A DNA stretch of 64,000 bases. Origin: Natronosalvus vescus (GTDB lineage: Archaea > Halobacteriota > Halobacteria > Halobacteriales > Natrialbaceae). Location of the stretch: positions 2,108,001 through 2,172,000 of the forward strand of contig NZ_CP099546.1 in the NCBI RefSeq assembly GCF_023973145.1. The letters are read 5' to 3'. Made by a program: the position numbers and the translations under genes. The first letter of the stretch is position 1. Each line of letters opens with the position of its first letter. The notes under the pieces were generated by a model. The model was not told the DNA's origin. It saw only the letters and a program-made list of their open reading frames with translations, and did not search any database. Below are positions 1 to 64,000 of this stretch, piece by piece.

Positions 1-2045
1 GAGGCCCCCTGCAGCCGGATCGACCCGATGCCGCCCAACCGTTCGCGGTCGATGCGCCCTTCGAGCCGGCGGGCGACCAGCCCGCGGCCATCGAGGAACT
101 GGTCGACGGCTTCGACGACGGGATGGATCGCCAGACCCTCCTCGGCGTGACGGGATCGGGGAAGACCAACACCGTCTCGTGGGTGATTGAGGAGATCCAA
201 CAGCCCACGCTCGTCATCGCCCACAACAAGACGCTGGCGGCTCAGCTCTACGAGGAGTTCCGCAACCTGTTTCCGAACAACGCCGTCGAGTACTTCGTCT
301 CCTACTACGACTACTACCAGCCCGAGGCCTACGTCGAACAGACCGACACCTACATCGACAAGGACGCCTCGATCAACGACGAGATCGATCGACTACGCCA
401 CTCCGCCACCAGATCGCTACTCACCAGGGACGACGTCATCGTCGTCGCGAGCGTCTCGGCCATCTACGGGCTGGGTGACCCGCGAAACTACGTCGACATG
501 GCGATGCGCCTCGAGGTCGGCGAAGAGGTCGGCCGCGACGAACTCCTCAAGCGACTGGTCGACCTGAACTACGAGCGCAACGACGTCGACTTCACCAACG
601 GGACGTTCCGCGTCCGCGGCGACACCATCGAGATCTTCCCGATGTACGGCCGCTACGCCGTCCGCGTGGAGTTCTGGGGCGATGAAATCGATAGAATGCT
701 CAAGATCGACCCGCTCGAGGGCGAGGTCAAGTCCACCGAACCGGCCGTCCTCGTCCACCCGGCGGAACACTACTCCATCCCCGAAGAGCGCCTCGAGCGA
801 GCGATCGAGGAGATCCGTTCCGACCTGGACTCGCGGATCTCGTACTTCGAACGGGCAGGCGATCTCATCGCCGCCCAGCGCATCGAGGAGCGGACGACGT
901 TCGACCTCGAGATGATCGAGGAAACCGGCTACTGCTCGGGGATCGAGAACTACTCGGTGTACCTCGACGACCGGGAGTCGGGCGATACGCCGTACACCCT
1001 GCTCGATTACTTCCCGGACGACTTCCTCACCGTGGTCGACGAATCCCACGTCACCCTCCCCCAAATCAAGGGCCAGCACGCCGGCGACAAGTCCCGGAAG
1101 GACTCGCTGGTCGGCAACGGGTTTCGCCTGCCGACGGCCTACGACAACCGCCCGCTGACGTTCGAGGAGTTCGAGGAGCGGACGGACAACACGCTGTACG
1201 TCTCCGCGACGCCCAGCGACTATGAACGCGAGGAGAGCGACCAGATCGTCGAACAGATCGTTCGCCCCACCCACCTCGTCGACCCCGAGGTCGAGGTTGC
1301 CCCCGCGACGGGGCAGGTCGACGACCTCATGGATCGCATCGACGACCGGATCGAGCGCGACGAGCGCACTCTCGTCACCACCCTCACCAAACGGATGGCC
1401 GAGGATCTCACCGAGTACCTCGAGGAAGCGGGCGTCGACGTCGCTTACATGCACGACGAGACGGACACCTTAGAGCGCCACGAGATCGTTCGCTCGCTGC
1501 GTCTGGGCGAAATCGACGTCCTCGTCGGGATCAACCTCCTCCGGGAAGGGCTGGACATCCCCGAGGTGAGCCTGGTCGCCATTCTGGACGCCGACCAGGA
1601 GGGCTTCCTGCGTTCGGAAACTACGCTCGTCCAAACGATGGGGCGGGCCGCACGCAACGTCAACGGGGAGGTCATCCTCTACGCGGACGAAGTTTCGGGT
1701 GCGATGGAGTCGGCCATCGACGAGACGCGCCGTCGCCGCGAGATCCAACGTGAGTTCAACGAAGAACACGGCCACGAGCCGATGACCATCGAGAAGGCGG
1801 TCGGCGAGACCAACCTGCCGGGGAGCAAGACAGACACCTCGAGCGTCGCCGGACGGGAACTCGCGGACGAGGACGACGCCGCACGCTACGCCGCCGAACT
1901 CGAGGAGCGGATGCAGGAGGCGGCGAGCAACCTCGAGTTCGAGCTCGCGGCGGACATCCGGGATCGGCTCCGGGAGGTTCGTGCGGAGTTCGAACTCGGT
2001 GGCGATGCTGACGAGGGGGTTGCGCCGCCGGCCGAGGAGTTCTGA
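1..2045 (+). CDS. uvrB: UvrABC excinuclease subunit B, 5' truncated by window edge
   Basis: UvrB is the damage-verification helicase of nucleotide excision repair; it is loaded by UvrA and recruits UvrC. The frame is open from base 3, and about 680 residues are visible, so only a few N-terminal residues are missing. Visible: Walker A GVTGSGKT (bases 144-167), the beta-hairpin region with [10 protein letters not shown], the helicase motif DESH in [11 protein letters not shown], motif [11 protein letters not shown], and a C-terminal UVR domain ([20 protein letters not shown]) that contacts UvrC. The first ATG inside the window (123) lies just before Walker A and cannot be the true start because conserved UvrB sequence ([11 protein letters not shown]) precedes it in frame. 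The protein ends in an acidic tail. Confidence 0.97.
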
Positions 2046-2095
2046 TCGGTCGTCGGCACCCTCGTTCAGGACGCTGCGCGCCGATAGGGGCCTTG

Positions 2096-3007
2096 TCAGG
2101 CCAATTCGCTCCGTGCCTGCTCGGTATGCTTCTCCTCGAGCGGCGACACCGGCCGATCCGTCCCCCAGCCACGAAGCGACTGGGGGCTCCAGCCGACGAC
2201 GAGAATCGCGACGAGGGCGGCGATACCCAGCACGACGGCGGGGTACATCTCCGGGGAGAACCCCATCGTCTCGCCGGTGAGGTTGCCGACGAAGTGGAGG
2301 ACGATGACCGCGAGCACGCTCCGCCGGGTGTTGTTGTAGATCCAGGTGCCGACGATCGCCGTAAGGACGATGCTGGGCAGCCACCACCACAGGTCGGGCT
2401 GGAACGTCGTCCCCTCGAAGTAGCCAGTCATGTACACCAGCGGGACGTGCCAGGCGGCCCAGACGACGCCCAGCACCAGACTCGAGGCGAGCGCGCTCCA
2501 GCGCGCCTGGAGCCGATCGAACCAGTAGCCACGGAGGCCAATCTCTTCGATCGCCGGGAACAGGACGGCGACCGCGACCAACAGCACGAGTGCGCCCGGA
2601 TCGAGGAGTCTATCGAGCGACGCGACCTCGAGCGGGGTCGCCGTCGCCCCGACGGCGAGCGCGATGCCGGCGTTCACCAGGGTGAACAGCGGGTAGAGGA
2701 GGACGATCGCGAGCCCCCAGCCGAGGCCGATGCGATCGATCTCGAGCAGTCGCCGCCGGAGGTCGCGGAATCCCGCTCGACCGTACTCGAGCCACAGGAG
2801 CGAGAGGCCGGCCAGCAGCGGGCTCGAGCCGCCGACGAGCAGGAAAACCACGTTTGGGAACGACCAGACCGACTCGCTGGAGGCGACAATCGGGAGCCAC
2901 CAGGCGTACGCCCAGCCGAGATACAGGAGCGGAAATCCCCACGGAGTGGTTCGGCGAACGATCGCCGTGGGCAGTGCACTCGAGCGTCGTTCGGAGGGTT
3001 GTTCCAT
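2096..3007 (-). CDS. CPBP family intramembrane metalloprotease
   Basis: About 303 residues with many hydrophobic segments. The C-terminal half carries the CPBP (CAAX protease/bacteriocin-processing, Rce1-like) signature: an EEIGLRGYW motif (EExxxR), then AAWHVPL, then HFVGNLTGE, which supply the glutamate and histidines of a membrane-embedded metalloprotease site. Such enzymes act in the membrane on prenylated or hydrophobic peptides; no substrate can be deduced here. An in-frame ATG at 3031 would add eight residues, so the start is uncertain. It lies convergent to uvrB with only about 50 bases between their 3' ends. Family assignment is firm, biological role unknown. Confidence 0.85.
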
Positions 3008-3099
3008 TGCCCCTTCTACGAGACGCTTCACCGCTCAGTGGCAAAGAGGGACGAGCCGGTTTGCACTGTTTGAGATACATCCGACTGGCTCCGTTCTAT

Positions 3100-3129
3100 C
3101 ACGCACGTATCGACCACGCACGGATCGAC
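3100..3129. repeat. 15-bp tandem duplication
   Basis: Two adjacent copies of cacgcac(g)(t/g)atcgac (3100-3114 and 3115-3129) differ at one base. They sit between the CPBP start and the 3' end of the M48 gene, in the presumed CPBP upstream region. No function can be assigned. Confidence 0.6.
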
Positions 3130-3216
3130 CGATCACGAACGTGTAATACGTGGCGTCGGTTTGGCGAAGACAGAACGATCGAATGAGGCAGTCGGTTCTG
3201 ACCGTCACCGACCCAT

Positions 3217-4509
3217 TCAGGCGGGCTCGTCAGACCCCGTCACCGTCGCCGATACGTCCTCGCCAGCGTCCTCGAGCCCCTGAATGTAGCGAATCCGGTC
3301 GGGAATCGGCGGATGGGTGTAGTGAAACGTGGCGTACAGCGGATGGGGGAACGGGTTCGAGAGGTTCTCGCTGGTGAGTCGACACAGTGCCTCGATCAGT
3401 GGCTGGCCGCTTCCCATCACGTCCGTCGCGAAGGCGTCGGCCTCCCGCTCGTGCGCCAGGGAGAGTTTGTTCTCGAGCGGCCGGGTGAGCTTCGCCAGCG
3501 GCTGCACCCAGAGGGTCCCGACCGCGAGTCCCACGTAGGCCGTCTCCGGCAGCCCGAACATCGCGTACAGCCAGGTCGTCTCGAGCAGCGCCCAGAGCAC
3601 GAGGAAGACGGCACCGATCCGGAGCGTGCCGACCCCGAACTGCTTCCAGATGTGGGCGCGTTTCCAGTGGGCGAGTTCGTGAGCGAGGACGGCCTCGATT
3701 TGCTCGAGGGGCATCTGGTCGACGAGCGTATCGAAGAGGACGACGCGTTTCGTCCGGCCGAACCCGACGAAGTAGGCGTTCGAGTGGGAGGAGCGCTTGC
3801 TCGCGTCCATGACGTAGATGCCGTCACAGGAGAAGCCAGCGCGGTCGAACACGTTCTCGACGGACGCCCGGAGCTCTCCGGTTTCGATCGGTTCGAAGTC
3901 GTTGAAGAGCGGCGCGATCACGCGCGGGTAGACGACGAGCATGGTGAGCGAGAAGGCGACGTAGAGGGCGACGGCGGCCAGCGGCCAGTAGGTCGGGACG
4001 ACCGAGATGAACCAGAGGATGCCGGCCGCCAGCGCAGCCGTGATGGCGACGCCGATGACCGTCCCGAGGACGAGATCCTTCAGGAACAGGGCGGGCGTCT
4101 GCTCGTTGAAGTCGAATCGCTCCTCGACGACGAACGTGCTGTAGGCGTCGAACGGGACCGACAGCACCTGCAGGGCGACGACGACCCCGGCGAAAAAGAG
4201 GACGCCGGTGGCGACCGGGCCGTATCCGAGTCCCTCGAGCGCGTCGACGGCGGCGGCGAGCGCACCCGAGTACAGTGCAGCGAGGACGAGGGCGATCGTG
4301 ACCCAGGTCTGAACCTGTGAAACCATGGTCGTCGCCCGCTGGTAGGCCGCGACCAGATCGAGGTCGTCGAAGCCAAGTCGTGCGGTCACCCACTCCCGTT
4401 CGCGCTCGAGGGCCCGTTTCCCGTAGCGGACGTTTAGCAGCGAGAGGACGCTGAAGAACGCGGTCGTCCCGACGACGAGCAGGAGAAAGGCGACGTGATA
4501 GCTGCGCAT
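3217..4509 (-). CDS. M48 family (Ste24/HtpX-like) integral membrane metallopeptidase
   Basis: 430 residues. Zinc-binding HELAH lies at about residues 277-281 in the M48 context VLAHELAHWK, and the third ligand glutamate is in HEREADAFA about 65 residues later. An N-terminal membrane helix is followed by several hydrophobic segments around residues 70-200, the layout of Ste24p/CAAX prenyl protease 1-type enzymes rather than the short HtpX. The fragment NAYFVGFGRTKRVVLFDTL before HELAH is typical of Ste24. It probably degrades or processes membrane proteins. The start MRSYHVAFLLL begins directly at the first membrane segment. Confidence 0.93.
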   Translation of the reverse strand: MRSYHVAFLLLVVGTTAFFSVLSLLNVRYGKRALEREREWVTARLGFDDLDLVAAYQRATTMVSQVQTWVTIALVLAALYSGALAAAVDALEGLGYGPVATGVLFFAGVVVALQVLSVPFDAYSTFVVEERFDFNEQTPALFLKDLVLGTVIGVAITAALAAGILWFISVVPTYWPLAAVALYVAFSLTMLVVYPRVIAPLFNDFEPIETGELRASVENVFDRAGFSCDGIYVMDASKRSSHSNAYFVGFGRTKRVVLFDTLVDQMPLEQIEAVLAHELAHWKRAHIWKQFGVGTLRIGAVFLVLWALLETTWLYAMFGLPETAYVGLAVGTLWVQPLAKLTRPLENKLSLAHEREADAFATDVMGSGQPLIEALCRLTSENLSNPFPHPLYATFHYTHPPIPDRIRYIQGLEDAGEDVSATVTGSDEPA

Positions 4510-4537
4510 ACTCGAGTTCTGTCACGCGGGCTGGTTA

Positions 4538-4594
4538 ACGGTGTTGGTGGGTGGTGGTAGCCGGATTGACGGTGTTGGTGGGTGGTGGTAGCCG
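4538..4594. repeat. 26-bp direct repeat, two copies
   Basis: Two identical copies of a 26-base GT-rich word beginning acggtgttgg and ending ggtggtagccg lie at 4538-4563 and 4569-4594, separated by five bases (period 31). They are immediately upstream of the M48 gene, so they could be operator-like or simple slippage products. Confidence 0.85.
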
Positions 4595-4634
4595 TGTGTA
4601 GATACAACTGCGAGTACTCGGAATGCGGTGCAAC

Positions 4635-4813
4635 CACCACGAAAGCCCCTGGCCCGCTCAACCCTCCGGGGCTCGCTGTGCGCGCTCGCTTCGCTCGCGT
4701 GTTTTCGTCGCCCGGGAGGGATCGACCGTGCCAGCCCCTTTCATTCCCACCCGGAGTGGTTGGTCGGTCAGCCGGCACGAGTGGGAACGAAAGGGGCAGA
4801 GGCTTTCGTGGTG
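4635..4813. repeat. Nested inverted-repeat element, candidate dispersed haloarchaeal repeat
   Basis: Outer arms caccacgaaagcccct (4635-4650) and its complement (4798-4813) match at 15 of 16 bases. Inner arms cccctttcattcccac (4735-4750) and gtgggaacgaaagggg (4781-4796) also match at 15 of 16. Between them are a gctcgcttcgctcgc stretch and no gene. The arrangement looks like a small non-autonomous or RNA-structured repeat. From memory, similar 'caccacgaaagcccct' blocks recur in haloarchaeal intergenic regions, but this was not searched. Confidence 0.6.
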
Positions 4814-4915
4814 TTCGAAACGGTTGTAGTCCAGCCTGGGTGTACGCTGAACGCCGTGGCTGATGGTTGATGGCTGATGGCTGGTGAAGTCCGCACTCCA
4901 GTCTCGTGCCCATTG

Positions 4916-5305
4916 TCACATCTCGAGCCCGTGATCGACCCCCACCTCGAGCGAGGAGGCGAAGTACTTCGAGAGCACCTCGGTCACACTCTCGGCTTTG
5001 AACGACTCGAGGTTGGCCTCGATTTCGTCCTCGAGCGCCTCGAGGTACTCCTCGTCGGTGTAAAACGCTCGAAATTCGACGTCCTCGACCGGTAGACCGA
5101 GCTTCTCGGTGAACAGTGCTCGGCCGTAGGCGGCGTCGGTGAGCTCGCCACGCCAGAGTAATTCGCGAAACCGCCGCCAGCCGTCGGTACCTGGCTCGGC
5201 GGCCTCGAGAAAGCACCGACGCTCCACGGTTGGATCCTCGAGGCTACAGTCCGCGGCGACGGGCTCGAGGCGAATCGTGACTCGGAAGGCGTACCGTGCG
5301 CGCAT
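4916..5305 (-). CDS. LWR-salt family protein
   Basis: 129 residues, strongly acidic. It contains the hallmark ELLWRGELTDAAYGRALF around residues 48-65, which gives the LWR-salt family (restricted to halophilic archaea) its name. The N-terminus (RYAFRVTIRLEPVAAD) looks like a beta-strand-rich start, and the C-terminus is helical. No enzymatic motif is visible and the family has no established function. The frame stays open upstream to 5665, but that portion reads through a repeat and the neighbouring gene in antisense-like composition, so the ATG at 5305 is chosen. It is followed at 5434 by a pterin dehydratase on the same strand. Confidence 0.8.
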   Translation of the reverse strand: MRARYAFRVTIRLEPVAADCSLEDPTVERRCFLEAAEPGTDGWRRFRELLWRGELTDAAYGRALFTEKLGLPVEDVEFRAFYTDEEYLEALEDEIEANLESFKAESVTEVLSKYFASSLEVGVDHGLEM

Positions 5306-5350
5306 GGCTATCCGTTCGCTCTCGCCTCGCATTCCGATTGCGCCTGCGAG

Positions 5351-5424
5351 GTAGTTGTAGCTGTAGCCGTTGCTGTTTCCGTTGCCATTGCAGTAGCTAT
5401 TGCCGAAGCTGTAGTTCCGCCCAT
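5351..5424. repeat. Degenerate hexamer-like tandem repeat (gtagtt/gtagcc/gttgcc)
   Basis: A low-complexity run of about a dozen imperfect six-base units (gtagttgtagctgtagccgttgctg...) lies in the gap between the pterin dehydratase stop and the LWR-salt start. If translated it gives N/G/Y-rich nonsense. It probably arose by slippage. Confidence 0.7.
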
Positions 5425-5433
5425 TACTACCCG

Positions 5434-5715
5434 CTACGCCGCGTGTTCGGACTCGATAACGTCGGCCATCTCGAGGTCGTTGTCGGTGATGCCGCCAGCG
5501 TCGTGGGTCGTCAGCCGGATCTCGACTTCCTTGTACCGAATGCGGATCTCGGGGTGGTGGAACTGGGCCTCGGCGATTTCGCCGACCATCTGGGCGAAGT
5601 TGACGCCGTGGAGATAGTCGTCGAACTCGTAGACGCGAACGATTTCGTCGTCGTCGCGTTCCCACGCCTCCGGGAGGCGCTCGGCAATCTCGTCGTCGGA
5701 AAGCACGTCCGTCAT
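5434..5715 (-). CDS. 4a-hydroxytetrahydrobiopterin dehydratase (pterin carbinolamine dehydratase)
   Basis: 93 residues, the normal length of the PCD/DCoH family, which dehydrates 4a-hydroxytetrahydropterin. The catalytic histidine region is visible as AQFHHPEIRIRYKEVEIRLTTHDAGGITDND, here split: FHHPEI around residue 53 and the TTHDAGGIT loop around residue 69, both family hallmarks. The ATG at 5715 is preferred to 5736 because the protein then starts MTDVLSDDEIAERLP as in relatives. A TA-rich element (5739-5749 on the minus strand) and a short palindrome at 5719-5732 lie just upstream. No aromatic amino acid hydroxylase is next to it, so the pterin partner is unknown. Confidence 0.92.
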   Translation of the reverse strand: MTDVLSDDEIAERLPEAWERDDDEIVRVYEFDDYLHGVNFAQMVGEIAEAQFHHPEIRIRYKEVEIRLTTHDAGGITDNDLEMADVIESEHAA

Positions 5716-5718
5716 ACG

Positions 5719-5732
5719 CTTCCGAACGGAAG
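5719..5732. promoter_or_regulatory. Palindrome cttccg-aa-cggaag at predicted transcription start
   Basis: Six-base perfect arms flank two bases, placed between the TA-rich element (5739-5749) and the start codon (5715) of the pterin dehydratase gene. The position at the expected transcription start would suit a repressor site. Short enough to be chance. Confidence 0.35.
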
Positions 5733-5774
5733 CCAATGAAATAACAATTGTGCCCGGGTGAGGGACGGCGGCGA

Positions 5775-7109
5775 TCAGTCGTCGTCCGTGATGCCCGTGG
5801 AAACGTCGGATTCGGCGCTCGAGACTGATCTACTGCCGTCGTGTGTTACCCCAGTGAACGCCATCTCCGGCCCGGCTGGATCGAACAGCTGGAGCGCCGT
5901 GTTGATCGTCGCCCAGTCGTCGTCGGCGGCGGCCTCCCGGAGGCTCTTCGTCGGCGGAGCCAGCAACTGCCCGACGAGTGCGTCGGCCATCGCTTCGACG
6001 ATTTGGCGCTTTTCGTCGGTAAACGCCTCCTCGCCCCCTTCGAGGCGGGCGAACGCCGTCTCGAGTTCGCGCTGTTTCATCCGTTCGGCCGATTCGTACA
6101 TCGCGGCGATGACCTCGTCGGCCTGTGCGCGTTTGAACCCCTCACAGAGCAGGTCGAACTCCGCCTGGACGATGGCCTCGACCTCCCGGGAGGCATCGAG
6201 GCGCTGTTCGCGGGTCTCGGCGGTGATCTCCTCGAGGTCGTCGAGGTCGTAGACGGTGACGTCTTCGAGGTCGGCCGTGCTGGGACAGACGTCCCGTGGC
6301 TGGCCGAGGTCGACGACGACCTGGCGACGGTCGCCGAGGTGGTCGGGCGTGAGTAGCGGGTCGGGGCTGCCGGTGGCAGCGACGACGACGGCCGCCTCAC
6401 GCGTGGCTGACGCCAGCGACTCGAGCGAGACCGCTTTGCCGTCGACTGCGAGTTCCTCGACGATGTGTTCGGCGTGGGGAATCGTTCGGTTCGCGACGAC
6501 GACCGCACCGGCACCGGCGTCGGCCAGGCTACGGGCGGCGAGGTGCCCCATCTCGCCGGCACCCACTACGAGTGCTGGTTCGTCCTCGAGGTCGACGGTG
6601 CGGGCGGCCAGCCGAGCGGCGGCCGACCCCAGCGAGACGACGCCCTCGTTGATCGTCGTCTCGGTTCTGGCGCGTTCGCCGACGTGGATCGCCTTTGTTA
6701 TCGCTCGCTCGAGTAGCGAGCCGATGCCGCCGGCGGTGCGGGCGTCCTCGTAAGCGGTTCGAACCTGGCCGATGATCTGATCCTCGCCCAGGATCACCGA
6801 GTCGAGGCCGGTTGCGACCCGAAGGAGGTGCTTGAGACTCTCCTCGTGGTCGCTTCGAACGAGCACGTCGTCGTCGACGCCATCGAAAAAGGCCTCGAGC
6901 GCACTCCGGCCGTCGGCCGGGTCGGCGGTCACGACGTACGCCTCGGTTCGGTTACACGTCGAGAGCACGTATGCCTCTTCGATATCGGGTGCCGACAGCA
7001 ACGTACTGACGGCGATGCGCTGGCTCTCGGGGCTCGCCGCCGCGATATCGTCGACACTCCCCGTTTCGTGGGTCACACGCATCCCGGAGACGACACCACC
7101 CCGAATCAC
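5775..7109 (-). CDS. hemA: Glutamyl-tRNA reductase
   Basis: 444 residues. HemA reduces glutamyl-tRNA(Glu) to glutamate-1-semialdehyde, the first committed step of tetrapyrrole synthesis. The catalytic cysteine is in VLSTCNRTEAY (Cys52), the LGEDQIIGQV motif is present, and an NADPH-binding Rossmann motif (VVGAGEMGHLAARSL) follows. The start is a GTG overlapping the upstream gene's stop by four bases (GTGA), which implies translational coupling with the precorrin-2 dehydrogenase gene. A C-terminal extension rich in S/D/T (last 40 residues) goes beyond the dimerisation domain. Third gene of the heme/siroheme operon. Confidence 0.97.
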   Translation of the reverse strand: MIRGGVVSGMRVTHETGSVDDIAAASPESQRIAVSTLLSAPDIEEAYVLSTCNRTEAYVVTADPADGRSALEAFFDGVDDDVLVRSDHEESLKHLLRVATGLDSVILGEDQIIGQVRTAYEDARTAGGIGSLLERAITKAIHVGERARTETTINEGVVSLGSAAARLAARTVDLEDEPALVVGAGEMGHLAARSLADAGAGAVVVANRTIPHAEHIVEELAVDGKAVSLESLASATREAAVVVAATGSPDPLLTPDHLGDRRQVVVDLGQPRDVCPSTADLEDVTVYDLDDLEEITAETREQRLDASREVEAIVQAEFDLLCEGFKRAQADEVIAAMYESAERMKQRELETAFARLEGGEEAFTDEKRQIVEAMADALVGQLLAPPTKSLREAAADDDWATINTALQLFDPAGPEMAFTGVTHDGSRSVSSAESDVSTGITDDD

Positions 7110-7762
7110 GCTGACTCACCACCGAAGACCTGTTCGTTTTCCAGCACGTCCTCGATCACTTGCTGGCAATTGGAGGTACCCGTACGTAAAGCTGTCCAAA
7201 CGGCGGACGACTTGACGATGTCGGTGACGATTTCGCGTCGTCGCTCGGGTTCGACGCCGCGGTCTTTGAGCTCCCGCCGTAACGCGGCGACGACCGTCGC
7301 CATCTCCCCCGCGCCCTCGAGCGTCTCCTCGAGCTCCTCGCGAAGGTGCTTGCTGAGCGCTGGGGCCGTCCCGCCGGTGCCGATGGCGACGGTCACTGGT
7401 GGTTCCTCGACGGTCGCCGGAACGACGACGCTCCCCGGATCGCGGCCACCGGCTCGGTCTGCTCGGTTAACGAGGACACCTCGCTCCTGGGCAGCCGAGA
7501 CGACCGCGTCGTTGACCGCCTCGTCGTCGGTCGCTGCGACGACCAGGGCGGGTCGGTGGCGCTCGAGCCACGCCGGCACCTCTTTTGGATCTGGCGCCGC
7601 ACGAACCAACTCGCTCGCGCCAAACTCGTCGTCAATAAAGTCCGGGCTGACGACGATTACCGTCGCTTCGCGGGCGAACCGCCGGGCTTTACGAGCCCCG
7701 ACGGAACCGCCGCCGAAGACGAGTACCGTCGCGCCGGTGAAATCGTGGAAGAGTGGGATCAT
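7106..7762 (-). CDS. Precorrin-2 dehydrogenase / sirohydrochlorin ferrochelatase (CysG N-domain/Met8-like)
   Basis: 218 residues. The N-terminal NAD-binding motif VFGGGSVGARKARRF and the VAATDDEAVNDAV, NRADRAGG and ATVEEPPVTVAIGTGGTAPALSK-type blocks identify the Met8/CysG-B family, which oxidises precorrin-2 to sirohydrochlorin and may insert iron to give siroheme. The motif list is read in order along the protein. The gene sits between ahbAB and hemA; the siroheme it makes would feed the decarboxylase encoded just upstream. Whether it also has the chelatase activity cannot be told from sequence alone. The C-terminal 30 residues (after SAVWTAL) are less conserved. Confidence 0.9.
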   Translation of the reverse strand: MIPLFHDFTGATVLVFGGGSVGARKARRFAREATVIVVSPDFIDDEFGASELVRAAPDPKEVPAWLERHRPALVVAATDDEAVNDAVVSAAQERGVLVNRADRAGGRDPGSVVVPATVEEPPVTVAIGTGGTAPALSKHLREELEETLEGAGEMATVVAALRRELKDRGVEPERRREIVTDIVKSSAVWTALRTGTSNCQQVIEDVLENEQVFGGESA

Positions 7763-7787
7763 CGTCTCGAGGGGGGTTGGTGAACGG

Positions 7788-8852
7788 TCACTGCGCCTGC
7801 GTGTTCGCCTCGGCTCGTTCTGCGAGGCGGATTCCCGTCTTCTTCAGGATCTGGGTCGAGAACAGGGTGTCCCAGTCGTCCTCGGTGACGTCCCAGTACG
7901 CCGCCATCGTTTCGCGAACCTGCTCGACGCGACGGTCGCTCTCGGCCTCGCTGCGGCCGTGCGTCATCGCGAAGACGTTGTACGGCCAGACGCCCTCGTG
8001 GCGCGGGCGCTCGTAGCAGTGGGTGACGAACGGGAGCGCGGCGACCTCGGGGCCTACAGTCGAGACGAGGTCGTCGGGCACGTTCCAGACCGTCATCCCG
8101 TTTTCCGTGTACCCCAGCGCGTAGTGGTTCGGGATCACGCCGATACGCCGGATCTTCCCCTCCCGTTCGAACCGCGTGATCGTCTCGAGCGTCCACTCGA
8201 GTTCCCGGTCGATCGCCGCGGCGACGTCGGCGTAGGGCGTCTCGGTGATCGGCAACCCGTCCTGGATTGCGAGGACTAGGTCGCGTTCGGCCGGCGTCAG
8301 GGTGGTCGCGTCGGTCGGCTCGACGGCGGGCCCGAGGTCGGTCAGATCGAGGCCGCCGTCCGCAAGTGGGCCGTCGACGTAGAACTTGGCCTCGACGCGG
8401 AATTCCTGTAATTTGGGCAGGTTGTACGTCTCCTGGCCGGTCTCGTCCTCGATGGCTTCGAGCACCGTATCGACGCGGGCTTCGTCGGCGACGCTCACGA
8501 CGAACCAGACGTTGAGGTGGGGATGTTCGCGCTCGTAGTTGTGGGCGACTTCGCGGTGACCGTTCACGGTCTCGACGATCTCGTCGAAGCGATCCTCGGG
8601 GGCGTGCATCGCGACCAGGGTCGCCGCGCCGCCGATCTCCTGGGCGTTGACGAGGGGGCCGAAGCGAGAGAGGACGCCCCGCTCGTCGAGGTCGCGAACG
8701 GTCTCGAGGAGTTCGTCGGCAGCGATCTCGACCCCGGCTTCGCGCATCGCTGCGGCTGCGGGATCGAACGGTGACTCGACGACGGGAAAGCCACCCTGGA
8801 AGGCGTTGACGACCGCCCGCTCGCGCGTCGTCAGCTCGACGTCGGTGTGCAT
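7788..8852 (-). CDS. ahbAB: Siroheme decarboxylase, AhbA-AhbB-like fusion
   Basis: 354 residues comprising two Lrp/AsnC-like halves. The first (about residues 5-170) has an HTH-like GVEIAADELLETVRDLDERGVLSRFG segment (shown in part as DLDERGVLSRFG) and NYEREHPHLNVWFVVSV. The second (about 185-350) repeats this with FEREGKIRRIGVIPNHYALGY and CYERPRHEGVWPYNVFAMTHG. AhbA and AhbB are normally separate subunits that convert siroheme to 12,18-didecarboxysiroheme in the alternative (siroheme-dependent) heme pathway. Here both are in one chain. The ATG at 8852 is chosen over 8879 because the nine extra residues are Arg/Pro rich. First gene of the hemA operon, with 25 bases to the next gene. Confidence 0.9.
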   Translation of the reverse strand: MHTDVELTTRERAVVNAFQGGFPVVESPFDPAAAAMREAGVEIAADELLETVRDLDERGVLSRFGPLVNAQEIGGAATLVAMHAPEDRFDEIVETVNGHREVAHNYEREHPHLNVWFVVSVADEARVDTVLEAIEDETGQETYNLPKLQEFRVEAKFYVDGPLADGGLDLTDLGPAVEPTDATTLTPAERDLVLAIQDGLPITETPYADVAAAIDRELEWTLETITRFEREGKIRRIGVIPNHYALGYTENGMTVWNVPDDLVSTVGPEVAALPFVTHCYERPRHEGVWPYNVFAMTHGRSEAESDRRVEQVRETMAAYWDVTEDDWDTLFSTQILKKTGIRLAERAEANTQAQ

Positions 8853-8930
8853 ACCCGTTCGTCGGGACGGACGGGGCATAAGCGACTCGGGACTGGGTGG
8901 GACGGTGACAACGAGCGAATCGGCCGTCGC

Positions 8931-9335
8931 TCAGTCGCCTTCGACGCCGGTAACCTCGTGTCCAAGCTCCCGAATCCCCTCGAGGATCGCCTCGTGGTCG
9001 GCGCTCGCCTCGTAGTAGATGACGATGTCGAAGGTTCCCTGGCGAAGCAGCTGCTGACACTCCCAGACGAACTCCTCGCCGTCCAGCGTCAGGCCCTGGT
9101 GCTGGTTCGAGGAGAAGTCTGAATCGTCGTTCCCCGAGTAGACGAAGCAGTCTTTCGGATCGTGACCGGCGTGTTCGGCGATGACGTCGCCCACGTCGAT
9201 CGTCGCTTGCATCATCTGGACGTCCTGATCAGAGCCATACTCGGTGTGGACGATCGCTCCGTTGAGCTGGATCTCGCCGGGCTCGAGCAGGGCCTTCGTC
9301 CGGGCGTAGAGGTCTGGATCGATTACGTCTGCCAT
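8931..9335 (-). CDS. DUF5778-like conserved haloarchaeal protein
   Basis: 134 residues, acidic, no membrane segment. It starts MADVIDPDLYARTKALLEPG and carries the stretches AEHAGHDPKDCFVYSGNDD and SSNQHQGLTLDGEEFVWECQQ, which I associate with the haloarchaeal DUF5778 family; this is recollection, not a search. The C-terminus has an FDIVIYYEASADHEAIL segment, a plausible beta-alpha unit. No catalytic motif is recognised. It precedes the heme operon on the same strand with a 78-base gap. An ATG at 9371 would add 12 basic residues and is less likely. Confidence 0.7.
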   Translation of the reverse strand: MADVIDPDLYARTKALLEPGEIQLNGAIVHTEYGSDQDVQMMQATIDVGDVIAEHAGHDPKDCFVYSGNDDSDFSSNQHQGLTLDGEEFVWECQQLLRQGTFDIVIYYEASADHEAILEGIRELGHEVTGVEGD

Positions 9336-9579
9336 TGGCTGCTCGTTGGCGCGCCGACGGATAGCCGTCACGGTTCGGGTTCCTCGGGGTTGTTACGATC
9401 GGATCCACGTACGCTGGCGCAGCCGTCGACTGTCGTCGGTAGATCCGTGCGGTCGCATCGATCGCCGTTGCTGGCTCCAGGCGGTCACTTCGTTCACCAC
9501 GCTCGAGGCCTCGAGGACTGGGTTGATGGCAACATTTCACACACAAGAACCATATTCGTCGCTGACGCTAGTACCGACG

Positions 9580-10575
9580 ATGAGGAGTTGGCTGCGCCGA
9601 CGTATCAACTGGGGCTACGAGCAGTTGCTGTCCCGGGAAGTGTCCGGCGCACCGACCCACGTCGCCGTAATCCAGGACGGCAACCGTCGCTACGCTCGCC
9701 AGCGCGGCGACGACGCCCCGGACGGCCATCGCGCGGGGGCCGATACCACCGAACGCGTCCTCGAGTGGTGCCAGGAGATCGGCGTCGAGGAACTCACGCT
9801 GTACGCCTTCTCGACGGAGAACTTCGACCGCCCGGAACACGAACGCGAGGCGCTGTTCGACTTACTCTGTGAGAAACTCTCCGAGTTCGCCGACGCCGAT
9901 CGCGTCCACGACAACGGCGTCTGCATCCGCGCCATCGGCGACCTCGAGCGACTCCCACCGCGCGTACGTGAAACGATCGACTACGCGGAATCACGGACTG
10001 CGGAATACGACACCTTCGTCCTCAATATCGCGCTCGCCTACGGGGGCCGGGCTCAGCTACTCGAGGCCGCCCGAAGCGTCGCTCGAGACGTTGCCGATGG
10101 AAACCTCGACGCGACGGAGATCGACGGCGAAACGGTGCACGAGCGATTGTACGCCCAGCCGGTTCGCGACGTCGACCTGATCATCCGCACCGGCGGCGAC
10201 GAACGCACCTCGAACTTCCTGCCCTGGCACGCCAACGGCAACGAGGCCGCGGTCTTTTTCTGTGCACCGTACTGGCCGGAGTTCTCCAAGGCCGACTTCC
10301 TGCGAGGCATCCGCACCTACGAATCCCGCGAAGCCTCGTGGCGACGAACGCGCGCCCGTCGCGCACTCGCCCTGATTCGAGCCGTCGGGAGTCAGGAACT
10401 GTCCGAGGCGACATCCGTCTTGGCTCGTTTCCGGGATTCGCTGCCGACTGCCGAACAGCCGGAGGCGGCGACGCTCGAGGGGACGGAATCGACCGGTACC
10501 GAGGGAGACCCGGGACAGGTCGCCACCGACGGCGGGGACGCGACTGACGTGGCTGGCAGTGACAGAACGCAGTAA
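9580..10575 (+). CDS. uppS: cis-Prenyltransferase, catalytic type (undecaprenyl diphosphate synthase family)
   Basis: 331 residues. It condenses isopentenyl diphosphate onto an allylic primer to make a long cis-polyprenyl diphosphate, the precursor of the dolichol-type glycan carrier. Motifs in order: HVAVIQDGNRRYAR with catalytic Asp33, GHRAGADT, TLYAFSTENFDRP, and DLIIRTGGDERTSNFLPWH. After FLRGIRTYESREASW the protein continues into an Arg-rich then Glu/Thr/Gly-rich tail of about 80 residues and lacks the C-terminal RxG (usually RRFG) motif of homodimeric enzymes. The ATG at 9580 gives the family-like start MRSWLRRRINWGYEQLL; the frame is open upstream. See the non-catalytic paralogue at 11176-11808. 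Confidence 0.93.
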   Translation: MRSWLRRRINWGYEQLLSREVSGAPTHVAVIQDGNRRYARQRGDDAPDGHRAGADTTERVLEWCQEIGVEELTLYAFSTENFDRPEHEREALFDLLCEKLSEFADADRVHDNGVCIRAIGDLERLPPRVRETIDYAESRTAEYDTFVLNIALAYGGRAQLLEAARSVARDVADGNLDATEIDGETVHERLYAQPVRDVDLIIRTGGDERTSNFLPWHANGNEAAVFFCAPYWPEFSKADFLRGIRTYESREASWRRTRARRALALIRAVGSQELSEATSVLARFRDSLPTAEQPEAATLEGTESTGTEGDPGQVATDGGDATDVAGSDRTQ

Positions 10576-10614
10576 GCACGTTCCTCCATCCAATCCCGAG
10601 CGAATTCGAGTCGC

Positions 10615-10995
10615 TCAGTCACCGAGACGCTGGCATCGCTCGATCCAACACACCTCGTAGGTCTCCGGTTCGACGACGCGACCGCTCAAATCGTGAATCG
10701 TTTCGATCCCTTCGTCCGCACACCAGTCGATACAGGTTCGGTACACCTCCAAATCGCATTCCTCGCGGACTCGCTCGTCACGATGGATCCGAATCGTGTC
10801 GGCACCAGCGAGAGCGGCCACGAAGGCTCGCGTGTGTCCATCAGAGAAGTACCACGCTCCCTCGTGTTCGAACACCGGCAGCGAATCATAGTTCGGATCG
10901 TCGACGTCGAACCACTCGAGTACCGCTACGAGTTTTTCTTTCGAGAGATAGAGCTGGGTTGGGCGGACATCCTCGAGTCGCAAGCACCGGCTCAT
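10615..10995 (-). CDS. Small ParB/sulfiredoxin-fold-like protein, function unknown
   Basis: 126 residues, standalone. The segment SLPVFEHEGAWYFSDGHTR followed by AFVAALAGADTIRIHRDE resembles the ParB/Srx core (a short strand, GHxR motif, alanine-rich helix, then a strand). The remainder has four cysteines (CDLEVYRTC, CADEG, CWIERC), and no partition helix-turn-helix domain is present, so it is not a chromosome-partition ParB. It lies between the two cis-prenyltransferase paralogues and converges on the first. The fold suggestion is an inference from motif pattern only. Confidence 0.6.
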   Translation of the reverse strand: MSRCLRLEDVRPTQLYLSKEKLVAVLEWFDVDDPNYDSLPVFEHEGAWYFSDGHTRAFVAALAGADTIRIHRDERVREECDLEVYRTCIDWCADEGIETIHDLSGRVVEPETYEVCWIERCQRLGD

Positions 10996-11175
10996 GACAT
11001 TCCGTCTCTCTCACCGCTTGTGAGCGTTTGGTACACACGATCACCGAGACACCTGTTCACCGACTCGGCTTCCGCGACACCAATACACCGACGCTGCCGG
11101 ACTGCCGGCGACGGCTGGCTATGGCCGGCTGTCGGCGAAGGCGGCCGGCTGATGGCGGCCTGCGGAACGAGAAAC

Positions 11176-11808
11176 TCACGTCCCGAATCGCCTCGAGCGG
11201 TTACAGAACTCGCGGACGGCCCGGAGGAAGTCCCGTTTGCGAAAGTCCCGCCAGTTGACGTCGGTGAAGTACAGCTCGGAGTACACGGACTGCCAGATCA
11301 TGAAATCGGAGAGTCGCTCGGCACCGGTCTTGATCACCAGGTCGGGTTCGTCGGGAAAGATCAGGTGTGCTTCGACGGCCTCGTCGTCGATGGCATCGGG
11401 CTCGAGTTCGCCAGCCTCGACCTGCGTTGCTAGGGTTTGTACCGCTCGGGTAAACTCGTCTTTGCCGCCGAGGCCGATTCCGATCTGGATTGGGGCGTCG
11501 GCGGGGTGGCTGTCGTCCGGCCCCCGAACGGCTACCTCGCGTGGTGTCTCGAGTTCTTCGAGTTCCCGTTTGAGCGTCGGGACGGCCGCCCGGTCGAGCA
11601 CGCTGACGTAAACGGTGATCCGGTCGGCGTACTCGACGGCCCACTCGAAGAACGCCGCGAGCGTCTCGTAGGCACCGCGCTCGAGCAGGTCGCGTTCGGT
11701 GATAACGAGGGCGACGTGTGCCGGGGGCTCACCACCGTGGCGGCGTATTCGGGCGGCGAGGTAGCGTTCGTACAGACCCACGGACGCTCGTTTCGTCGGC
11801 CGCTCCAT
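11176..11808 (-). CDS. Non-catalytic cis-prenyltransferase paralogue, NgBR-like partner candidate
   Basis: 210 residues. The C-terminal half is clearly of the UppS family: DLVIKTGAERLSDFMIWQ, then SELYFTDVNWRDFRKRDFLRA, ending NRSRRFGT, which matches the NRERRFG end of bacterial UppS. However, the N-terminal catalytic motif is absent: PPAHVALVITERDLLERG replaces the usual HVAxIMDGNxRW, so the catalytic Asp is missing. The ENW/ENF region is also replaced (VYVSVLDR). The RxG triplet is at residues 207-209. This is the reciprocal of the paralogue at 9580-10575. Start at ATG 11808; a longer frame runs upstream through a GGAAGT repeat. Divergent from the DUF92 gene. Confidence 0.85.
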   Translation of the reverse strand: MERPTKRASVGLYERYLAARIRRHGGEPPAHVALVITERDLLERGAYETLAAFFEWAVEYADRITVYVSVLDRAAVPTLKRELEELETPREVAVRGPDDSHPADAPIQIGIGLGGKDEFTRAVQTLATQVEAGELEPDAIDDEAVEAHLIFPDEPDLVIKTGAERLSDFMIWQSVYSELYFTDVNWRDFRKRDFLRAVREFCNRSRRFGT

Positions 11809-11843
11809 ACCGATTTCGATGTCCGGCGACGGTTCCGGAGGTC

Positions 11844-11874
11844 GGAGTGGAAGTGGAAGTGGAAGTGGGAGTGA
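11844..11874. repeat. GGAAGT hexamer tandem repeat
   Basis: About five imperfect copies (ggagt, ggaagt x3, gggagt) lie just upstream of the ATG of the non-catalytic cis-prenyltransferase. On its transcribed strand the run is pyrimidine rich. Confidence 0.8.
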
Positions 11875-11952
11875 GAGGCGACGTTCCGGATCGTTCTCGA
11901 GACACTGTGCACGCTCGTCACCCGTCACGACGGATTCAGGAGGTGTTCGACG

Positions 11953-11979
11953 CCCGTCACGACGCGGTCTCGTGACGGG
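11953..11979. promoter_or_regulatory. Perfect 10-bp inverted repeat, candidate operator
   Basis: cccgtcacga (11953-11962), seven bases, then tcgtgacggg (11970-11979). A further copy of the arm plus two following bases (cccgtcacgacg) lies at 11921-11932, 32 bases away. It is placed between two divergent genes of the cis-prenyltransferase/DUF92 cluster, where a shared regulator could act. Confidence 0.5.
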
Positions 11980-12116
11980 AGAACTGCGATGCGTCGGTGA
12001 TGTCCTCCCCACGTCTACCCAGCCCTCCCGCGGCGCACGCTGGCGACTAGTGGTTCGTTGCACGCCCATGGCCGTTGACGAACCTTCAAGTACCCCCCAC
12101 AGAAAGATCCGATATC

Positions 12117-13430
12117 GTGTCGACACCAGTCCGACGGGCAGGTGCCTTTGGCGCACTCTGTACGCTCTCGCTGGCCGTTCCGATTCTCGGCCCGGAGCTG
12201 TCGGCCCCGATCGCGGTCGTCCTCGCGCTGGTCGCCGTATCGGTCACTGACGGCCCCATTTTCGACCTCTTTGCGTTTCCGGACGACTACTCCGAGGGAC
12301 GGCTGTTCGGTCTGTTGACCTTCGTCCTCGCTGCGACGACGCTCGGACTCCTCGCCGTGAACTGGTCGCTCCCGATGTCGGTCTTCGTCGGCGTGGTATT
12401 CCTCGTCGGCTACGGCGGATTTGCCGAGGCGGTGGCTCGTTCACGAACCGACGCCGACATCCTGCAGACGATCGCGTTCTGTACAGTCGGTGCGCTCGCT
12501 TCCATCGCCGGACAGGCCGGTTCCCGATTTGCCGAGGGGCTCCCGATCGAGAGTGCGGTTCCAGTAATCGTCTTTCTCGCCGTCAGTGGGACGCTTCTCG
12601 CCGCGTTACTTCGGGACGTCCTGATCAGCTACGACGACCCGATCGTGTTGCTCACCGTCGGCCTCTCGCTGTGGCTGCTGGCCGAACTCGAGCCGACGAT
12701 TGGCGTCACCGGGATCGCCGTCGCACTCGCGATTACGATCGCCATCGGCTACGTCTCCCACGCCCTCGGGGCGGCGTCGATCGCCGGGATGCTCACCGGC
12801 ATCCTGCTCGCACTGTTAACGATCGTTCTCGGCGGGTACGACTGGTTCGCCGTCCTCATCACGTTCTTCGCCGTCGGCAGCGTCTCGACGAAGTTTCGGT
12901 ACGAGCAAAAGGCCGATCGCGGTGTCGCCGAAGGCAACGACGGTGCCCGCGGCAGTTCGAACGTCATTGGCAACACGGCGGCGGCGATGGTCGCCGTCCT
13001 CGGATTCGCTGCCAGTGAAGTCGATTTGTTGGCCGTCGATCCACTGTTGTTCCTGTTCGCCTTCGCCGGTGCCGTCTCGACGGCCCTCAGCGACACGCTC
13101 TCGAGCGAGATTGGCAGCGTCTACGACAATCCTCGCCTGATCACGACACTCGAGTCAGTCGAACCGGGAACCGACGGCGCCGTCACCTGGCAGGGCGAAC
13201 TCGCGGGGATCGTCGGCGCGGCGGCCGTTGCAGGGGTCGGCTACGCCGTGTACCCGGAGGTCGGACTCATCGGTGCGCTCGTCATCGCCATCGCCGGCTT
13301 CGCCGGAATGACCGCGGACAGCGTCCTCGGGGCGACGCTCGAGGGCGAGTTCCTCGGGAACCAGAGCGTCAACTTCCTCGCGACGGTGGCGGGTGCACTG
13401 ACGGGGATGCTCGTGTACGCTGCATTCTGA
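12117..13430 (+). CDS. DUF92 family integral membrane protein (VTE6/TMEM19-like)
   Basis: About 437 residues, with roughly 10 or more hydrophobic segments. The second half has the DUF92 pattern: a soluble loop with STKFRYEQKADRGVAEGNDG, the phrase GSSNVIGNTAAAMV, then AGAVSTALSDTLSSEIG, and a C-terminal membrane block containing GMTADSVLGATLEG and NQSVNFLAT. Plant DUF92 protein VTE6 is a phytyl-phosphate kinase, so a role in polyprenyl- or isoprenoid-phosphate metabolism is plausible but inferred. The start is taken as GTG 12117 (VSTPVRRAGAFG); a TTG at 12075 is also in frame. Divergent from the NgBR-like gene. Confidence 0.88.
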   Translation: MSTPVRRAGAFGALCTLSLAVPILGPELSAPIAVVLALVAVSVTDGPIFDLFAFPDDYSEGRLFGLLTFVLAATTLGLLAVNWSLPMSVFVGVVFLVGYGGFAEAVARSRTDADILQTIAFCTVGALASIAGQAGSRFAEGLPIESAVPVIVFLAVSGTLLAALLRDVLISYDDPIVLLTVGLSLWLLAELEPTIGVTGIAVALAITIAIGYVSHALGAASIAGMLTGILLALLTIVLGGYDWFAVLITFFAVGSVSTKFRYEQKADRGVAEGNDGARGSSNVIGNTAAAMVAVLGFAASEVDLLAVDPLLFLFAFAGAVSTALSDTLSSEIGSVYDNPRLITTLESVEPGTDGAVTWQGELAGIVGAAAVAGVGYAVYPEVGLIGALVIAIAGFAGMTADSVLGATLEGEFLGNQSVNFLATVAGALTGMLVYAAF

Positions 13431-13433
13431 TCG

Positions 13434-13931
13434 TTACTTCTCGACCTCGAGCAACGCCACCCGCTCACACACCAGTTCCTCGAGGGTCGCCGCCGTCGCC
13501 GCCCGTTCGGCGTCGGTGATCTCGAAGAACGAACACAGCGTCTCCTCGTCGGTTGGCTCGAGCGTCGACCCGTTCTCGAACTCGAACCGCGCCTCGACCG
13601 CTTCGGCCGCTCTGGCTTCGTCGCCGTCTCCGTCGATCAGCACCACTACGTCGGGTTCACCCTCGCTGACCCCCATCTCGAGGGCACGATCGATCTGTCG
13701 GCGGCCAGCAGCGTACAGCAGAATTTCGACGGCTCGATCGCGAGCGACGTTTTCGCCGCGTCCGATCGCTCGATCGGCGCAGTCGACGGCCCGCTCGAGG
13801 TGTCGGCGACCGGCGACGTACCGCGCATCGAACGCCTGGATCGTCACGTCGTGGCCGTCAGCGACCTCGCCCAGTTCGGCGACGAACGCGTCGAGGTCGT
13901 CGACGACGAGTCGTCCCTCGAGTACCTGCAT
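13434..13931 (-). CDS. cgi121: KEOPS complex subunit Cgi121
   Basis: 165 residues. Cgi121 binds the tRNA CCA end and stimulates the KEOPS complex (Kae1-Bud32-Pcc1) that makes t6A37 on ANN-decoding tRNAs. The Cgi121 signature here is FDARYVAGRRHLERAVDCA around residues 34-52, followed by RDRAVEILLYAAGRRQIDRA and a later VVVLIDGD segment. Length fits the family. It follows the Hel308 gene on the same strand with a one-base overlap of stop and start, so it is probably translated from the same mRNA. The pairing of Cgi121 with Hel308 is a haloarchaeal arrangement that I recall but did not verify. Confidence 0.92.
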   Translation of the reverse strand: MQVLEGRLVVDDLDAFVAELGEVADGHDVTIQAFDARYVAGRRHLERAVDCADRAIGRGENVARDRAVEILLYAAGRRQIDRALEMGVSEGEPDVVVLIDGDGDEARAAEAVEARFEFENGSTLEPTDEETLCSFFEITDAERAATAATLEELVCERVALLEVEK

Positions 13932-16306
13932 CAGAAATCACCGAGGGAGGCCTGGGTCTCTTCGTCTTCCGTGTCGTCTTCGTCCACGTCGGCGTTCCCC
14001 CCAGCGCCACCGCTCGTGGACGTCCGCGTTGATCCGTCGGGCGCTCGAGGCTGGACGCCGTCCATCGAGGAATCCTCGCGACCGGCGTTCTCGAGGATCG
14101 TCTCCGCCGTTTTCTCCCCTTTGAGTGCGCCGAGGACGACTCCCTTGTCGGCCTCACGGAGATCCGCAGGCGTCTCGAGACCGGCGGCGTACAGCTGGCG
14201 GGCGCGTTTGCGACCCACCCCACGAATCCCGACCAGTTCGAGCAGCTCCTCGCGGACGCCGTGTTCGACGCGGGCACGAGCTTCTCGCACTGCAACCGTC
14301 CACTCGCTGTCGGTCTCGGCGGCGAGCGACTCCGCCGCCCCGAGGAGCCACTCCGCGGTGTCGACCTTTCCCCGGAGGTCGCCGGGTCCGATCTTGTACC
14401 GGTCGGTGAGGCGATCCTCGTCGTCCTCCTCTGCCCAGTCCTCGAGCAGCTTGCCGGTCTTGAGGGCGGCGAGCCAGTCCTCGAAGCGGGCGTCCTCGTA
14501 CTCGCTCGGGGCGTCCCCAAGCAGTTCGCCCTCGCGTTCGTAGAACAGTTCGCCGTACTGCTCGTCCTCGCCCGATCGGAGATACAGCTCGTACATGTCC
14601 GGCGTGCGGGCGATCAGCTGGTACAATCCGAGGGGGGTAGGTCGTTCGTCCGCTTTCTCGAGCCCGTGGACGATTTCGGCGGCGCTCATCGGATCGAGGT
14701 AGAGTCTCGAGACGGTGTGACCGAGGCTCGTCGCCCGGAGGTCGATGTCTTCCCCGTTGACGGGGTCGTCGGCCAGGTCGGCTGCGGAGACGAACCCGTC
14801 GACGTCTCCCTGGGTGCCACTCGACGAACCAGCGCCACCCGGCCCCTCGCGCTCGATGAAGTCGTTTCGCTCGAGGTAGCCGAGCACCTCGTCGGTGACC
14901 GTCTCGAGGCGGCCGCGCTCGCCCGACTGGCTGGCGTACAGGGTTTCGGCCATGAACGAGAGCAGTCCCTCGCGGGTGGTCGCAAAGCCCGAGGCAATCG
15001 TCGCGAGCACGTGCGTCCGGAGGGCGGGTTCGGCGGCGAGCTTCGAGCGGACGTCTTCGGGGTCAGCCCAGACGTAGCGGTCGAAGAGGTCGTCCATCTC
15101 GTCGTGGCTCTTCGCCAGGAGGACGGCCTCTCCGTAGGGGTCGAGCCCCGGTCGACCGGCCCGCCCCATCATCTGGTGTACCTCGAGGACGTTCAGCGGG
15201 GCCATGCCGCCGGCGGTGGCGTCGAAGCGCCGCCAGTCCCGGACGACGACCCGGCGGGCGGGCGTGTTGACCCCGGCGGCGAGCGTCGGCGTCGCGGAGA
15301 TGACCTTGAGCAGTCGCTCCCGAAACGCGTCCTCGACGAGGGTGCGGTGCTCGCTCGCGAGTCCGGCGTGGTGAAAGGCCGAGCCCTGTTCCACGCAAGT
15401 CGCGAGATCCTCGCTCGTTTCGGTGTCGCTCACGTCCCGGATGTCGGCGGCCAGTTCGGCGAGCCGACCCTGCTCGTCGGCCGTGAGCTGTGGCCCGCTC
15501 GTCCGCGCTAACCGGCGGGCCGCCGCCTCCGCGTTCCGCCTCGAGTTGACGAACACGAGCGAGGAGCCGCCCTCCTCGAGGATGTCCCTGACGAGGGCTT
15601 CCTCCTGTTTCTCCGAGCCATCGACGGGAACCTCGCGGGTCGTCCCGTCGTTAAAGTGCAAGGCGTTGCCGTAGTGGACGCCCGTCTGGAGCTCGATGGG
15701 TCGCCAGTCGCTGTCGACTAGCGAGGCGTCGAGCCAGTCGGCGATCTCGTCGGCGTTGCCGACCGTCGCCGAGAGGGCGACCACCTGCAGGGAGGGGTTC
15801 AACTGGCGAAGCTTCGCCAGGGTGACCTCGAGCGTCGGCCCTCGGTTGCGGTCGTCGATCAGGTGTACCTCGTCGCTGACGACGCAGGTCAGCTCCGAGA
15901 GCCAGTCGGCCCCGTTGCGTACGAGCGAGTCGACTTTCTCGCTCGTGGCGACGATCAGATCCTTGGTGGCGAGCCAGTCGCTCGTCGACTCGTAGTTCCC
16001 AGTGGTGACGCCGGTCGTCACGCCAAAGCGCTCGAACGCGTCGAATTCGGCCTTCTTCTCGCTCGCCAGTGCTCTGAGGGGGACGATGTACAGCGCCTTG
16101 CCGCCGCGTTCGATCGCCGACAGCATCGAGAGGGCGGCGATCATCGTCTTTCCGCTCGCCGTGGGGACGGCGGCGACGAGGCTGTCGCCCTCGAGGATAC
16201 CCGCCTCGACGGCCTCGGCCTGGGGCGGGTACAGCGACTCGATGCCCTCTTCGCGGAAGTGCTCGAGCGCACCGGGTGGCAGCCCCGAAAGCTCCTCGAC
16301 GTTCAT
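13931..16306 (-). CDS. hel308: ATP-dependent DNA helicase Hel308
   Basis: 791 residues, superfamily 2, 3'-5' helicase acting at stalled replication forks. Walker [11 protein letters not shown] is near residue 46, DEVH motif in [15 protein letters not shown], motif [11 protein letters not shown], and motif [14 protein letters not shown] winged-helix and ratchet region follow, then helix-hairpin-helix [16 protein letters not shown]. The C-terminus ends [16 protein letters not shown]; the terminal short motif resembles the QxxLxxF PCNA-interacting (PIP-like) peptide, which is inference. First gene of a two-gene unit with cgi121. A second, more divergent family member is at 39698-42061. Confidence 0.96.
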
Positions 16307-16399
16307 TGCCGTTCGTTCGTTCGTCCTGTGGTTTAAACTGTCGCCTCACGGCTGCCATGTCCCGTCACTGCTTTACCCTCACCGGCACAACAGTCGGTC

Positions 16400-16645
16400 A
16401 TGAAGGTGGAGTTCGACGAGGACACCTGCATCGGGATGTACCAGTGTGTCGCCGAGTGGAGCGAGTTCGAGAAGGACAAGACCGCGGGCAAGGCCGTGTT
16501 GCTGGATTCTGAGGAGGTCGAAGATGGCATCTTCGTCCGTGAGGTTCCCGAGGACGCCGAACTCGATGCGAAGTTCGCCGCTCGCACTTGCCCCGTCGAC
16601 GCGATTACGATTTACGACGACGACGGCGAGCAGTTGATCCCCTGA
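16400..16645 (+). CDS. Ferredoxin, likely [3Fe-4S] monocluster
   Basis: 81 residues, very acidic. Only three cysteines are arranged as cluster ligands: Cys10 and Cys16 (CIGMYQC, a C-x5-C spacing) and Cys64 in RTCPVDAI. This pattern lacks the second Cys of a [4Fe-4S] motif and matches [3Fe-4S] ferredoxins such as those serving cytochromes P450. It would be a soluble electron carrier; no redox partner gene adjoins. It is divergent from hel308 (93 bases between starts). Alternative: a [4Fe-4S] cluster with a non-Cys ligand. Confidence 0.88.
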   Translation: MKVEFDEDTCIGMYQCVAEWSEFEKDKTAGKAVLLDSEEVEDGIFVREVPEDAELDAKFAARTCPVDAITIYDDDGEQLIP

Positions 16646-17051
16646 AAAAGTCTGTTGGACTGGTTTACCGGTGATTGCCCTTGTGGGTCAGTAATAACCA
16701 GTATAGCGACTACAATTGCCCTGTTGAAACCCTCGGTCGGTGTTCGATTTTAGAATCCGTGTTGAATACATTGCGCGAACTTTTTCCACCTCGGGTTCCC
16801 CTGCGCCGAACCGCTCGGCGCAAAAACTTCGATGAAAAAGGCGGACGACGAGGTTGAAGGCCGAGTCGTCCGGGAACCGCGCTCGCTTTGCACGCGACCA
16901 AGGGTTTCAACAGAGTCACTCCAATAGACCGTATGACGCTTCGAGTCCCGAACCAGATTGTCTGTCTCCTCCATCCAGTGCCACCATCGATACCCGCCTA
17001 GCGATGGCTATCGTGACCAGTGTCCCAAGAAATCGTCGTGGTGTAAACGAC
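16646..17051. other. Intergenic gap holding a MITE-like element
   Basis: The 406 bases between the ferredoxin and MC1 stops contain the 193-base element at 16721-16913 and otherwise AT-richer DNA. The short frames seen here (for example minus 16750-16974) lie inside or across the element and are not called as genes. Confidence 0.6.
16721..16913. mobile_element. MITE-like element with 19-bp terminal inverted repeats
   Basis: Left end ctgttgaaaccctcggtcg (16721-16739) and right end cgaccaagggtttcaacag (16895-16913) are inverted copies matching at 18 of 19 bases. The 193-base interior has no transposase but includes an internal hairpin (tgcgccga / tcggcgca, 16802-16822) and the word aacttcgatgaaaaaggcgg. 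No target-site duplication is evident. This structure fits a non-autonomous transposon; similar words are, in my recollection, repeated in other haloarchaeal genomes, but that was not searched. Confidence 0.65.
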
Positions 17052-17360
17052 TTACTCGTCGAGGTGTTCGATGCCCTTCTTCGAGACGTTCGCCTCGGTG
17101 ATATCGCTCGGCATCCAGTCCGGCTTGTCGTCGGGTGCCTCCTCTTCCCAGGCCCAGCCGTCGTAGATGTGAACCTTCTCGGTTCCCTTCTCGCGAAGCC
17201 TGAGTTCGACGCGTTCGGCTGCGTCTTCGCTCGAGCCAGCCTCGAGTCGTCGAGCGGCTTTCAGCGCTGCCTGTCGAGGTGTGTTGCCCGAGAAGACACT
17301 CGATTCGTCGCCGCTGTTGTCGCGCAGTGCAAAGTTCCGCTTACCGTCTTCACGTACCAT
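17052..17360 (-). CDS. MC1 family non-histone chromosomal protein
   Basis: 102 residues. MC1 is an abundant archaeal DNA-bending architectural protein. The family core is visible: KRNFALRDNSGDESSVFSGN, then TPRQAALKAARRLEAG, and near the C-terminus KVHIYDGWAWEEEAPDDKPD with MPSDITEANVSKKGIEHL. Starts with ATG 17360, eight bases after a strong ribosome-binding site (ggaggt on the minus strand, 17369-17374), and has a TATA box at 17399-17404. Both are unusual in clarity for this window and fit high expression. It converges on the ferredoxin gene and diverges from an AbrB-like gene. Confidence 0.95.
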   Translation of the reverse strand: MVREDGKRNFALRDNSGDESSVFSGNTPRQAALKAARRLEAGSSEDAAERVELRLREKGTEKVHIYDGWAWEEEAPDDKPDWMPSDITEANVSKKGIEHLDE

Positions 17361-17368
17361 GGTTTGCT

Positions 17369-17374
17369 ACCTCC
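17369..17374 (-). promoter_or_regulatory. Strong Shine-Dalgarno site of the MC1 gene
   Basis: ggaggt on the minus strand, eight bases before the ATG at 17360. Most genes here look leaderless, so a clear SD marks a leadered, probably highly translated mRNA. Confidence 0.7.
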
Positions 17375-17398
17375 GTGTCAACCGAGCACACGGTTCAC

Positions 17399-17404
17399 TA
17401 TAAA
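17399..17404 (-). promoter_or_regulatory. TATA box of the MC1 gene
   Basis: tttata on the minus strand, about 40 bases before the start codon. Transcription would begin near 17374, leaving a short leader carrying the SD site. Confidence 0.6.
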
Positions 17405-17559
17405 GATATCCCCGAAAACCGACCGACTGCGCCGGTATCTTTAAGTCCATACGAGCCACCATCCTTCGGCAAGATTCGTAGACGACGCCATGGTATCGAA
17501 ATTGACGTGTTTGTGCCGTCCGTGTGAGTGACAGTCAGTCGCTGTGTCGTAGAAAACAC

Positions 17560-17569
17560 TTAAGTATAT
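17560..17569 (+). promoter_or_regulatory. TATA box of the AbrB-like gene
   Basis: ttaagtatat lies about 32-41 bases before the ATG at 17601, preceded by a purine-rich aaaacac stretch typical of BRE/TATA in this window. Confidence 0.65.
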
Positions 17570-17600
17570 CCTACGGCGAAGTTCGTGCTAGAAACCCGCG

Positions 17601-17798
17601 ATGGTACGGAAAAAGAAGCTGAGTCCAAGCGGTGCGAAAGACGAAGACGGTAACTATCACAACGTCCACCTGAATCTCCACGAGGATGAACTCGCAGTCG
17701 CGGGTATGGATATCGGCGACGAGGTCTTTGTCCGTGTCCGGGACGGTAAGATCATCATCCAGAAAGCCGACAAAGACGACGTCGAACACGAGTTCTGA
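17601..17798 (+). CDS. AbrB/SpoVT-like small DNA-binding domain protein
   Basis: 65 residues. It reads as a swapped-hairpin AbrB/MazE fold: a lysine-rich start (MVRKKKLSPSGAK), then LNLHEDELAVAGMDIGDEVFVRVRD (shown here in two parts: HEDELAVAGMDIGDE and VFVRVRDGKIIIQKAD). The 'GDEV.V.V.DGKIIIQ' ending is the AbrB signature. It could be a regulator or an antitoxin-like protein, but no toxin gene is next to it. It has a clear TATA box 32-41 bases upstream and no SD. About 500 bases without genes follow. Confidence 0.8.
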   Translation: MVRKKKLSPSGAKDEDGNYHNVHLNLHEDELAVAGMDIGDEVFVRVRDGKIIIQKADKDDVEHEF

Positions 17799-18298
17799 TA
17801 CGGATCGTTGTAGAGACGTACCGCCGTTTACCGACCACGGGGTAGGCAAATGGCCGTACAGTAGTACCACATTCCCTGTGAACACCCCCTCCGTTCGGTG
17901 ACCACGAGCCCCTTGAGTGACTACGCTGGATGCTCGCCTCATCTCTCGAGTGACGTGTTTGTCCCACTTCTCGAGTGATGCGATTCCCGGCCGTCCGCCG
18001 AACGGGAAGCGGTCTTCCCTGTGAACGAAACGCTCCGTGTCTCAGCCACCGTCACCGGAACGCAATGATCTGGTGTGCACGCACGTTCGTAGGACTTGTG
18101 AACGGCGTGAATCTCATATATGTCCTGAACGCCATGAACGCCGTGGACGCCGTGGACGCCGTGAATAACAGGCTTTCTCCCGCTGACTAAAGAGAGGTTG
18201 CCAGTGCAGGGTAGAACTCTATTCGAGTCGTCGATGTTGGTTGGTGAGTATACAGACTACCGAACGGCGACAGTTGAGCGTTTCACACCACTCCCCAA
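17799..18298. other. Intergenic gap, no gene seen
   Basis: About 500 bases. Contains two close copies of ctctcgagtga-like words (about 17943 and 17970) and the nine-base tandem repeat at 18127-18162. The small frame + 17975-18190 reads the tandem repeat as (N/D)AV units and has no other protein feature. Part of this must be the promoter of the GNAT gene. Confidence 0.5.
18127..18162. repeat. Nine-base tandem repeat, four units
   Basis: gaacgccat, gaacgccgt, ggacgccgt, ggacgccgt in direct succession, with a partial related unit (gaacggcgt) about 25 bases upstream. It is intergenic, between the AbrB-like and GNAT genes. Confidence 0.85.
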
Positions 18299-19543
18299 GT
18301 GTTCCCCACACAATCCGTGACACAGCAACACACCCCTCGCCTCTCGGCGTACACCATCGACGACTTCCGCCCAAACGATCGTGAGGGGTTTCTGTCCCTT
18401 TACAGCACCGTCTTCGGCGTCGAGCGAACCGACGACTGGTTCCGGTGGAAGTACGAGCGCAACCCGTACGTTGACCACGTGCCGATCACCGTCGCGAGAG
18501 ACCGGGACACTGGCGAGGTCGTTGGCTGTCGTTCGTACTTCCCGCTCGAGGTCTGTTTCGACGGCGCCTCGCGGGTCGCGTTCCAGCCCTGTGATACGAT
18601 GGTGCACCCCGAGCACCAACGACGCGGGCTGTTTACCGCGATGAATCGGTGGGGACTCGAGCGCTACGAGGGCAAGGCGGACGGGCCGGCGTTTTTCTTC
18701 AACTTTCCAAACGCCCAGTCGAAACCGGGGAACGAACGCCTGGGATGGAAGCCGGTTGGGACGGTTCCAATGTATTATCGGCCGCAGAATCCGGTCGGCG
18801 TTCTCTCCCGGTGGGCGCAAGCGGCCACGAATCGTCACGGCTTCACCGACCAATCCACAGGCCTTCCGGAGGATGCAGCCGCTATCGAATCGGTCACGAA
18901 CCCGGCAGACACGCTCGAATCCGTCGAGCACACCCTCACCAAGGCAATCCAGATCAGCCATCGGCTCTGTGATCAAGCGGTCACACGCAATCTGCCGACG
19001 ACGATCCGGATCGACCGCTACGACGCGCCACCGATCGCCCACCTCGAACGTCTGGCGCGCCGATCCGCCGTCGCAGGTGTCGCCGTTAGCCGACGCGCCC
19101 CGTTCTACCGCTGGCGGCTCGACAATCCGGCCCGCGAGTACGTGACGTTTCTCGCCGCGCGACGGGACAGTGGGCGACCGCTGGCCGCACTGATCGTGTC
19201 GCCGGTCGACGATCACGTCCGAATCGTCGACTCGTTTCCGAGAGCCGTCGCCCCATCCGACTCCACTGACGCCGAGAACGCACTGGCTCCCCTCGAGTCA
19301 CTCCTCGAAACCGTCCTCGGTACCTATCAAGATCGGGCCTTCGTCACGGCCTTCGGTAACGTTCTCCCGCGGCCGCTGCGCTATCGGTTCGTTCCCGACA
19401 CGCAGTCACCATTGTCCTCGATCATCAAGCCAACCGCTCGGACGCTGTATGCGCGTGGAGTGGGCGATTTCGAGACGGCTACGCTACGCTCGAGTTCAGT
19501 CGATGACTGGCACCTGTCGCGACTGGATCTGGATACGGCGTGA
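18299..19543 (+). CDS. GNAT family N-acetyltransferase
   Basis: About 414 residues. The N-terminal part (residues 12-150) has a GNAT fold: GFLSLYSTVFG, WRKYERNP-type WFRWKYERNPYVDH, and the acetyl-CoA loop MVHPEHQRRGLFTAMNRWGL (Q/RxxGx(G/A)-like QRRGLF). A second domain of about 220 residues includes APFYRWRLDNP, which echoes the WRWKYERNP phrase and suggests an Eis-like double GNAT arrangement. The acceptor is unknown. The start is a GTG at 18299; another GTG at 18317 is possible. It stands alone between larger gaps and converges on pheT. Confidence 0.8.
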   Translation: MFPTQSVTQQHTPRLSAYTIDDFRPNDREGFLSLYSTVFGVERTDDWFRWKYERNPYVDHVPITVARDRDTGEVVGCRSYFPLEVCFDGASRVAFQPCDTMVHPEHQRRGLFTAMNRWGLERYEGKADGPAFFFNFPNAQSKPGNERLGWKPVGTVPMYYRPQNPVGVLSRWAQAATNRHGFTDQSTGLPEDAAAIESVTNPADTLESVEHTLTKAIQISHRLCDQAVTRNLPTTIRIDRYDAPPIAHLERLARRSAVAGVAVSRRAPFYRWRLDNPAREYVTFLAARRDSGRPLAALIVSPVDDHVRIVDSFPRAVAPSDSTDAENALAPLESLLETVLGTYQDRAFVTAFGNVLPRPLRYRFVPDTQSPLSSIIKPTARTLYARGVGDFETATLRSSSVDDWHLSRLDLDTA

Positions 19544-19646
19544 GCCCACTGTGAAATCAGCACCGTCGTGAGCGTGCTTCGACGTCAGCGACGACACGGC
19601 AGTCTTTCGAGGGGGAGGCGTGGCCGAACGGAACCACAAAACGCCG

Positions 19647-21473
19647 TTACTCGCCGCCCAGTGCCTCGAGATCGAACTCGAAGCCGGCGACGGGTACCTC
19701 GAGGTCGTGTTCGACGAGCACCGCGGGGTGTACCTCGCCGATGACGCCGACGCGCTCGCCGTCGATGACGACTGCTGCCGTCCGTCCCGGGATGAACGAG
19801 GGGTGCTCGGCTGGTGGCGTCTCGAGGTCGCCGCCGAAGCTCCTGACGAGCGCCTGCAGCCGGGATTTGGCGTCCTCGAAGCCGGCGTCGTGGCGGGCCA
19901 CCACGGCGCTGACGTAACGCCCCTCGGCGACCCCCGTATTCTCCGCGTCGTCGACGCGTGCCGCGAAGCCGATCTCTGCCAGATCCTGCGGATACCGGCG
20001 GTGGGTGTTGTTCTCGAGCACCATCAACAGCGACGGGAACACCCACGTCCGGAGCATGGTGTAATCCTCGCTGTATGGGCCTTTGATCGTCGCGGGCTCG
20101 CCCGCGCCGTAGGCGTCCGCGTTCGGTTTGCGGCTGTCGCGGTTCGGATCGTCGCGGTTCGGATCGTCGCGATTCGGATCGCCACCGTCCGGATCGTCGC
20201 CGGAACGCGGTTCCGGCCGCTCGAGTCCCATTCGATCGAAGTTCTCCTCCTCACTGATCATGTGGAAGTTCAACAGATCCTGGAACCCGAGACCGACCAG
20301 ACGCGTCCGGGCGGCGTTCTCGAGCCGGGAGCGTTCGTGGCGTCCGCCGATCGTACCGATCTCTGGATAGCGCGGCTCGAGGTCGTTGAAGCCGTAAGCG
20401 CGCCCGAGGTCGTCGATGACGTCCAGCGGGTGAAGGACGTCGACGCGGTAGGGTGGGATCGTCACCTCGTAGGCGAGGTCGTCGTCGCGGTCGCCGGTTC
20501 CGTCCTCGTCGAGGATCGCTGCCTCGAGCCCCGACCGCTCGGCGAGGTCGACGACCGCTGCCGAATCGAGTTCGATCCCGAGAATCGACTCGATGCGGTC
20601 GTGAGCGACCGTCTTGGTTTTCGTCGAGAAATCCGGGCGGACGAGTTCCTCGTCGCCGTAGTCGACGACGACCTCCTCGATGGTGGCGCCGCGGGCTGCC
20701 AGCGCGTAGCAGACGATGGTCAGCATCTTATCGATCGTCCACTGGTCGGTACCGGTCATCTCGACGAACAGGTCGCGAGACTCGGTCGAGACCTCCGTGC
20801 GACGGCCGTTGATCACCGGTGGGAACGAGAACAGGCCGATGTCGTCGTAGATCGCCGGATAGCGATCGTACTCGCTGACGAGGTCGGCGTAGGTCTGTCC
20901 GGTCTGGTGTTCTTCGAGCACCTCTGCGGGGGTCAGCTCCTGATCCGAATCGAGGGGGACGAACCGGTCGCCGTCCGGCTCGACGCCGACGTAGCGGATC
21001 GTCGGGTTGCCCTCGGTGGCTGGGGCGCCCCGGAGCATCGTCAGGTCGTGGATCCCGATCGCCCCTTTCGCGCGCTTTCGCCCCATCGTCGCGTGCAACT
21101 TCTCCTGGAGTTGAATCAGCGAGTCGAGGGCGTCCTCGTCGAGGTCGACGCCCCGGATCACGGCACCGGTGACGTACGGGCGCTCGTCGGGGACGGAGTC
21201 CTCGACCTCGATCGTCCAGTCGGGCGCGTTCGTCGACGGCACGTGGACACCGCGGGCGTCGCCGTAGTGATACCGCAGCGAGCGGGCGACCCCCTCCACC
21301 GAGAGCCGGTCGAGGCGGTCGGGGGCGAACTCGAGTTCGAACTCGTCGTCCTCCGTTCGGCCTTCGTACTCGAGACCGAGCCCGAACAGATCGGTTTTGA
21401 GTTCGTCGTCGCTCTTGTCCTCGTGGCCGGTCAACTCGCGCAGTTCGTCCGGATCGATTTCGACCGTGGGCAT
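19647..21473 (-). CDS. pheT: Phenylalanine--tRNA ligase subunit beta
   Basis: 608 residues, archaeal-type beta subunit. It starts MPTVEIDPDELRELTGH and includes the B3/B4 editing region, the B5 domain with YEVTIPPYRVDVLHPLD and VIDDLGRAYGFNDL, and a catalytic-like C-terminal domain (VGLGFQDLLNFHMISEEEN, TMLRTWVFPSLLMVLENN). An unusual insertion of about 45 residues near residue 430 is rich in D/P/N/R with an NRDDP pentapeptide repeated, encoded by the 15-bp DNA repeat at 20141-20200. The start overlaps the pheS stop by one base, so the two subunits are co-translated. Confidence 0.96.
   Translation of the reverse strand: MPTVEIDPDELRELTGHEDKSDDELKTDLFGLGLEYEGRTEDDEFELEFAPDRLDRLSVEGVARSLRYHYGDARGVHVPSTNAPDWTIEVEDSVPDERPYVTGAVIRGVDLDEDALDSLIQLQEKLHATMGRKRAKGAIGIHDLTMLRGAPATEGNPTIRYVGVEPDGDRFVPLDSDQELTPAEVLEEHQTGQTYADLVSEYDRYPAIYDDIGLFSFPPVINGRRTEVSTESRDLFVEMTGTDQWTIDKMLTIVCYALAARGATIEEVVVDYGDEELVRPDFSTKTKTVAHDRIESILGIELDSAAVVDLAERSGLEAAILDEDGTGDRDDDLAYEVTIPPYRVDVLHPLDVIDDLGRAYGFNDLEPRYPEIGTIGGRHERSRLENAARTRLVGLGFQDLLNFHMISEEENFDRMGLERPEPRSGDDPDGGDPNRDDPNRDDPNRDSRKPNADAYGAGEPATIKGPYSEDYTMLRTWVFPSLLMVLENNTHRRYPQDLAEIGFAARVDDAENTGVAEGRYVSAVVARHDAGFEDAKSRLQALVRSFGGDLETPPAEHPSFIPGRTAAVVIDGERVGVIGEVHPAVLVEHDLEVPVAGFEFDLEALGGE
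20141..20200. repeat. 15-bp in-frame tandem repeat inside pheT
   Basis: Four units: ggttcggatcgtcgc twice exactly (20141-20155, 20156-20170), then two diverged copies (20171-20185, 20186-20200). They encode DPNRD-type units in an insertion between conserved blocks of PheT, where a disordered loop is tolerated. Confidence 0.9.
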
Positions 21474-23029
21474 CAGTAGGTCACCTCCGTCTCCCGCAGC
21501 AGTTCCAGGTCACACAGCGTCCCGTGGATGTCCCGGATGTCCTCGAAGCCGTACATCAACATGAGCAGGCGCTCGAGGGCGAGTCCCCAGGCCATCACGT
21601 CGCACTCTACCCCGAGGGGCTCGAGCATCTCCTCGCGGAAGATGCCGGAGTTGCCGATTTCGACGAGCTCCCCCGTCGTCGGGTGGGTACCGAACAGCTC
21701 GAAGCTCGGCTCGGTGTACGGGTTGTAGTGGGGTTTGAACTCGATGTCGTGGATGCCGAACTGGGCGTAGAACTCCTCGAAGGTGCCCATCAGGTCGCGC
21801 ACCGACAGGTTCTCGGCCATCACCCAGCCCTCGATCTGGAAGAACTCCAGCAGGTGAGTCGGATCGAGCGTGTCGTTTCGATACACCTTCTCGACGCTGA
21901 AGTACCGCTGCGGTGGCTCGAGCTCTCCGATCTGGTGGCCCGAGAGGTACCGCGCGGAGAGCGAGGTGGTGTGGCCCCGCAACGCGATTGCCCGGGCGAA
22001 GTCCTCGTCCCACGGCGAGTTGTACCCCTCGCCGTCCTCGCCGACGCCCTCGCGATGGGCGTGCTCGACGTGCTCGACGAGCTCTTCGGGCAGATGGTCG
22101 ATGTGGGTTGGATGCTCGAGGGCGAACCGATCCCAGTGCGTTCTCGCCGGGTGATCCTGGGGCATGAACAGGCAGTCGTTGATCCAGAAGTCCGCGTCGG
22201 CGTGGGGGCCGTCCATCTCCTGGAAGCCCATGCCGACCAGGGTGTCCTTGACTCGCTCGGCGGTCTGGCGGAGGATGTGGACGTTCCCACCGTCGATCGC
22301 TTCGGCGTCGGCTTCGACGTTGTACTCGGCGAACTCGGCTTCGCGCCAGTCGCCGCTGGTGAGCAGTTCCGGGGTGAGCTGGCCGACCGTCTCGGCCGTC
22401 TGGACGCCCGCCATCAGCTCCGTGACGCCCGCGTCGGTGAGCGTCACCTCGCGGACGGTCGACTCGCTGCGCTCGAGGAGGCCCCGGCGCTCGAGCTGGC
22501 CGAGGGTGTCCTCGTCGACGTCGATGTCGACCGTGAGTACCTCGTCGGAGCCACCGCTCGTGTCGGCCGCGGTTCCCGCCTCTTCGAGGGCCTCGAGCGC
22601 ACGTCGCTCGTCGTCTTCGACTGGGTCGGCGTCCGCGTTCGCCGTCACCTCGCCGCTGTCGATGACGCCGTAGCCCTTGCGGGCGAAGTTCGAGAGGGCG
22701 ATGTTGATCTGTGGCCCCTCGAGCCCCGAGCGACCGACGACCTGCCCCATCTGGACGGCCGTCTCATCTGCACCGGCCTCGAGGGCCGCTTCGTGGAATC
22801 GGCTCTCCGGGAGGCCGTCGTCGGCGTACTCTTCGCCTTCGTCGGTGAGGGTGATCGTTTCGTCGACCCGTTCGGTGACGGTGACCAGGCCGGCCTCCTC
22901 GAGTTCGAACACCGCGCCGGTGACGGTCTCGGGTGGCAGGTCGGTCGCGTCAGCGAGGGCGTCGACGGTTCGTGCCTCGTCTGCGCTCGCGGTTTCGAGA
23001 ACCGCGACCTGTGCTGGTGGGAGTTGCAT
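21473..23029 (-). CDS. pheS: Phenylalanine--tRNA ligase subunit alpha
   Basis: 518 residues. The N-terminal 250 residues are winged-helix tRNA-binding domains (LPPAQVAVLETASADEART; GYGVIDSGEVTANAD). The class II catalytic core follows: motif 1 around GFQEMDGPHADADFWINDCL, motif 2 VEKVYRNDTLDPTHLLEFFQ, and motif 3 MAWGLALERLLMLMYG with the conserved arginine. Length is typical for archaea and eukaryotic cytosol. First gene of the pheST operon. A perfect inverted repeat at 23080-23105 lies 51-76 bases upstream of the ATG and may control it. Confidence 0.97.
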   Translation of the reverse strand: MQLPPAQVAVLETASADEARTVDALADATDLPPETVTGAVFELEEAGLVTVTERVDETITLTDEGEEYADDGLPESRFHEAALEAGADETAVQMGQVVGRSGLEGPQINIALSNFARKGYGVIDSGEVTANADADPVEDDERRALEALEEAGTAADTSGGSDEVLTVDIDVDEDTLGQLERRGLLERSESTVREVTLTDAGVTELMAGVQTAETVGQLTPELLTSGDWREAEFAEYNVEADAEAIDGGNVHILRQTAERVKDTLVGMGFQEMDGPHADADFWINDCLFMPQDHPARTHWDRFALEHPTHIDHLPEELVEHVEHAHREGVGEDGEGYNSPWDEDFARAIALRGHTTSLSARYLSGHQIGELEPPQRYFSVEKVYRNDTLDPTHLLEFFQIEGWVMAENLSVRDLMGTFEEFYAQFGIHDIEFKPHYNPYTEPSFELFGTHPTTGELVEIGNSGIFREEMLEPLGVECDVMAWGLALERLLMLMYGFEDIRDIHGTLCDLELLRETEVTY

Positions 23030-23511
23030 TCGCTTGTTCCTATGGCTGTGTGTCGCTTAGTTAGCGGTTCCGATGTCCAGTGGGTCTCGAGCGTACGAGA
23101 CCCACGCCAATCCGGTCAGTTTCGTCTCGAGTCCAGTGACCGTCGTCAGCGACGAGCGGCCGGGCCTCGAGCGTCCACCGATCGGTCAGCGCCGGCGAAA
23201 AAGTCGAATCCCGGGGTCGAACGCGGTAGCTGTCGGCCGGTGGCGGCACGAATTCGGGATTCGGATGCCATACCGGCTACTGTGCGGAGTCGGCGCAAAA
23301 GCGTTGCGGTGAGTGCTGCTGGGACGGGTCGGTCAACGGGTAACCAATCACCCACGGTGACGAGTGCTGTCAGTGCCTGGATACCCGTGTCGTCTCGAGC
23401 GGTTCGGACTGAACCAAGACGAAACCCGATGCGTCGTCGATCGATTTCGCCGTCGGGTGCGTGGCTGGATCGACCGTCTGGTCGAGGGGAATCCGTGCCA
23501 CAGTAGACTCA
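23030..23511. other. Intergenic gap upstream of pheS
   Basis: 482 bases between the pheS start and the 3' end of the next minus-strand gene. Contains the perfect inverted repeat 23080-23105. Short frames on both strands are Arg/Ser-rich shadows without family features; no gene is called. Confidence 0.5.
23080..23105. promoter_or_regulatory. Perfect 10-bp inverted repeat upstream of pheS
   Basis: gtgggtctcg (23080-23089), six bases agcgta, then cgagacccac (23096-23105). It lies 51-76 bases before the pheS start. It could be an operator in DNA, or a stable hairpin with a six-base loop in a leader RNA, or a terminator of upstream transcription although no T tract follows. Confidence 0.55.
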
Positions 23512-24831
23512 CTACCCGGTAGTTCCGGAAGAACACTCGTCGTCCTCGAGCAAGCCCGAAACGGAGACATACTCGCTGGTTTCGAGGGCTGCCCCGACCG
23601 CCAGTACCCGTTCGTCTTCGGTGTGGGTCGTCCCGGCACCGAAGCTGTCGTTCGAGACACGCGCTGGTTGTACGCTACCGATCAGATCTCCGACGTCGTC
23701 TTCGGTTTGCCCATCCGTTCGAACGTCGTCGGGCTTTCGATAATCGTCCCTCGAACAATTCTCGCTGTTTGCATCGACGCCGTTCCCGTCACTCGAGCAC
23801 CCTGTTGTCCGCACGACGTCGGAGGCTCCCAATGGTGAGCGTCCCCGATCTACGGTCGACCCCTGGTTCGAGGCGTCGGTTCCCCAGTCGTCAGTCAACG
23901 TCGATTGTACCCCCGTCTCTGACTTTGGCCGGCACTGCCGCTCATCGCTGGAAGCTCGCCTCCCGTCGATGGGCGACGTCGTATCGCTCTCCTCGAGAAC
24001 CGACGCCGATTGGCGGTCGTCGACAATCGGCGTGTCGGTCGGCCGCGTCGAACGCTGCTTTCGCTCCCGATTTCCTGTTCGCTCGAGTGCCCACGCTGGC
24101 CACGGCGTCTCGGCGGCCGTCGCTGTAGTGCCTGCCGTTGCTGTCGCGGGGGGTTCGATGGCGGACTGCGAACACCCGCGCGGATCCGGCACGTACGCCT
24201 CGAGTCCGTACGGACACAGCAGCGGGTGTTCGTCCGGGTCGACCGTGATATGTTCCCCGTAGGTCACTCGCAGTCGTTCGATCGCTGTGGACTCCACCAG
24301 CACGGCTTGCCAGCGATCGGTGCCCGACGCCAGGAGGACGAATTCGACGTCGGTACCGACGAGGACGCTCGTCTCGATGGACTCGAGAATGGCCGGGAGA
24401 TTGTCCGTCCCGAGCGGCGTCGACGGATAGCTCGCCGTCGCCTTCCGCGTTCGACCCGACGGATCGGTGGCCTCGAGGTCGAACCCATCCACACCGGCGG
24501 TGCGGTTCAGCGTTGCCGACCAGCCACAGGCCTCGAACACGGCGTCGAGCGCTTCCACGAGGGAGTCGTCTGCGTACCGGGCCGGACAATCGATGCCGCG
24601 TGGGGACTGTGCGATCGTTCGTCGGAGGACGGTCGTTCGCGCTCGAGAATCGTCGAGTACTGCCGACAGCACCGACTCGATGTCGCTCTCCTCATCGTCC
24701 GTCCACCGGGCCGTACCCGTTGTGGCGGCTGCCTGTTCACGGAGCATCTCGGGGGTGACGCCGAACGCCCCGAGGATGTCGGCACACACGAGAACGTCCG
24801 TGTCGGCGTTGCTCGCGGGGCGGTGAACCAT
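23512..24831 (-). CDS. Unknown haloarchaeal protein with a structured N-half and disordered C-half
   Basis: 439 residues, not recognised. The first 230 residues look folded: ADILGAFGVTPEMLREQAA, ARYADDSLVEALDAVFEACG, VEFVLLASGTDRWQAVLVES and EHPLLCPYGLEAYVPDP, with alternating strands and helices. From about residue 235 the chain is Ser/Thr/Asp/Gly rich, low complexity and probably disordered, ending SGLLEDDECSSGTTG. The start is ATG 24831 rather than 24855, because a TATA box at 24854-24862 then sits 27 bases upstream (leaderless). It lies between trpS and pheS on the same strand. No function can be given. Confidence 0.7.
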   Translation of the reverse strand: MVHRPASNADTDVLVCADILGAFGVTPEMLREQAAATTGTARWTDDEESDIESVLSAVLDDSRARTTVLRRTIAQSPRGIDCPARYADDSLVEALDAVFEACGWSATLNRTAGVDGFDLEATDPSGRTRKATASYPSTPLGTDNLPAILESIETSVLVGTDVEFVLLASGTDRWQAVLVESTAIERLRVTYGEHITVDPDEHPLLCPYGLEAYVPDPRGCSQSAIEPPATATAGTTATAAETPWPAWALERTGNRERKQRSTRPTDTPIVDDRQSASVLEESDTTSPIDGRRASSDERQCRPKSETGVQSTLTDDWGTDASNQGSTVDRGRSPLGASDVVRTTGCSSDGNGVDANSENCSRDDYRKPDDVRTDGQTEDDVGDLIGSVQPARVSNDSFGAGTTHTEDERVLAVGAALETSEYVSVSGLLEDDECSSGTTG

Positions 24832-24853
24832 AGCCGAGCACACGATATCGTCC

Positions 24854-24862
24854 AATTTATAG
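24854..24862 (-). promoter_or_regulatory. TATA box fixing the start at 24831
   Basis: ctataaatt on the minus strand, centred 27 bases from ATG 24831. It overlaps the alternative upstream ATG at 24855, which is therefore excluded. Confidence 0.65.
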
Positions 24863-24918
24863 TTACGTCAGACGTTCACACTGTCCGGGATCCGGTTCGC
24901 TCTCGAACGTCTCGGCGT

Positions 24919-26529
24919 TCACCCGCGACGGGTCGACTCGAGTTCGATGTCGGCCGCCTCGAGCAAGTCGGCGACCTCCTCGCGTTTCTCCTGGTGCTCG
25001 GCGAGGAACTCCTTCATCAGCTGGGCGGCCTGTTCCTTGCAGTCGCCACAGAGGCGGTCGCCGCCGACGCACTCGTCGTACACCAGCTTCGCGAACTCGT
25101 CGTCGTCGCCGGCCAGCAGGTAGGCGTACAGCTCGTAGACGGGGCACTCGTCGGCCTTCCCGCCGAGTTCTCGCTGGAGTTCGGCCGTCTCCCGGCCGCC
25201 GGTGGTCGCCGCCTTCACCTTGTCGTAGCCGTCCTCGGGGTCGTCGAGCAGCGAGATGTGGCTCGCGGGGATCGAAGAGGACATCTTCCCGCCAGTGAGG
25301 CCGGTCATGAAGCGGTGATAAATGGACGACGGCGGAAGAAAGCCGTAGCCGCCGTTGGCGAGTTCGATCTCCCGGGCCAGCGCCTCGGCCTCGTCGTGTA
25401 CGAGGTCGAACGCGTCGACGTGCTCGTCGAAGACGCGCTTTTCGCCGTCGATGGTCTCGATGAGCGCCGCGAAGGCGTCGTCGGTCGCGCGTCGGTCGAG
25501 GAATCGGGTTCGGGGCCGAAGCGGCTCCATGCCCGCGTTCTCGAGTTTCGAGATGGTGGTGCCGCGGACGTTATCGGGGACGGTCTCGAGAACGTCTTCG
25601 ACGACTCCCTCGACACCGTCCGCGGAAACGGCCTCGCTCTCGGCGTCCGCCAGCCACTCGGCTGCCTCCCCACACCGGGGCAGGTCGGGATCCTCGGCGT
25701 ACGTCTCCCGAGCGTCGTACGCCGCCGCGACGACCTCGAGTTCCGTGTCCGTCGCCTCGAAGCTCGCGTAAGCGGTCGTCACGCCGAAAAACCGCATCCG
25801 CGTGGCGAGGTCGCGAGCCAGCCTGACGTGGGGATCCTGATCCGGGCCGACGGGGATCACCGTCGGTTTGGGCTCCTCGAGCTGCGGGTAGAGGATGTCG
25901 GCCATCTGGGTGACGACCGACTGCATGTGGGCCACGTCGGTCTCGCCGTCGAAGCCGTAGATCGCTCCCAGCTCGGAGAAGTTGGCGTCGATCCCGAGTT
26001 CGAACGCCAGATCCTGCACCTCACGGTTGGTCGACTGGCGGTACAGTGTCCCTTCCTCGGGGTCGAAGCCCAGCGCGAGCAGCGAGAGCAGGTAGTCCCG
26101 GGCGTGTTCGTCGATTTCATCCCAGCTGAGCCCGCGTGCGGCGTGGGCCTCGAGGTCGGCGATCAGCGCGTAGGCGTCCCCGCCCTGCTGTTGGTGCCAG
26201 ATGATCTCGTCGAACACCAGCTTGTGGCCGATGTGGGGATCGCCCGTCGGCATGAACCCCGAGAGGACGGCGAAGGGCTCGTCCTCGGCCATCGCCTCGA
26301 GCACCGGCCGGTAGTCGCGGTGGCCGAAGATGACGCCCCGGCGCATCAGGTAGTGTGGATGGGGAACGTCCTCGAGCAGCTCGTCGAACGTTTCGATCCC
26401 GAACTCCTCGAACAGCTTGCGGTAGTCGGAGACGCTCGAGGAACCCCACGGGTCGAGAGCGACCTCATCAGCCCCTGCAGCCCCTCCATCCGTCAGCGGT
26501 TCCTTCGCTCGCTCGTGGTCTCCGGTCAT
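24919..26529 (-). CDS. trpS: Tryptophan--tRNA ligase
   Basis: 536 residues, class I synthetase. HIGH signature in PTGDPHIGHKLVFDE (residues 99-102) and KMSKS-type loop in TGGKMSSSIPASH. The tryptophan-binding VIPVGPDQDPHVRLARDLA segment is present. It is longer than bacterial TrpRS, with an acidic insertion around residues 280-330 (VSADGVEGVVEDV) and a C-terminal extension containing CVGGDRLCGDCKEQ, four-Cys-like (three cysteines visible), perhaps a metal site. The ATG at 26529 gives MTGDHERAKEPL; the open frame upstream overlaps the next gene and is ignored. Haloarchaeal tRNA-Trp carries an intron, so the EndA gene nearby is functionally related. Confidence 0.95.
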   Translation of the reverse strand: MTGDHERAKEPLTDGGAAGADEVALDPWGSSSVSDYRKLFEEFGIETFDELLEDVPHPHYLMRRGVIFGHRDYRPVLEAMAEDEPFAVLSGFMPTGDPHIGHKLVFDEIIWHQQQGGDAYALIADLEAHAARGLSWDEIDEHARDYLLSLLALGFDPEEGTLYRQSTNREVQDLAFELGIDANFSELGAIYGFDGETDVAHMQSVVTQMADILYPQLEEPKPTVIPVGPDQDPHVRLARDLATRMRFFGVTTAYASFEATDTELEVVAAAYDARETYAEDPDLPRCGEAAEWLADAESEAVSADGVEGVVEDVLETVPDNVRGTTISKLENAGMEPLRPRTRFLDRRATDDAFAALIETIDGEKRVFDEHVDAFDLVHDEAEALAREIELANGGYGFLPPSSIYHRFMTGLTGGKMSSSIPASHISLLDDPEDGYDKVKAATTGGRETAELQRELGGKADECPVYELYAYLLAGDDDEFAKLVYDECVGGDRLCGDCKEQAAQLMKEFLAEHQEKREEVADLLEAADIELESTRRG

Positions 26530-26626
26530 TAGTCCGGAGTGGCGCCCGGGCGCGCAAAAACCTTCGCTTCCGCGTCGCTCGCTCCCGACCCCATCCGACC
26601 GCCGCCACTCGTTCAGCGCGCTCAGA

Positions 26627-28684
26627 TCACGGTCGAAACTCGAGCCGAAGGCCACCGTCTGCCCCTCCTGTGGCGTCGACCGTCCAGCCGAAGGCATCCG
26701 CGACTCGCTCGACGATCGCCAGACCTAAACCGGTTCCCTCGGTTCTCGCGGAGTGTCCGTACTCGAATATTCGCTCGTACTCCTCGGGCGGAACGCCTGG
26801 CCCATCGTCGGTCACGGAGAATCCGCCCGACTGGAGGGGCTCGACCCGAACCGTCACCGAGTCGCCACCGTGGATAACGGCGTTGTCGAAGACGTTCTCG
26901 AGCAGTTCGCGAAACGGCCCTGGTGTAGCCCGCACCGATCCCAGGTCGGACGACAGTTCGAGGCTCGCATCCGCGGTGTCGACCGTCTCCCAGGCCCGCT
27001 CTGCCGTGGTGCCGACGGCGACCCACTCGAGGGCCGCCTCGTCGATGTCGGCCCGAACCAGCGTCAACACGTCGTCGATGAGGTCGTCCATGCGCTCGAG
27101 TGACTCCTCGATCGCCTCGAGGTACTCGTTGTCACTGACACCGGTCTCTTTGTGAAGTTCGAGATTCCCTTTTGCGACCGAGAGCGGATTCCGAAGGTCG
27201 TGTGAGACGATCGCGGAAAACATCTCGAGGTGCTCGTTCGACGTCCGTAAGTCAGTCACCAGCTGCTCGAGTTCTCGCTGGTACTGATGGCGCTCGATCG
27301 CCGCTGCGAGCACGGTAGCGATCGTTTTGACGAATCTGACGTCCTCCTCGGCGAACGTCCGCCGATCGTGGTCGTGGACGCCGAGAATCCCCCACGGGTC
27401 ATCGAGCGGGCCAATGATGGTGCTGACACCGCTCCGAACCTCGTGGCTGGTTAGTAGTTCGGGCCCGTTGAATCGGGGTTCCGACTCGAGATCCTCGACG
27501 ACGATCGGCTGGTTGTGCAACAGCGTGTACGACGCCTGTGAGTCCGCGTCGGTGGCCGAGACCGTCGCCTCGCCGACGACCCCATCGTCCCATCCGACAC
27601 CGTGTCTGAGTGCCAACTCCTCGCCACCCTCCTCGAGGTCGAGTACTTTGGCGTATTCGCTGTCGAGAATCGTCGCCACCTGGGAAACCGCCTCGTCCAT
27701 GAGTTCGTCGATATGGTCGCTCTCGAGGGCCAGTTGCCCCAGATCAGCGACGACCTGTTGCTGGGTCGCTCGTTGCTCGAGTTCCCGTTCCCGCTCGGTT
27801 CGTTCGAGGGCCGCGGTCGCGTTTTCCGCTAAAATCCGGACGAATCGAACGTCGTCGACGGTGAACGCTTGCGGCTCGGTGGCGACGATGCCAAGCACGC
27901 CGTACGTGCTGAGCGGCCAGATCAGACCCGACGACATTGGGTTCGCGGGATCGCTGAGAACGTCGCTCTCGTCGATTCGGCACACCTCGAGTCCGTCGGC
28001 GTCTGCCATCGGCGTGTCGGTCGATTCGTCGAAGCCGATCGGGTTCTGCGTCCCGAACGCGGTACCCGCCAACGACCCGTCGAACGGAATCACCGGGGGG
28101 ATCCCGCCGTGCGCCTCCCGTTCGTCCGTCGTCGCGACGACCTCGAAGTGGCTGGCGCGTTCGTCGTACCGGAAGACGGTCGTCAGCGGTTGTTCGAGCA
28201 GGGTACTCGCCGATTCGACGGTTGCTTCAGCGATCTCTAGCGGCGTCGAGGCACGAAAGAGAATCGGTGTCGCCGTCTGAATCGCCCGTAAGATCGCCTC
28301 CCGTCGGCGTCTGGCTACCACTCGTTCGACGTGTTCGACCAGAGCGTCGACTGCGTGTGACGGAAACGTCACCGGCTCGTAAGGCAGTTCGATACTGCCG
28401 TCCGTTTTACCCGTTGTGGTGTGTGAACCACCATAACGGACGACTGCACACGAGGGATCGTTCACCTGGAGCCACTCGAGCAGGGCAGCCTGATCGTGCT
28501 CGGACACGCATCCATCGACGACGAGACAGTCCACGCCCCCGCCCTCGAGTCGATCGAGTGCCCCCTCGACCCTCCGCTCGTGATCGATTCCATCGCTGGA
28601 GAGACAGTTCTCGAGGGCGTCGCGACCGTCGGTGTTCGCCCCGACGATCAACACATCTGGAAGTCCACGGAGATCCGTCTCCAT
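26627..28684 (-). CDS. Sensor histidine kinase with pseudo-receiver and two GAF domains
   Basis: 685 residues, no membrane segment, so a cytosolic sensor. Order: a receiver-like domain (1-120; VLIVGANTDGRDALENCL, DCLVVDG with the phosphoacceptor-position Asp, but ELPYEP where the conserved Lys should be), GAF (about 140-300), second GAF (about 310-460; SQVATILDSEYAKVLDLEEG), HisKA with SAIVSHDLRNPLSVAKGNLE (phospho-His), and HATPase_c with N box NVFDNAVIHGG, G1 DDGPGVPPE and G2 GTGLGLAIV. The N-terminal part resembles haloarchaeal HoxA-like hybrid regulators. No adjacent response regulator or HTH gene; target unknown. Confidence 0.9.
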   Translation of the reverse strand: METDLRGLPDVLIVGANTDGRDALENCLSSDGIDHERRVEGALDRLEGGGVDCLVVDGCVSEHDQAALLEWLQVNDPSCAVVRYGGSHTTTGKTDGSIELPYEPVTFPSHAVDALVEHVERVVARRRREAILRAIQTATPILFRASTPLEIAEATVESASTLLEQPLTTVFRYDERASHFEVVATTDEREAHGGIPPVIPFDGSLAGTAFGTQNPIGFDESTDTPMADADGLEVCRIDESDVLSDPANPMSSGLIWPLSTYGVLGIVATEPQAFTVDDVRFVRILAENATAALERTERERELEQRATQQQVVADLGQLALESDHIDELMDEAVSQVATILDSEYAKVLDLEEGGEELALRHGVGWDDGVVGEATVSATDADSQASYTLLHNQPIVVEDLESEPRFNGPELLTSHEVRSGVSTIIGPLDDPWGILGVHDHDRRTFAEEDVRFVKTIATVLAAAIERHQYQRELEQLVTDLRTSNEHLEMFSAIVSHDLRNPLSVAKGNLELHKETGVSDNEYLEAIEESLERMDDLIDDVLTLVRADIDEAALEWVAVGTTAERAWETVDTADASLELSSDLGSVRATPGPFRELLENVFDNAVIHGGDSVTVRVEPLQSGGFSVTDDGPGVPPEEYERIFEYGHSARTEGTGLGLAIVERVADAFGWTVDATGGADGGLRLEFRP

Positions 28685-28757
28685 TGGATCACTGTTGGAT
28701 TACGGACAGAAATACGTTCGTGTCTCTGCATCGACGCAGTGGGGCGCTGTCGATCAT

Positions 28758-29795
28758 TCAGGGCGTCAACCGCTCGAACGACCACCACTCGACCTCACCA
28801 TCCTCGACGAGCGCGAACACCATCGTCTTCCGGACGCCGTGGGCCAATCGAACGTCGAGGGAGAGATCCCGTGGCTCGAACACGTGATCGGCCGGTAGTA
28901 CCCGGATCAACAACTCGGAGTGGCCCAGATCGTCGACCGACTCCACGTCCGCGTACGTTCGAAAGTCAGCCCCGAACTTGTAGCCCGTCTTCGGAACGAT
29001 GCCTGCTTCCCGCAGCAGGCGATAGACCGTCAGCCGCCGGTCGAACCGATCGCCTTCGACAGTCCGCCCACGCTCGAGGATCGCCTCGGCCTCGAGGTCG
29101 ATCGCCCCTGCCTCCGCGAGGTGGGCCGCTTCGAGGAGCGAACACTGTAGTGTTGGCCGGTCGTACTCCCGACCCTCGAGGGGCTGTCCGTAAAACGTTC
29201 GCTCGTACAGCTCCAGCGGTGGCTCCCAGAGGACGACGCGGTCGGCGAGCAAGTCGGCGTCGACGCCGGTTGGAAGTCCGGACGCGCTCGTGCCGGACAC
29301 GTTGGGCTTGCTCACCTCGAAGTACGTAATTTCGCTTTCCTCGTCGACGACGGCGAGCGCGCCCGACTCGAGCGTCGCCGCGGGAACGTCCGTTCGCTCG
29401 CCGACGACGCGAAGGGCGTACTCGAGTTCGCCATCGCCGGGGCCTTTCCCGCGGGGAAAGACGGCGAACTCGGCAGCGGGCGGGTCGTCGACCCACGGCT
29501 CGCGTGCCGGTGAGAGGTAGAACCCCCGCGACCGGAGGTCGGCGTAGACGAGAAATCGCACGCCGAAGGCTGATCCCGGCTCGCGGGCGAGAAACCCCCG
29601 AAAGTCGAGGCGCTCGCCGTCGTCGATCACGGCGGCCAGGTCGTCGCGATACAGGAGGTGGGCGGCTTCGACCGGCGCGAGGGCAATCTCGTTGCCCGAA
29701 AGCGGGTAGCCGTAACCGCGTGCGTCGTGAAACCGCTGGCGTGCGTCGCCACCGACGTGGACGCCGTCGCCGTCGAACCGACCCTCGAGTTCCAT
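28758..29795 (-). CDS. endA: tRNA-splicing endonuclease (homodimeric, tandem-repeat type)
   Basis: 345 residues, the size of the alpha2 archaeal enzyme in which the catalytic unit is duplicated. It cuts the bulge-helix-bulge at tRNA and rRNA introns. The C-terminal active repeat shows TGYKFGADFRTYADVES (catalytic Tyr), LGHSELLIRVLP (His) and AHGVRKTMVFALV (Lys). The N-terminal repeat has a matching but inactive layout (FGVRFLVYADLRSRGFYLSP), with the residues for structure only. Starts MELEGRFDGDGVHVGG at 29795; upstream frame is Arg-rich. It is 77 bases from the next gene on the same strand. Confidence 0.95.
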   Translation of the reverse strand: MELEGRFDGDGVHVGGDARQRFHDARGYGYPLSGNEIALAPVEAAHLLYRDDLAAVIDDGERLDFRGFLAREPGSAFGVRFLVYADLRSRGFYLSPAREPWVDDPPAAEFAVFPRGKGPGDGELEYALRVVGERTDVPAATLESGALAVVDEESEITYFEVSKPNVSGTSASGLPTGVDADLLADRVVLWEPPLELYERTFYGQPLEGREYDRPTLQCSLLEAAHLAEAGAIDLEAEAILERGRTVEGDRFDRRLTVYRLLREAGIVPKTGYKFGADFRTYADVESVDDLGHSELLIRVLPADHVFEPRDLSLDVRLAHGVRKTMVFALVEDGEVEWWSFERLTP

Positions 29796-29871
29796 ACCTG
29801 CAGGTCTCGAGCCGTGCACAAAGCGCCTGCGGATCGACTCGCGTGGCTGGCGTCCGCTGGATGGTGACCGC

Positions 29872-30654
29872 TCACCGGTCGGCAACCGCTCGAGCCTCGG
29901 CGTTCTTATCGTCTCGAGCGTCCTGGAACCGATCGCACGTCGCGTCCAGACATCGGGTGCCGGTCGTCGTCTCGAATGTCGGCAGGCCGCAGGCACACTC
30001 GCCGTCGACGACACCGGTCGGGATCACGAAGCCGGTCTCGCAGTCGGGGTAGTGCTCACAGCCGGCGATGAGGCCGCCCCGGCGGAGGATCAGGAGGTCG
30101 CCGTCACAGTTGGGACAGTCCCACTCGCGGTCGAACGCCTCGTGGACGGCATCGCCCAGGGACTCACACCGCCGGTCGAGACAGACGTGGAACGCGAGTC
30201 CGCGCTCGACGCGCATCCGCGGGAGCCCACACTCACAGCGGTCGTCGCGGATCGTCGCGTCCCGGGGAATGGCGTAGCGGTCGCCACAGCCCACGCAGTG
30301 GATGCCGTTCGAGCGGACGAGCACGCTGGTACAGTCGTCGTTCGGACAGTCGCCGACGGGGACGCCGGCGCTCGAGGCCGGATAGCTGGCGAACCCATCC
30401 TGGTCGTGGGCGGCGATCCGGAGGATCTGGGTGTCCTTTTTCGCGACGAGGGTGAAGCCGTCGGCACGGTCGCTCGAGACGCTGTCGGCGCGGGTGAGCC
30501 AGGCGACGGGCTGGTAGCCGTCGACGTCGTGGACGAGGACGGTGTTGTCGGGCTTGACGATGGTCGTGATGCGGCCGCGGTACTCCTCTCGGTCGGTGCC
30601 GTCGGCGATGACGGTGCAGTCGCCGGCGAGGACGCGAATCGTGTCGGCTGGCAT
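29872..30654 (-). CDS. NucS N-terminal-like domain fused to topoisomerase-type zinc fingers
   Basis: 260 residues. The N-terminal 75 residues resemble the DNA-binding domain of endonuclease NucS/EndoMS: RVLAGDCTVIADG, EYRGRITTIVKPDNTVLVHD and GYQPVAWLT. Instead of the RecB-like nuclease domain, the rest is a string of Cys motifs: CPNDDC..CVGC, CECG...CLDRRC, CPNCDGDLLILRRGGLIAGC with EHYPDCETGF (topoisomerase C4 zinc finger) and CACG...CLDATC. It is thus likely a single-stranded or mismatch DNA-binding protein without cleavage. The ATG at 30654 has a TATA box 27 bases upstream. Adjacent to endA. Confidence 0.8.
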   Translation of the reverse strand: MPADTIRVLAGDCTVIADGTDREEYRGRITTIVKPDNTVLVHDVDGYQPVAWLTRADSVSSDRADGFTLVAKKDTQILRIAAHDQDGFASYPASSAGVPVGDCPNDDCTSVLVRSNGIHCVGCGDRYAIPRDATIRDDRCECGLPRMRVERGLAFHVCLDRRCESLGDAVHEAFDREWDCPNCDGDLLILRRGGLIAGCEHYPDCETGFVIPTGVVDGECACGLPTFETTTGTRCLDATCDRFQDARDDKNAEARAVADR

Positions 30655-30676
30655 GGGTGGTCTGGCCGCGTCTCCG

Positions 30677-30684
30677 TATATAAA
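30677..30684 (-). promoter_or_regulatory. TATA box of the NucS-N/zinc-finger gene
   Basis: tttatata on the minus strand, centred 27 bases before ATG 30654, giving a leaderless mRNA and fixing this start against the long upstream open frame. Confidence 0.7.
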
Positions 30685-30756
30685 CCCTCGAGCGTGAGTC
30701 GAGATTCTCAGGGCTGAACCCGAACGCCTTTGAGCGAGCAATCGGAACCCACAGGT

Positions 30757-31323
30757 ATGACCGAGCGCACGGCTGCGGATCGGATTGCGTACCGGCGTGA
30801 GAACGCCGTCGATCCGGAAACGTTTCTGCTCGAGGCCGATGCGGTTACCCGAACCGAGGACGGAACGAATCTCCAGTTCACCGACGCGTTCCAGCGAGCA
30901 GTCAACACCAAACTCGAGACCGTCGATGAATCCGGGGTCGATTCCCATCACATTGCGGCGCTGTTCGGTGTCGACGTCGAGGCCGTTTCGCGTGTCGACC
31001 GACCGACGCCCGCGTTCAAAATCCGTCACACGATCCGCAACTGGTCATCGGACGCAGCGTTGCTCGTCGACGTTGCGGTCGACTGCGTGCTCAGGGAACA
31101 AACCGCGGAGTGGGACGACGTCCCGGGCCGCCAGCGATATCGGATCTTGCAGTCGCTACGTCTCTTCCAGGAGGAGTGTCCGTTCTGTGCTGGCACCGTC
31201 GTAATGGGCGACCCAGGCTCCCGACCGACGCCTACCGGGGAGCAGGAACTCACACCTGTCGTCTGTGACGCCTGTGACCGGCTGTTCGCCGAATTCGTTC
31301 CAGGATCGGTTCCGACGAAGTGA
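30757..31323 (+). CDS. Conserved-looking unknown protein with C-terminal zinc ribbon
   Basis: 188 residues, not recognised as a named family. A helical N-terminal region (TAADRIAYRRENAVDPETF; FTDAFQRAVNTKLETVD; ALFGVDVEAVSRVDRPTPA) ends in a zinc ribbon with CPFCAGTVVMGD and VVCDACDRLFAEFVPG (CxxC...CxxC). It may bind nucleic acid or act as a regulator. Start MTERTAADRIAYRRE at 30757 is chosen; the frame opens at 30730. Divergent from the NucS-like gene with 102 bases between them. Confidence 0.65.
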   Translation: MTERTAADRIAYRRENAVDPETFLLEADAVTRTEDGTNLQFTDAFQRAVNTKLETVDESGVDSHHIAALFGVDVEAVSRVDRPTPAFKIRHTIRNWSSDAALLVDVAVDCVLREQTAEWDDVPGRQRYRILQSLRLFQEECPFCAGTVVMGDPGSRPTPTGEQELTPVVCDACDRLFAEFVPGSVPTK

Positions 31324-31340
31324 CCCGACGGGCGTGTCTC

Positions 31341-31375
31341 GGTACGCTCGTCAGTAGTCCTGGTACGCTCGTCAG
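31341..31375. repeat. 14-bp direct repeat
   Basis: ggtacgctcgtcag occurs at 31341-31354 and 31362-31375 (period 21, two helical turns), in the short gap between two convergent genes. Confidence 0.8.
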
Positions 31376-31426
31376 AGTTCGCAACCTCGAGTTCCCGCAC
31401 ACCATCGATTCACGAACAGGGCCGAC

Positions 31427-31963
31427 TCAGGGTTCGATGTGGACTGTCGTCTCGTCGTAGAGAGCAGCGCCGACCGGGTCGTCGACGTTGATCGCCGCAC
31501 TGATCGTGTACGTTCCCGGCTCCGCTGGCTCCCACTCGCGTTTTCCCGTTCGAAACAGCTGTGACCACTGTTTTCGGAACGTCACGCGTTCGCCACGAGT
31601 GAAGTTGAACTCGCCCGCTTCGTCCGGTGGGTTTCGAAGCTGAACGTGTGAAGCCTCTTCGTGGTCGTCGACGTGCCACGACCAGAGCAACGGCGACTGC
31701 GTCCTGACGGTAATCGGTATCGGAAGCCGATTTCGCATCGTCACGCGAAACGGGATCGTCGCCCCCGACTCGTAGGTCGATTGTGGGATGGAGACGTCGA
31801 CGGAAATGGCCCGATGGCGAACCCAGTGTGGGATCAACCGCTTGCTCCAGGCGGAGCCGTTCACCGAACGCATCGACTGCGGTCGAAAGAACTCCTCCTC
31901 ACCGGGTTTGAAGGGATCCGTGTCGTCCCGAGAGACCGCCCGCGAGTCGTAAATCCGGCGCAT
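31427..31963 (-). CDS. Unknown protein with BsuPI-like beta-sandwich
   Basis: 178 residues. From about residue 55 it has the pattern of an immunoglobulin-like, BsuPI/intracellular proteinase inhibitor-related sandwich: SVDVSIPQSTYESGATIPF, FRVTMRNRLPIPITVRT, FTRGERVTFRKQWSQL and PGTYTISAAINVDDP. The N-terminal part is basic/aromatic (MRRIYDSRAVSRDD; WSKRLIPHWVRHRA) with no signal peptide. No function is known. Start MRRIYDS at 31963, with an in-frame ATG four codons earlier. It sits downstream of the ABC transporter operon on the same strand order (49 bases from the dppF start region's gene end), possibly independent. Confidence 0.55.
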   Translation of the reverse strand: MRRIYDSRAVSRDDTDPFKPGEEEFFRPQSMRSVNGSAWSKRLIPHWVRHRAISVDVSIPQSTYESGATIPFRVTMRNRLPIPITVRTQSPLLWSWHVDDHEEASHVQLRNPPDEAGEFNFTRGERVTFRKQWSQLFRTGKREWEPAEPGTYTISAAINVDDPVGAALYDETTVHIEP

Positions 31964-32011
31964 AACCAGTACCAAGCGGCCCTGCCGACAAAACGATTTC
32001 GAGAGCGGTGA

Positions 32012-33394
32012 TCAGTCGTCAGCGACGGCGTCGGAACGTCCATCGGCGCTCGTTGCGTGCTCGGCTACACCGTCGTCGAACAGGAGACAGGCGATTTCGT
32101 GGGTCTCGCTGCGTGACACGGGTTCGGGAACTGTCTCCTCACATGGGGACGTAAAGGCGTCTTCGAGCACTGCGGCCGCGCCTTCGATGTCGTCTTTCCT
32201 GAGTCGATCGACCGATCGATTGAGAACGGTCTCTGCCTCGGGATCGGGTAACGGTGACGGCAGGCCGAACTCCTCACGCACCCGGCTCTCGAACGCCGAC
32301 GCGGAAAGATCGAGGGCCTCGCCGTCGGTCGCTTCACCTTCTTCGGTGAGCGTGATCACGTTCGTTACCGACTCCGCGTCGTCGACACGAAGGCGATAAT
32401 CGAGCACCGATCGCCACGTTGTCTGATCGAGATCCACTGCGGCCGGTTGAATCACGTCCGGACAACGCGTGTGAAACCGACAGCCACTCGGCGGGTTCAG
32501 CGGTGACGGGACGTCACCCTCGAGGAGGATCTTCTCACCCTCCCAGAGCGGATCGGGCTCTGGGATCGCTGACAGCAACGCCTCCGTGTATGGATGCGAG
32601 GGCGAGGCGAAGATCTCCTCGGTCGTTCCGACTTCGGCGAACTCGCCGAGATACATCACGGCAATCCGATCGGAGATGTGCTCGACGACGCTCAGGTCGT
32701 GAGCGATGAAGATGTACGAGAGGCCGAACTCCTCCTGGAGATCCTCGAGTAAGTTCAGAATCTGGGCCTGGACACTGACGTCGAGTGCACTCACCGGTTC
32801 GTCACAGATGATGATCTCGGGATCGACCGCCAGTGCGCGAGCGATACCGATACGCTGGCGCTGACCGCCGGAGAACTCGTGTGGATACCGGTGAGTGTGA
32901 CTCGGGTTGAGTCCGACGGTCTCGAGCAACTCCTGTACCCGTGCGTCACGGTCGTTTTCGTCACCGATGTCGTGAATATTGAGCGGTTCCTTGATGATCT
33001 CACCGATGGTCAATCGCGGGTTGAGACTCGAGAACGGATCCTGGAAGATGTACTGAATGTCGGTTCGCAGGCTTCGCAGTCGTTTACTCGAGACTTCGAT
33101 GAGGTCGATCTCCTCGTCCATCCCTGCGTCCGATGTGGACGACCCTTCCTGTGGATAGTAGTAGACCGATCCGTCGGTCGGCTCGATGAGACGTAACATC
33201 GCCCGGCCGAGGCTGGTTTTCCCACACCCACTTTCGCCGACAACACCGAGTGTCTCACCCGGATACAGCTCGAGGTCGATGCCGTCGACGGCCTTGACCC
33301 AGTGTGAGCGACCCAGGAGGTTGTCGATGAAACTACTGCTCGACTGGTAGTACTTCGTCAGCCCCGTCGTTCGGAGGATCGGTTCGTCACTCAT
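32012..33394 (-). CDS. dppF: Oligo/dipeptide ABC transporter ATPase, OppF/DppF type, with C-terminal extension
   Basis: 460 residues, about 120 longer than usual. Walker A GVVGESGCGKTSLGRAML, Q-loop FQDPFSSLNPRLTIGEI, signature SGGQRQRIGIARALA and Walker B IIICDEPVSALDVSVQ. The oligopeptide-type C-terminal motif GCRFHTRCPDV is present, but then about 140 residues follow (SVLDYRLRVDDAES... AAAVLEDAFTSPCEE) with a CLLFDDG near the end. This extension seems to interrupt the usual short Cys-rich tail. Starts eight bases inside the dppD 3' end (ATG 33394). Last gene of the operon. Confidence 0.93.
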   Translation of the reverse strand: MSDEPILRTTGLTKYYQSSSSFIDNLLGRSHWVKAVDGIDLELYPGETLGVVGESGCGKTSLGRAMLRLIEPTDGSVYYYPQEGSSTSDAGMDEEIDLIEVSSKRLRSLRTDIQYIFQDPFSSLNPRLTIGEIIKEPLNIHDIGDENDRDARVQELLETVGLNPSHTHRYPHEFSGGQRQRIGIARALAVDPEIIICDEPVSALDVSVQAQILNLLEDLQEEFGLSYIFIAHDLSVVEHISDRIAVMYLGEFAEVGTTEEIFASPSHPYTEALLSAIPEPDPLWEGEKILLEGDVPSPLNPPSGCRFHTRCPDVIQPAAVDLDQTTWRSVLDYRLRVDDAESVTNVITLTEEGEATDGEALDLSASAFESRVREEFGLPSPLPDPEAETVLNRSVDRLRKDDIEGAAAVLEDAFTSPCEETVPEPVSRSETHEIACLLFDDGVAEHATSADGRSDAVADD

Positions 33395-34487
33395 TGTGGT
33401 CACCCGAAGAGATCGTATTCGTATTCGTTTGTGTGCGCAGGTCTTCGGGGACGGGTTCGTCTCCCTCGACCGTCACTTCGAAGTCGAGCCCCTCCACCAG
33501 CTCACCGGTGTACTCGAGACACTTCGCAGCGCGCGTGGTCGCTGGCGTCGTCTCTGAGCCGGTGTCGAGGTCGAGCAGCGGCGGTTCCGTCTCGACGCAG
33601 GCGTCCTCGGCGAACGGACACCGGGGGTGGAAACTACAGCCCGAGGGCGTCTCGATCAGGTCGGGCATCGTCCCTGGGATCGTCTGGAGCCGATCCCGAT
33701 CGTCACCGACGCGTGGAATCGAACTCATGAGGCCGACGGTGTAGGGATGTTTGGGATCGTAATACAGCTCTTCGACGGGCGCTTTTTCGACCGGTTGCCC
33801 GGCGTACATCACCATCACACGGTCACACAGCTCCGCGACGACGCCGAGGTCGTGTGTGATCAGCTGGACGGCCGTGTCGAACTCGTCGGCCAGTTCCTCG
33901 AGCAAACTGAGGATCTTTGCCTCGGTGGTGACGTCGAGTGCCGTCGTCGGCTCGTCGGCGATCAGGATGTCCGGGTCGCACGAGAGCGCCATCGCGATGA
34001 CGACGCGCTGTTGCATCCCGCCGGAGAACTCGTGTGGGAAATCCGAGTATCGCGTGTCCGCATCGGGGATGCCAACCCGATCGAGGAGCTGAATCGTTCG
34101 TTCTTTGGCCTCCGCGTCGGAGTAATCGAGGTGGTGTCTGATCGCCTCGGCGATCTGTTCGCCCACCGTGTACACGGGATTGAGTGCCGTCTGGGCGTCC
34201 TGGAAGATCATCGCGATCCGATTGCCCCGGATACTCCTGACCTCCTTTTCGCTCATCTCGAGGACGTCCTCGCCGTCGAAGCGAATCTCCCCGCTCTCGA
34301 TGACGCCGGGACTCTCGATCAGGCGTAGCAGCGACAGTGCGGTAACGCTCTTTCCGGCGCCACTTTCGCCGACGACGCCGAATTTCTCCCCGCGTTCGAT
34401 CTGATAGGAGAGTTCGTCGACGGCGGTGACGACCCCCTCGGCCGTGTAGAAGTTCACGGTGAGGTCGTCGACCTCGAGGAGCGCCAT
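33387..34487 (-). CDS. dppD: Oligo/dipeptide ABC transporter ATPase, OppD/DppD type
   Basis: 366 residues. Walker [21 protein letters not shown]-loop [18 protein letters not shown], signature [15 protein letters not shown], Walker [16 protein letters not shown], and the oligopeptide-family tail [22 protein letters not shown]. The D-type is indicated by 'GGMQQRV'. It pairs with DppF to power import. Its ATG overlaps the dppC stop by one base and its stop overlaps the dppF start region, so translation of the operon is coupled. Confidence 0.95.
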
Positions 34488-35503
34488 TATCCACCACCTC
34501 CGTGGTTGACGTTGTCGACCTGTGCGTCGAGTGCGTCGTTGACGGCGTCACCGACCATGTTCATCGACATGACGAAGAGGAAGATCATCAGCCCGGGGAA
34601 CACCGTTGCCCACCAGTGCCAGTCGGAGTCGGGGCCGGACATCAGCGTATCCGCTTCGGCGTCGAGGATCGTCCCCCACTCCGGCGTCCCCGGATCGAAT
34701 CCGAGGCCGAGGAACCCGAGGGCTGCGACTCCGATGACGACGGTACCGATGCTGAGCGTCGCCTGGACGATTACGGGGGCGATCGCGTTCGGGATGACGT
34801 GTTTGAAGAGGACGCTTCTGTCCCGTGCGCCGAGGGCTTTCGCGGCCAACACGTACTCGTTTTGTTTGACCTTCAGAATCTCGCCCCGAATGAGGCGGGC
34901 GTAAATCGCCCAGCCGACGAGGGCAAACGCGGCGGTCAGTTGCCAGAAGCCGCCACCGAACATGGCGACGAGCAACAGCGCGAGAACGAGTCCCGGGAAC
35001 GCGAACACGACGTCGAGCCCACGCATCATGATCTCGTCGACCCAGCCGCCAAAGTAGCCCGAGATGCCACCGTAAAGGACGCCGAACGTCGCCGCGATCG
35101 CCGTCACGATGAACCCGATAGAGACGCTGTAGCGAGAGCCCACGAGAACCCGCGAGAACATGTCCCTCCCGAGTCGATCAGTCCCCATCGGATGGGTGAG
35201 TGATGGCGAGTCGTATCGGTCACCGACACCGGTTCGTGCAGGATCGTAGGGGGCGATATCGAACGGTTGTATCGTCGTCCCGAATATCGAAACGGGTCGT
35301 GAGAAGACCACCGCAAACAGCATCAGTACGACGACGGCAAGTCCGATCAGTGCGAGCCGATCGACGATTATCTGGTTGACGATCCGCCGCCAGCGGCTCA
35401 TGACCACGGTGTCTTCGTCGTCACTCCAGACGGCGTCATCCTTCTCGGTTACGCGGTCGGGGTCGAACCCGGATATCTTGATCCTTCCTCGTTGTGTTGA
35501 CAT
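34487..35503 (-). CDS. dppC: Oligo/dipeptide ABC transporter permease, DppC type
   Basis: 338 residues with six or so membrane helices; the first is VDRLALIGLAVVVLMLFAVVF after a soluble N-terminus. The region HPMGTDRLGRDMFSRVLVGSR is the DppC hallmark. The EAA loop is AKALGARDRSVLFKHVIPNA. N-terminal 30 residues are acidic and cytoplasmic. It forms the translocation pore with DppB, whose gene lies nine bases upstream. Confidence 0.94.
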   Translation of the reverse strand: MSTQRGRIKISGFDPDRVTEKDDAVWSDDEDTVVMSRWRRIVNQIIVDRLALIGLAVVVLMLFAVVFSRPVSIFGTTIQPFDIAPYDPARTGVGDRYDSPSLTHPMGTDRLGRDMFSRVLVGSRYSVSIGFIVTAIAATFGVLYGGISGYFGGWVDEIMMRGLDVVFAFPGLVLALLLVAMFGGGFWQLTAAFALVGWAIYARLIRGEILKVKQNEYVLAAKALGARDRSVLFKHVIPNAIAPVIVQATLSIGTVVIGVAALGFLGLGFDPGTPEWGTILDAEADTLMSGPDSDWHWWATVFPGLMIFLFVMSMNMVGDAVNDALDAQVDNVNHGGGG

Positions 35504-35512
35504 AGGTAGTAG

Positions 35513-36469
35513 TTAATACTCGTCTCGAATTCGCGGATCGAGCAACGCGTACACGATGTCCGCAAGCAGGTTTGCAATCACGATGAACACTCCAACGAAC
35601 AGGGTAATCGCGAGCAGTAGGTTGATCTCTCGAAGATTGATCGCTTCGATGAGCAAGGCACCGAGGCCGGGCCAGCCGAACACCACCTCGACGACGACCG
35701 ACCCCGAGACGATGCCTGCGGTCAAGAACGCGGCGACCGTCGCGACCGAAATCAGCGAGTTTCGTAACACGTGTTTCATGATGACGGTTCGTTCCGGGAG
35801 TCCCTTGGCCCGCGCGGCGGTCACGTACTCTTTGTTCATCTCCTCGGCCATCGAGGTTCGCAGGATACGCATCAGGTTGGCGGATGCGGCCGTCCCGATC
35901 GTGATCCCTGGGAGGATCAACCACCACAGCATCTCTCGAGAGAGGAGGCTCGTCTGTGGGTCGAGCACGGGGAACCAGTTGAGTTCCACCGCGAAGATGG
36001 CGATCAACATCAGCCCGAGCCAGAAGTTCGGGATCGAGATACCCGACAGTGCGGCGAATCGGCTGACGTCGTCACCGAATTGATCCTTATTGACTGCGGC
36101 GTAAATCCCGCCGGGGATGGCGATTAACAGGGCGAACACCCATCCGAACAGGCCGAGCGCGATCGTCTCGGGGAGTCGAGCGAGCATCATTCCCTGTACG
36201 TCAGGGCCGCGGGAGTACACCTCACCGAGGTCTCCGGTCAGTATGTCGGTCAGCCAGACGAGGTACTGTTCCCATATCGGGAGGTGGAGGCCCAAGTCCC
36301 GACGGAGCGCCGCCGCGTCTGCGGCCGAGGCGTCCGGATTGTTCGCGACCATCAGATCGACGATGTCACCCGGCGTGAGGTGGATCAACGCGAAGGTAAT
36401 CACGGAAACGCCAAATAACACTGGAATCGACGCCAGCACCCGCCTCAGAACGAATCGTCGTAAACTCAT
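35513..36469 (-). CDS. dppB: Oligo/dipeptide ABC transporter permease, DppB type
   Basis: 318 residues. N-terminus MSLRRFVLRRVLASIPVLFG with the first helix SVITFALIHLTPGD typical of DppB/OppB (the LTPGD after helix 1). EAA loop AARAKGLPERTVIMKHVLRN. Ends VYALLDPRIRDEY, the DPRI(R)Y ending of this family. Lies 27 bases after dppA and 9 before dppC. Confidence 0.95.
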   Translation of the reverse strand: MSLRRFVLRRVLASIPVLFGVSVITFALIHLTPGDIVDLMVANNPDASAADAAALRRDLGLHLPIWEQYLVWLTDILTGDLGEVYSRGPDVQGMMLARLPETIALGLFGWVFALLIAIPGGIYAAVNKDQFGDDVSRFAALSGISIPNFWLGLMLIAIFAVELNWFPVLDPQTSLLSREMLWWLILPGITIGTAASANLMRILRTSMAEEMNKEYVTAARAKGLPERTVIMKHVLRNSLISVATVAAFLTAGIVSGSVVVEVVFGWPGLGALLIEAINLREINLLLAITLFVGVFIVIANLLADIVYALLDPRIRDEY

Positions 36470-36496
36470 AACTATGAAAGGGAGGTATCGCTGGGC

Positions 36497-38557
36497 TTAC
36501 TCGTCGCGATCCAGGTAGATGAGCTGCTCGTCGACCGGCGAGTGTAGTGCGTAGCTCAGGAGCGACTGGGTCGCTGGATGGGCGTTCAGTCCGACGACTT
36601 CGTCGTTCGAACAGATCGTCGTCAGCGAGTAGTCGATGATCGTATTCGCCGACAGCTCGGCGATTTCGGGCCACAACTCGTCGTACCGACTGCGACGGAG
36701 ATCTTCGTCGGCCGAAACGTCTTCACCGAAGCGGCAACTGCGTAGGAGGTCGACGAACTCGTCGTCGAACGTTCCTTCCGGGAAGAAGAAGTTACAGCAG
36801 CCGTTGTAGTTGTCCGGGTCGTGGATCGCTTCAGCGTAGCCGTGCGGGTCGAACCCGCTCGCGAGTCCGATACAGGCGGCTGCATTCCGTTCGCTGTTCT
36901 CTGTTCGTGCTTCTTCCTGGTAGAGGTCACCTGCGGTCCAGTCACCGAGGGCCGCAGGCGTCTCGATTTCCGCGTTGAACAGCTCGCTGGCGTTCAACTC
37001 GTCGACGAGGAGTTGCATCTTGTCGATTCGCTCTTCGTCGTCGGCGTTGGTCTGGATGATGACGTCGACCGGGGCCTCGAGACTCGACTCTTCGATGAGT
37101 TGTTCGGCCTGTTCGACGTCCGGTTCGGCCGGGTACGCCCAATCCTCGTCGAACAGATCCTCGTACTCTCCCTGGGTCGCCAGATCCGCTGCTGGGAGCG
37201 GGAACGGCACACGTGCCGGGTCACCCCACCCCTGCTCGACGATGTCGACGATCGTCTGGCGGGGGGCCAGGACACTGACCGCCCGTCGGATCTCCGGTTC
37301 GGCGAACGCCCCACCCTCGTCGGTCTCGTCGACGGGGAACTGCAAGAACTTGAACCCGGTTCCCGGCGTCCCCGAGACGACGTAGTCGTCGGAATCGTAG
37401 AAGCTGTTCCGGGCGTCGGACTGCAGCTCGTAGGCGATGTCGACGTCACCGTCTTCGAGTGCCGCAGATCGCTGGGCACTTTCCGGAACGAACCGAATGT
37501 TGATCTCGTCGATGACGGGGCCGGCGGGGAACTCCTCGGGGCCGTCCCACCACGGGAGGGCGTCGAGACCGAGATCCTCGAGCCAGTAGTTTTCGTTTTT
37601 GACCAGGACGAGCTGTGAGGCTTCTTCGACCGTTTCGATCCGGTATGGACCGGTACCGATTGGAACCATGTCCTCGTCGTCGCGTGGATCCAACTCACCT
37701 GCGGGGACATCGAAGTGCTCGGACGGGAAGATTTCGATCGGTGGCAGTTGCAAGAACGCCTGTGCGTCGGCCGTCTGTGAGTACAGTTCGAACGTGTAGC
37801 CGTCGTCGCCGTCCGGTGCTTCGGCGTGGAGGAAGCTGTCGAAGACCTGGCCCTGATTGTCCGAGCCGACGAATCGGTCGTAGGATCGGACGATGTTTTC
37901 GGCCGTGAGCTCCTCGCCGTTGTGGAACTCGATCCCTTCGTGGAGTCTACCTTCGACGCGGGTGCCGAAGACGCCGTCAGCGACGGCATCGCCGGCCTCT
38001 TCGCGGGTCAGGATGCGAACGGTGTCGCCTTCCTCGACCCCTTCCAGGTCGTCGGGATGCTGGAGAAGTGCCATGTTGTTCTCCTCGAGATCGTAAAACG
38101 GGAACCCGTCGGACACCTCGACGACTTCCTCTTCGCGCATGTACGACTCGTAGTCGAGGACGTCGACGTCGTTGGAAACGTCGACATCGTACTCCTCGGC
38201 CATCCAGAGAACCGTCTCCCCTTCGGTGTTCGTCGTCAGGAGACCATCGTAGACGGTCGAGAGAACCGTCGTGTCCTCTGCGGCGGTACTCTGTGCGGCA
38301 TCGTAATCGGAGATGTCCTCACGGGGGATGGCGAACTCGAGGCGGCCTCCCTCGACGACTTCGTCGAGATCGACCTCGTTGCGGTCGAGGGCATCCTCGA
38401 TGTCGGAATCACCGTTACCGTTGCCGTTACCGTTACCGTTGCCATCGTCGTCACCGCCGATACAACCGGCGACGGCAGCAGCGCTGGTGGCAGCGATTCC
38501 CTGGAGAATTCGTCGGCGGTCGATACGTGAGTGAACGTCGTGCGTTTTTTTGGACAT
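36497..38557 (-). CDS. dppA: Dipeptide/oligopeptide ABC transporter substrate-binding lipoprotein
   Basis: 686 residues, solute-binding family 5. Tat signal with lipobox: RIDRRRILQGIAATSAAAVAGC, where RR precedes a short hydrophobic stretch and Cys31 is the lipidation site; then a (GN)n acidic linker. The folded part shows EYDVDVSNDVDVLDYESYMR and later VDEINIRFVPESAQRSAALEDGDVDIAYELQ split: FVPESAQRSAALEDGDVDIA. It delivers peptides (or another solute) to DppBC. The ATG at 38557 starts MSKKTHDVHSR. First gene of the five-gene operon; upstream 38621-38652 holds a candidate operator. The two tatC genes in this window encode the export route for such a protein. Confidence 0.93.
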   Translation of the reverse strand: MSKKTHDVHSRIDRRRILQGIAATSAAAVAGCIGGDDDGNGNGNGNGNGDSDIEDALDRNEVDLDEVVEGGRLEFAIPREDISDYDAAQSTAAEDTTVLSTVYDGLLTTNTEGETVLWMAEEYDVDVSNDVDVLDYESYMREEEVVEVSDGFPFYDLEENNMALLQHPDDLEGVEEGDTVRILTREEAGDAVADGVFGTRVEGRLHEGIEFHNGEELTAENIVRSYDRFVGSDNQGQVFDSFLHAEAPDGDDGYTFELYSQTADAQAFLQLPPIEIFPSEHFDVPAGELDPRDDEDMVPIGTGPYRIETVEEASQLVLVKNENYWLEDLGLDALPWWDGPEEFPAGPVIDEINIRFVPESAQRSAALEDGDVDIAYELQSDARNSFYDSDDYVVSGTPGTGFKFLQFPVDETDEGGAFAEPEIRRAVSVLAPRQTIVDIVEQGWGDPARVPFPLPAADLATQGEYEDLFDEDWAYPAEPDVEQAEQLIEESSLEAPVDVIIQTNADDEERIDKMQLLVDELNASELFNAEIETPAALGDWTAGDLYQEEARTENSERNAAACIGLASGFDPHGYAEAIHDPDNYNGCCNFFFPEGTFDDEFVDLLRSCRFGEDVSADEDLRRSRYDELWPEIAELSANTIIDYSLTTICSNDEVVGLNAHPATQSLLSYALHSPVDEQLIYLDRDE
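38411..38446. repeat. Six-base tandem repeat coding the GN linker of DppA
   Basis: Alternating ccgtta/ccgttg units (five or six) encode the Gly-Asn repeat after the lipidated cysteine. Such linkers are common after the lipobox of haloarchaeal lipoproteins. Confidence 0.8.
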
Positions 38558-39079
38558 GAGTTTCCGTATAGCGTTTGGCGGATTGTCGATCGGTGGTTGA
38601 CTACAGTGCACTTACGTACGTTTGGTACCCAATTTGGCACCCTTCTTGGTGCGGAGACCGTTGGGATATTAGCGTGATAACGTCAATCACACATGTTTGT
38701 TAATGGCTGGTTGACTGCTTATATATTTTTCCTTCTTATATTTTGACTTTGCCGGTGAGAATTTGAAAAACAATCGTTTCTCCTATTCCATAGCAACATA
38801 CGTCCATAAATTCGGTTTGGAACGGGCGCCTCGGGTTTGCTCTAATTCAGCGAATCTCGTTACTCTATTTGGATTTTCGGTAGATGTTTTGGTCGTATAC
38901 CGGGTGTAAAAGAACGACTCACAACTGCCAGTATCGGCCTCGACCGACGACGGTTTTCGTGACAATCGTACGTCGATTCGAGTCGACCGAGGATTTGGAG
39001 ACGAAACCGTGCAGAGTCGGAGAATCGATACGTGAGAATCGGTATCGATGTTTTTGAGCCAGTTCGTCGTAGCCGGCCC
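38558..39079. other. Divergent intergenic region between dppA and the PH-domain gene, AT-rich
   Basis: 522 bases. From about 38650 to 38900 it is clearly more AT-rich than the surroundings (cttatatatttttccttcttatattttgac at 38717-38747, and onwards). It contains the candidate operator 38621-38652 and possible minus-strand TATA elements near 38722-38730. No protein-like frame is seen. Confidence 0.6.
38621..38652. promoter_or_regulatory. Tandem operator-like words upstream of dppA
   Basis: tttggtaccc (38621-38630) and tttggcaccc (38633-38642) are direct repeats with 12-base period, nine of ten bases identical; the second overlaps a short hairpin (gcacc...ggtgc, 38637-38652). They lie about 64-95 bases before the dppA start and could bind a transporter regulator. 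Confidence 0.4.
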
Positions 39080-39595
39080 ATGGGGAACGATTTCGACGCG
39101 GACTGGCTCCACCTGAGCGACGGCGAAACCGTCGTCTGGCAGAGCCGTCCGCATCCGATCGCAATGGGGTGGCGGTTGCCGCTCGGGCTGGGACTCGTGT
39201 TGCTGGGGATGTTCTTTCTCGCGCTGTCGGCGACGAACAGCAATCAGCTCGTGACGGCAACGGGACTTGTGTTGTCGACCGTCGGCCTCGGCGTGTTGCT
39301 CGTGGGCTACGTCTTCTGGACGAACACCCGGTACGTGCTGACGTCGGGAGAGTTGTACCAAAAACACGGCGTCGTCTCGCGAGACGTCACGCAGTTCCGC
39401 CTCGAGCGGATTCAGAACACGAGCCTCCAGCAGGGGTATCTCGGCCGTCTGCTGGGGTACGGTGACCTAACAGTGTACACCGCAGGCTCGGCTGACCCCG
39501 AACTGACCTTCCGGTTTACGCCGCGTCCCGAACGGGCTGCCGCACACCTCAACGATCAGCTCGAAGGGGTGAGTCGGCGGAACTCGCCGAAGTAA
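39080..39595 (+). CDS. Bacterial PH (bPH2/YdbS-like) domain membrane protein
   Basis: 171 residues. A soluble N-terminus (DFDADWLHLSDGETVVWQSR) precedes two membrane helices (PLGLGLVLLGMFFLALSA and GLVLSTVGLGVLLVGYVFW). The bPH2 domain follows: NTRYVLTSGELYQKHGVVSRD, QFRLERIQNTSLQQGYLGRL, and GYGDLTVYTAGSADPELTFR. The 'RI(Q)N...GRLLGYGD' phrase is the family signature. Function unknown; such proteins often appear in pairs, but this one is alone. Start ATG 39080; it is 102 bases before the helicase on the same strand. Confidence 0.88.
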   Translation: MGNDFDADWLHLSDGETVVWQSRPHPIAMGWRLPLGLGLVLLGMFFLALSATNSNQLVTATGLVLSTVGLGVLLVGYVFWTNTRYVLTSGELYQKHGVVSRDVTQFRLERIQNTSLQQGYLGRLLGYGDLTVYTAGSADPELTFRFTPRPERAAAHLNDQLEGVSRRNSPK

Positions 39596-39697
39596 GCGAC
39601 ATTGGGGCCGGGTATAAACCGACGGGTCGCCGTCCGGTACACCCCTGATCGACCGCGACAGAAACGCCTTTCACGGGGCATACCCCCTGTCCGAGTA

Positions 39698-42061
39698 ATG
39701 GAGGTCGCTGAGGTTCTCCCTGACTTTGCCGATGCCTTTGCCTTCGAGGCGTTCAATCGGATGCAACGCGAGGCGCTGCCGGCGTTGCTCGAGTGCGAGG
39801 ACAACGTCGTCGCGAGCGCGCCCACCGCCTCGGGCAAGACGGCGCTGGCCGAACTCGCGATCTGTAACGCCCTCGCCGACGGCGGGACGGCGCTGTTTAT
39901 CGCCCCGCTTCGTGCGCTAACGAACGAGAAAGAAGCCGACTGGGAACGCTTCGAGTCGCTTGATTACTCGGTGTACGTCGTCACCGGCGAACGGGACTTG
40001 AACCCGCGCCAGGCCGCCCGCGCGGACATCCTCGTGATGACGCCCGAGAAACTCGACTCGGCGACTCGAAAACACGACTCCCCGCGCTACGGGTTCGTGA
40101 CGGACATCGACGTCTGCGTCATCGACGAGGTACACCTCCTCGACGCCGAACGCCGCGGCTCGGTACTCGAAGTGACGGTCTCTCGCCTGCGCCGACTCTG
40201 TGACCCGCGTGTCGTCGCGCTCTCGGCGACCATGCCGAACGTCGACGACGTGGCGGCCTGGCTCGACGCACCCCCCGACTGTACGTTTGTGTTCGGCGAC
40301 GAGTATCGCCCCGTCGACCTCAACGCGGGCGTCAAAACGTACACCCACGGCGAGAACACCTTCGCCGACAAATACCGACGCCTCTACCGGGCACTCGACC
40401 TCGCCGAACCCCACCTCAGGGAGGACGGCCAGGCGCTCGTGTTCGTCGCCTCGAGACAGGACACCGTCCGGGCAGCCGAGAAGGCGCGCGACGAAATCGC
40501 CGAACGGGACGTCGAGATGGGGGCTCGCGGCGACTACGACTTTCATACCGAAACCAAACGCCTCGAGAACGATACCCTCCGAAACTCGGCATTAGACGGC
40601 GTCGCCTTCCACCATGCTGGCCTCTCGAAGAACGACAAGGATCTGATCGAGGAGTGGTTCAAGCAGGGGAAGATCGAACTCCTGTTTTCGACCTCGACGC
40701 TCGCCTGGGGGGTCAACCTCCCCGCCCGATGCGTCGTCATCCGCGATACGAAGTACCACGACCCGCTCGAGGGCGAAGTCGACATGAGTCCTCTCGACGT
40801 GCTCCAGATGTTAGGCCGGGCGGGTCGGCCGGGCTACGACGACGTCGGCTACGGTTGGGTCGTCTGCGATACGGCGGATGCCGACAAGTACCGGCGCCTG
40901 TTGCGAGACGGCAAGGAGATCGAATCCCGCCTCTCCGAGAGCCTGCCGACCCACCTCAACGCCGAGATTGCGATGGGTACCATCACCGATCTGGACGACG
41001 TGATGGAGTGGCTCGAGACGACCTTCTACTACGTTCGCGGGCAATCGAAGCCGGAGGAATACGACTTCCAGCACCTTCGTCGGCGGGTTCGCGACTGCCT
41101 CGAGGAACTGGTCGACCAGGGCTTCGTCGAAACCGGCGAGGATCTCTCCGTGGAGGCGACGCCTCGTGGGGTGCTCACCTCGACGTACTACCTCCGACTG
41201 GAGACCGCCGCTGGATTCGCCGCGCTGTGTGATCACGCCGTCGACGACGATTCGGATCCCCTCGAGGCGGGCGACGTCCTCCAGGCCGTCGCGACCGCGA
41301 CCGAGTTCGACTCCGTCTCCGCCCGTCAGTCGGAACGCGACGCCATCAGCGCGGTGCTCGTTGGCCAGGAGACCGGCGACCTCGACGCCGGCCAGCGAAA
41401 GGTACTCGCCATCCTCCGAAGTGCCGCCAACAACGGCAACACGCCGCCCGACCTCCGGAGCGACGCCTGGGTGATTCGTCGGAACGCCCTCCGACTGCTC
41501 GCCGCCTTGCGCGCGTTCCTCGAGCGGTTTGCAACGCCCCACGACGCCAACCTCGCACGCCGGCTGGAGGCACGGATCGAAAACGGCGTCAGCGACGACG
41601 CCGTGGGGCTAACGGCCATCGACGGCGTCGGCCCCGGCCGTGCCAGCAAGCTCTCGAAAGAAGGGCTGGCGACGCCCGGCGACGTTGTCGAGGCGGGCGT
41701 CCCGGGCCTCGTCGAAGCGGGTCTCGGCGACAGCATCGCCGAGCGCGTGTACGAGGGTGCACAGACCCTCCCCGCCGTCGACGTCGAGTGGGGATCGTTC
41801 CCCGAATCGATCGGGACGGGCGAGAACACCGTCTGTGAGGTCACCGTCCGCAACCTCGGCGAACCGGCGAAAGCGGGCATTCGCGTGACGGTCAACGGGA
41901 TCGAGATGACCGCCACGACGACGTATCTCCGCGAGTCAGAGAGGGTGCCGATCGGCGTCTTCGGTGCCGACGCGGACGAACTCGAGTACACCGTCAGCGT
42001 CGCCTTCCCCGAGGAGCCGCTGGTTCCGGCCGTCGACAGTCGGACGGTGGCCGTTCGCTGA
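39698..42061 (+). CDS. Ski2/Hel308-like DEAD/DEAH helicase with C-terminal HhH and Ig-like domain
   Basis: 787 residues, SF2. Walker A SAPTASGKTALAELAI near residue 40, CVIDEVHLLDAERRG (DEVH), ALSATMPNVDDVAAW, and motif VI LGRAGRPGYDDVG. The C-terminal half has a winged-helix/Sec63-like segment, a helix-hairpin-helix (LTAIDGVGPGRASKLSKEGL) and a terminal beta-sandwich (NTVCEVTVRNLGEPAKAGIRV) resembling the C2/FN3 part of the Sec63-Brl unit in Brr2-type helicases. That tail is absent from the Hel308 at 13931. A TATA-like tataaac is at 39613. It may unwind RNA or DNA; role inferred only. Confidence 0.85.
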   Translation: MEVAEVLPDFADAFAFEAFNRMQREALPALLECEDNVVASAPTASGKTALAELAICNALADGGTALFIAPLRALTNEKEADWERFESLDYSVYVVTGERDLNPRQAARADILVMTPEKLDSATRKHDSPRYGFVTDIDVCVIDEVHLLDAERRGSVLEVTVSRLRRLCDPRVVALSATMPNVDDVAAWLDAPPDCTFVFGDEYRPVDLNAGVKTYTHGENTFADKYRRLYRALDLAEPHLREDGQALVFVASRQDTVRAAEKARDEIAERDVEMGARGDYDFHTETKRLENDTLRNSALDGVAFHHAGLSKNDKDLIEEWFKQGKIELLFSTSTLAWGVNLPARCVVIRDTKYHDPLEGEVDMSPLDVLQMLGRAGRPGYDDVGYGWVVCDTADADKYRRLLRDGKEIESRLSESLPTHLNAEIAMGTITDLDDVMEWLETTFYYVRGQSKPEEYDFQHLRRRVRDCLEELVDQGFVETGEDLSVEATPRGVLTSTYYLRLETAAGFAALCDHAVDDDSDPLEAGDVLQAVATATEFDSVSARQSERDAISAVLVGQETGDLDAGQRKVLAILRSAANNGNTPPDLRSDAWVIRRNALRLLAALRAFLERFATPHDANLARRLEARIENGVSDDAVGLTAIDGVGPGRASKLSKEGLATPGDVVEAGVPGLVEAGLGDSIAERVYEGAQTLPAVDVEWGSFPESIGTGENTVCEVTVRNLGEPAKAGIRVTVNGIEMTATTTYLRESERVPIGVFGADADELEYTVSVAFPEEPLVPAVDSRTVAVR

Positions 42062-42110
42062 TTGTCGGTTCAGACGGTTGCCGTCGTTGTGTGCCGGAAT
42101 TACGTCCGTC

Positions 42111-42287
42111 TCAGGGCTCGTCCTCGAGTCGGTCGTGTCTGGCATCGATCTCGTCGAGGATGTCGAGCGTTTTGCGTATCGAGGAACGAATCGCGTCGCT
42201 TCGATTGACGAACTTGCCGTCGTCGCCGACGTGCTCGTCGAGGTCGTCGAGCAGTTCCTGTGGGATCTCGACGCTGATCTTTGGCAT
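42111..42287 (-). CDS. Ribbon-helix-helix (CopG-like) transcriptional regulator
   Basis: 58 residues. The N-terminal strand MPKISVEIPQELLDDLDEHV, a GKFVNRSDAIRSSIRKTLD helix-turn-helix (RSxAIR) are the RHH signature; a short acidic tail follows. It probably binds DNA as a dimer. Start MPKISVE at 42287 is supported by a TATA-like element 27 bases upstream (42312-42317). Located between a helicase and tatC2, converging with the helicase, so it may regulate itself or a distant gene. Confidence 0.88.
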   Translation of the reverse strand: MPKISVEIPQELLDDLDEHVGDDGKFVNRSDAIRSSIRKTLDILDEIDARHDRLEDEP

Positions 42288-42311
42288 GCCGGGTGTTTCG
42301 AAGGCGTGGTT

Positions 42312-42317
42312 CTTAAG
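42312..42317 (-). promoter_or_regulatory. TATA-like element of the RHH gene
   Basis: cttaag on the minus strand, centred 27 bases before ATG 42287, a leaderless arrangement. Confidence 0.5.
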
Positions 42318-42342
42318 CCGTTTGTCCGGGGTTGGCCATCGA

Positions 42343-44763
42343 TCACTCGATGAACTGCGAGCCCGTCGAGCTCCCCTTCCCACCGGCGGTGAGTTCCTGG
42401 GCGGCCTCCGATCCGGTTCCCGAATCCGGCTTCGAACCCGGGTCGGAGTCGCCGCCACTGCCACCGCCGCCGAACAGTCGGCCGCCGGCCGTCAGCACGT
42501 AGAGGACGGCCAGCCCGAGCACGTAGGTGAGCGCGAGCGGCGTCGCGAGCAGGATCATCGTCAGGATCCCTCGTGGACTGGCGAACGCCGCGAAGGTGAA
42601 AATACCGACGACGACCGGTCGCCAGCGTCGGAGCATCGTCCGGTAGTTGATGATGCCGCCCACGTGGAATAGCGCCATCGTGACGATGATGTTGAACAGG
42701 AAGCCGATACCGACGGTCGTGAAGATCACGAGCCAGAAGAAGCTCTTGATCCGGTAGGAGACCACCATCCCGTTGGCGATTGCGTCCGCGACCAGATAGG
42801 AGATCACCGCGGGTGCAATCCAGAAGAAGCCGAGGTAGGTACCCGCAGCGAATCCGAGTGCGAGCACCCCGCCCCAGACGACGAACACCCGCTCGTCGCC
42901 GCGAACCAGGCCGCGCTCTCTGGCCGCGGGCCAGGCGTAGTACAGCAACAGGGGGAGTACGGCGACGATGCCCGCGAGCACACTGATTTTCACCGCGAAG
43001 ATCAGCACTTCGACGGGGTGGAGCGCGATGACCAGGTCGGTTTGCTCGAGGAACGTCGCCGCGTCCATCCCCTCGGGATCGAGGTCGTTCTCGATGGCGA
43101 CCGTCTCGAGGACGTGATCGGGCATCCGATTGAGGAACAACTCGAGGGTGTCGCCGACCCCGCCCTGGTAGAGCCAGAAGAACGTCCCGGCCATGACCGC
43201 CATGAACAGGCCGACCAGGCGGAACATCTTGGAGGTGAGACTGTTGAAGATGAACGCGAGGTCGTAGGCGTAGCCGCCGATGTCCTCTTCGGTGGTCTCG
43301 TCTTCGGTGAACGGATCGAGCACGCCGGCGGCGGTGCTCGAGAAGATGCTGCCGCCGTCACCGTCGTCAGTCCCGTCACCGGCGCTCTCGGCGGCCGCGT
43401 TGGCCCCCGCTGCTGTGGCACCTGCGACGTCTTCGTCTCCCGTCTCGTCTTCCTCGGCCGCTGCGTTGAGCGTATCGTACCGGTCGAGGATCGCCTGGGC
43501 TTTCTCCTTCTCGTCGTCGTACATCGCCTCCCGTGCCTCCTCGAGGGCCTCGTCCTCGCTCATCTTGAGGAAGACCTCCGGTGGGGCGCGTTCGATCGCA
43601 TCGGCCTCGAGCATCCCGAGGTCGATCTCGGAGGGGTCAGTCGCCGTCCGAATAGCCGACTCCCGGGGATAGACGGGGCTCTGTAACACCTTGAGCGTGT
43701 ACAGGATCAGGATCGCGAAGGCAACGACGAGACCGATGATGAGTCCCGAGGCGGCAGCCCCCAGGAGACCGTGTTCGGCCGGCAGCGTCTCGAGCAGGGA
43801 ACCACCGCCGGGCTGAAGCCAGGCCGGCAATGTCGGGTAGACCTCCTCCTCGAGGTACTCGAAGCCGCCGTAGCTGATGGCGAGGGCCGCTGCCGTCGAT
43901 AGCGAGAGGATGACGAGGCCGAACTGGAGGACGCGCCGTTTGACCAGGTTGGTGCCGCTGTCGAGTTCGGCCGCGCCTTTCCGGCGGATGTTGGCGACGA
44001 GTTTTGCCAGCCCGAGGCTGAACACGTAGAGGACGATCATCGGCGTCGCCCACATGACCAGCGTGAACGGGTCTGGTGGCGAGAACAGCGCCCCGAAGAC
44101 GGTGATCGCGACGATGGCGTGACGCCACTTCTCGCGGAAGGTTTCGTAGGGGACGATTTCGGTGTACGAGAGCGTGCTCATGAACAGCGGAAGCTGTGCG
44201 GCCAGCCCGAAGGAGATCGTCAGGAGGGCGATGAACTCAGTGAACTCGGTGATGCCGAAACTTGGCTTGATCCCCATCGAGACGGCGTTGCCCGCCAGGA
44301 AGTCGAACGCGTAGGGGAAGAAGATGACGTAGGCGTAAAACAGGCCGGTCCAGAAGAGGGCCGCCGACAGAAGGACGAAGCCGGCGACGTACGTCTTCGA
44401 GATGGGGACGACGCTCTGGACGCCGCGCTCTCGCAGCTTCTCGCGGGAGAGATAGAGCAGGGCGGGAATCGCAATGAGGACGCCGACGATCATCCCGATT
44501 TTCGCCTGCAGCAAGATCACTTCGAACGGCGTCCGCGTGATGATGTCCGTCTTGTCCGCGACGTGGGTCGCCATCTCGGCTTTCGCCGTCGCCTCGAGGA
44601 AGTCCCAGATCCAGAGGCGCAGGGCGTAAAACGAGCCGATAAAGCCGATTACGAAGATGATAAAGACCTTCTGGAGGTTCGCTTGGGCGCTCGAGAACAT
44701 CGCTCCAAGCGTGTCCCGCCCAGCGTTGATAGTACGGACGGTATCCTCGTCGATGGCGCTCAT
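42343..44763 (-). CDS. tatC2: Tandem TatC protein (TatCt type)
   Basis: 806 residues. Two TatC domains are in one chain, each with about six membrane helices: first with the periplasmic-side motif region PALLYLSREKLRERGVQSVV and SMGIKPSFGITEFTEFIALL, second with the region after about residue 550 (FFWLYQGGVGDTLELFLNRM; VKISVLAGIVAVLPLLLYY; KSFFWLVIFTTVGIGFLFN). An acidic linker of about 150 residues between the halves (EDEALEEAREAMYDDEKEK; EEDETGDEDVAG) is predicted cytoplasmic. TatC recognises the twin-arginine signal. ATG 44763 is used since a TATA box lies about 22 bases upstream. Divergent from tatC1. Confidence 0.93.
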   Translation of the reverse strand: MSAIDEDTVRTINAGRDTLGAMFSSAQANLQKVFIIFVIGFIGSFYALRLWIWDFLEATAKAEMATHVADKTDIITRTPFEVILLQAKIGMIVGVLIAIPALLYLSREKLRERGVQSVVPISKTYVAGFVLLSAALFWTGLFYAYVIFFPYAFDFLAGNAVSMGIKPSFGITEFTEFIALLTISFGLAAQLPLFMSTLSYTEIVPYETFREKWRHAIVAITVFGALFSPPDPFTLVMWATPMIVLYVFSLGLAKLVANIRRKGAAELDSGTNLVKRRVLQFGLVILSLSTAAALAISYGGFEYLEEEVYPTLPAWLQPGGGSLLETLPAEHGLLGAAASGLIIGLVVAFAILILYTLKVLQSPVYPRESAIRTATDPSEIDLGMLEADAIERAPPEVFLKMSEDEALEEAREAMYDDEKEKAQAILDRYDTLNAAAEEDETGDEDVAGATAAGANAAAESAGDGTDDGDGGSIFSSTAAGVLDPFTEDETTEEDIGGYAYDLAFIFNSLTSKMFRLVGLFMAVMAGTFFWLYQGGVGDTLELFLNRMPDHVLETVAIENDLDPEGMDAATFLEQTDLVIALHPVEVLIFAVKISVLAGIVAVLPLLLYYAWPAARERGLVRGDERVFVVWGGVLALGFAAGTYLGFFWIAPAVISYLVADAIANGMVVSYRIKSFFWLVIFTTVGIGFLFNIIVTMALFHVGGIINYRTMLRRWRPVVVGIFTFAAFASPRGILTMILLATPLALTYVLGLAVLYVLTAGGRLFGGGGSGGDSDPGSKPDSGTGSEAAQELTAGGKGSSTGSQFIE

Positions 44764-44781
44764 TCGGTGCCCCAAGGTAGC

Positions 44782-44787
44782 TTATAT
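44782..44787 (-). promoter_or_regulatory. TATA element of tatC2
   Basis: atataa on the minus strand, centred about 22 bases before the ATG at 44763 of tatC2. It argues against the ATG at 44775, which would be too close. Confidence 0.55.
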
Positions 44788-44875
44788 CCAGTTATCAACC
44801 TTTCGAGTCAATCCGTTTCGAGGGTTGGGTAGGGGATGGTTACCTGTCCCGCAACCGCGTGGCGTAAGAAAAAGG

Positions 44876-44884
44876 CCTATAACC
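44876..44884 (+). promoter_or_regulatory. TATA element of tatC1
   Basis: cctataacc, centred 29 bases before ATG 44909. Its place supports translation from 44909 and hence a genuine long acidic N-terminal extension. Confidence 0.6.
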
Positions 44885-44908
44885 AGCGGCCTATCTATAT
44901 CCCGATAG

Positions 44909-46432
44909 ATGCCGGACGAGTCGGATGCGGGGTCGGACAGCGGAGCGCCCACTGAGTCGCCACGCTCGAGCGACGAGACGGGCGAATCAGGCGGTGACGA
45001 ACCCGAGACTACTGCCGACGGGCGACCAGCCGAGACCGACGACGGGCCAGTCTCAGAGTCGGACGCGGACGCGGAGGCTGAAGCCGAGTCTGATGCCGGT
45101 CGTGGCGAGGGAACGCGTTCTTCGGATGACGACGAGGAGGGTACCACCGAGGAGGTCGAAGATGACGGGTCGGCAAACGCGATGGATGTTGATTCTAGCG
45201 CCTCCGGAGACGGTTCGCTCGAGGGGACAGCCGACGACACCGACACTGAGGAAAGCGACGACACCGACACTGAGGAAAGCGACGACTCGCAGGACGGTGC
45301 GGACGACGACGCCGAGGACAATACTGACGGCGACAACACCAGCGAGGACGTCGACACGGACGACGACGCTGCCAGCAACGATACCGACACCGGTGGCCTC
45401 ACCAAACACAGAGACGCTCCTCCCGGAGTCACCCCGTTCGAAGACCTCCCGCTCGAGGAACGCCCTCAGATGGGACCTCGGGCCGTCGGCGCGTCTCGAG
45501 GCGATGACCGGGCTCGCGAGGACGACTCGAGTGAAATCGATGGCGAGCCGAAAACGTCCATCTCGGACGCCGAAACGCGGGATCCGCCAGCCCCACCGGA
45601 ACCGCCGGAACCAATGGCGAAAACCGACGGCCACGGCCACCACGACGACAACCGCGAGCGTCAGGAGCCGACCTATCCCTCACCGGACGAGGACATCGGC
45701 GGGATTTCGACCCCGCCGGACGACCAGGAGATGCCCCTCGCCGACCACATCGAGGAGATGGTTATGCGACTGGCGGTCGTCCTCCTCGTCGGCTCGGCCG
45801 CGACAGCGATCGCTCTCCTGTGGTCCTCACAGGCGATCGGGATCATCTGGGAGTTCGTCTTCCCCTCGGCGGTCGACGAACCGCCACACGTCTATCACCC
45901 GCTCGAGCTGTGGCTGACTCGGATCAAAGTCGCCGCGTTGGCGGGGATCATCGTCGCGATTCCGATGCTGGTCTACGAGGGCTACCTGTTCATGCGTCCC
46001 GGGCTTTATCCCCACGAGCGCAAGTACTACCTCGCGGCCGTCCCCACGAGTGTCATCCTCGCAGGGATCGGGATGTTGTTCTCGTTCGCGGTCGTCCTCC
46101 CGATTCTGTTCGAGTACTTCACGTTCTACTCCCGCGGAAGCGCGGAAATCGCCTACGCCCTCGGCGAGACGTTCAACCTGATCATCACGCTCACCGGTTT
46201 CCTCGCGATCGTGTTCCAGATCCCGCTGTTCATCATCCTCGCGGTGATGATGGGCGTGACGACCCGCCGGTGGCTCGCCGAGAAGCGCCTGTACTTCTGG
46301 GCGGCCTTCGCCGGGCTCTCGTTCATGTTCACGGTCGACCCGACGCTCATGGCCCCGATTATCGTCGCGATCATCATGATCATCCTCTTCGAGGGCACGC
46401 TGTTGCTCCTGAAGTGGACCGGGCGGGAGTGA
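44909..46432 (+). CDS. tatC1: Twin-arginine translocase subunit TatC with long acidic N-terminal extension
   Basis: 507 residues. A single TatC domain starts at about residue 275 (MPLADHIEEMVMRLAVVLLV), has six helices, and shows MRPGLYPHERKYYLAAVP, the canonical TatC phrase for signal binding, and SFMFTVDPTLMAPII near the end. The first 274 residues are extremely acidic and Asp/Glu/Ser/Thr rich with no fold, including a TEESDDTD duplication; it would sit in the cytoplasm. The TATA box at 44876-44884 supports the long start. It is divergent from the tandem tatC. Confidence 0.93.
   Translation: MPDESDAGSDSGAPTESPRSSDETGESGGDEPETTADGRPAETDDGPVSESDADAEAEAESDAGRGEGTRSSDDDEEGTTEEVEDDGSANAMDVDSSASGDGSLEGTADDTDTEESDDTDTEESDDSQDGADDDAEDNTDGDNTSEDVDTDDDAASNDTDTGGLTKHRDAPPGVTPFEDLPLEERPQMGPRAVGASRGDDRAREDDSSEIDGEPKTSISDAETRDPPAPPEPPEPMAKTDGHGHHDDNRERQEPTYPSPDEDIGGISTPPDDQEMPLADHIEEMVMRLAVVLLVGSAATAIALLWSSQAIGIIWEFVFPSAVDEPPHVYHPLELWLTRIKVAALAGIIVAIPMLVYEGYLFMRPGLYPHERKYYLAAVPTSVILAGIGMLFSFAVVLPILFEYFTFYSRGSAEIAYALGETFNLIITLTGFLAIVFQIPLFIILAVMMGVTTRRWLAEKRLYFWAAFAGLSFMFTVDPTLMAPIIVAIIMIILFEGTLLLLKWTGRE
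45236..45283. repeat. Perfect 24-bp tandem duplication in tatC1
   Basis: gacaccgacactgaggaaagcgac occurs twice in direct succession (45236-45259, 45260-45283), in frame, giving a DTDTEESD octapeptide twice in the acidic extension. Confidence 0.95.
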
Positions 46433-46554
46433 ACGGTTCTCGCCTCGAGCGTTGTGGACGTCTCGAGTGTTCTGGTTCCCTCGAGTTCGAGTGCCATCGA
46501 CGGTTCCTCGAGCGCTAACAGTCACCTACGCCATACCAACTCGTCCCCCTCGTC

Positions 46555-46740
46555 TCACCGCCACCAGCCCGATTTTCCTCCCGCAGCGTCGACCTCGAGG
46601 CGATTGTGGTACACGGGGTCGCCGTCATCGAGAACGCGGACGGAGACGATGGCGGCTGCTGAATCTATGTTTTCGCCCGCCAGAAGCGAGAGACTGGGAA
46701 CAGAATACGGGTCACCGTGAAATCGGCGACTACAGCGGCA
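46555..46740 (-). pseudogene. Coding-like remnant without a start codon
   Basis: On the minus strand, a frame open from about 46738 to a TGA at 46555-46557 reads RRFHGDPYSVPSLSLLAGEN, then IDSAAAIVSVRVLDDGDPVY and HNRLEVDAAGGKSGWWR. Codons are strongly GC3-biased as in real genes here and the chain looks protein-like, but no ATG, GTG or TTG begins it upstream of the GTG at the V of DPVY; the preceding stop lies inside the dolichol-kinase gene's 3' end. It may be a 3' remnant of a gene, a CTG-initiated gene, or chance. Confidence 0.35.
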
Positions 46741-47320
46741 CGAACTCGAGGGTCAGATACGCCAGTACGCTCGCGTAGATCGGAATGGTCAGGTTGTCGT
46801 CGACGATGAAGTCCCTGATTCGGAGCTTGACGCCGTCGGCGATCGTCGCGCCGAGAGCGGCGGCGACGGCCACCAGCGGCGCGTCGAGGAAAAACGGCAG
46901 CGCGAGAGCGGTGCTGACGACGAACATCGTCACGAGCGTCTTGGGATGTTTCACGCGCTTGAGCGTATTGTCGGAGACGAGACCGCTGATCGGATCGCCG
47001 ATGGCGAGCATCAACATCGCCGGAAGCGCGATTTCCTCGGGAAACAGGAGGACGGCGACGGTCATGCTGACCATGTAGTAGCCGTAGCCGGCGAACTGGT
47101 TCTGTTCGTACTCCCGTGTCAATTTCTCGTAGATCCACCACTCGAGGCCAACCCGGAGGCGCAGGAACTCGAGACCGATCGTGCCCAGGGCGAGGACGAC
47201 CATCAGCACCTGGAACCGGGGCCAGGTCAGCCCAAGGTCGAGGGCGTTCGCGAGGAGGTAGAGGACGACAAGGCCTGCGCCGCTGGCGTGGACGAGCCGT
47301 CGCTTGAGTTCGTCGGCCAT
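46730..47320 (-). CDS. Dolichol kinase / phytol kinase-like membrane protein
   Basis: 196 residues with six or seven hydrophobic segments. Family signs: ELKRRLVHASGAGLVVLYLL at the start, AMLMLAIGDPISGLVSDNTL (the CDP-/CTP-binding GDxxxSxxG-like motif with IGDPISGL), RVKHPKTLVTMFVV, and LGATIADGVKLRI near the C-terminus. This matches the SEC59/VTE5 group, which phosphorylates dolichol or phytol using CTP. The family also includes short haloarchaeal members like this. It could recycle polyprenol to polyprenyl phosphate. Start MADELKRRL. The upstream DNA is 142 bases to the next gene. Confidence 0.85.
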   Translation of the reverse strand: MADELKRRLVHASGAGLVVLYLLANALDLGLTWPRFQVLMVVLALGTIGLEFLRLRVGLEWWIYEKLTREYEQNQFAGYGYYMVSMTVAVLLFPEEIALPAMLMLAIGDPISGLVSDNTLKRVKHPKTLVTMFVVSTALALPFFLDAPLVAVAAALGATIADGVKLRIRDFIVDDNLTIPIYASVLAYLTLEFVPL

Positions 47321-47462
47321 TTCCTGAATCGTTCTCGGGCGGGATATTCAGTTCGTCGGTTACGTTTCGCCACGGCGACGGCCGCGTCGAACGCTGCCCT
47401 CGAGTCCGAGAACCAGTCACGTCGATTCGACGGCGTCTCGATCCGACACCATCACGACCGCG

Positions 47463-48473
47463 TCAGCGCTGAGAGCCCCGCAGGATCAGCGGCCCGATGG
47501 CGAGCGTTCGCTTGGCGACCGTCGTCACGCGGACGATGTAGGCCATCAGCAGGAAAAACGGGACGAGCGTGAACGTGAACGCGACCGCGACGACCCACAG
47601 CAGGTTCTCGGCTCCGAAGGTGGTGCCGACGACGGTCTGATCGCCGACGAAGGTGAGCATCATCCCGCTGACGAGCAATGCTGGCACGCTCACGTAGAGG
47701 ATCAGCCGCGAGAGGTTGATCAGCTCCCACTGGAAGTACAGCGTCTTGACGTGCTCTCGAGCGGGGCCGAACATCACGAGTGCGCGGCGAAGCTCCTCGA
47801 GTGCGTCCTGTTGCTCCGGATCGAGCACGTCCTCGTACTCGTCCTGGATGCGCTCGACCTGAAAGATCTTCCAGCCGTAGTTGAAGTCCATCGCGGCGTA
47901 GACGACGTCGAATGTTCCAAAGGAGGCACCCTCGATCTTGTCGGTGACGGTGTCGGCGTTACCCGTAATGCTGTCGACGAACTCCTCGATTTCGTCCGCG
48001 AGCTCCTCGTCGTCCGTCCCCTCGATGGCGTCCTCAAGGTCGATCGCTCGCGTGCGTGCGGCCTCGACGATGCTGCTGATGAACGCCGAGGGATCGGCGG
48101 GGGCTGGTTCGCCGACCAGTTCGGTGACGTAGCCGCGAAAGTCCATCGTCGCGCTCATCCGCTGACGTTGCTCGCCGAGGGGGCCGTTCTCCTGGGAGAC
48201 GATGAGCTGACCGATCGTGACGACCAGCGTGACGGCGGTGATGATCGCCGTCAGCATCGAGGAGAACATCGCTTCGATCACGGCCCGTTCCTGGAGGAGC
48301 GTCGAGAGTCGGGGCTCGAGCAGCGCCCCGAGCATGAAGAGGACGAAGAAGGTGACGGCCACCACGCCGGTGACGACCAGGCGGTTGGCGCCGATGAGCA
48401 GCCAGATTTTGAGGCGACTCTCGTCGGCCCGTTCGCGCATCGTGTCGGCGGTGCTAACCTGATCGTCAGTCAT
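47463..48473 (-). CDS. Unknown integral membrane protein
   Basis: 336 residues, not recognised. Two N-terminal membrane helices (VVTGVVAVTFFVLFMLGALL; SMLTAIITAVTLVVTIGQLI) are followed by a soluble region of about 160 residues, rich in acidic helices (EDAIEGTDDEELADEIEEF and QDEYEDVLDPEQQDALEELR), then two C-terminal helices (LYVSVPALLVSGMMLTFV; LLWVVAVAFTFTLVPFFLLM). It contains GPLGEQRQRMSATMDFRG between the first helices and the soluble part. Start MTDDQVSTAD at 48473 overlaps the stop of the DUF4177-like gene by eight bases, so they form one transcription unit. Confidence 0.75.
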   Translation of the reverse strand: MTDDQVSTADTMRERADESRLKIWLLIGANRLVVTGVVAVTFFVLFMLGALLEPRLSTLLQERAVIEAMFSSMLTAIITAVTLVVTIGQLIVSQENGPLGEQRQRMSATMDFRGYVTELVGEPAPADPSAFISSIVEAARTRAIDLEDAIEGTDDEELADEIEEFVDSITGNADTVTDKIEGASFGTFDVVYAAMDFNYGWKIFQVERIQDEYEDVLDPEQQDALEELRRALVMFGPAREHVKTLYFQWELINLSRLILYVSVPALLVSGMMLTFVGDQTVVGTTFGAENLLWVVAVAFTFTLVPFFLLMAYIVRVTTVAKRTLAIGPLILRGSQR

Positions 48474-48666
48474 CGTCGTCACCGATCGGCCGCTTGAAGA
48501 CGAGGTACTTCGTCCCTCCTTCGGTGTAGTCGATGGTGTCGACGAACTCCCATCCGTCGGCGCCGTACTCGTTGAGCAACGCCTTCGGATCGTCGGCTTC
48601 CCGCATCGTCGCTTCGCGAGGGGGTCTGACCGTCTCGTACTCCCACTGCGTCGACGCCGGTGCCAT
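48466..48666 (-). CDS. DUF4177-like small protein
   Basis: 66 residues. The pattern WEYETVRPPR, then LLNEYGADGWEFVDTIDYTE and TKYLVFKRP matches DUF4177 (a WEY...LN..G..GWE...FKR layout). It is intracellular and acidic at its end (IGDDDD). It overlaps the following membrane protein gene by eight bases and may act with it. The start ATG is 48666; upstream frame is longer but Arg/Ser rich. Confidence 0.8.
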   Translation of the reverse strand: MAPASTQWEYETVRPPREATMREADDPKALLNEYGADGWEFVDTIDYTEGGTKYLVFKRPIGDDDD

Positions 48667-48763
48667 ACCGGCACTATCACGAAATCCGATAAAATCGTTT
48701 GGCTTGCGCCCGGCCTCGAGGCGACGCGTGGTAACGACCGTGGCGACCGCCCAATGTCCACGC

Positions 48764-50575
48764 CTACGACTCGAGTTCCTCGAAAGCGACGTCGCCCGCA
48801 CGCAGCGCCGACAGCGTCTCTGCCAGCGAGTCGATCGGGAGGCGCTTCTGGGCGGTCGAATCGCGTTCGCGGACGGTCACCGCGCCGTCGTCGAGGCTCT
48901 CGTAGTCCACCGTCACGCAGAATGGGGTGCCAACCTCATCTTGTCGACGGTAGCGGCGGCCGATGTTGCCCGAGTCGTCGTAGGTGACCGAGAGGCCGGC
49001 CGCGCGTACCGCTTTCGCGACCTCCCGGGCCGTCTCCTCGAGGTCGTCGTCGCTCTGGAGCGGGAAGACGCCGACGAACGTCGGGGCGACTTCGGGCTCG
49101 AGCTCGAGGTACGTCCGATCTTCACCGTCGACTTCGTCCTCGGCGTAGGCGTGATGGAGCACGGTGTAGAGCAGTCGGTCGACGCCGAAGGAGGGTTCGA
49201 TGACGTGGGGGGTGACGTGTTCGCCCGCGATGGTTTCCTCCTCGACGGCGAAGCCGGTCTTTTCGACGGGGATCTCGTGGGTTTCGCCCTCGAGGTCAAT
49301 CTCGACGGTGTCGCCGTCGAACGCCTCCCGATTGCTCGCAGCCAGCGCCTGGAGCGCATCGACGACCGTACCGGCGCCGCCGCCGAATTGGGGGCCGAGG
49401 TAGCTCATGTCGGGATCGACGGTGGCGCGCTCGACGGTCTGTGGCTCGTCGTACTGGCGGAAGACGGTGAAGCGCTCGCCGGAGCCCGCGGCGTGTTTCG
49501 AAAGGTCGTAGTCGCCGCGGTGGGCGAAGCCGGCGATCTCGATCCAATAACCGGAAGACGGCTCCGCCGACTTCCGTTGTTCGGAATCGTCCGATTCCTC
49601 ACTCCCGTCGATCAGCGCTTCGGCGTCCCAGCAGTCGCTCGCGTAGTGTGAGCGCTCGCCGGCGAGGTGCTGGCGGAAGCGGAACCGGTCGGGATCGACG
49701 CCGACGGACTCGTACCACTCCTGGGCGATGCCGAGGAAGTAGGCGATCCAGGGATCTGCGATGGTGCCGTCGGCGACGGCCTCGCCGATGGTCGTCTCGC
49801 GGAGGTCGCCATTGTCTGCTTGCTGTTCAGTCGCTGGGTACAGCCGCACCTGGACGTTCTCGACGCCCGAGAGGTCGGGGCCGTCGCCCTCTGGGTCGAC
49901 GAACTGCTCGAGTTCGGCCTGGGTGAACTCGCGGGTGCGGATGATCGAGCGCCGGGGACTGATCTCGTTGCGGTAGGCGCGACCGATCTGGGTGACGCCG
50001 AAGGGGAGGGTATTGCGAGCGTACTCCTTGAGCCGCGGGAATTCGACGAAGATGCCCTGTGCGGTCTCGGGTCGGAGGTAGCCCGGCTGGGAGTCGCCGG
50101 GGCCGATGCTCGTCGCGAACATCAGGTTGAAGTCGTCGACGGCCTGGCCGGCGAGGCCGGCGCCACAGGATGGACAGACGAGTTCGTACTCGGCGATGAT
50201 CTCCTCGACATCCGGAATCGGGAGGCCCTCTGCGTCCTCGTAGTCGGTGTTGTCCTCGACGACGTGATCGGCGCGGTGGCTCTCGCCGCACTCGGGACAC
50301 TCCACCAGCATGTCGTCGAACGTCTCGAGGTGACCCGAGGACTCGAAGACGGGTTCGGGCATGATCGTCGGCGCGTCGATTTCCAGATTGCCCTCCTGCA
50401 CCGAGAACCGGTCGTGCCAGGCGTCCTCGAGGTTCCCCTTCAACGCTGCGCCCTGGGGGCCGAACGTGTAGAAGCCGCCGACGCCCCCGTACGCGTCGGA
50501 GGACTGGAAGAAGTAGCCGCGTCGCTTGGCGAGTTCGGTCAGCTTCCTGCTCGTCGATTCCGCGTGCTCACTCAT
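48764..50575 (-). CDS. glyS: Glycine--tRNA ligase (dimeric, archaeal type)
   Basis: 603 residues, class IIa. Starts MSEHAESTSRKLTELAKRRG with SDAYGGVGGFYTFGPQGAAL (motif 1 region), a Zn-like CPECGESHRADH and CPSCGAGLAGQ insert, motif 2 in GVTQIGRAYRNEISPRRSII, and motif 3 VIEPSFGVDRLLYTVLHHA. The anticodon-binding domain follows (PTFVGVFPLQSDDDLEET), ending in DVAFEELES. Length and layout match eukaryal/archaeal GlyRS. A low-complexity stretch near residue 330 (EESDDSEQRKSAEPSSG) is an insertion. Confidence 0.97.
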   Translation of the reverse strand: MSEHAESTSRKLTELAKRRGYFFQSSDAYGGVGGFYTFGPQGAALKGNLEDAWHDRFSVQEGNLEIDAPTIMPEPVFESSGHLETFDDMLVECPECGESHRADHVVEDNTDYEDAEGLPIPDVEEIIAEYELVCPSCGAGLAGQAVDDFNLMFATSIGPGDSQPGYLRPETAQGIFVEFPRLKEYARNTLPFGVTQIGRAYRNEISPRRSIIRTREFTQAELEQFVDPEGDGPDLSGVENVQVRLYPATEQQADNGDLRETTIGEAVADGTIADPWIAYFLGIAQEWYESVGVDPDRFRFRQHLAGERSHYASDCWDAEALIDGSEESDDSEQRKSAEPSSGYWIEIAGFAHRGDYDLSKHAAGSGERFTVFRQYDEPQTVERATVDPDMSYLGPQFGGGAGTVVDALQALAASNREAFDGDTVEIDLEGETHEIPVEKTGFAVEEETIAGEHVTPHVIEPSFGVDRLLYTVLHHAYAEDEVDGEDRTYLELEPEVAPTFVGVFPLQSDDDLEETAREVAKAVRAAGLSVTYDDSGNIGRRYRRQDEVGTPFCVTVDYESLDDGAVTVRERDSTAQKRLPIDSLAETLSALRAGDVAFEELES

Positions 50576-50856
50576 CGGTCGATCAGCTCCGTTCGGGGCT
50601 CGGCTCGGTCGACAGCCACGACACGACGACGTGACCGCGACGAGCGCAACGATTCGGTCATACTCATCCGTACCGAGCCCCGCCGGACAAAAGTCACTTT
50701 CGAGGCTGCGTGAGGGCGTGTCATCCTGTGCATTCGAACCGTGTTCGATCGACGTGTGTTACGGTCGCCTCGAGGAGCGCCCTGCAGAACGGGGCGTCGC
50801 GAGATGAACTGAAAACCCGGGGGATCGTCGTGAGCGAGAGCCTAACTATCGGCCAA

Positions 50857-51708
50857 TCAGTGATACAGCGCGCGCAGCAGATCGACGTCGCGAACGATAC
50901 CGACGAGGTCGTCGCCGGTGACCATCGGAATCTGCTCGATGTCGTTGCGGATCATCAGCTGGGCGGCTCCCTCGATCGTCTTGGTTTTCGAGACCGTCAC
51001 GACGTCCTCGGTCATGAACTCGCTGACCGGGCCGACCGGCAACTCGATGTCCCGGGTCGGGAGCGCTCGGCTGCCGACACCTTTGATCCCCTCCCAGGAG
51101 TAATCGGCGTCCTGATCCGGGAAATTGTTCCCGGTCTCCTCTTCGCCCTCGACGATTCGGGCGACGTCGATGATGTCGACTTCCGTGATGACGCCACTCA
51201 TCCGCCCGTCGTCGTCCAGGACGACCGCGTAGGGGACGTTCGCGTAGTAAACTTCGCGTTCGGCGACCGGCAGGGGGACACCCTCGTACGTCGTGTTCAC
51301 GTCTCGGGTCGCGTACTCGCCGACCTCGGCGTCGGTCTCGGCGTCGCCCGTCGCGATCGTGTGGACGACGTCCGTGACCGTGATAATTCCCTCGAACTCC
51401 CCGTCGATGACCGGAATTCGACGGGACTCACTCTCGACCATCACCTCGGCAATCTCCTCGATGCTCGTCTCGGCGGTCGTCGTCGGCACGTCCTCGAGCA
51501 ACATCACCAGCTGATCCTCGTCTGGCTGTTCGATCAGCGACTCGCGGGTGACGAGCCCCCGGTACTCGGCGGTGCCGTCGTCGGTCTGGACGACCGGCAC
51601 TGACGAGAACGACCGCTCCTGGAGATACTCGAGTACGTCAGTTCTGGTTCCCGGCAGCGAGACGGAGACCACGTCGTCGCGCGCCGTCATTGCGTCAGCT
51701 ACGTTCAT
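50857..51708 (-). CDS. Protein with four CBS domains
   Basis: 283 residues composed of two CBS pairs: VADAMTARDDVVSVSLPGTR ... RGLVTRESL, RRIPVIDGEFEGIITVTDVV, VPYAVVLDDDGRMSGVITEVDI(IDVA) and SEFMTEDVVTVSKTKTIEG ... IPMVTGDDLVGIVRDVDLLRAL. CBS units bind adenosine nucleotides as energy or signal sensors. The first part starts MNVADAMTARDDVV at 51708, with a GAGGAG SD-like sequence eight bases before the ATG (minus strand), which also speaks against longer starts. No attached enzyme domain, so it is a stand-alone sensor or partner. Confidence 0.92.
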   Translation of the reverse strand: MNVADAMTARDDVVSVSLPGTRTDVLEYLQERSFSSVPVVQTDDGTAEYRGLVTRESLIEQPDEDQLVMLLEDVPTTTAETSIEEIAEVMVESESRRIPVIDGEFEGIITVTDVVHTIATGDAETDAEVGEYATRDVNTTYEGVPLPVAEREVYYANVPYAVVLDDDGRMSGVITEVDIIDVARIVEGEEETGNNFPDQDADYSWEGIKGVGSRALPTRDIELPVGPVSEFMTEDVVTVSKTKTIEGAAQLMIRNDIEQIPMVTGDDLVGIVRDVDLLRALYH

Positions 51709-51808
51709 ATCTCCTCGATACGGTGAAAATCGGTATAAAGGCAGTGCTTCTGTGTGTTCGCTTCGGGAGGCCTGATTCGGCAGGCGTCGACAGAACCGAT
51801 CCGACGGG

Positions 51809-51816
51809 TTTATATG
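51809..51816 (+). promoter_or_regulatory. TATA box of the 55-residue protein gene
   Basis: tttatatg, centred 27 bases before ATG 51839: a leaderless arrangement that supports the short gene. Confidence 0.65.
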
Positions 51817-51838
51817 TCCGAGTACGTGACCTCCTCTC

Positions 51839-52006
51839 ATGGTGACGGATCACACGTGCCACACGTCCGTGTCTACGGACACTGTCTGCAGTTCGATTGA
51901 CTCCGATGGCGGCCGCGAAACGTACGTTATTGCGGACATCTCCGCAGATGGTGCCTGGCTCTCGATGCGAGCGGACGATGCGCCGACACTTGCGGCCTGG
52001 CGATAA
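51839..52006 (+). CDS. Small haloarchaeal protein, 55 residues
   Basis: Translated by hand: MVTDHTCHTSVSTDT, then YVIADISADGAWLSMRADDA and PTLAAWR, stop TAA at 52004-52006. The phrase YVIADIS.DGAWLS...APTL..WR looks like a conserved haloarchaeal small protein in my recollection; the exact family name is not certain. A TATA box at 51809-51816 is 27 bases before the ATG. The first 25 residues are poorly structured with two cysteines. Divergent from the CBS gene (130 bases between starts). Function unknown. Confidence 0.6.
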   Translation: MVTDHTCHTSVSTDTVCSSIDSDGGRETYVIADISADGAWLSMRADDAPTLAAWR

Positions 52007-52165
52007 TCCCTTTTCAATCGGCCGAATTGGCCACTTTGACCGGTCGCATGTTCTCGAGTGAACAGAGATGGACGTGGAAGTGCCCGCGACGGAGCATATC
52101 TGCGGCGACCAGAACGAATCAGAGAGACGTCACAGAGCGAGTGCGTCCCGCCCCGCTCGAGTCGC

Positions 52166-52861
52166 TCATCGTCGATCGGCGACATCCTCGCCGTACGTCT
52201 CGACCAACCGTCCGAACGCCGTCGCTTCCCGGTCTTCCTGAACCGATCGCTCGCTGTCGTCCCGCAGGCGGGATTTCAACACCTCGAGTGTCTCCGGCGG
52301 ATGTTCGGCCATCGCCGTCGCCACTGCAACCGGGTCGTCGACGACCTTTGAGAGCAGTCCCATCCGACACGCTTCCTCGGCGTCGATCACCCGACCCGTA
52401 CAGGCGAGATCCAGCGCGTTCCCCTCGCCGACGATTCGAGGCAGCCGAACCGTCCCGCCCCAGGCACCGAACAGGCCGAACGTGACCCCCGGTTCGCCGA
52501 ACGTCGACGCCGGCGTTCCGACCCTGAGGTCACACGCCAGCGCCAGCTCGAGGCCGCCACCGCGGGCGGGCCCGTCGATCGCGGCGACGGTAATCGCCCG
52601 AGTCGACTCGAGCAGGCGAGCAACCCGCTGGCCCAACCGGGCGAAGTCCTCGGCTTCCGTCCGATCGAGGCCGGCCACCAGATCCAGATCCGCCCCCGCA
52701 CAGAACGCCGACCCGTTACCCTCGAGAACGAGAATTGGTTCCGTGGCATCTTTCACTGCCGCCTCGAGGGTCTCGAGGCCCGCCCGGGTGAGGGCGTTCC
52801 GGGCCTCCGGGCGCGCGAATCGAATCGTTCGAACCCTGCCGGTCGTCTCGGTCTCGATCAT
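52166..52861 (-). CDS. Enoyl-CoA hydratase/isomerase (crotonase) family protein
   Basis: 231 residues. The crotonase fold is clear: RNALTRAGLETLEAAVKDA, the oxyanion-hole loop NGSAFCAGADLDLVAGLD, the second loop ARGGGLELALACDLRVGTP and FGEPGVTFGLFGAWGGTVRLPR. It contains one of the two usual hydratase glutamates (LEL), while the position of the second (QPE in hydratases) is Gly (EPG). So it may be an isomerase or other crotonase. A truncated C-terminus (about 30 residues shorter than typical) follows. Start MIETETTGRVRTIRF at 52861. Divergent from the next gene. Confidence 0.88.
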   Translation of the reverse strand: MIETETTGRVRTIRFARPEARNALTRAGLETLEAAVKDATEPILVLEGNGSAFCAGADLDLVAGLDRTEAEDFARLGQRVARLLESTRAITVAAIDGPARGGGLELALACDLRVGTPASTFGEPGVTFGLFGAWGGTVRLPRIVGEGNALDLACTGRVIDAEEACRMGLLSKVVDDPVAVATAMAEHPPETLEVLKSRLRDDSERSVQEDREATAFGRLVETYGEDVADRR

Positions 52862-52921
52862 GCTCCCCGTCGGTGGTGTCTTTCCAAAGGTCTTTGGCTG
52901 CTCCGCCGTAAGCCCCTGTTG

Positions 52922-53779
52922 ATGGATCGGGTCGACACCTGTCGGCAAGCCGCCTGCGACGCCATTTCGGACGTCGAACCGGCAGCGTTGAATGAGTTCT
53001 TGACCGACACGCTCGAGGCAGCATCGATGACGCCCGGCGTGTTAACCCTCGCGTGTGCGAGCGCTCTCGAGCGCGCGAGTGCGAACGCGACCGCGAACGC
53101 AACTGCGACTGCGACCGTGAGCGAAACCGAGAGCGAAACCGAGAGCGACGCCACCGCTGGATCCTCCGTGTCACGGACGGCCACTCCCACCGAACTCAAT
53201 CTCGAGGCCGTCGCCCACCACGCCGCCGGCGTCCAGCTCATCTACGAAGGGCTGCGACTCACCAGGATGCTCGCCCACGAGGAGCCCTGGGCCGAGACCA
53301 CCGGCGACGGCCGCGCCGACCTCGAGATTCTCGCCGCCGACATCCTCGTCGCCCGCGGCTTCTACCTCTTGGCGCGTACCGACGCTGCCACCACCGCCGT
53401 CCGCACCGTCCGCCAGTTCGGCCGTGATCAGACGCTCCGGGCCGACGCCACGACTGCCGACGCCACCGCCCTCGACGCCAATCTCGAGCGCGACGTTCTG
53501 GAACTGGCCGTTTGTACCGGCGCGACAGCCGTCGACGCCCACACCTCGTCGGCGCTGCTCGAAGTCGCCTCGACCGTCGCCGCCGACGTCGGTGCATCGT
53601 TTCCGCCAGCAGGGGAGTGTATACCATCGCGATCGGTACTCGAGGATGCGGTGGATGAGTACGAACCGGAACGGGAACGGCAACAGGGGCGAAAACGGAA
53701 ACGGGACGCCGAACCGGATCTCGAACGCCCACCCACCGAACTCACGACCGACCGTGTGACGTCTGCAGGCGACCCGTAG
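52922..53779 (+). CDS. Conserved helical haloarchaeal protein (DUF7114-like), possibly isoprenoid-synthase related
   Basis: 285 residues, all-alpha. After about 45 residues there is a low-complexity insertion rich in A/T/S/E (NATANATATATVSETESETE), then HHAAGVQLIYEGLRLTRMLAH, ADLEILAADILVARGFYLLA and DVLELAVCTGATAVDAHTSS. The LAADILVARGFYLLA segment resembles the helical pattern of heptaprenyl diphosphate synthase component I and polyprenyl synthases, but no DDxxD motif is present. I associate the family with DUF7114; both are recollection. The C-terminus is basic and disordered (ERERQQGRKRKRDAEP). Start ATG 52922. Function unknown. Confidence 0.6.
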   Translation: MDRVDTCRQAACDAISDVEPAALNEFLTDTLEAASMTPGVLTLACASALERASANATANATATATVSETESETESDATAGSSVSRTATPTELNLEAVAHHAAGVQLIYEGLRLTRMLAHEEPWAETTGDGRADLEILAADILVARGFYLLARTDAATTAVRTVRQFGRDQTLRADATTADATALDANLERDVLELAVCTGATAVDAHTSSALLEVASTVAADVGASFPPAGECIPSRSVLEDAVDEYEPERERQQGRKRKRDAEPDLERPPTELTTDRVTSAGDP

Positions 53780-53853
53780 CCGCGCTCGAGGGACGTACGG
53801 CTCCTGTCGCGTTCAGTGTCACACCGACACACCCACAGGGGGGAATCGAAACC

Positions 53854-53860
53854 CATAAAG
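53854..53860 (+). promoter_or_regulatory. TATA-like element before tRNA-Thr
   Basis: cataaag, 28-34 bases before the mature 5' end at 53888, consistent with an archaeal tRNA promoter. Confidence 0.5.
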
Positions 53861-53887
53861 ACGACTCCGGTCAACCAACGCATGCCT

Positions 53888-53959
53888 GCCTGGGTAGCTT
53901 AGCGGTAAAGCGCGTCCTTGGTAAGGACGAGAGCCCGGGTTCAAATCCCGGCCTAGGCT
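53888..53959 (+). tRNA. tRNA-Thr (anticodon GGU)
   Basis: 72 nt without introns. Acceptor stem gcctggg/cctaggc (seven pairs with one G-U), D stem gctt/aagc, anticodon stem cgtcc/ggacg, loop ttGGTaa with anticodon at 53920-53922 reading ACC/ACU, T arm ccggg-ttcaaat-cccgg. Discriminator base t at 53959. No CCA is encoded; a T run follows at once. Confidence 0.97.
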
Positions 53960-53964
53960 TTTTC
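53960..53964 (+). terminator. T-run after the tRNA gene
   Basis: tttttc directly after the discriminator base, the usual archaeal oligo-T terminator for tRNA transcription. Confidence 0.6.
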
Positions 53965-54064
53965 TCATCTGTTACCAACCACGAGCGTCGTCCACCGCTC
54001 GCGTGTTGTCGTGATCGTCCCGGATGTGACCGACCAAGTCCCTCGAGTCGTAGTTGACGATCAG

Positions 54065-56413
54065 TTAGCGCTCCTCATCGCTGGCCGGAATGGTAAAGGA
54101 AAACGCCGCACCAGTTCCCGGTTCGGACTCGAGCCAGATCCGGCCGTTGTGGCGCTCGACGATCCGACGACAGAGCGCGAGTCCGATGCCGGTTCCGGCG
54201 TACTCGTCGTGGGTGTGGAGCCGGTGAAACACTTCGAAGACGTGATCCGCATCGTCGGGATCAATTCCGATTCCGTCGTCGCGTACCGTGATCGTCCAGT
54301 CGTCCCCGTCGTGGTCGGCAGAGACGTGAACGCGCGGCGGGGCGTCACCGCTGTATTCGATCGCGTTGTCGAGCAGGTTCTGGAACACCTGTCGGAGTTG
54401 ACTGTCGTCACCCAGTACGGTCGGGAGTGATTCGACGGAAACGTCCGCGTCGTGTTCCTCGATCGTGAGCTGGAGATCCTCCAACACGTCGTCTACCACC
54501 GCATCGAGATCGACCGGTTCGAAGGGGTCGCCCCGGGTTTCGACGCGGGAGTATTGCAGTAATCCGTCGATCATCTCTCGCATTCGCTCGGCTCCGTCGA
54601 TGGCGTACGCAAGGAACTCCTCGCCGTCTTCGTCGAGTGTGTCAGTGTATCGGGTTTCGATCAGTTGCAGGTAGCTCGAGACCATTCGGAGCGGTTCTTG
54701 CAAATCGTGAGACGCCGCGTAGGCGAACTGTTCGAGGCGCTTGTTCGATTCTCGGAGATCGGTGATGTACTCTCGTCGGTCGAAGTGGAATTTCAGTAGC
54801 GTTGTGAGCGTATCGATTAGTTTCTGCTCCTCCTCGAGAAACCCTGCCGGTTCGGCGTCTGCCTGGTCAGCCTCGTCAGGATCGTCGTACAGGATGACGT
54901 CGACCGTGATCGGCGTCCCCTTGACGGTATGGGTGCGAGACCGAATTCGATTGTCGAGCGACCTGTATCCCTCCGTGGTGGCCTGGGTGTCACCGATCGA
55001 GACACGTGCGGCAGTTCGCTCCGGTTGCTGGAAAAATTGCGGGAGAACGCCCACGAACTCCTGGAGGAGTTGATCCACCGGTTGCTCGCCGGATTCGAGC
55101 AGGTTCGTGGCGAGCCTCACGGCTGCGAGCTCTTTCTCGCGTTCCTCGAGATCTTGTTTGCGCCGCTCCGCTAACGCTTTCAGATCCGTGATATCCGTTG
55201 CCGTCTCAACGACTTGTGCTGGTTCCCCGTGCTCGTCGGGTATCGGTCGTGCGTTTATCGAGAGCCACCGTCGTTGTCCGTCCGACCGTTTCAGGAGAAC
55301 TTCCTGATCACTCGCGGGCTCGCCCGTCTCGAAGACGCGGAACACGGGTCGCTCCTCGATGGGAAGGTAGGTGCCGTTCTCGTCGTACACGTCCTGCTGT
55401 GCGGTCGAGTACGATTCGGCCGTCGAGGACACAGTGAGCAAGTCGGCCATTCGTTCGTTTGCTCGAGCAGTCGATCCATCCGGGTTTACGACGGCGATAC
55501 CGACGGGGCTCGTCTCCAGAATTTGCTCGGTGAGGCCGTACTCGCGTCGGAGTCGTCGCTCGCTGTCACGCCTGGCACGTTCTGCGTCTTTCCGGTCGGT
55601 GATATCGTAGTAGAGTTCGACTCGTCCACCCTCGTATCGACCGGACTCGATCGGTTTACTCCGGTGCTCGAGCCAGCGCGCTTCGCGGTCGTCAGCAGCC
55701 GTGATCTGGCTTTCGAACTGTTCGACGTAGGTGTTATCGTCGTAGGTTGCCAGAACCGTCTCCGCGAAGGTGTCGGAATCGGTGAATTGGTTCCGGATCG
55801 TCTCCTGAATAAGCGTCCGTTTGTCTCGGCCGATGACCGCAGTTCGATCGAGGCCGAAGTAGTCTTCGATCGTTTCGTTGATCCACACGACGTCGAACGT
55901 TTCGTCGAGGACGAACACGCCGATGTCGGCTTCGTCGATCACGGACGAGATCGACTCGTAGGTCTCCCACCGTGACGGGAGGTGAGTCGTCGTTTGCTCG
56001 TGATCATCGAGTATCCGGGTGACGCCGACGGTTCCCGCCAACTCACCATCGTGTACGATGAGGCTGAATCGAAGCTCGCAGTGAACCCGATCACTATCAG
56101 TCGTCTCGATCGCAAGATTGAACGTGGTATTCGGATCCTCGCCACGTTCGAGCCGGGTGTGGATTTCACGTTCGAGACGTCTGGCATCGACATCGTCGAT
56201 AAGAACAGAGACGTGCTCGCCAAGGAGTTCGTTCCGCGCGTATCCCGTCGTTTCGGTGATGACGTCGTTTACGGCGACGAACCGGCCCTCGGCGTCGAGT
56301 TGATAGATACCGTCCTGAACGGTATTGAGGAGCGTCAGAGAGTGCTGGAGTGCCTCGGAGTCATTCGTGTAATCCTGAAAAGGCGTGTCCGGTGCGGTAT
56401 CGTTACTCTCCAT
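54065..56413 (-). CDS. PAS-domain sensor histidine kinase
   Basis: 782 residues, cytosolic (no membrane helix). Three PAS domains: about 20-130 (VQDGIYQLDAEGRFVAVND), 150-270 (DIGVFVLDETFDVVWINETI; an EYFGLDR-like DYFGLDRT) with PAC WLEHRSKPIESGRYEGGR, and 290-420 (SPVGIAVVNPDGSTARANERM). Then a coiled linker with a GAF-like region (about 440-540), HisKA of bacteriophytochrome type (FAYAASHDLQEPLRMVSSYLQ) and HATPase_c with NLLDNAIEYSG, DDGIGIDPDD and GTGIGLALCRRIV. Start MESND at 56413: a TA-rich tttagtt (minus) lies about 28 bases upstream. The partner regulator is not nearby. Confidence 0.92.
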   Translation of the reverse strand: MESNDTAPDTPFQDYTNDSEALQHSLTLLNTVQDGIYQLDAEGRFVAVNDVITETTGYARNELLGEHVSVLIDDVDARRLEREIHTRLERGEDPNTTFNLAIETTDSDRVHCELRFSLIVHDGELAGTVGVTRILDDHEQTTTHLPSRWETYESISSVIDEADIGVFVLDETFDVVWINETIEDYFGLDRTAVIGRDKRTLIQETIRNQFTDSDTFAETVLATYDDNTYVEQFESQITAADDREARWLEHRSKPIESGRYEGGRVELYYDITDRKDAERARRDSERRLRREYGLTEQILETSPVGIAVVNPDGSTARANERMADLLTVSSTAESYSTAQQDVYDENGTYLPIEERPVFRVFETGEPASDQEVLLKRSDGQRRWLSINARPIPDEHGEPAQVVETATDITDLKALAERRKQDLEEREKELAAVRLATNLLESGEQPVDQLLQEFVGVLPQFFQQPERTAARVSIGDTQATTEGYRSLDNRIRSRTHTVKGTPITVDVILYDDPDEADQADAEPAGFLEEEQKLIDTLTTLLKFHFDRREYITDLRESNKRLEQFAYAASHDLQEPLRMVSSYLQLIETRYTDTLDEDGEEFLAYAIDGAERMREMIDGLLQYSRVETRGDPFEPVDLDAVVDDVLEDLQLTIEEHDADVSVESLPTVLGDDSQLRQVFQNLLDNAIEYSGDAPPRVHVSADHDGDDWTITVRDDGIGIDPDDADHVFEVFHRLHTHDEYAGTGIGLALCRRIVERHNGRIWLESEPGTGAAFSFTIPASDEER

Positions 56414-56614
56414 TGTCACATATAAAGTGCCGCTCGAACTAAACCCTTGGCGGCAAGAGTCGGTGTATTCGAGTCCGATCCTCTCGAGCTGGCGGTACCG
56501 GTCGAGTACGTTTCAGGCGGACGAGAGTATCGTTGCAGGAGCAAAACGGTTGATTGACACGAAAGCTGTGCTTACCACATAGAGCGCAATACACGAGTTT
56601 GTGGTGGCTGGCGT

Positions 56615-57091
56615 ATGTCGAAACTCAACAGACGGAGCGTCATCGTCTCTGGATCGGCACTGCTGACGACCGGCGTCATCGCGACGGTGGGTGCAGGAAG
56701 CACCGAGGACGATGGAAACGAGAGCGGTACGGACGTGGACGACGAAACGGAGATCGACGCCGACACTGGACATGCGTTCGATGCCGAGCCCACCGGACGA
56801 GAAATCGGTCGAAGACGGTGTCTTGGGCGTCACCCGACGATTTCGGGGGCTGACGCTCGAGCAGGCGTTGGGCTCCCTGGAGAACCTCGGTGGCGAGCGA
56901 GTCGGTTAGGGGGCGAGCGGATCGACGAGGGGGTGATCGAAGGCGACGGCTGGCGGGCCGACTGCTCGTCCGGGACGGTTCCGGTTCGGCCATCGTACCG
57001 ACTTACCGAGGTCACGATCCGCTGGACGGGAACGCACGATCGACTCGGGCTCGTCCAGTTCCGATCGAAGGCGTTCCGCGCGCCCGGGTGA
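56615..57091 (+). pseudogene. Broken gene: Tat-like N-terminus, frameshifted middle, conserved-looking C-terminus
   Basis: One continuous 158-codon frame starts with a Tat-like signal (MSKLNRRSVIVSGSALLTTG) but turns Arg/Gly-rich in the middle. There the +1 frame instead reads protein-like sequence from an ATG at 56781 (MPSPPDEKSVEDGVLGVTRR, then TLEQALGSLENLGGERV) and stops at 56907-56909. The original frame then resumes protein-like sequence (GGERIDEGVIEGDGWRADCS; SYRLTEVTIRWTG; VQFRSKAFRAPG). GGER occurs in both frames across the junction, suggesting a small duplication or indel. This looks like a short gene (56781-57091) with a frameshift, preceded by a separate Tat-signal fragment. Alternatively a sequencing error. 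Confidence 0.5.
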
Positions 57092-57341
57092 TCGGATGAC
57101 GGCTTCGTTGCTCAATGTCTATCGAACACCGTGTCACGTGGTGGTTATTTTAAAACTTCATTTATCTACCGACGACACTTTCGGCGGCAATCGATAGCGC
57201 GCGCGAGCGCTCGAGCGGTGTCTCGAGGGGGTGTAGCTGCCGCCTCGGACATCATTGCTCATATACTTTCCGGTGGCCCGGGCCCGTAAACACGCAGTAC
57301 CGGCCCTCTCCGACCCGAATTCGCCGTCGATAAACAGAACC

Positions 57342-57348
57342 TTTATAA
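57342..57348 (+). promoter_or_regulatory. TATA box of the mini-histone gene
   Basis: tttataa, centred 30 bases before ATG 57375. It fixes the start against the open frame upstream (57255). Confidence 0.65.
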
Positions 57349-57374
57349 GAGGGAAACGGGAACGGGTAACTTGT

Positions 57375-57542
57375 ATGGCAGATCTTATCGTCAAAGCCGC
57401 CGTCAAGGAAGCACTCGATGACAAGAACGTTGCGTCGGACTTCTACGAAGCACTCGACGAGGAAGTCGCTGAACTCCTCGAAGACGCTGCTCGCCGCGCC
57501 GAGGACAACGACCGAAAGACGGTTCAGCCTCGCGACCTGTAA
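57375..57542 (+). CDS. Small histone-fold protein (DUF1931-like)
   Basis: 55 residues. Starts MADLIVKAAVKEALDDKNVA, with a central helix SDFYEALDEEVAELLEDAAR and a C-terminal RRAEDNDRKTVQPRDL, the histone-fold ending (RKTVxxxD(L/I)). It corresponds to one short histone fold without the first helix extension, typical of a DUF1931-type archaeal mini-histone. It may bind DNA as a dimer or another protein. The TATA box at 57342-57348 supports this start. Confidence 0.85.
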   Translation: MADLIVKAAVKEALDDKNVASDFYEALDEEVAELLEDAARRAEDNDRKTVQPRDL

Positions 57543-57750
57543 GCTGCGACAGTTCGATAACTGATTCATTTTATTGGGCGCTACGCGACGAGTGACGACG
57601 CTCTGCGACGAGCCATCGTGCCGATCGGACAGTCTCCGTCGTGAGAAACCTCTGTAGACGGCGTGTGCGGTGTGTGGTGTGGGTCTGTGAGTCACTCGAG
57701 CGACGAGGGCTTCGCTCTAGTGCTCGTCTCAGTCGAACCCGCTGCACTTC

Positions 57751-58827
57751 TCAGTCGATCGTATCTCGAGCCGTCGAGAGCGGCCAGCGACCGTCCGAAC
57801 AGGCGGCCAGTTGCGTTCGTCCCGCTTCAGTCAGCCGGTACGGGTGGCCGTCGACAGCGGCCCGGTCGTGCTGATCGATCGCGTCGTGTTCGCGTCGCTC
57901 GATCGCTACCGCCCCGGTGTCACGCAGATGCTCGAGGTGGGCGAAGGCTTCCCCCGGGCCGTGGAGGATGTGGATGTCCGAGAGGTCGCCGAACAGCCGG
58001 GCGCTGACCGTCCAGGCGTCGGCCGGGCCGATTGCCTCGAGTGCCGACGCCACCCGGAAAGCACGCTCTTCGTGATGCTCGAGGATGTGCCGTGCTCGTT
58101 CTGCTGGCTCGTCGATCGGTGTCCGGTGACCTGGCCAGGCGCGGGCGTACCCGCGATCGATCAGCGTCTCGAGCGTCTCGACGTAGGCGGCCAGGGCCCC
58201 CTCGAGGCGGACGTCGGCGCCGCCGACGTTGGGGGTGTACTGCGGGAGGAGCGCGTCGCCGGTGTACACCGCCGCCCCGGTTCCCGTCTCACGCTGGGGA
58301 ACGAAACAACACAGCCCTGCCGTGTGCCCCGGGGCGTGGAGCACCTCGAGACGCAGGTCGCCGACCGAGAGCGTGTCGCCGTCGGTGATGGGCGTCACGT
58401 CGACGGCCTCGCCGTAGATGCCGGCCTCCTCGCCGGCCTCGAGAAACGCGAGAAGCTCTTCGCGCGCGTCGTCGGGCATCCCCCACTTGTCGAACAGCTC
58501 GCGCTGGGTCGCCTCGAGATTCGCCCACGCGGCTGCGTCCCCGGCGATGAGCGGGGCGTCGGCCTCGTGTGCGTAGACGGTGGCACCGCTTTCGGCCTGT
58601 ATCTCCCCCGCCAGGCCGGTGTGATCGGCGTGGTAGTGGGTGAGGACGATGGCGTCGATGTCAGCGAACGCGATCCCGTGTTCTGTGAGCCCCGCCTCGA
58701 GTTCCTGGCGGGTGTCGGGAACGGCGACGCCGGTATCGAGTAAGACGGTCGCGTCACCGTCGTGAAGGTAGGCGTTGTTCGCCCCCTCGAAGACGGTGTT
58801 TCCGAGCGAGATCCGGTGGAACGTCAT
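57751..58827 (-). CDS. MBL-fold metallo-hydrolase
   Basis: 358 residues. Metallo-beta-lactamase motifs: NNAYLHDGDATVLLDTGVAV, THYHADHTGLAG (HxHxDH), HAPGHTAGLCC, YTGDALLP and a late PGHRTPIDEP. The N-terminal 235 residues are the MBL domain; the C-terminal 120 (RARHILEHHEERAFRVASAL; SARLFGDLSDIHILHGPGEA) form a helical LACTB2-like/winged domain that in relatives (MBL hydrolases with glyoxalase II-like activity) extends the active site. The substrate is unknown; glyoxalase II-like thioester or other. Start MTFHRISLGN; the upstream gap is short (80 bases) before PAP2 on the same strand. Confidence 0.9.
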   Translation of the reverse strand: MTFHRISLGNTVFEGANNAYLHDGDATVLLDTGVAVPDTRQELEAGLTEHGIAFADIDAIVLTHYHADHTGLAGEIQAESGATVYAHEADAPLIAGDAAAWANLEATQRELFDKWGMPDDAREELLAFLEAGEEAGIYGEAVDVTPITDGDTLSVGDLRLEVLHAPGHTAGLCCFVPQRETGTGAAVYTGDALLPQYTPNVGGADVRLEGALAAYVETLETLIDRGYARAWPGHRTPIDEPAERARHILEHHEERAFRVASALEAIGPADAWTVSARLFGDLSDIHILHGPGEAFAHLEHLRDTGAVAIERREHDAIDQHDRAAVDGHPYRLTEAGRTQLAACSDGRWPLSTARDTID

Positions 58828-58907
58828 TGTGGATGCCTTGGCGTCGGACTACTTACCGTGTTGTGATCTCGAGTGGCGGCTGCTGGGCTGCGCGGTCACT
58901 GCTCGAG

Positions 58908-59810
58908 CTATCCGGCTACTGACTCCTCGAGTCGCCCGTTCCCGGCGTTCAATCGCGGCAACAGGCCGACGACGGTGCCGCCAAGAAGTCCGACGAGCAG
59001 CCAGACGGCGTGACCATCGAATGCCAGGAGGAGGAGGGCGACGACGCCGAGGCCGCCGATGCCGAACGTGGTCTGGCCGATCTGTCTGGGCGAGACGGGC
59101 CAGGGGTCACGCGGCGGTGGGGCGACGAGCCAGACGAGCCAGAGCCCGACCGCCCCGCCGAGGAGCGCTGCGGCGTCGGGTTGACCCCCAATTGTCCAGG
59201 AGAGCGCTGCGATGAGGGTGACGGTCGCGAACGTAGCGCTCGTCGGATCGACGGTGGAGTGATCGGCGGCCCAGCGACGGGTGGCGAGGATCGCTCCCAG
59301 ATACCCGAGGGCGAGCGCGATGCCGACCACGACGTCGACCGGGTAGTGTAACCCGAGGGCGATGCGGGAAAATCCGATGAGGGCGACGACCGCCGCCGCC
59401 CCGATCAGGCGCACGCGGCGCGACCACACGTTCGTCTCGAGCGCCAGCATACACCAGATGATGGTACCGGCCATCGCGTGGCCGCTCGGAAAACTCGAGG
59501 AACTCACCTCGACGAGCGGGGCGTAGACCACGGCGAGGGCCGTGGGTAGCACCTCCGGCGAGATAGCCGGGCCGACCCCGGGTCGACCCAGGCCGACGTA
59601 TCCTTTCGCCCCGACCACGAGGGCGTAGCCGCCGATGACGGTGGCGACCCAGGGGAGGAACCGATGGCGATTGGCGAACCAGAAGGCGAGGACGACGGCG
59701 GGGGCGACGAACCAGACGCTCCCGAGGGACGAGAAAAACGCCCAGAGAAATGCCATCCACTCCGGGAAGGCGTCTCTGGTCGCTTCGACGTGGGCCGATT
59801 CGAACCACAT
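58908..59810 (-). CDS. PAP2 family membrane phosphatase
   Basis: 300 residues, multi-helix. The three PAP2 motifs are present: KGYVGLGRP (KxxxxxxRP), PSGHAMAG (PSGH) and SRIALGLHYPVDVVVG (SRxxxxxHxxxD). This family dephosphorylates lipid phosphates including phosphatidate and undecaprenyl/dolichyl diphosphate. A C-terminal part of about 100 residues adds three more helices. Start MWFESAHVEATRDAFP at 59810 is chosen, with a gtatac element about 27 bases upstream. It could close a polyprenyl-phosphate recycling set with the kinases in this window; inference only. Confidence 0.92.
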   Translation of the reverse strand: MWFESAHVEATRDAFPEWMAFLWAFFSSLGSVWFVAPAVVLAFWFANRHRFLPWVATVIGGYALVVGAKGYVGLGRPGVGPAISPEVLPTALAVVYAPLVEVSSSSFPSGHAMAGTIIWCMLALETNVWSRRVRLIGAAAVVALIGFSRIALGLHYPVDVVVGIALALGYLGAILATRRWAADHSTVDPTSATFATVTLIAALSWTIGGQPDAAALLGGAVGLWLVWLVAPPPRDPWPVSPRQIGQTTFGIGGLGVVALLLLAFDGHAVWLLVGLLGGTVVGLLPRLNAGNGRLEESVAG

Positions 59811-59874
59811 ACGCGGGGCGTTCACGCTCGAGGTGCGTATACGTGTCGATTATCCAACTGCTGCGCACCGGGCG

Positions 59875-61155
59875 TCAGGATCGCCACTCCGAGGCCCGAT
59901 CGCGCAGCCGGCCGGGAATCCCGAGCAGTGAGATGCCGGTGCCAAAGAGCACCATCAGCGCGTAGACGCCGAGGGTAGACGTCCAGACGACGAACATCGC
60001 GAGGATTGCCCAGATCCCGCTGAGGAAGTAGAACGCGGCGATGGTCATTGCGGTACCGTACAACAACACCAGGTACGGCCCCCAGCCGTGGGCGTGGCCG
60101 CGACGGGCGCGTCGGCGAACGTACCGCTTGAGGTCGCGCTCGAGTGACTGGCGATCGACGGTGCGACTGTCGACGGAGGATTCGAAGTCCTCGAGGCGAT
60201 CCTCGAGCTGGCGGAGTTCCTCACGGAGGGCAGCCGGATCGTCGGCTCGGTCGCGGGTGCGAGCACTCGGCTCCGGACTGGCGTGTGTCTCATCGTCCCA
60301 CCCGTCGGCTCCCGGTTCGTCCTCAGACATCGCTTCTGTCGACATCTGTCGCGGGCCGAGACTTTGTAGCTGCCGGTCTACATCAACGCCACCGACGACT
60401 GCGTTCACGACGACGCCGAACACGAGGATGGCGGCCCCGATATACAGCCAGATGAGCACGAGCAAGACCGCACCCAGCGCACCGTAGACGACGTAGTCTC
60501 CCGCGACGGTGGTGTACAGCGAGAAGGCACGCGTCAGCGTGAACCACCCGACCGCCGCGATCAGGGCACCGGGGAGGGCGTCGCGAACCCTGATGTCCAC
60601 GGCGGGGTACACCACGTAGATCGGCAGAAACGCGGCGAAGAGGCCGACGAGGACGAACACCGATCCGAGTCCCACCGTCAGCCCCGGAACGAACCGGATC
60701 GCGAACTCGAGGGCAGCGACGAACGCGAGGCCGATACCGACCGTCAGGAGGACGATGGTCGAATTCCACAGCGTGTCCAGGAACGTTCTCGTCTCGATCG
60801 TTCCGTACACGGACGCGAACACCTGATCGAGACCGCGCAGGACGCGACTGGCTCCCCAGAGAACGCCGAAGGCCCCGACGACGGTCGCACCCTGTCTACC
60901 CGGCTCGTCGACGAGCGTCTCCGTGAGGATCTCCTGGGCTGCCGGCGTCAGAACGTCGCTCGCCGCGCCCGCCACCTGCGAGGCCAGCTGCTCGCCGCCG
61001 AGGGTCGCCGCGATCCCGAGCGCGAGCAACGCGAGCGGCACGAGCGAGAGGAACGCGTAAAACGCGACGGCGGCGGCCAACAGCGTGAGCTGCTGGGTTC
61101 GGGCGAGGGTCACGACCCGATAGGTGGCCTGGATAGCTTGCTGGCGATCGATCAC
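59875..61155 (-). CDS. YihY/virulence factor BrkB family membrane protein
   Basis: 426 residues. The start IDRQQAIQATYRVVTLARTQ then QLTLLAAAVAFYAFLSLVPL is the typical beginning, and the family phrase GVLWGASRVLRGLDQVFASV follows. Six membrane helices reach about residue 280, then a charged segment (DEPGADGWDDETHASPEPS; LREELRQLEDRLEDFESSVD, coiled coil) and two more helices at the C-terminus (VLLYGTAMTIAAFYFLSGIW), an unusual addition. Start is GTG 61155, with a cttttagg element 27 bases upstream; an ATG at 61251 would add 32 non-membrane residues. BrkB was once called an RNase BN, but no catalytic motif is seen. Confidence 0.85.
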   Translation of the reverse strand: MIDRQQAIQATYRVVTLARTQQLTLLAAAVAFYAFLSLVPLALLALGIAATLGGEQLASQVAGAASDVLTPAAQEILTETLVDEPGRQGATVVGAFGVLWGASRVLRGLDQVFASVYGTIETRTFLDTLWNSTIVLLTVGIGLAFVAALEFAIRFVPGLTVGLGSVFVLVGLFAAFLPIYVVYPAVDIRVRDALPGALIAAVGWFTLTRAFSLYTTVAGDYVVYGALGAVLLVLIWLYIGAAILVFGVVVNAVVGGVDVDRQLQSLGPRQMSTEAMSEDEPGADGWDDETHASPEPSARTRDRADDPAALREELRQLEDRLEDFESSVDSRTVDRQSLERDLKRYVRRRARRGHAHGWGPYLVLLYGTAMTIAAFYFLSGIWAILAMFVVWTSTLGVYALMVLFGTGISLLGIPGRLRDRASEWRS

Positions 61156-61263
61156 GGTAGTACGTGGGATTTCGAGCCTAAAAGCCGCTAAGTTCAGTTC
61201 CAGGTCGTGCAACTGCGGTCGAAACGTCGTCGCTTCCGGAACTCCATCCACGACAGGACGACG

Positions 61264-61273
61264 TTATTTTAAC
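61264..61273 (+). promoter_or_regulatory. TATA box of the small zinc-ribbon gene
   Basis: ttattttaac, centred 27 bases before ATG 61295, a leaderless layout. Confidence 0.6.
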
Positions 61274-61294
61274 ACTCTGACGAAACGTTCACGT

Positions 61295-61495
61295 ATGGCT
61301 TTCCACCGCTGTCCCGACTGTGGCGTCACCATGGAAGTGACTACCGTTCGCTCGAGCGACGGCTTCTCGCTCCGGATCGACACCGGCAAACGGGACAGCC
61401 TCCTCGGGAAACTCGGCGTCGGCGGGACGGCGTCGGTCGACGCTATCTGCTGTCCGGAGTGTGGGCTCGTCCGGTTCTACGCGGATCTCGAGTAA
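61295..61495 (+). CDS. Small zinc-ribbon protein, 66 residues
   Basis: MAFHRCPDCGVTMEVTTVRS begins with CPDCG, and a second CCPECGLVRFYADLE ends the protein. Between them is the basic sentence DGFSLRIDTGKRDSLLGKLG. Two CPxCG knuckles form a rubredoxin-like zinc ribbon; haloarchaea have many such small CPxCG proteins. No specific role. ATG 61295 lies 27 bases from the TATA box. It overlaps nothing and converges with trm1, whose stop is two bases away. Confidence 0.85.
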   Translation: MAFHRCPDCGVTMEVTTVRSSDGFSLRIDTGKRDSLLGKLGVGGTASVDAICCPECGLVRFYADLE

Positions 61496-61497
61496 GC

Positions 61498-62634
61498 TTA
61501 TCCCAATCCTGCTTCGGTCGCCTCGAGAATTTCGCCCACGTCGGCATCGGTCTTGAACGCCGTGCCGCTGTAGTGTGCGGGCGACGTCCGGAATCCCGCG
61601 GCCTCGAGGTCGGCCAGGAAGTCGGCCATCGCGTTGGCGGACAGCCCCCAGTTCTTACAGAGCTTGTGCTGGTCGTAGTGCGTCGGCGTCTCGAGTTCGT
61701 CCTCGAGGGCCGAGAGCAGTGCCCGTCCCTCGTCGGCCGTCTCGAACGCGTCGGGGATCCGGTCGCGAACGTCGGCGACGAACGCCCGATCCTGCATCGA
61801 TCCGAGCCAGAGCGGGCCGGCGACCAGCAGGCGATCACCCTCGCAGTTGGGACAGCGTTGCCGGGGGAGGTCGCTCGAGGGTACGAGGCCGAACGCGTGC
61901 TCGCGGTACAGACAGTCCTCGCAGTGGACGAGGAAGCCGAGTTCCTCGAGGGTGGCGTCGGCCGCCGTCGGTTTCCGGCCGAGTTCGAGGAACGTCCGCA
62001 CGTAGTGGCTCTTCGTGTAGCTCAGGATGGGGGTGACGCCGACGTCGAACCGGGCGGCGCTTCGGGCGAGCGCCGAAAGGAGCGTCCGGATGCCCATCTC
62101 CGTGTGGTACTCGGTGTTTCGGGGGACGGCACCGTACGAGCGCATCCCGCTTTTGAAGTGCGCACCACACAGCGGCGCCGTATCAGTCGCCGTGACGCAG
62201 ACGAGGTGGCGACAGCGGGCGAACGCCGCGTCGGCGAACGGCATCGGCGTCCCGTACGGGTCGAGGTCGATCACGTCGAAGACGGCGTCGTGCATCAACG
62301 CGTTCGCGTTTCGATGCACGACCTCGGCGTCGTGTCCGAGGTCGAAGCCGGCCCGCTCGAGGTTCGATCGGGCGAGCTCGATCGCGTCAGGCTCGCGGTC
62401 ACAGCAGGTGACGTCCCAGCCGTCGACGGCCGCCCGAAGCCCGCGGACGCCGCTGGCGGTCATCGCGTCGAGATAGCGCCTGGCGCTGGGTTCGCGCTCG
62501 CGGAACGCCCGCAGGGTTGCGATCGTCAGATCCCGGTTCAGTTCCTGTCGCGGGTTGTAAAACACCGACTCCTCGACGCCTTCGGTCTGCTCGCCGGGCA
62601 CCTCGAGTTCGACGCCACCCTCCGTCACGCGCAT
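61498..62634 (-). CDS. trm1: tRNA (guanine(26)-N(2))-dimethyltransferase
   Basis: 378 residues. Trm1 makes m2,2G26 in tRNA using S-adenosylmethionine. The N-terminal part has FYNPRQELNRDLTIATLRAF, LDAMTASGVRGLRAA (SAM loop), VTCCDREPDAIELARSN and FDVIDLDPYGTP (the DPxG catalytic motif). The C-terminal domain has the zinc motif CEDCLYREHAF ... CPNCEGDRLLVAGPLWLG, and later KLCKNWGLSANAMADFL. Length is normal for archaea. Start at ATG 62634; longer in-frame starts upstream are Arg/Pro rich. Confidence 0.96.
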   Translation of the reverse strand: MRVTEGGVELEVPGEQTEGVEESVFYNPRQELNRDLTIATLRAFREREPSARRYLDAMTASGVRGLRAAVDGWDVTCCDREPDAIELARSNLERAGFDLGHDAEVVHRNANALMHDAVFDVIDLDPYGTPMPFADAAFARCRHLVCVTATDTAPLCGAHFKSGMRSYGAVPRNTEYHTEMGIRTLLSALARSAARFDVGVTPILSYTKSHYVRTFLELGRKPTAADATLEELGFLVHCEDCLYREHAFGLVPSSDLPRQRCPNCEGDRLLVAGPLWLGSMQDRAFVADVRDRIPDAFETADEGRALLSALEDELETPTHYDQHKLCKNWGLSANAMADFLADLEAAGFRTSPAHYSGTAFKTDADVGEILEATEAGLG

Positions 62635-62751
62635 ATCAGTAACTCGAGGGGCGGGAGGCGAAAAACGGTGTGATCTCGATATCGCCGTCGGTCTCGAGCG
62701 ATCGAACCCCACACCCAAACCGATTTGACGGTTCGACCGAGAGTAGCGGAC

Positions 62752-63126
62752 GTGCCCCGGTCGAACTCCGGCTCCGATCCCGATCCGGTCGAACGCTGGC
62801 AGGCCACCCTCGAGGAGGCCGGCAGGCTCACGCCCGAGATCGTCGAGCGGATCTCGCGGCTCCACGGCGACCGCGGGGTGCGCGCCATCGAGGCCGTCGC
62901 CGAGGGACGGGTCAAAGTCTATCGGGATTTTACGATCGTCGTCGGGTACGAAGACGAGTACGTCGTCGAGGGCCAGGGCTGTACCTGCAAGGACAGCGAG
63001 TTCAATCTAGATCCCGACGACCCGACCGATCTGTGCTGGCACGTCCTCGCGGTGTCGATCGCCCGCCGGGTCGGTCACCTCGATTATCACGACATGTGGT
63101 ACTCCGAGGTACGGGAGTTTCTGTGA
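62752..63126 (+). CDS. SWIM zinc-finger protein
   Basis: About 124 residues. The SWIM signature C-x-C-x(n)-C-x-H is GCTCKDSEFNLDPDDPTDLC followed by WHVLAVSIARR. It is preceded by VKVYRDFTIVVGYEDEYVVEG, which is the strand that leads into SWIM domains. The N-terminal helix (RLTPEIVERISRLHGDRGVR) may be protein-binding. Such domains bind DNA or proteins; in archaea stand-alone SWIM proteins occur near recombination genes, which is not seen here. The start is a GTG at 62752; another start (TTG 62725) is possible. Confidence 0.75.
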   Translation: MPRSNSGSDPDPVERWQATLEEAGRLTPEIVERISRLHGDRGVRAIEAVAEGRVKVYRDFTIVVGYEDEYVVEGQGCTCKDSEFNLDPDDPTDLCWHVLAVSIARRVGHLDYHDMWYSEVREFL

Positions 63127-63232
63127 TCCGTGGAACCTAACTCGAGTGATGGTGTTTCCGCCCACTTGTGAGTCCAGACCGCATCGATACGCGGGAGCCG
63201 ACCGCACGACCCTGACCCTACGACAACTCGGA

Positions 63233-64000
63233 TCAGGACTCGAGCGAGTCCAGGAACCGATCGAACGCGCCGCTCTCGGGGTGGACGTGGGCGTACGTGC
63301 CGAGAGCGGCGTACTCGGCCAATCCGTCTCGCTCACCGGTGATCCCCCGTCCGCGAACCGTCTCGAATCGGAAACGGGCGTCGGTGCCGACGTCCGCGCG
63401 AGAATAGTGGAACTCGTGGCCGCGAATTTCCTCGCCGCTTCGCGCCGTCAGCGTCCGCTCGAGCGCCTCGAGTTCGACGTGGTCGAGCGCCTGGTAGCGA
63501 TCGCACATCGTCACTGTCGCGGGGAGTATTCCGGCCATATCGTATCGCTCGCCGTCGACTGTCGTCAGCGACTCGCTCATCGCCATTAGCCCGCCACACT
63601 CGCCGAACACCGGCAGGCCGTCGCTGGCGAGTCGGCCGAGGTGCTCGAGGGTGCCACCGCCCTCGAGGCGTTCCCCGTGCAGTTCCGGATACCCACCGGG
63701 CAGATAGACCCCGTCGCAGTCGGGGACGGGATCACCGGCGACCGGCGAGAACGTCCGGACGGTCGCTCGCTCGCGGAGCCGTTCGATCGTCGCCGGATAC
63801 CGAAAACAGAAGGCCGCGTCGTCCGCAAAGGCGACTGTGAGTTCGCCGGTCTCGTCCTCGCCGCCCCCGGACGCCGCGGAAGCGGACTCGAGCCCCGGCG
63901 GAACCCGTGCAATCGATGCCAGGCGCTCGGCGTCGATCGTTTCGGCGGCCTCGTCGAGCGCATCCCGGGAGATCTGGGTCTCCGATCCCATCTCGAGCCC
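63233..64000 (-). CDS. cbiA: Cobyrinate a,c-diamide synthase (partial, 5' end beyond window)
   Basis: C-terminal part of at least 255 residues; the frame stays open past base 64000. The second domain is a class I glutamine amidotransferase type: PVFGECGGLMAMSESL with the nucleophile Cys, YLPGGYPELHGERL, and GHEFHYSRADVGTDARFRFE with the His near the end, then YAALGTYAHVHPESGAFD. It amidates cobyrinate at two positions using glutamine and ATP, in cobalamin synthesis. An acidic insert around residue 40 (SAASGGGEDETGELTVAF) is not typical. The ATG at 63991 is inside the domain and not the start. Confidence 0.93.
   Translation of the reverse strand, partial: GLEMGSETQISRDALDEAAETIDAERLASIARVPPGLESASAASGGGEDETGELTVAFADDAAFCFRYPATIERLRERATVRTFSPVAGDPVPDCDGVYLPGGYPELHGERLEGGGTLEHLGRLASDGLPVFGECGGLMAMSESLTTVDGERYDMAGILPATVTMCDRYQALDHVELEALERTLTARSGEEIRGHEFHYSRADVGTDARFRFETVRGRGITGERDGLAEYAALGTYAHVHPESGAFDRFLDSLES

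Follow-up and report, generated by a model that had tools for sequence, protein, structure and literature searches.

Two cis-prenyltransferase (cPT) paralogs in a 64,000-nucleotide stretch of Natronosalvus vescus DNA (the window) very probably encode the two subunits of a single heteromeric enzyme: P0001, a chain that retains the entire substrate site but lacks the C-terminal RxG motif, and P0002, a chain that retains RxG but has lost the catalytic residues (Table 1). We give this reading, in which the complex is predicted from sequence, a probability of roughly 0.88. The motifs, fold, co-occurrence, orthology group and gene order of the pair are direct observations and are laid out below. An archaeal heteromeric cPT is already known from Methanosarcina mazei, and the haloarchaeal pair is a further member of this group; new here are a phylum-wide rule, the contrast with archaea that carry a single cPT gene, and a residue-level prediction. 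A single M. mazei case would thereby be extended to the whole phylum, including genetically tractable haloarchaea, and the second cPT-like gene of Halobacteriota genomes would acquire a role.

Table 1. Features of the cPT locus, in window coordinates.
Feature	Coordinates	Strand	Remarks
P0001, putative catalytic cPT subunit, 331 aa	9580..10575	+	ATG at 9580, stop codon ending at 10575; D33 in DGNRR, ENFxR at 80-84, no RxG, disordered C-terminal tail
DGNRR codons of P0001	9676..9690	+	Residues 33-37: catalytic Asp33 and archaeal/eukaryotic Arg36
Orphan ORF, 126 aa	10615-10995	-	Between the subunit genes
P0002, putative non-catalytic partner subunit, 210 aa	11176..11808	-	ATG at 11808, stop at 11176; cPT fold, no DGN/ENW, C-terminal RxG at 207-209, then one residue (T210)
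Codons of the P0002 C-terminal end	11176..11190	-	R207-F208-G209-T210 and stop (RxG plus one residue)
DUF92/TIGR00297 membrane protein	12111..13430	+	Head-to-head with the partner gene; arrangement conserved

Two chains with complementary motifs

P0001 is a member of the PF01255/TIGR00055 family, with a full-length domain, the catalytic Asp, DGN and the substrate-binding residues. It matches PF01255 at 233 bits (E 2.8e-69, profile positions 1-216 of 219) and TIGR00055 at 240 bits (cut-off 110); a PDB sequence search places it beside UppS and DHDDS, and its substrate site is whole (DGNRR, ENFxR and RTGGxxRxSNF). The PF01255 match stops just ahead of the RxG end, and beyond the domain the chain continues instead into an Arg-rich stretch and then an acidic low-complexity tail; a first-pass annotation of this DNA had described an Arg-rich and disordered tail. 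The same annotation placed DGNRR at Asp33, and both position and motif agree with our alignment to E. coli UppS and to human DHDDS and NUS1, all PDB-verified; where it speaks of "ENW", the catalytic family has ENF, like DHDDS.

For P0002 the PF01255 match is confined to the C-terminal half (profile positions 115-219; 92 bits against a cut-off of 27, E 5.5e-26), and a PDB sequence search sets the protein beside bacterial UppS. Its AlphaFold2 model, built with 37 partner sequences, has the full cPT fold (mean pLDDT 88, pTM 0.84), indicating that even the N-terminal half, which retains little sequence similarity, remains that of a cPT. The PDB neighbours listed for this model are cPTs, human DHDDS among them, and an orthologue from another family yields a likewise confident AlphaFold2 model with cPT neighbours. 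The annotation had read P0002 as devoid of DGNRR and ENW while keeping a WQSVYSELYF block and RxG, and so we find it: T37 and R39 occupy the Asp and Asn columns, so that the catalytic residues of DGN are absent, the Arg30, Ser71, Asn74 and Arg77 columns are missing along with those of the catalytic Asp and Asn28, and the ENW region is lost across the partner family, whereas WQSVYSELYF lies at residues 172-181 and RFG at 207-209. A charged first helix (residues 5-23) directly precedes the domain, and no N-terminal membrane segment is evident in the sequence or in the AlphaFold2 model. The 3.84 Mb genome has no PF01255 genes other than those of P0001 and P0002. Open frames upstream of the two genes (9346 TTG; 12156 GTG) were rejected as parts of them, because homology sets in no earlier than about residue 9-13, counted from the chosen starts.

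To place the motif columns, reference sequences of E. coli UppS and of the human DHDDS and NUS1 domains, each matched letter for letter to PDB chains, were aligned to Halobacteriota sequences, 103 from the catalytic and 68 from the partner family. In the catalytic family, the UppS D26 column holds Asp in 98/98 filled rows, N28 is kept in 100/100, E73/N74 and R77 in 102/102 each, and R200 and S202 in 103/103. At its RxG columns there is no consensus Arg or Gly: R242 is mostly replaced by Ser or Glu (Arg in 5/103) and G244 mostly by Arg, Gln or Lys. Partners carry Thr, Ser or Ala in the D26 column in 60 of the 68 sequences and keep R242 in 67, while G244 and E213 (of ELYF) are present in all 68. 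For the window pair, then, the catalytic Asp occurs only in the catalytic chain and RxG only in the partner, in line with the proposed complementarity, and every sampled Halobacteriota pair has complementary motifs.

The pair is conserved across Halobacteriota

Both cPT types occur in 289 of the 294 Halobacteriota genomes sampled, a count that overstates its independent weight, since 294 genomes are not 294 independent events and the contrast rests on very few evolutionary ones (one old split and one loss). Within the class Halobacteria the partner is present in 195/195 genomes and the catalytic gene in 194/195, the exception (G071) being a draft of ~120 contigs. Elsewhere in the phylum, 95/99 genomes have both types; the partner is missing from one (G268; 140 contigs, 89% complete), and in three members of a single family (f17; G201, G210 and G219; 86-91% complete) we found neither type. 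Weak partner matches in another family (f19) were confirmed as partners. Neither gene thus occurs regularly without the other, the pattern against which the first-pass annotation had set its heteromer proposal: both single-type genomes are drafts.

No fetched Halobacteriota cPT scored with both DGN and RxG in our motif table, and a looser later scan of the phylum turned up a small number of chance hits to these short patterns, inside long tails.

A Methanosarcina precedent

MM_0618 and MM_1083 of M. mazei are reported to form a heteromeric cPT with C45-50 products (as cited in PMC8131916). A further cPT of the same species, MM_0014, lacks RxG and was crystallised as a versatile, active homodimer that makes short products (PMC8131916). 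One genome in our sample (G289) encodes three cPTs: a P0001-type protein, a P0002-type protein and a third that is nearly a copy of MM_0014 (459 bits to PDB 7CAQ) and so identifies the genome as Methanosarcina. The Methanosarcina spelaei genome likewise contains exactly one gene of each of the first two types. By elimination, rather than from the MM_0618 and MM_1083 sequences themselves, we infer that the P0001- and P0002-type genes of Methanosarcina are probably the orthologues of this reported pair. The partner family forms one clade (support 100/99) that includes the window copy and the Methanosarcina copies; catalytic sequences cluster, though not firmly (56/96), in a tree without divergent extras. 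Both the M. mazei and the haloarchaeal pairs belong to the same phylum and combine an RxG-less catalytic chain with an RxG-bearing non-catalytic chain from the same two families, but in the haloarchaeal pair the catalytic chain extends into a long, disordered acidic tail that usually ends in Ala-Asp. The literature searched yielded no biochemistry of a haloarchaeal pair.

Since MM_0014 is active without RxG, loss of this motif is by itself no proof of a heteromer, and P0001 could act alone as an RxG-less homodimer of the MM_0014 kind, with P0002 a dispensable regulator or degenerate paralog. We consider this very unlikely. MM_0014 resembles P0001 in lacking RxG but differs in its short products and homodimeric state, and MM_0014-like sequences form a separate clade on a long branch, with which P0001 does not cluster; moreover, the C45-50 enzyme reported from M. 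mazei is, as cited in PMC8131916, the pair and not MM_0014. P0002-type proteins are present in practically every P0001-bearing genome, and throughout the phylum they keep invariant RxG, ELYF and W-Q, which would not be expected of a dispensable remnant.

Gene order and the DUF92 neighbour

The P0001 and P0002 genes lie tail-to-tail around a small orphan gene for which Pfam and NCBIfam give no match and the fetched loci of relatives no homologue. Among pairs with coordinates, the two genes are within 10 kb of each other in 97/114 cases in Halobacteria and 30/52 elsewhere in the phylum, and all 127 of these close pairs are convergent. As convergent genes do not form an operon, co-transcription provides no argument for a heteromer; the arrangement is compatible with an inverted tandem duplication.

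On its other side the partner gene stands head-to-head with a DUF92 gene in haloarchaea, Methanoperedens, Geoglobus and other families. Both the uppS-DUF92 link and the relation of DUF92 to dolichol-kinase-like enzymes of the cytidylyltransferase family have been described previously (PMC5898192). We regard the DUF92 protein as a putative kinase-type enzyme in the isoprenoid pathway to which the cPT pair would belong. Because this neighbour stays in place even when the catalytic gene lies elsewhere, one might suppose that P0002 is a pseudoenzyme that pairs with a protein other than P0001, for instance as an adaptor for the adjoining DUF92 enzyme. This seems very improbable to us: a membrane enzyme without a cPT domain offers neither a cPT-type dimer interface nor an active site for an RxG tail, and P0002 keeps exactly the tail that is missing from P0001. 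That P0001 and P0002 are two independent enzymes with different products, as the presence of two cPT paralogs in one genome might suggest, is scarcely credible given the absence of the catalytic columns from P0002.

A predicted trans-acting C-terminus

As a heteromer, P0001 and P0002 would elongate an allylic prenyl diphosphate with IPP to a polyprenyl diphosphate, which would in turn give rise to the archaeal dolichyl-phosphate sugar carrier. P0002 would serve as a cPT pseudoenzyme in place of the homodimer's second chain; indeed, summed over P0001 and P0002, the pair possesses the fold and all the catalytic columns of homodimeric UppS, whether from E. coli or from archaea with a single cPT. 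It differs from these enzymes in that they hold both motifs in one chain, the bacterial ones also reading DGN-G-R and mostly extending 7-14 residues past RxG.

The C-terminal end of human NgBR passes over the dimer interface and enters the active site of DHDDS; there the backbone of NgBR L291-G292 holds the S2 phosphate, and K293, through its terminal carboxylate, makes contact with DHDDS R37 and R85 (PMC7573591). R37 is the first Arg of DGN-R-R (Gly in bacterial UppS) and R85 the Arg of ENFxR; P0001 has Arg at both matching places, R36 and R84. By analogy, the P0002 C-terminus would reach across the interface to the P0001 site, with R207-F208-G209 organising the diphosphate sites. Because the P0002 end and the P0001 arginines match those of human NgBR and DHDDS, we predict that the C-terminal carboxylate of T210 forms a salt bridge with R36 and R84. 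The partner's last carboxylate and the additional Arg in DGNRR thereby offer a testable, residue-level link to the human enzyme that underlies congenital glycosylation disorders. For the haloarchaeal pair, we infer complex formation, the trans-acting C-terminus, the product and its chain length.

The position of the chain end is generally maintained: it falls exactly one residue past RxG in 119/120 partners and 85/85 single archaeal cPTs. Archaeal chains also read DGN-R, whereas the bacterial chains we checked have DGN-G in 36/38 rows (in a set that includes one misfiled archaeal sequence) and mostly run on for 7-14 residues beyond RxG.

The DHDDS/NgBR-type split claimed for this locus is thus recovered in the window pair: DGNRR and ENFxR in the catalytic chain, a division of labour, and a DGN-less partner in which RxG is followed by a single last residue, as in human NUS1. 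That P0002 would work like NgBR is well supported by these sequence features. Unlike NgBR, P0002 has no N-terminal transmembrane domain, and it is far more UppS-like than NUS1 (ELYFTDV, W-Q-S-V-Y). Profile comparison relates the partner family to human NUS1 over the whole domain with a probability of 97.5%, and more strongly to E. coli UppS (99.9%).

Origin of the split enzyme

For comparison, we surveyed three archaeal phyla around one Thermococcus, one Thermoproteota and one Thermoplasmata genome (61, 21 and 59 genomes, respectively). Nearly every genome has one cPT matching the whole profile (1-219), and the fetched sequences carry DGN and RxG in the same chain. Two of them had been flagged as missing RxG: the first has RMG, and the second is truncated where its contig ends. 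The pair in nearly all Halobacteriota and complete single cPTs in three other archaeal groups together indicate that the enzyme split at the base of the phylum.

In trees of the shared C-terminal domain, AU tests are compatible with several relationships: p 0.29 for partners and NUS1 as one clade and p 0.22 for NUS1 with DHDDS, both on 104 columns with a NUS1 branch length of about 9-10, and p 0.28 for the catalytic and partner families as sisters. No Asgard locus emerged when genomes were scanned with the partner profile; whether eukaryotes inherited the split enzyme or re-invented it is a question that Asgard genomes could address. A tentative scenario, to which we give somewhat less than even odds, is that the Halobacteriota heteromer originated within archaea, independently of DHDDS/NgBR, by duplication of a homodimeric archaeal cPT, perhaps as an inverted tandem in view of the convergent genes. 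This ancestor would already have had the contact between DGN-R-R and the carboxylate of RxG-plus-one, which is absent from bacterial UppS and would have made the halves separable; Thermoplasmata with both a complete cPT and an RxG-less copy would then represent a second, ongoing split.

Some Thermoplasmata do have a second cPT with DGN but no RxG (L330, L332, L334, L350 and L352, from genomes G421, G425, G409, G475 and G459), and complete copies with both motifs occur beside RxG-less ones (L331, L333, L351 and L353). The RxG-less copy is possibly a second, partial split of the enzyme.

Additional observations on haloarchaeal cPTs

Divergent extra cPTs also occur in Halobacteriota, among them a haloarchaeal DGH-type protein (L110, in G002) and MM_0014-like proteins in several genomes (L107-L109).

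Following a disordered tail of variable length and sequence, 53 of 95 distinct catalytic chains end exactly in Ala-Asp (for example L153, L146 and L349). This ending is found in nearly all haloarchaeal catalytic chains and not in those of methanogens; among nearby genes, with the cPTs themselves counted, it occurs in 9/132. P0001 of the window ends in SDRTQ, without Ala-Asp. The Ala-Asp end of haloarchaeal catalytic chains is possibly a C-terminal recognition motif.
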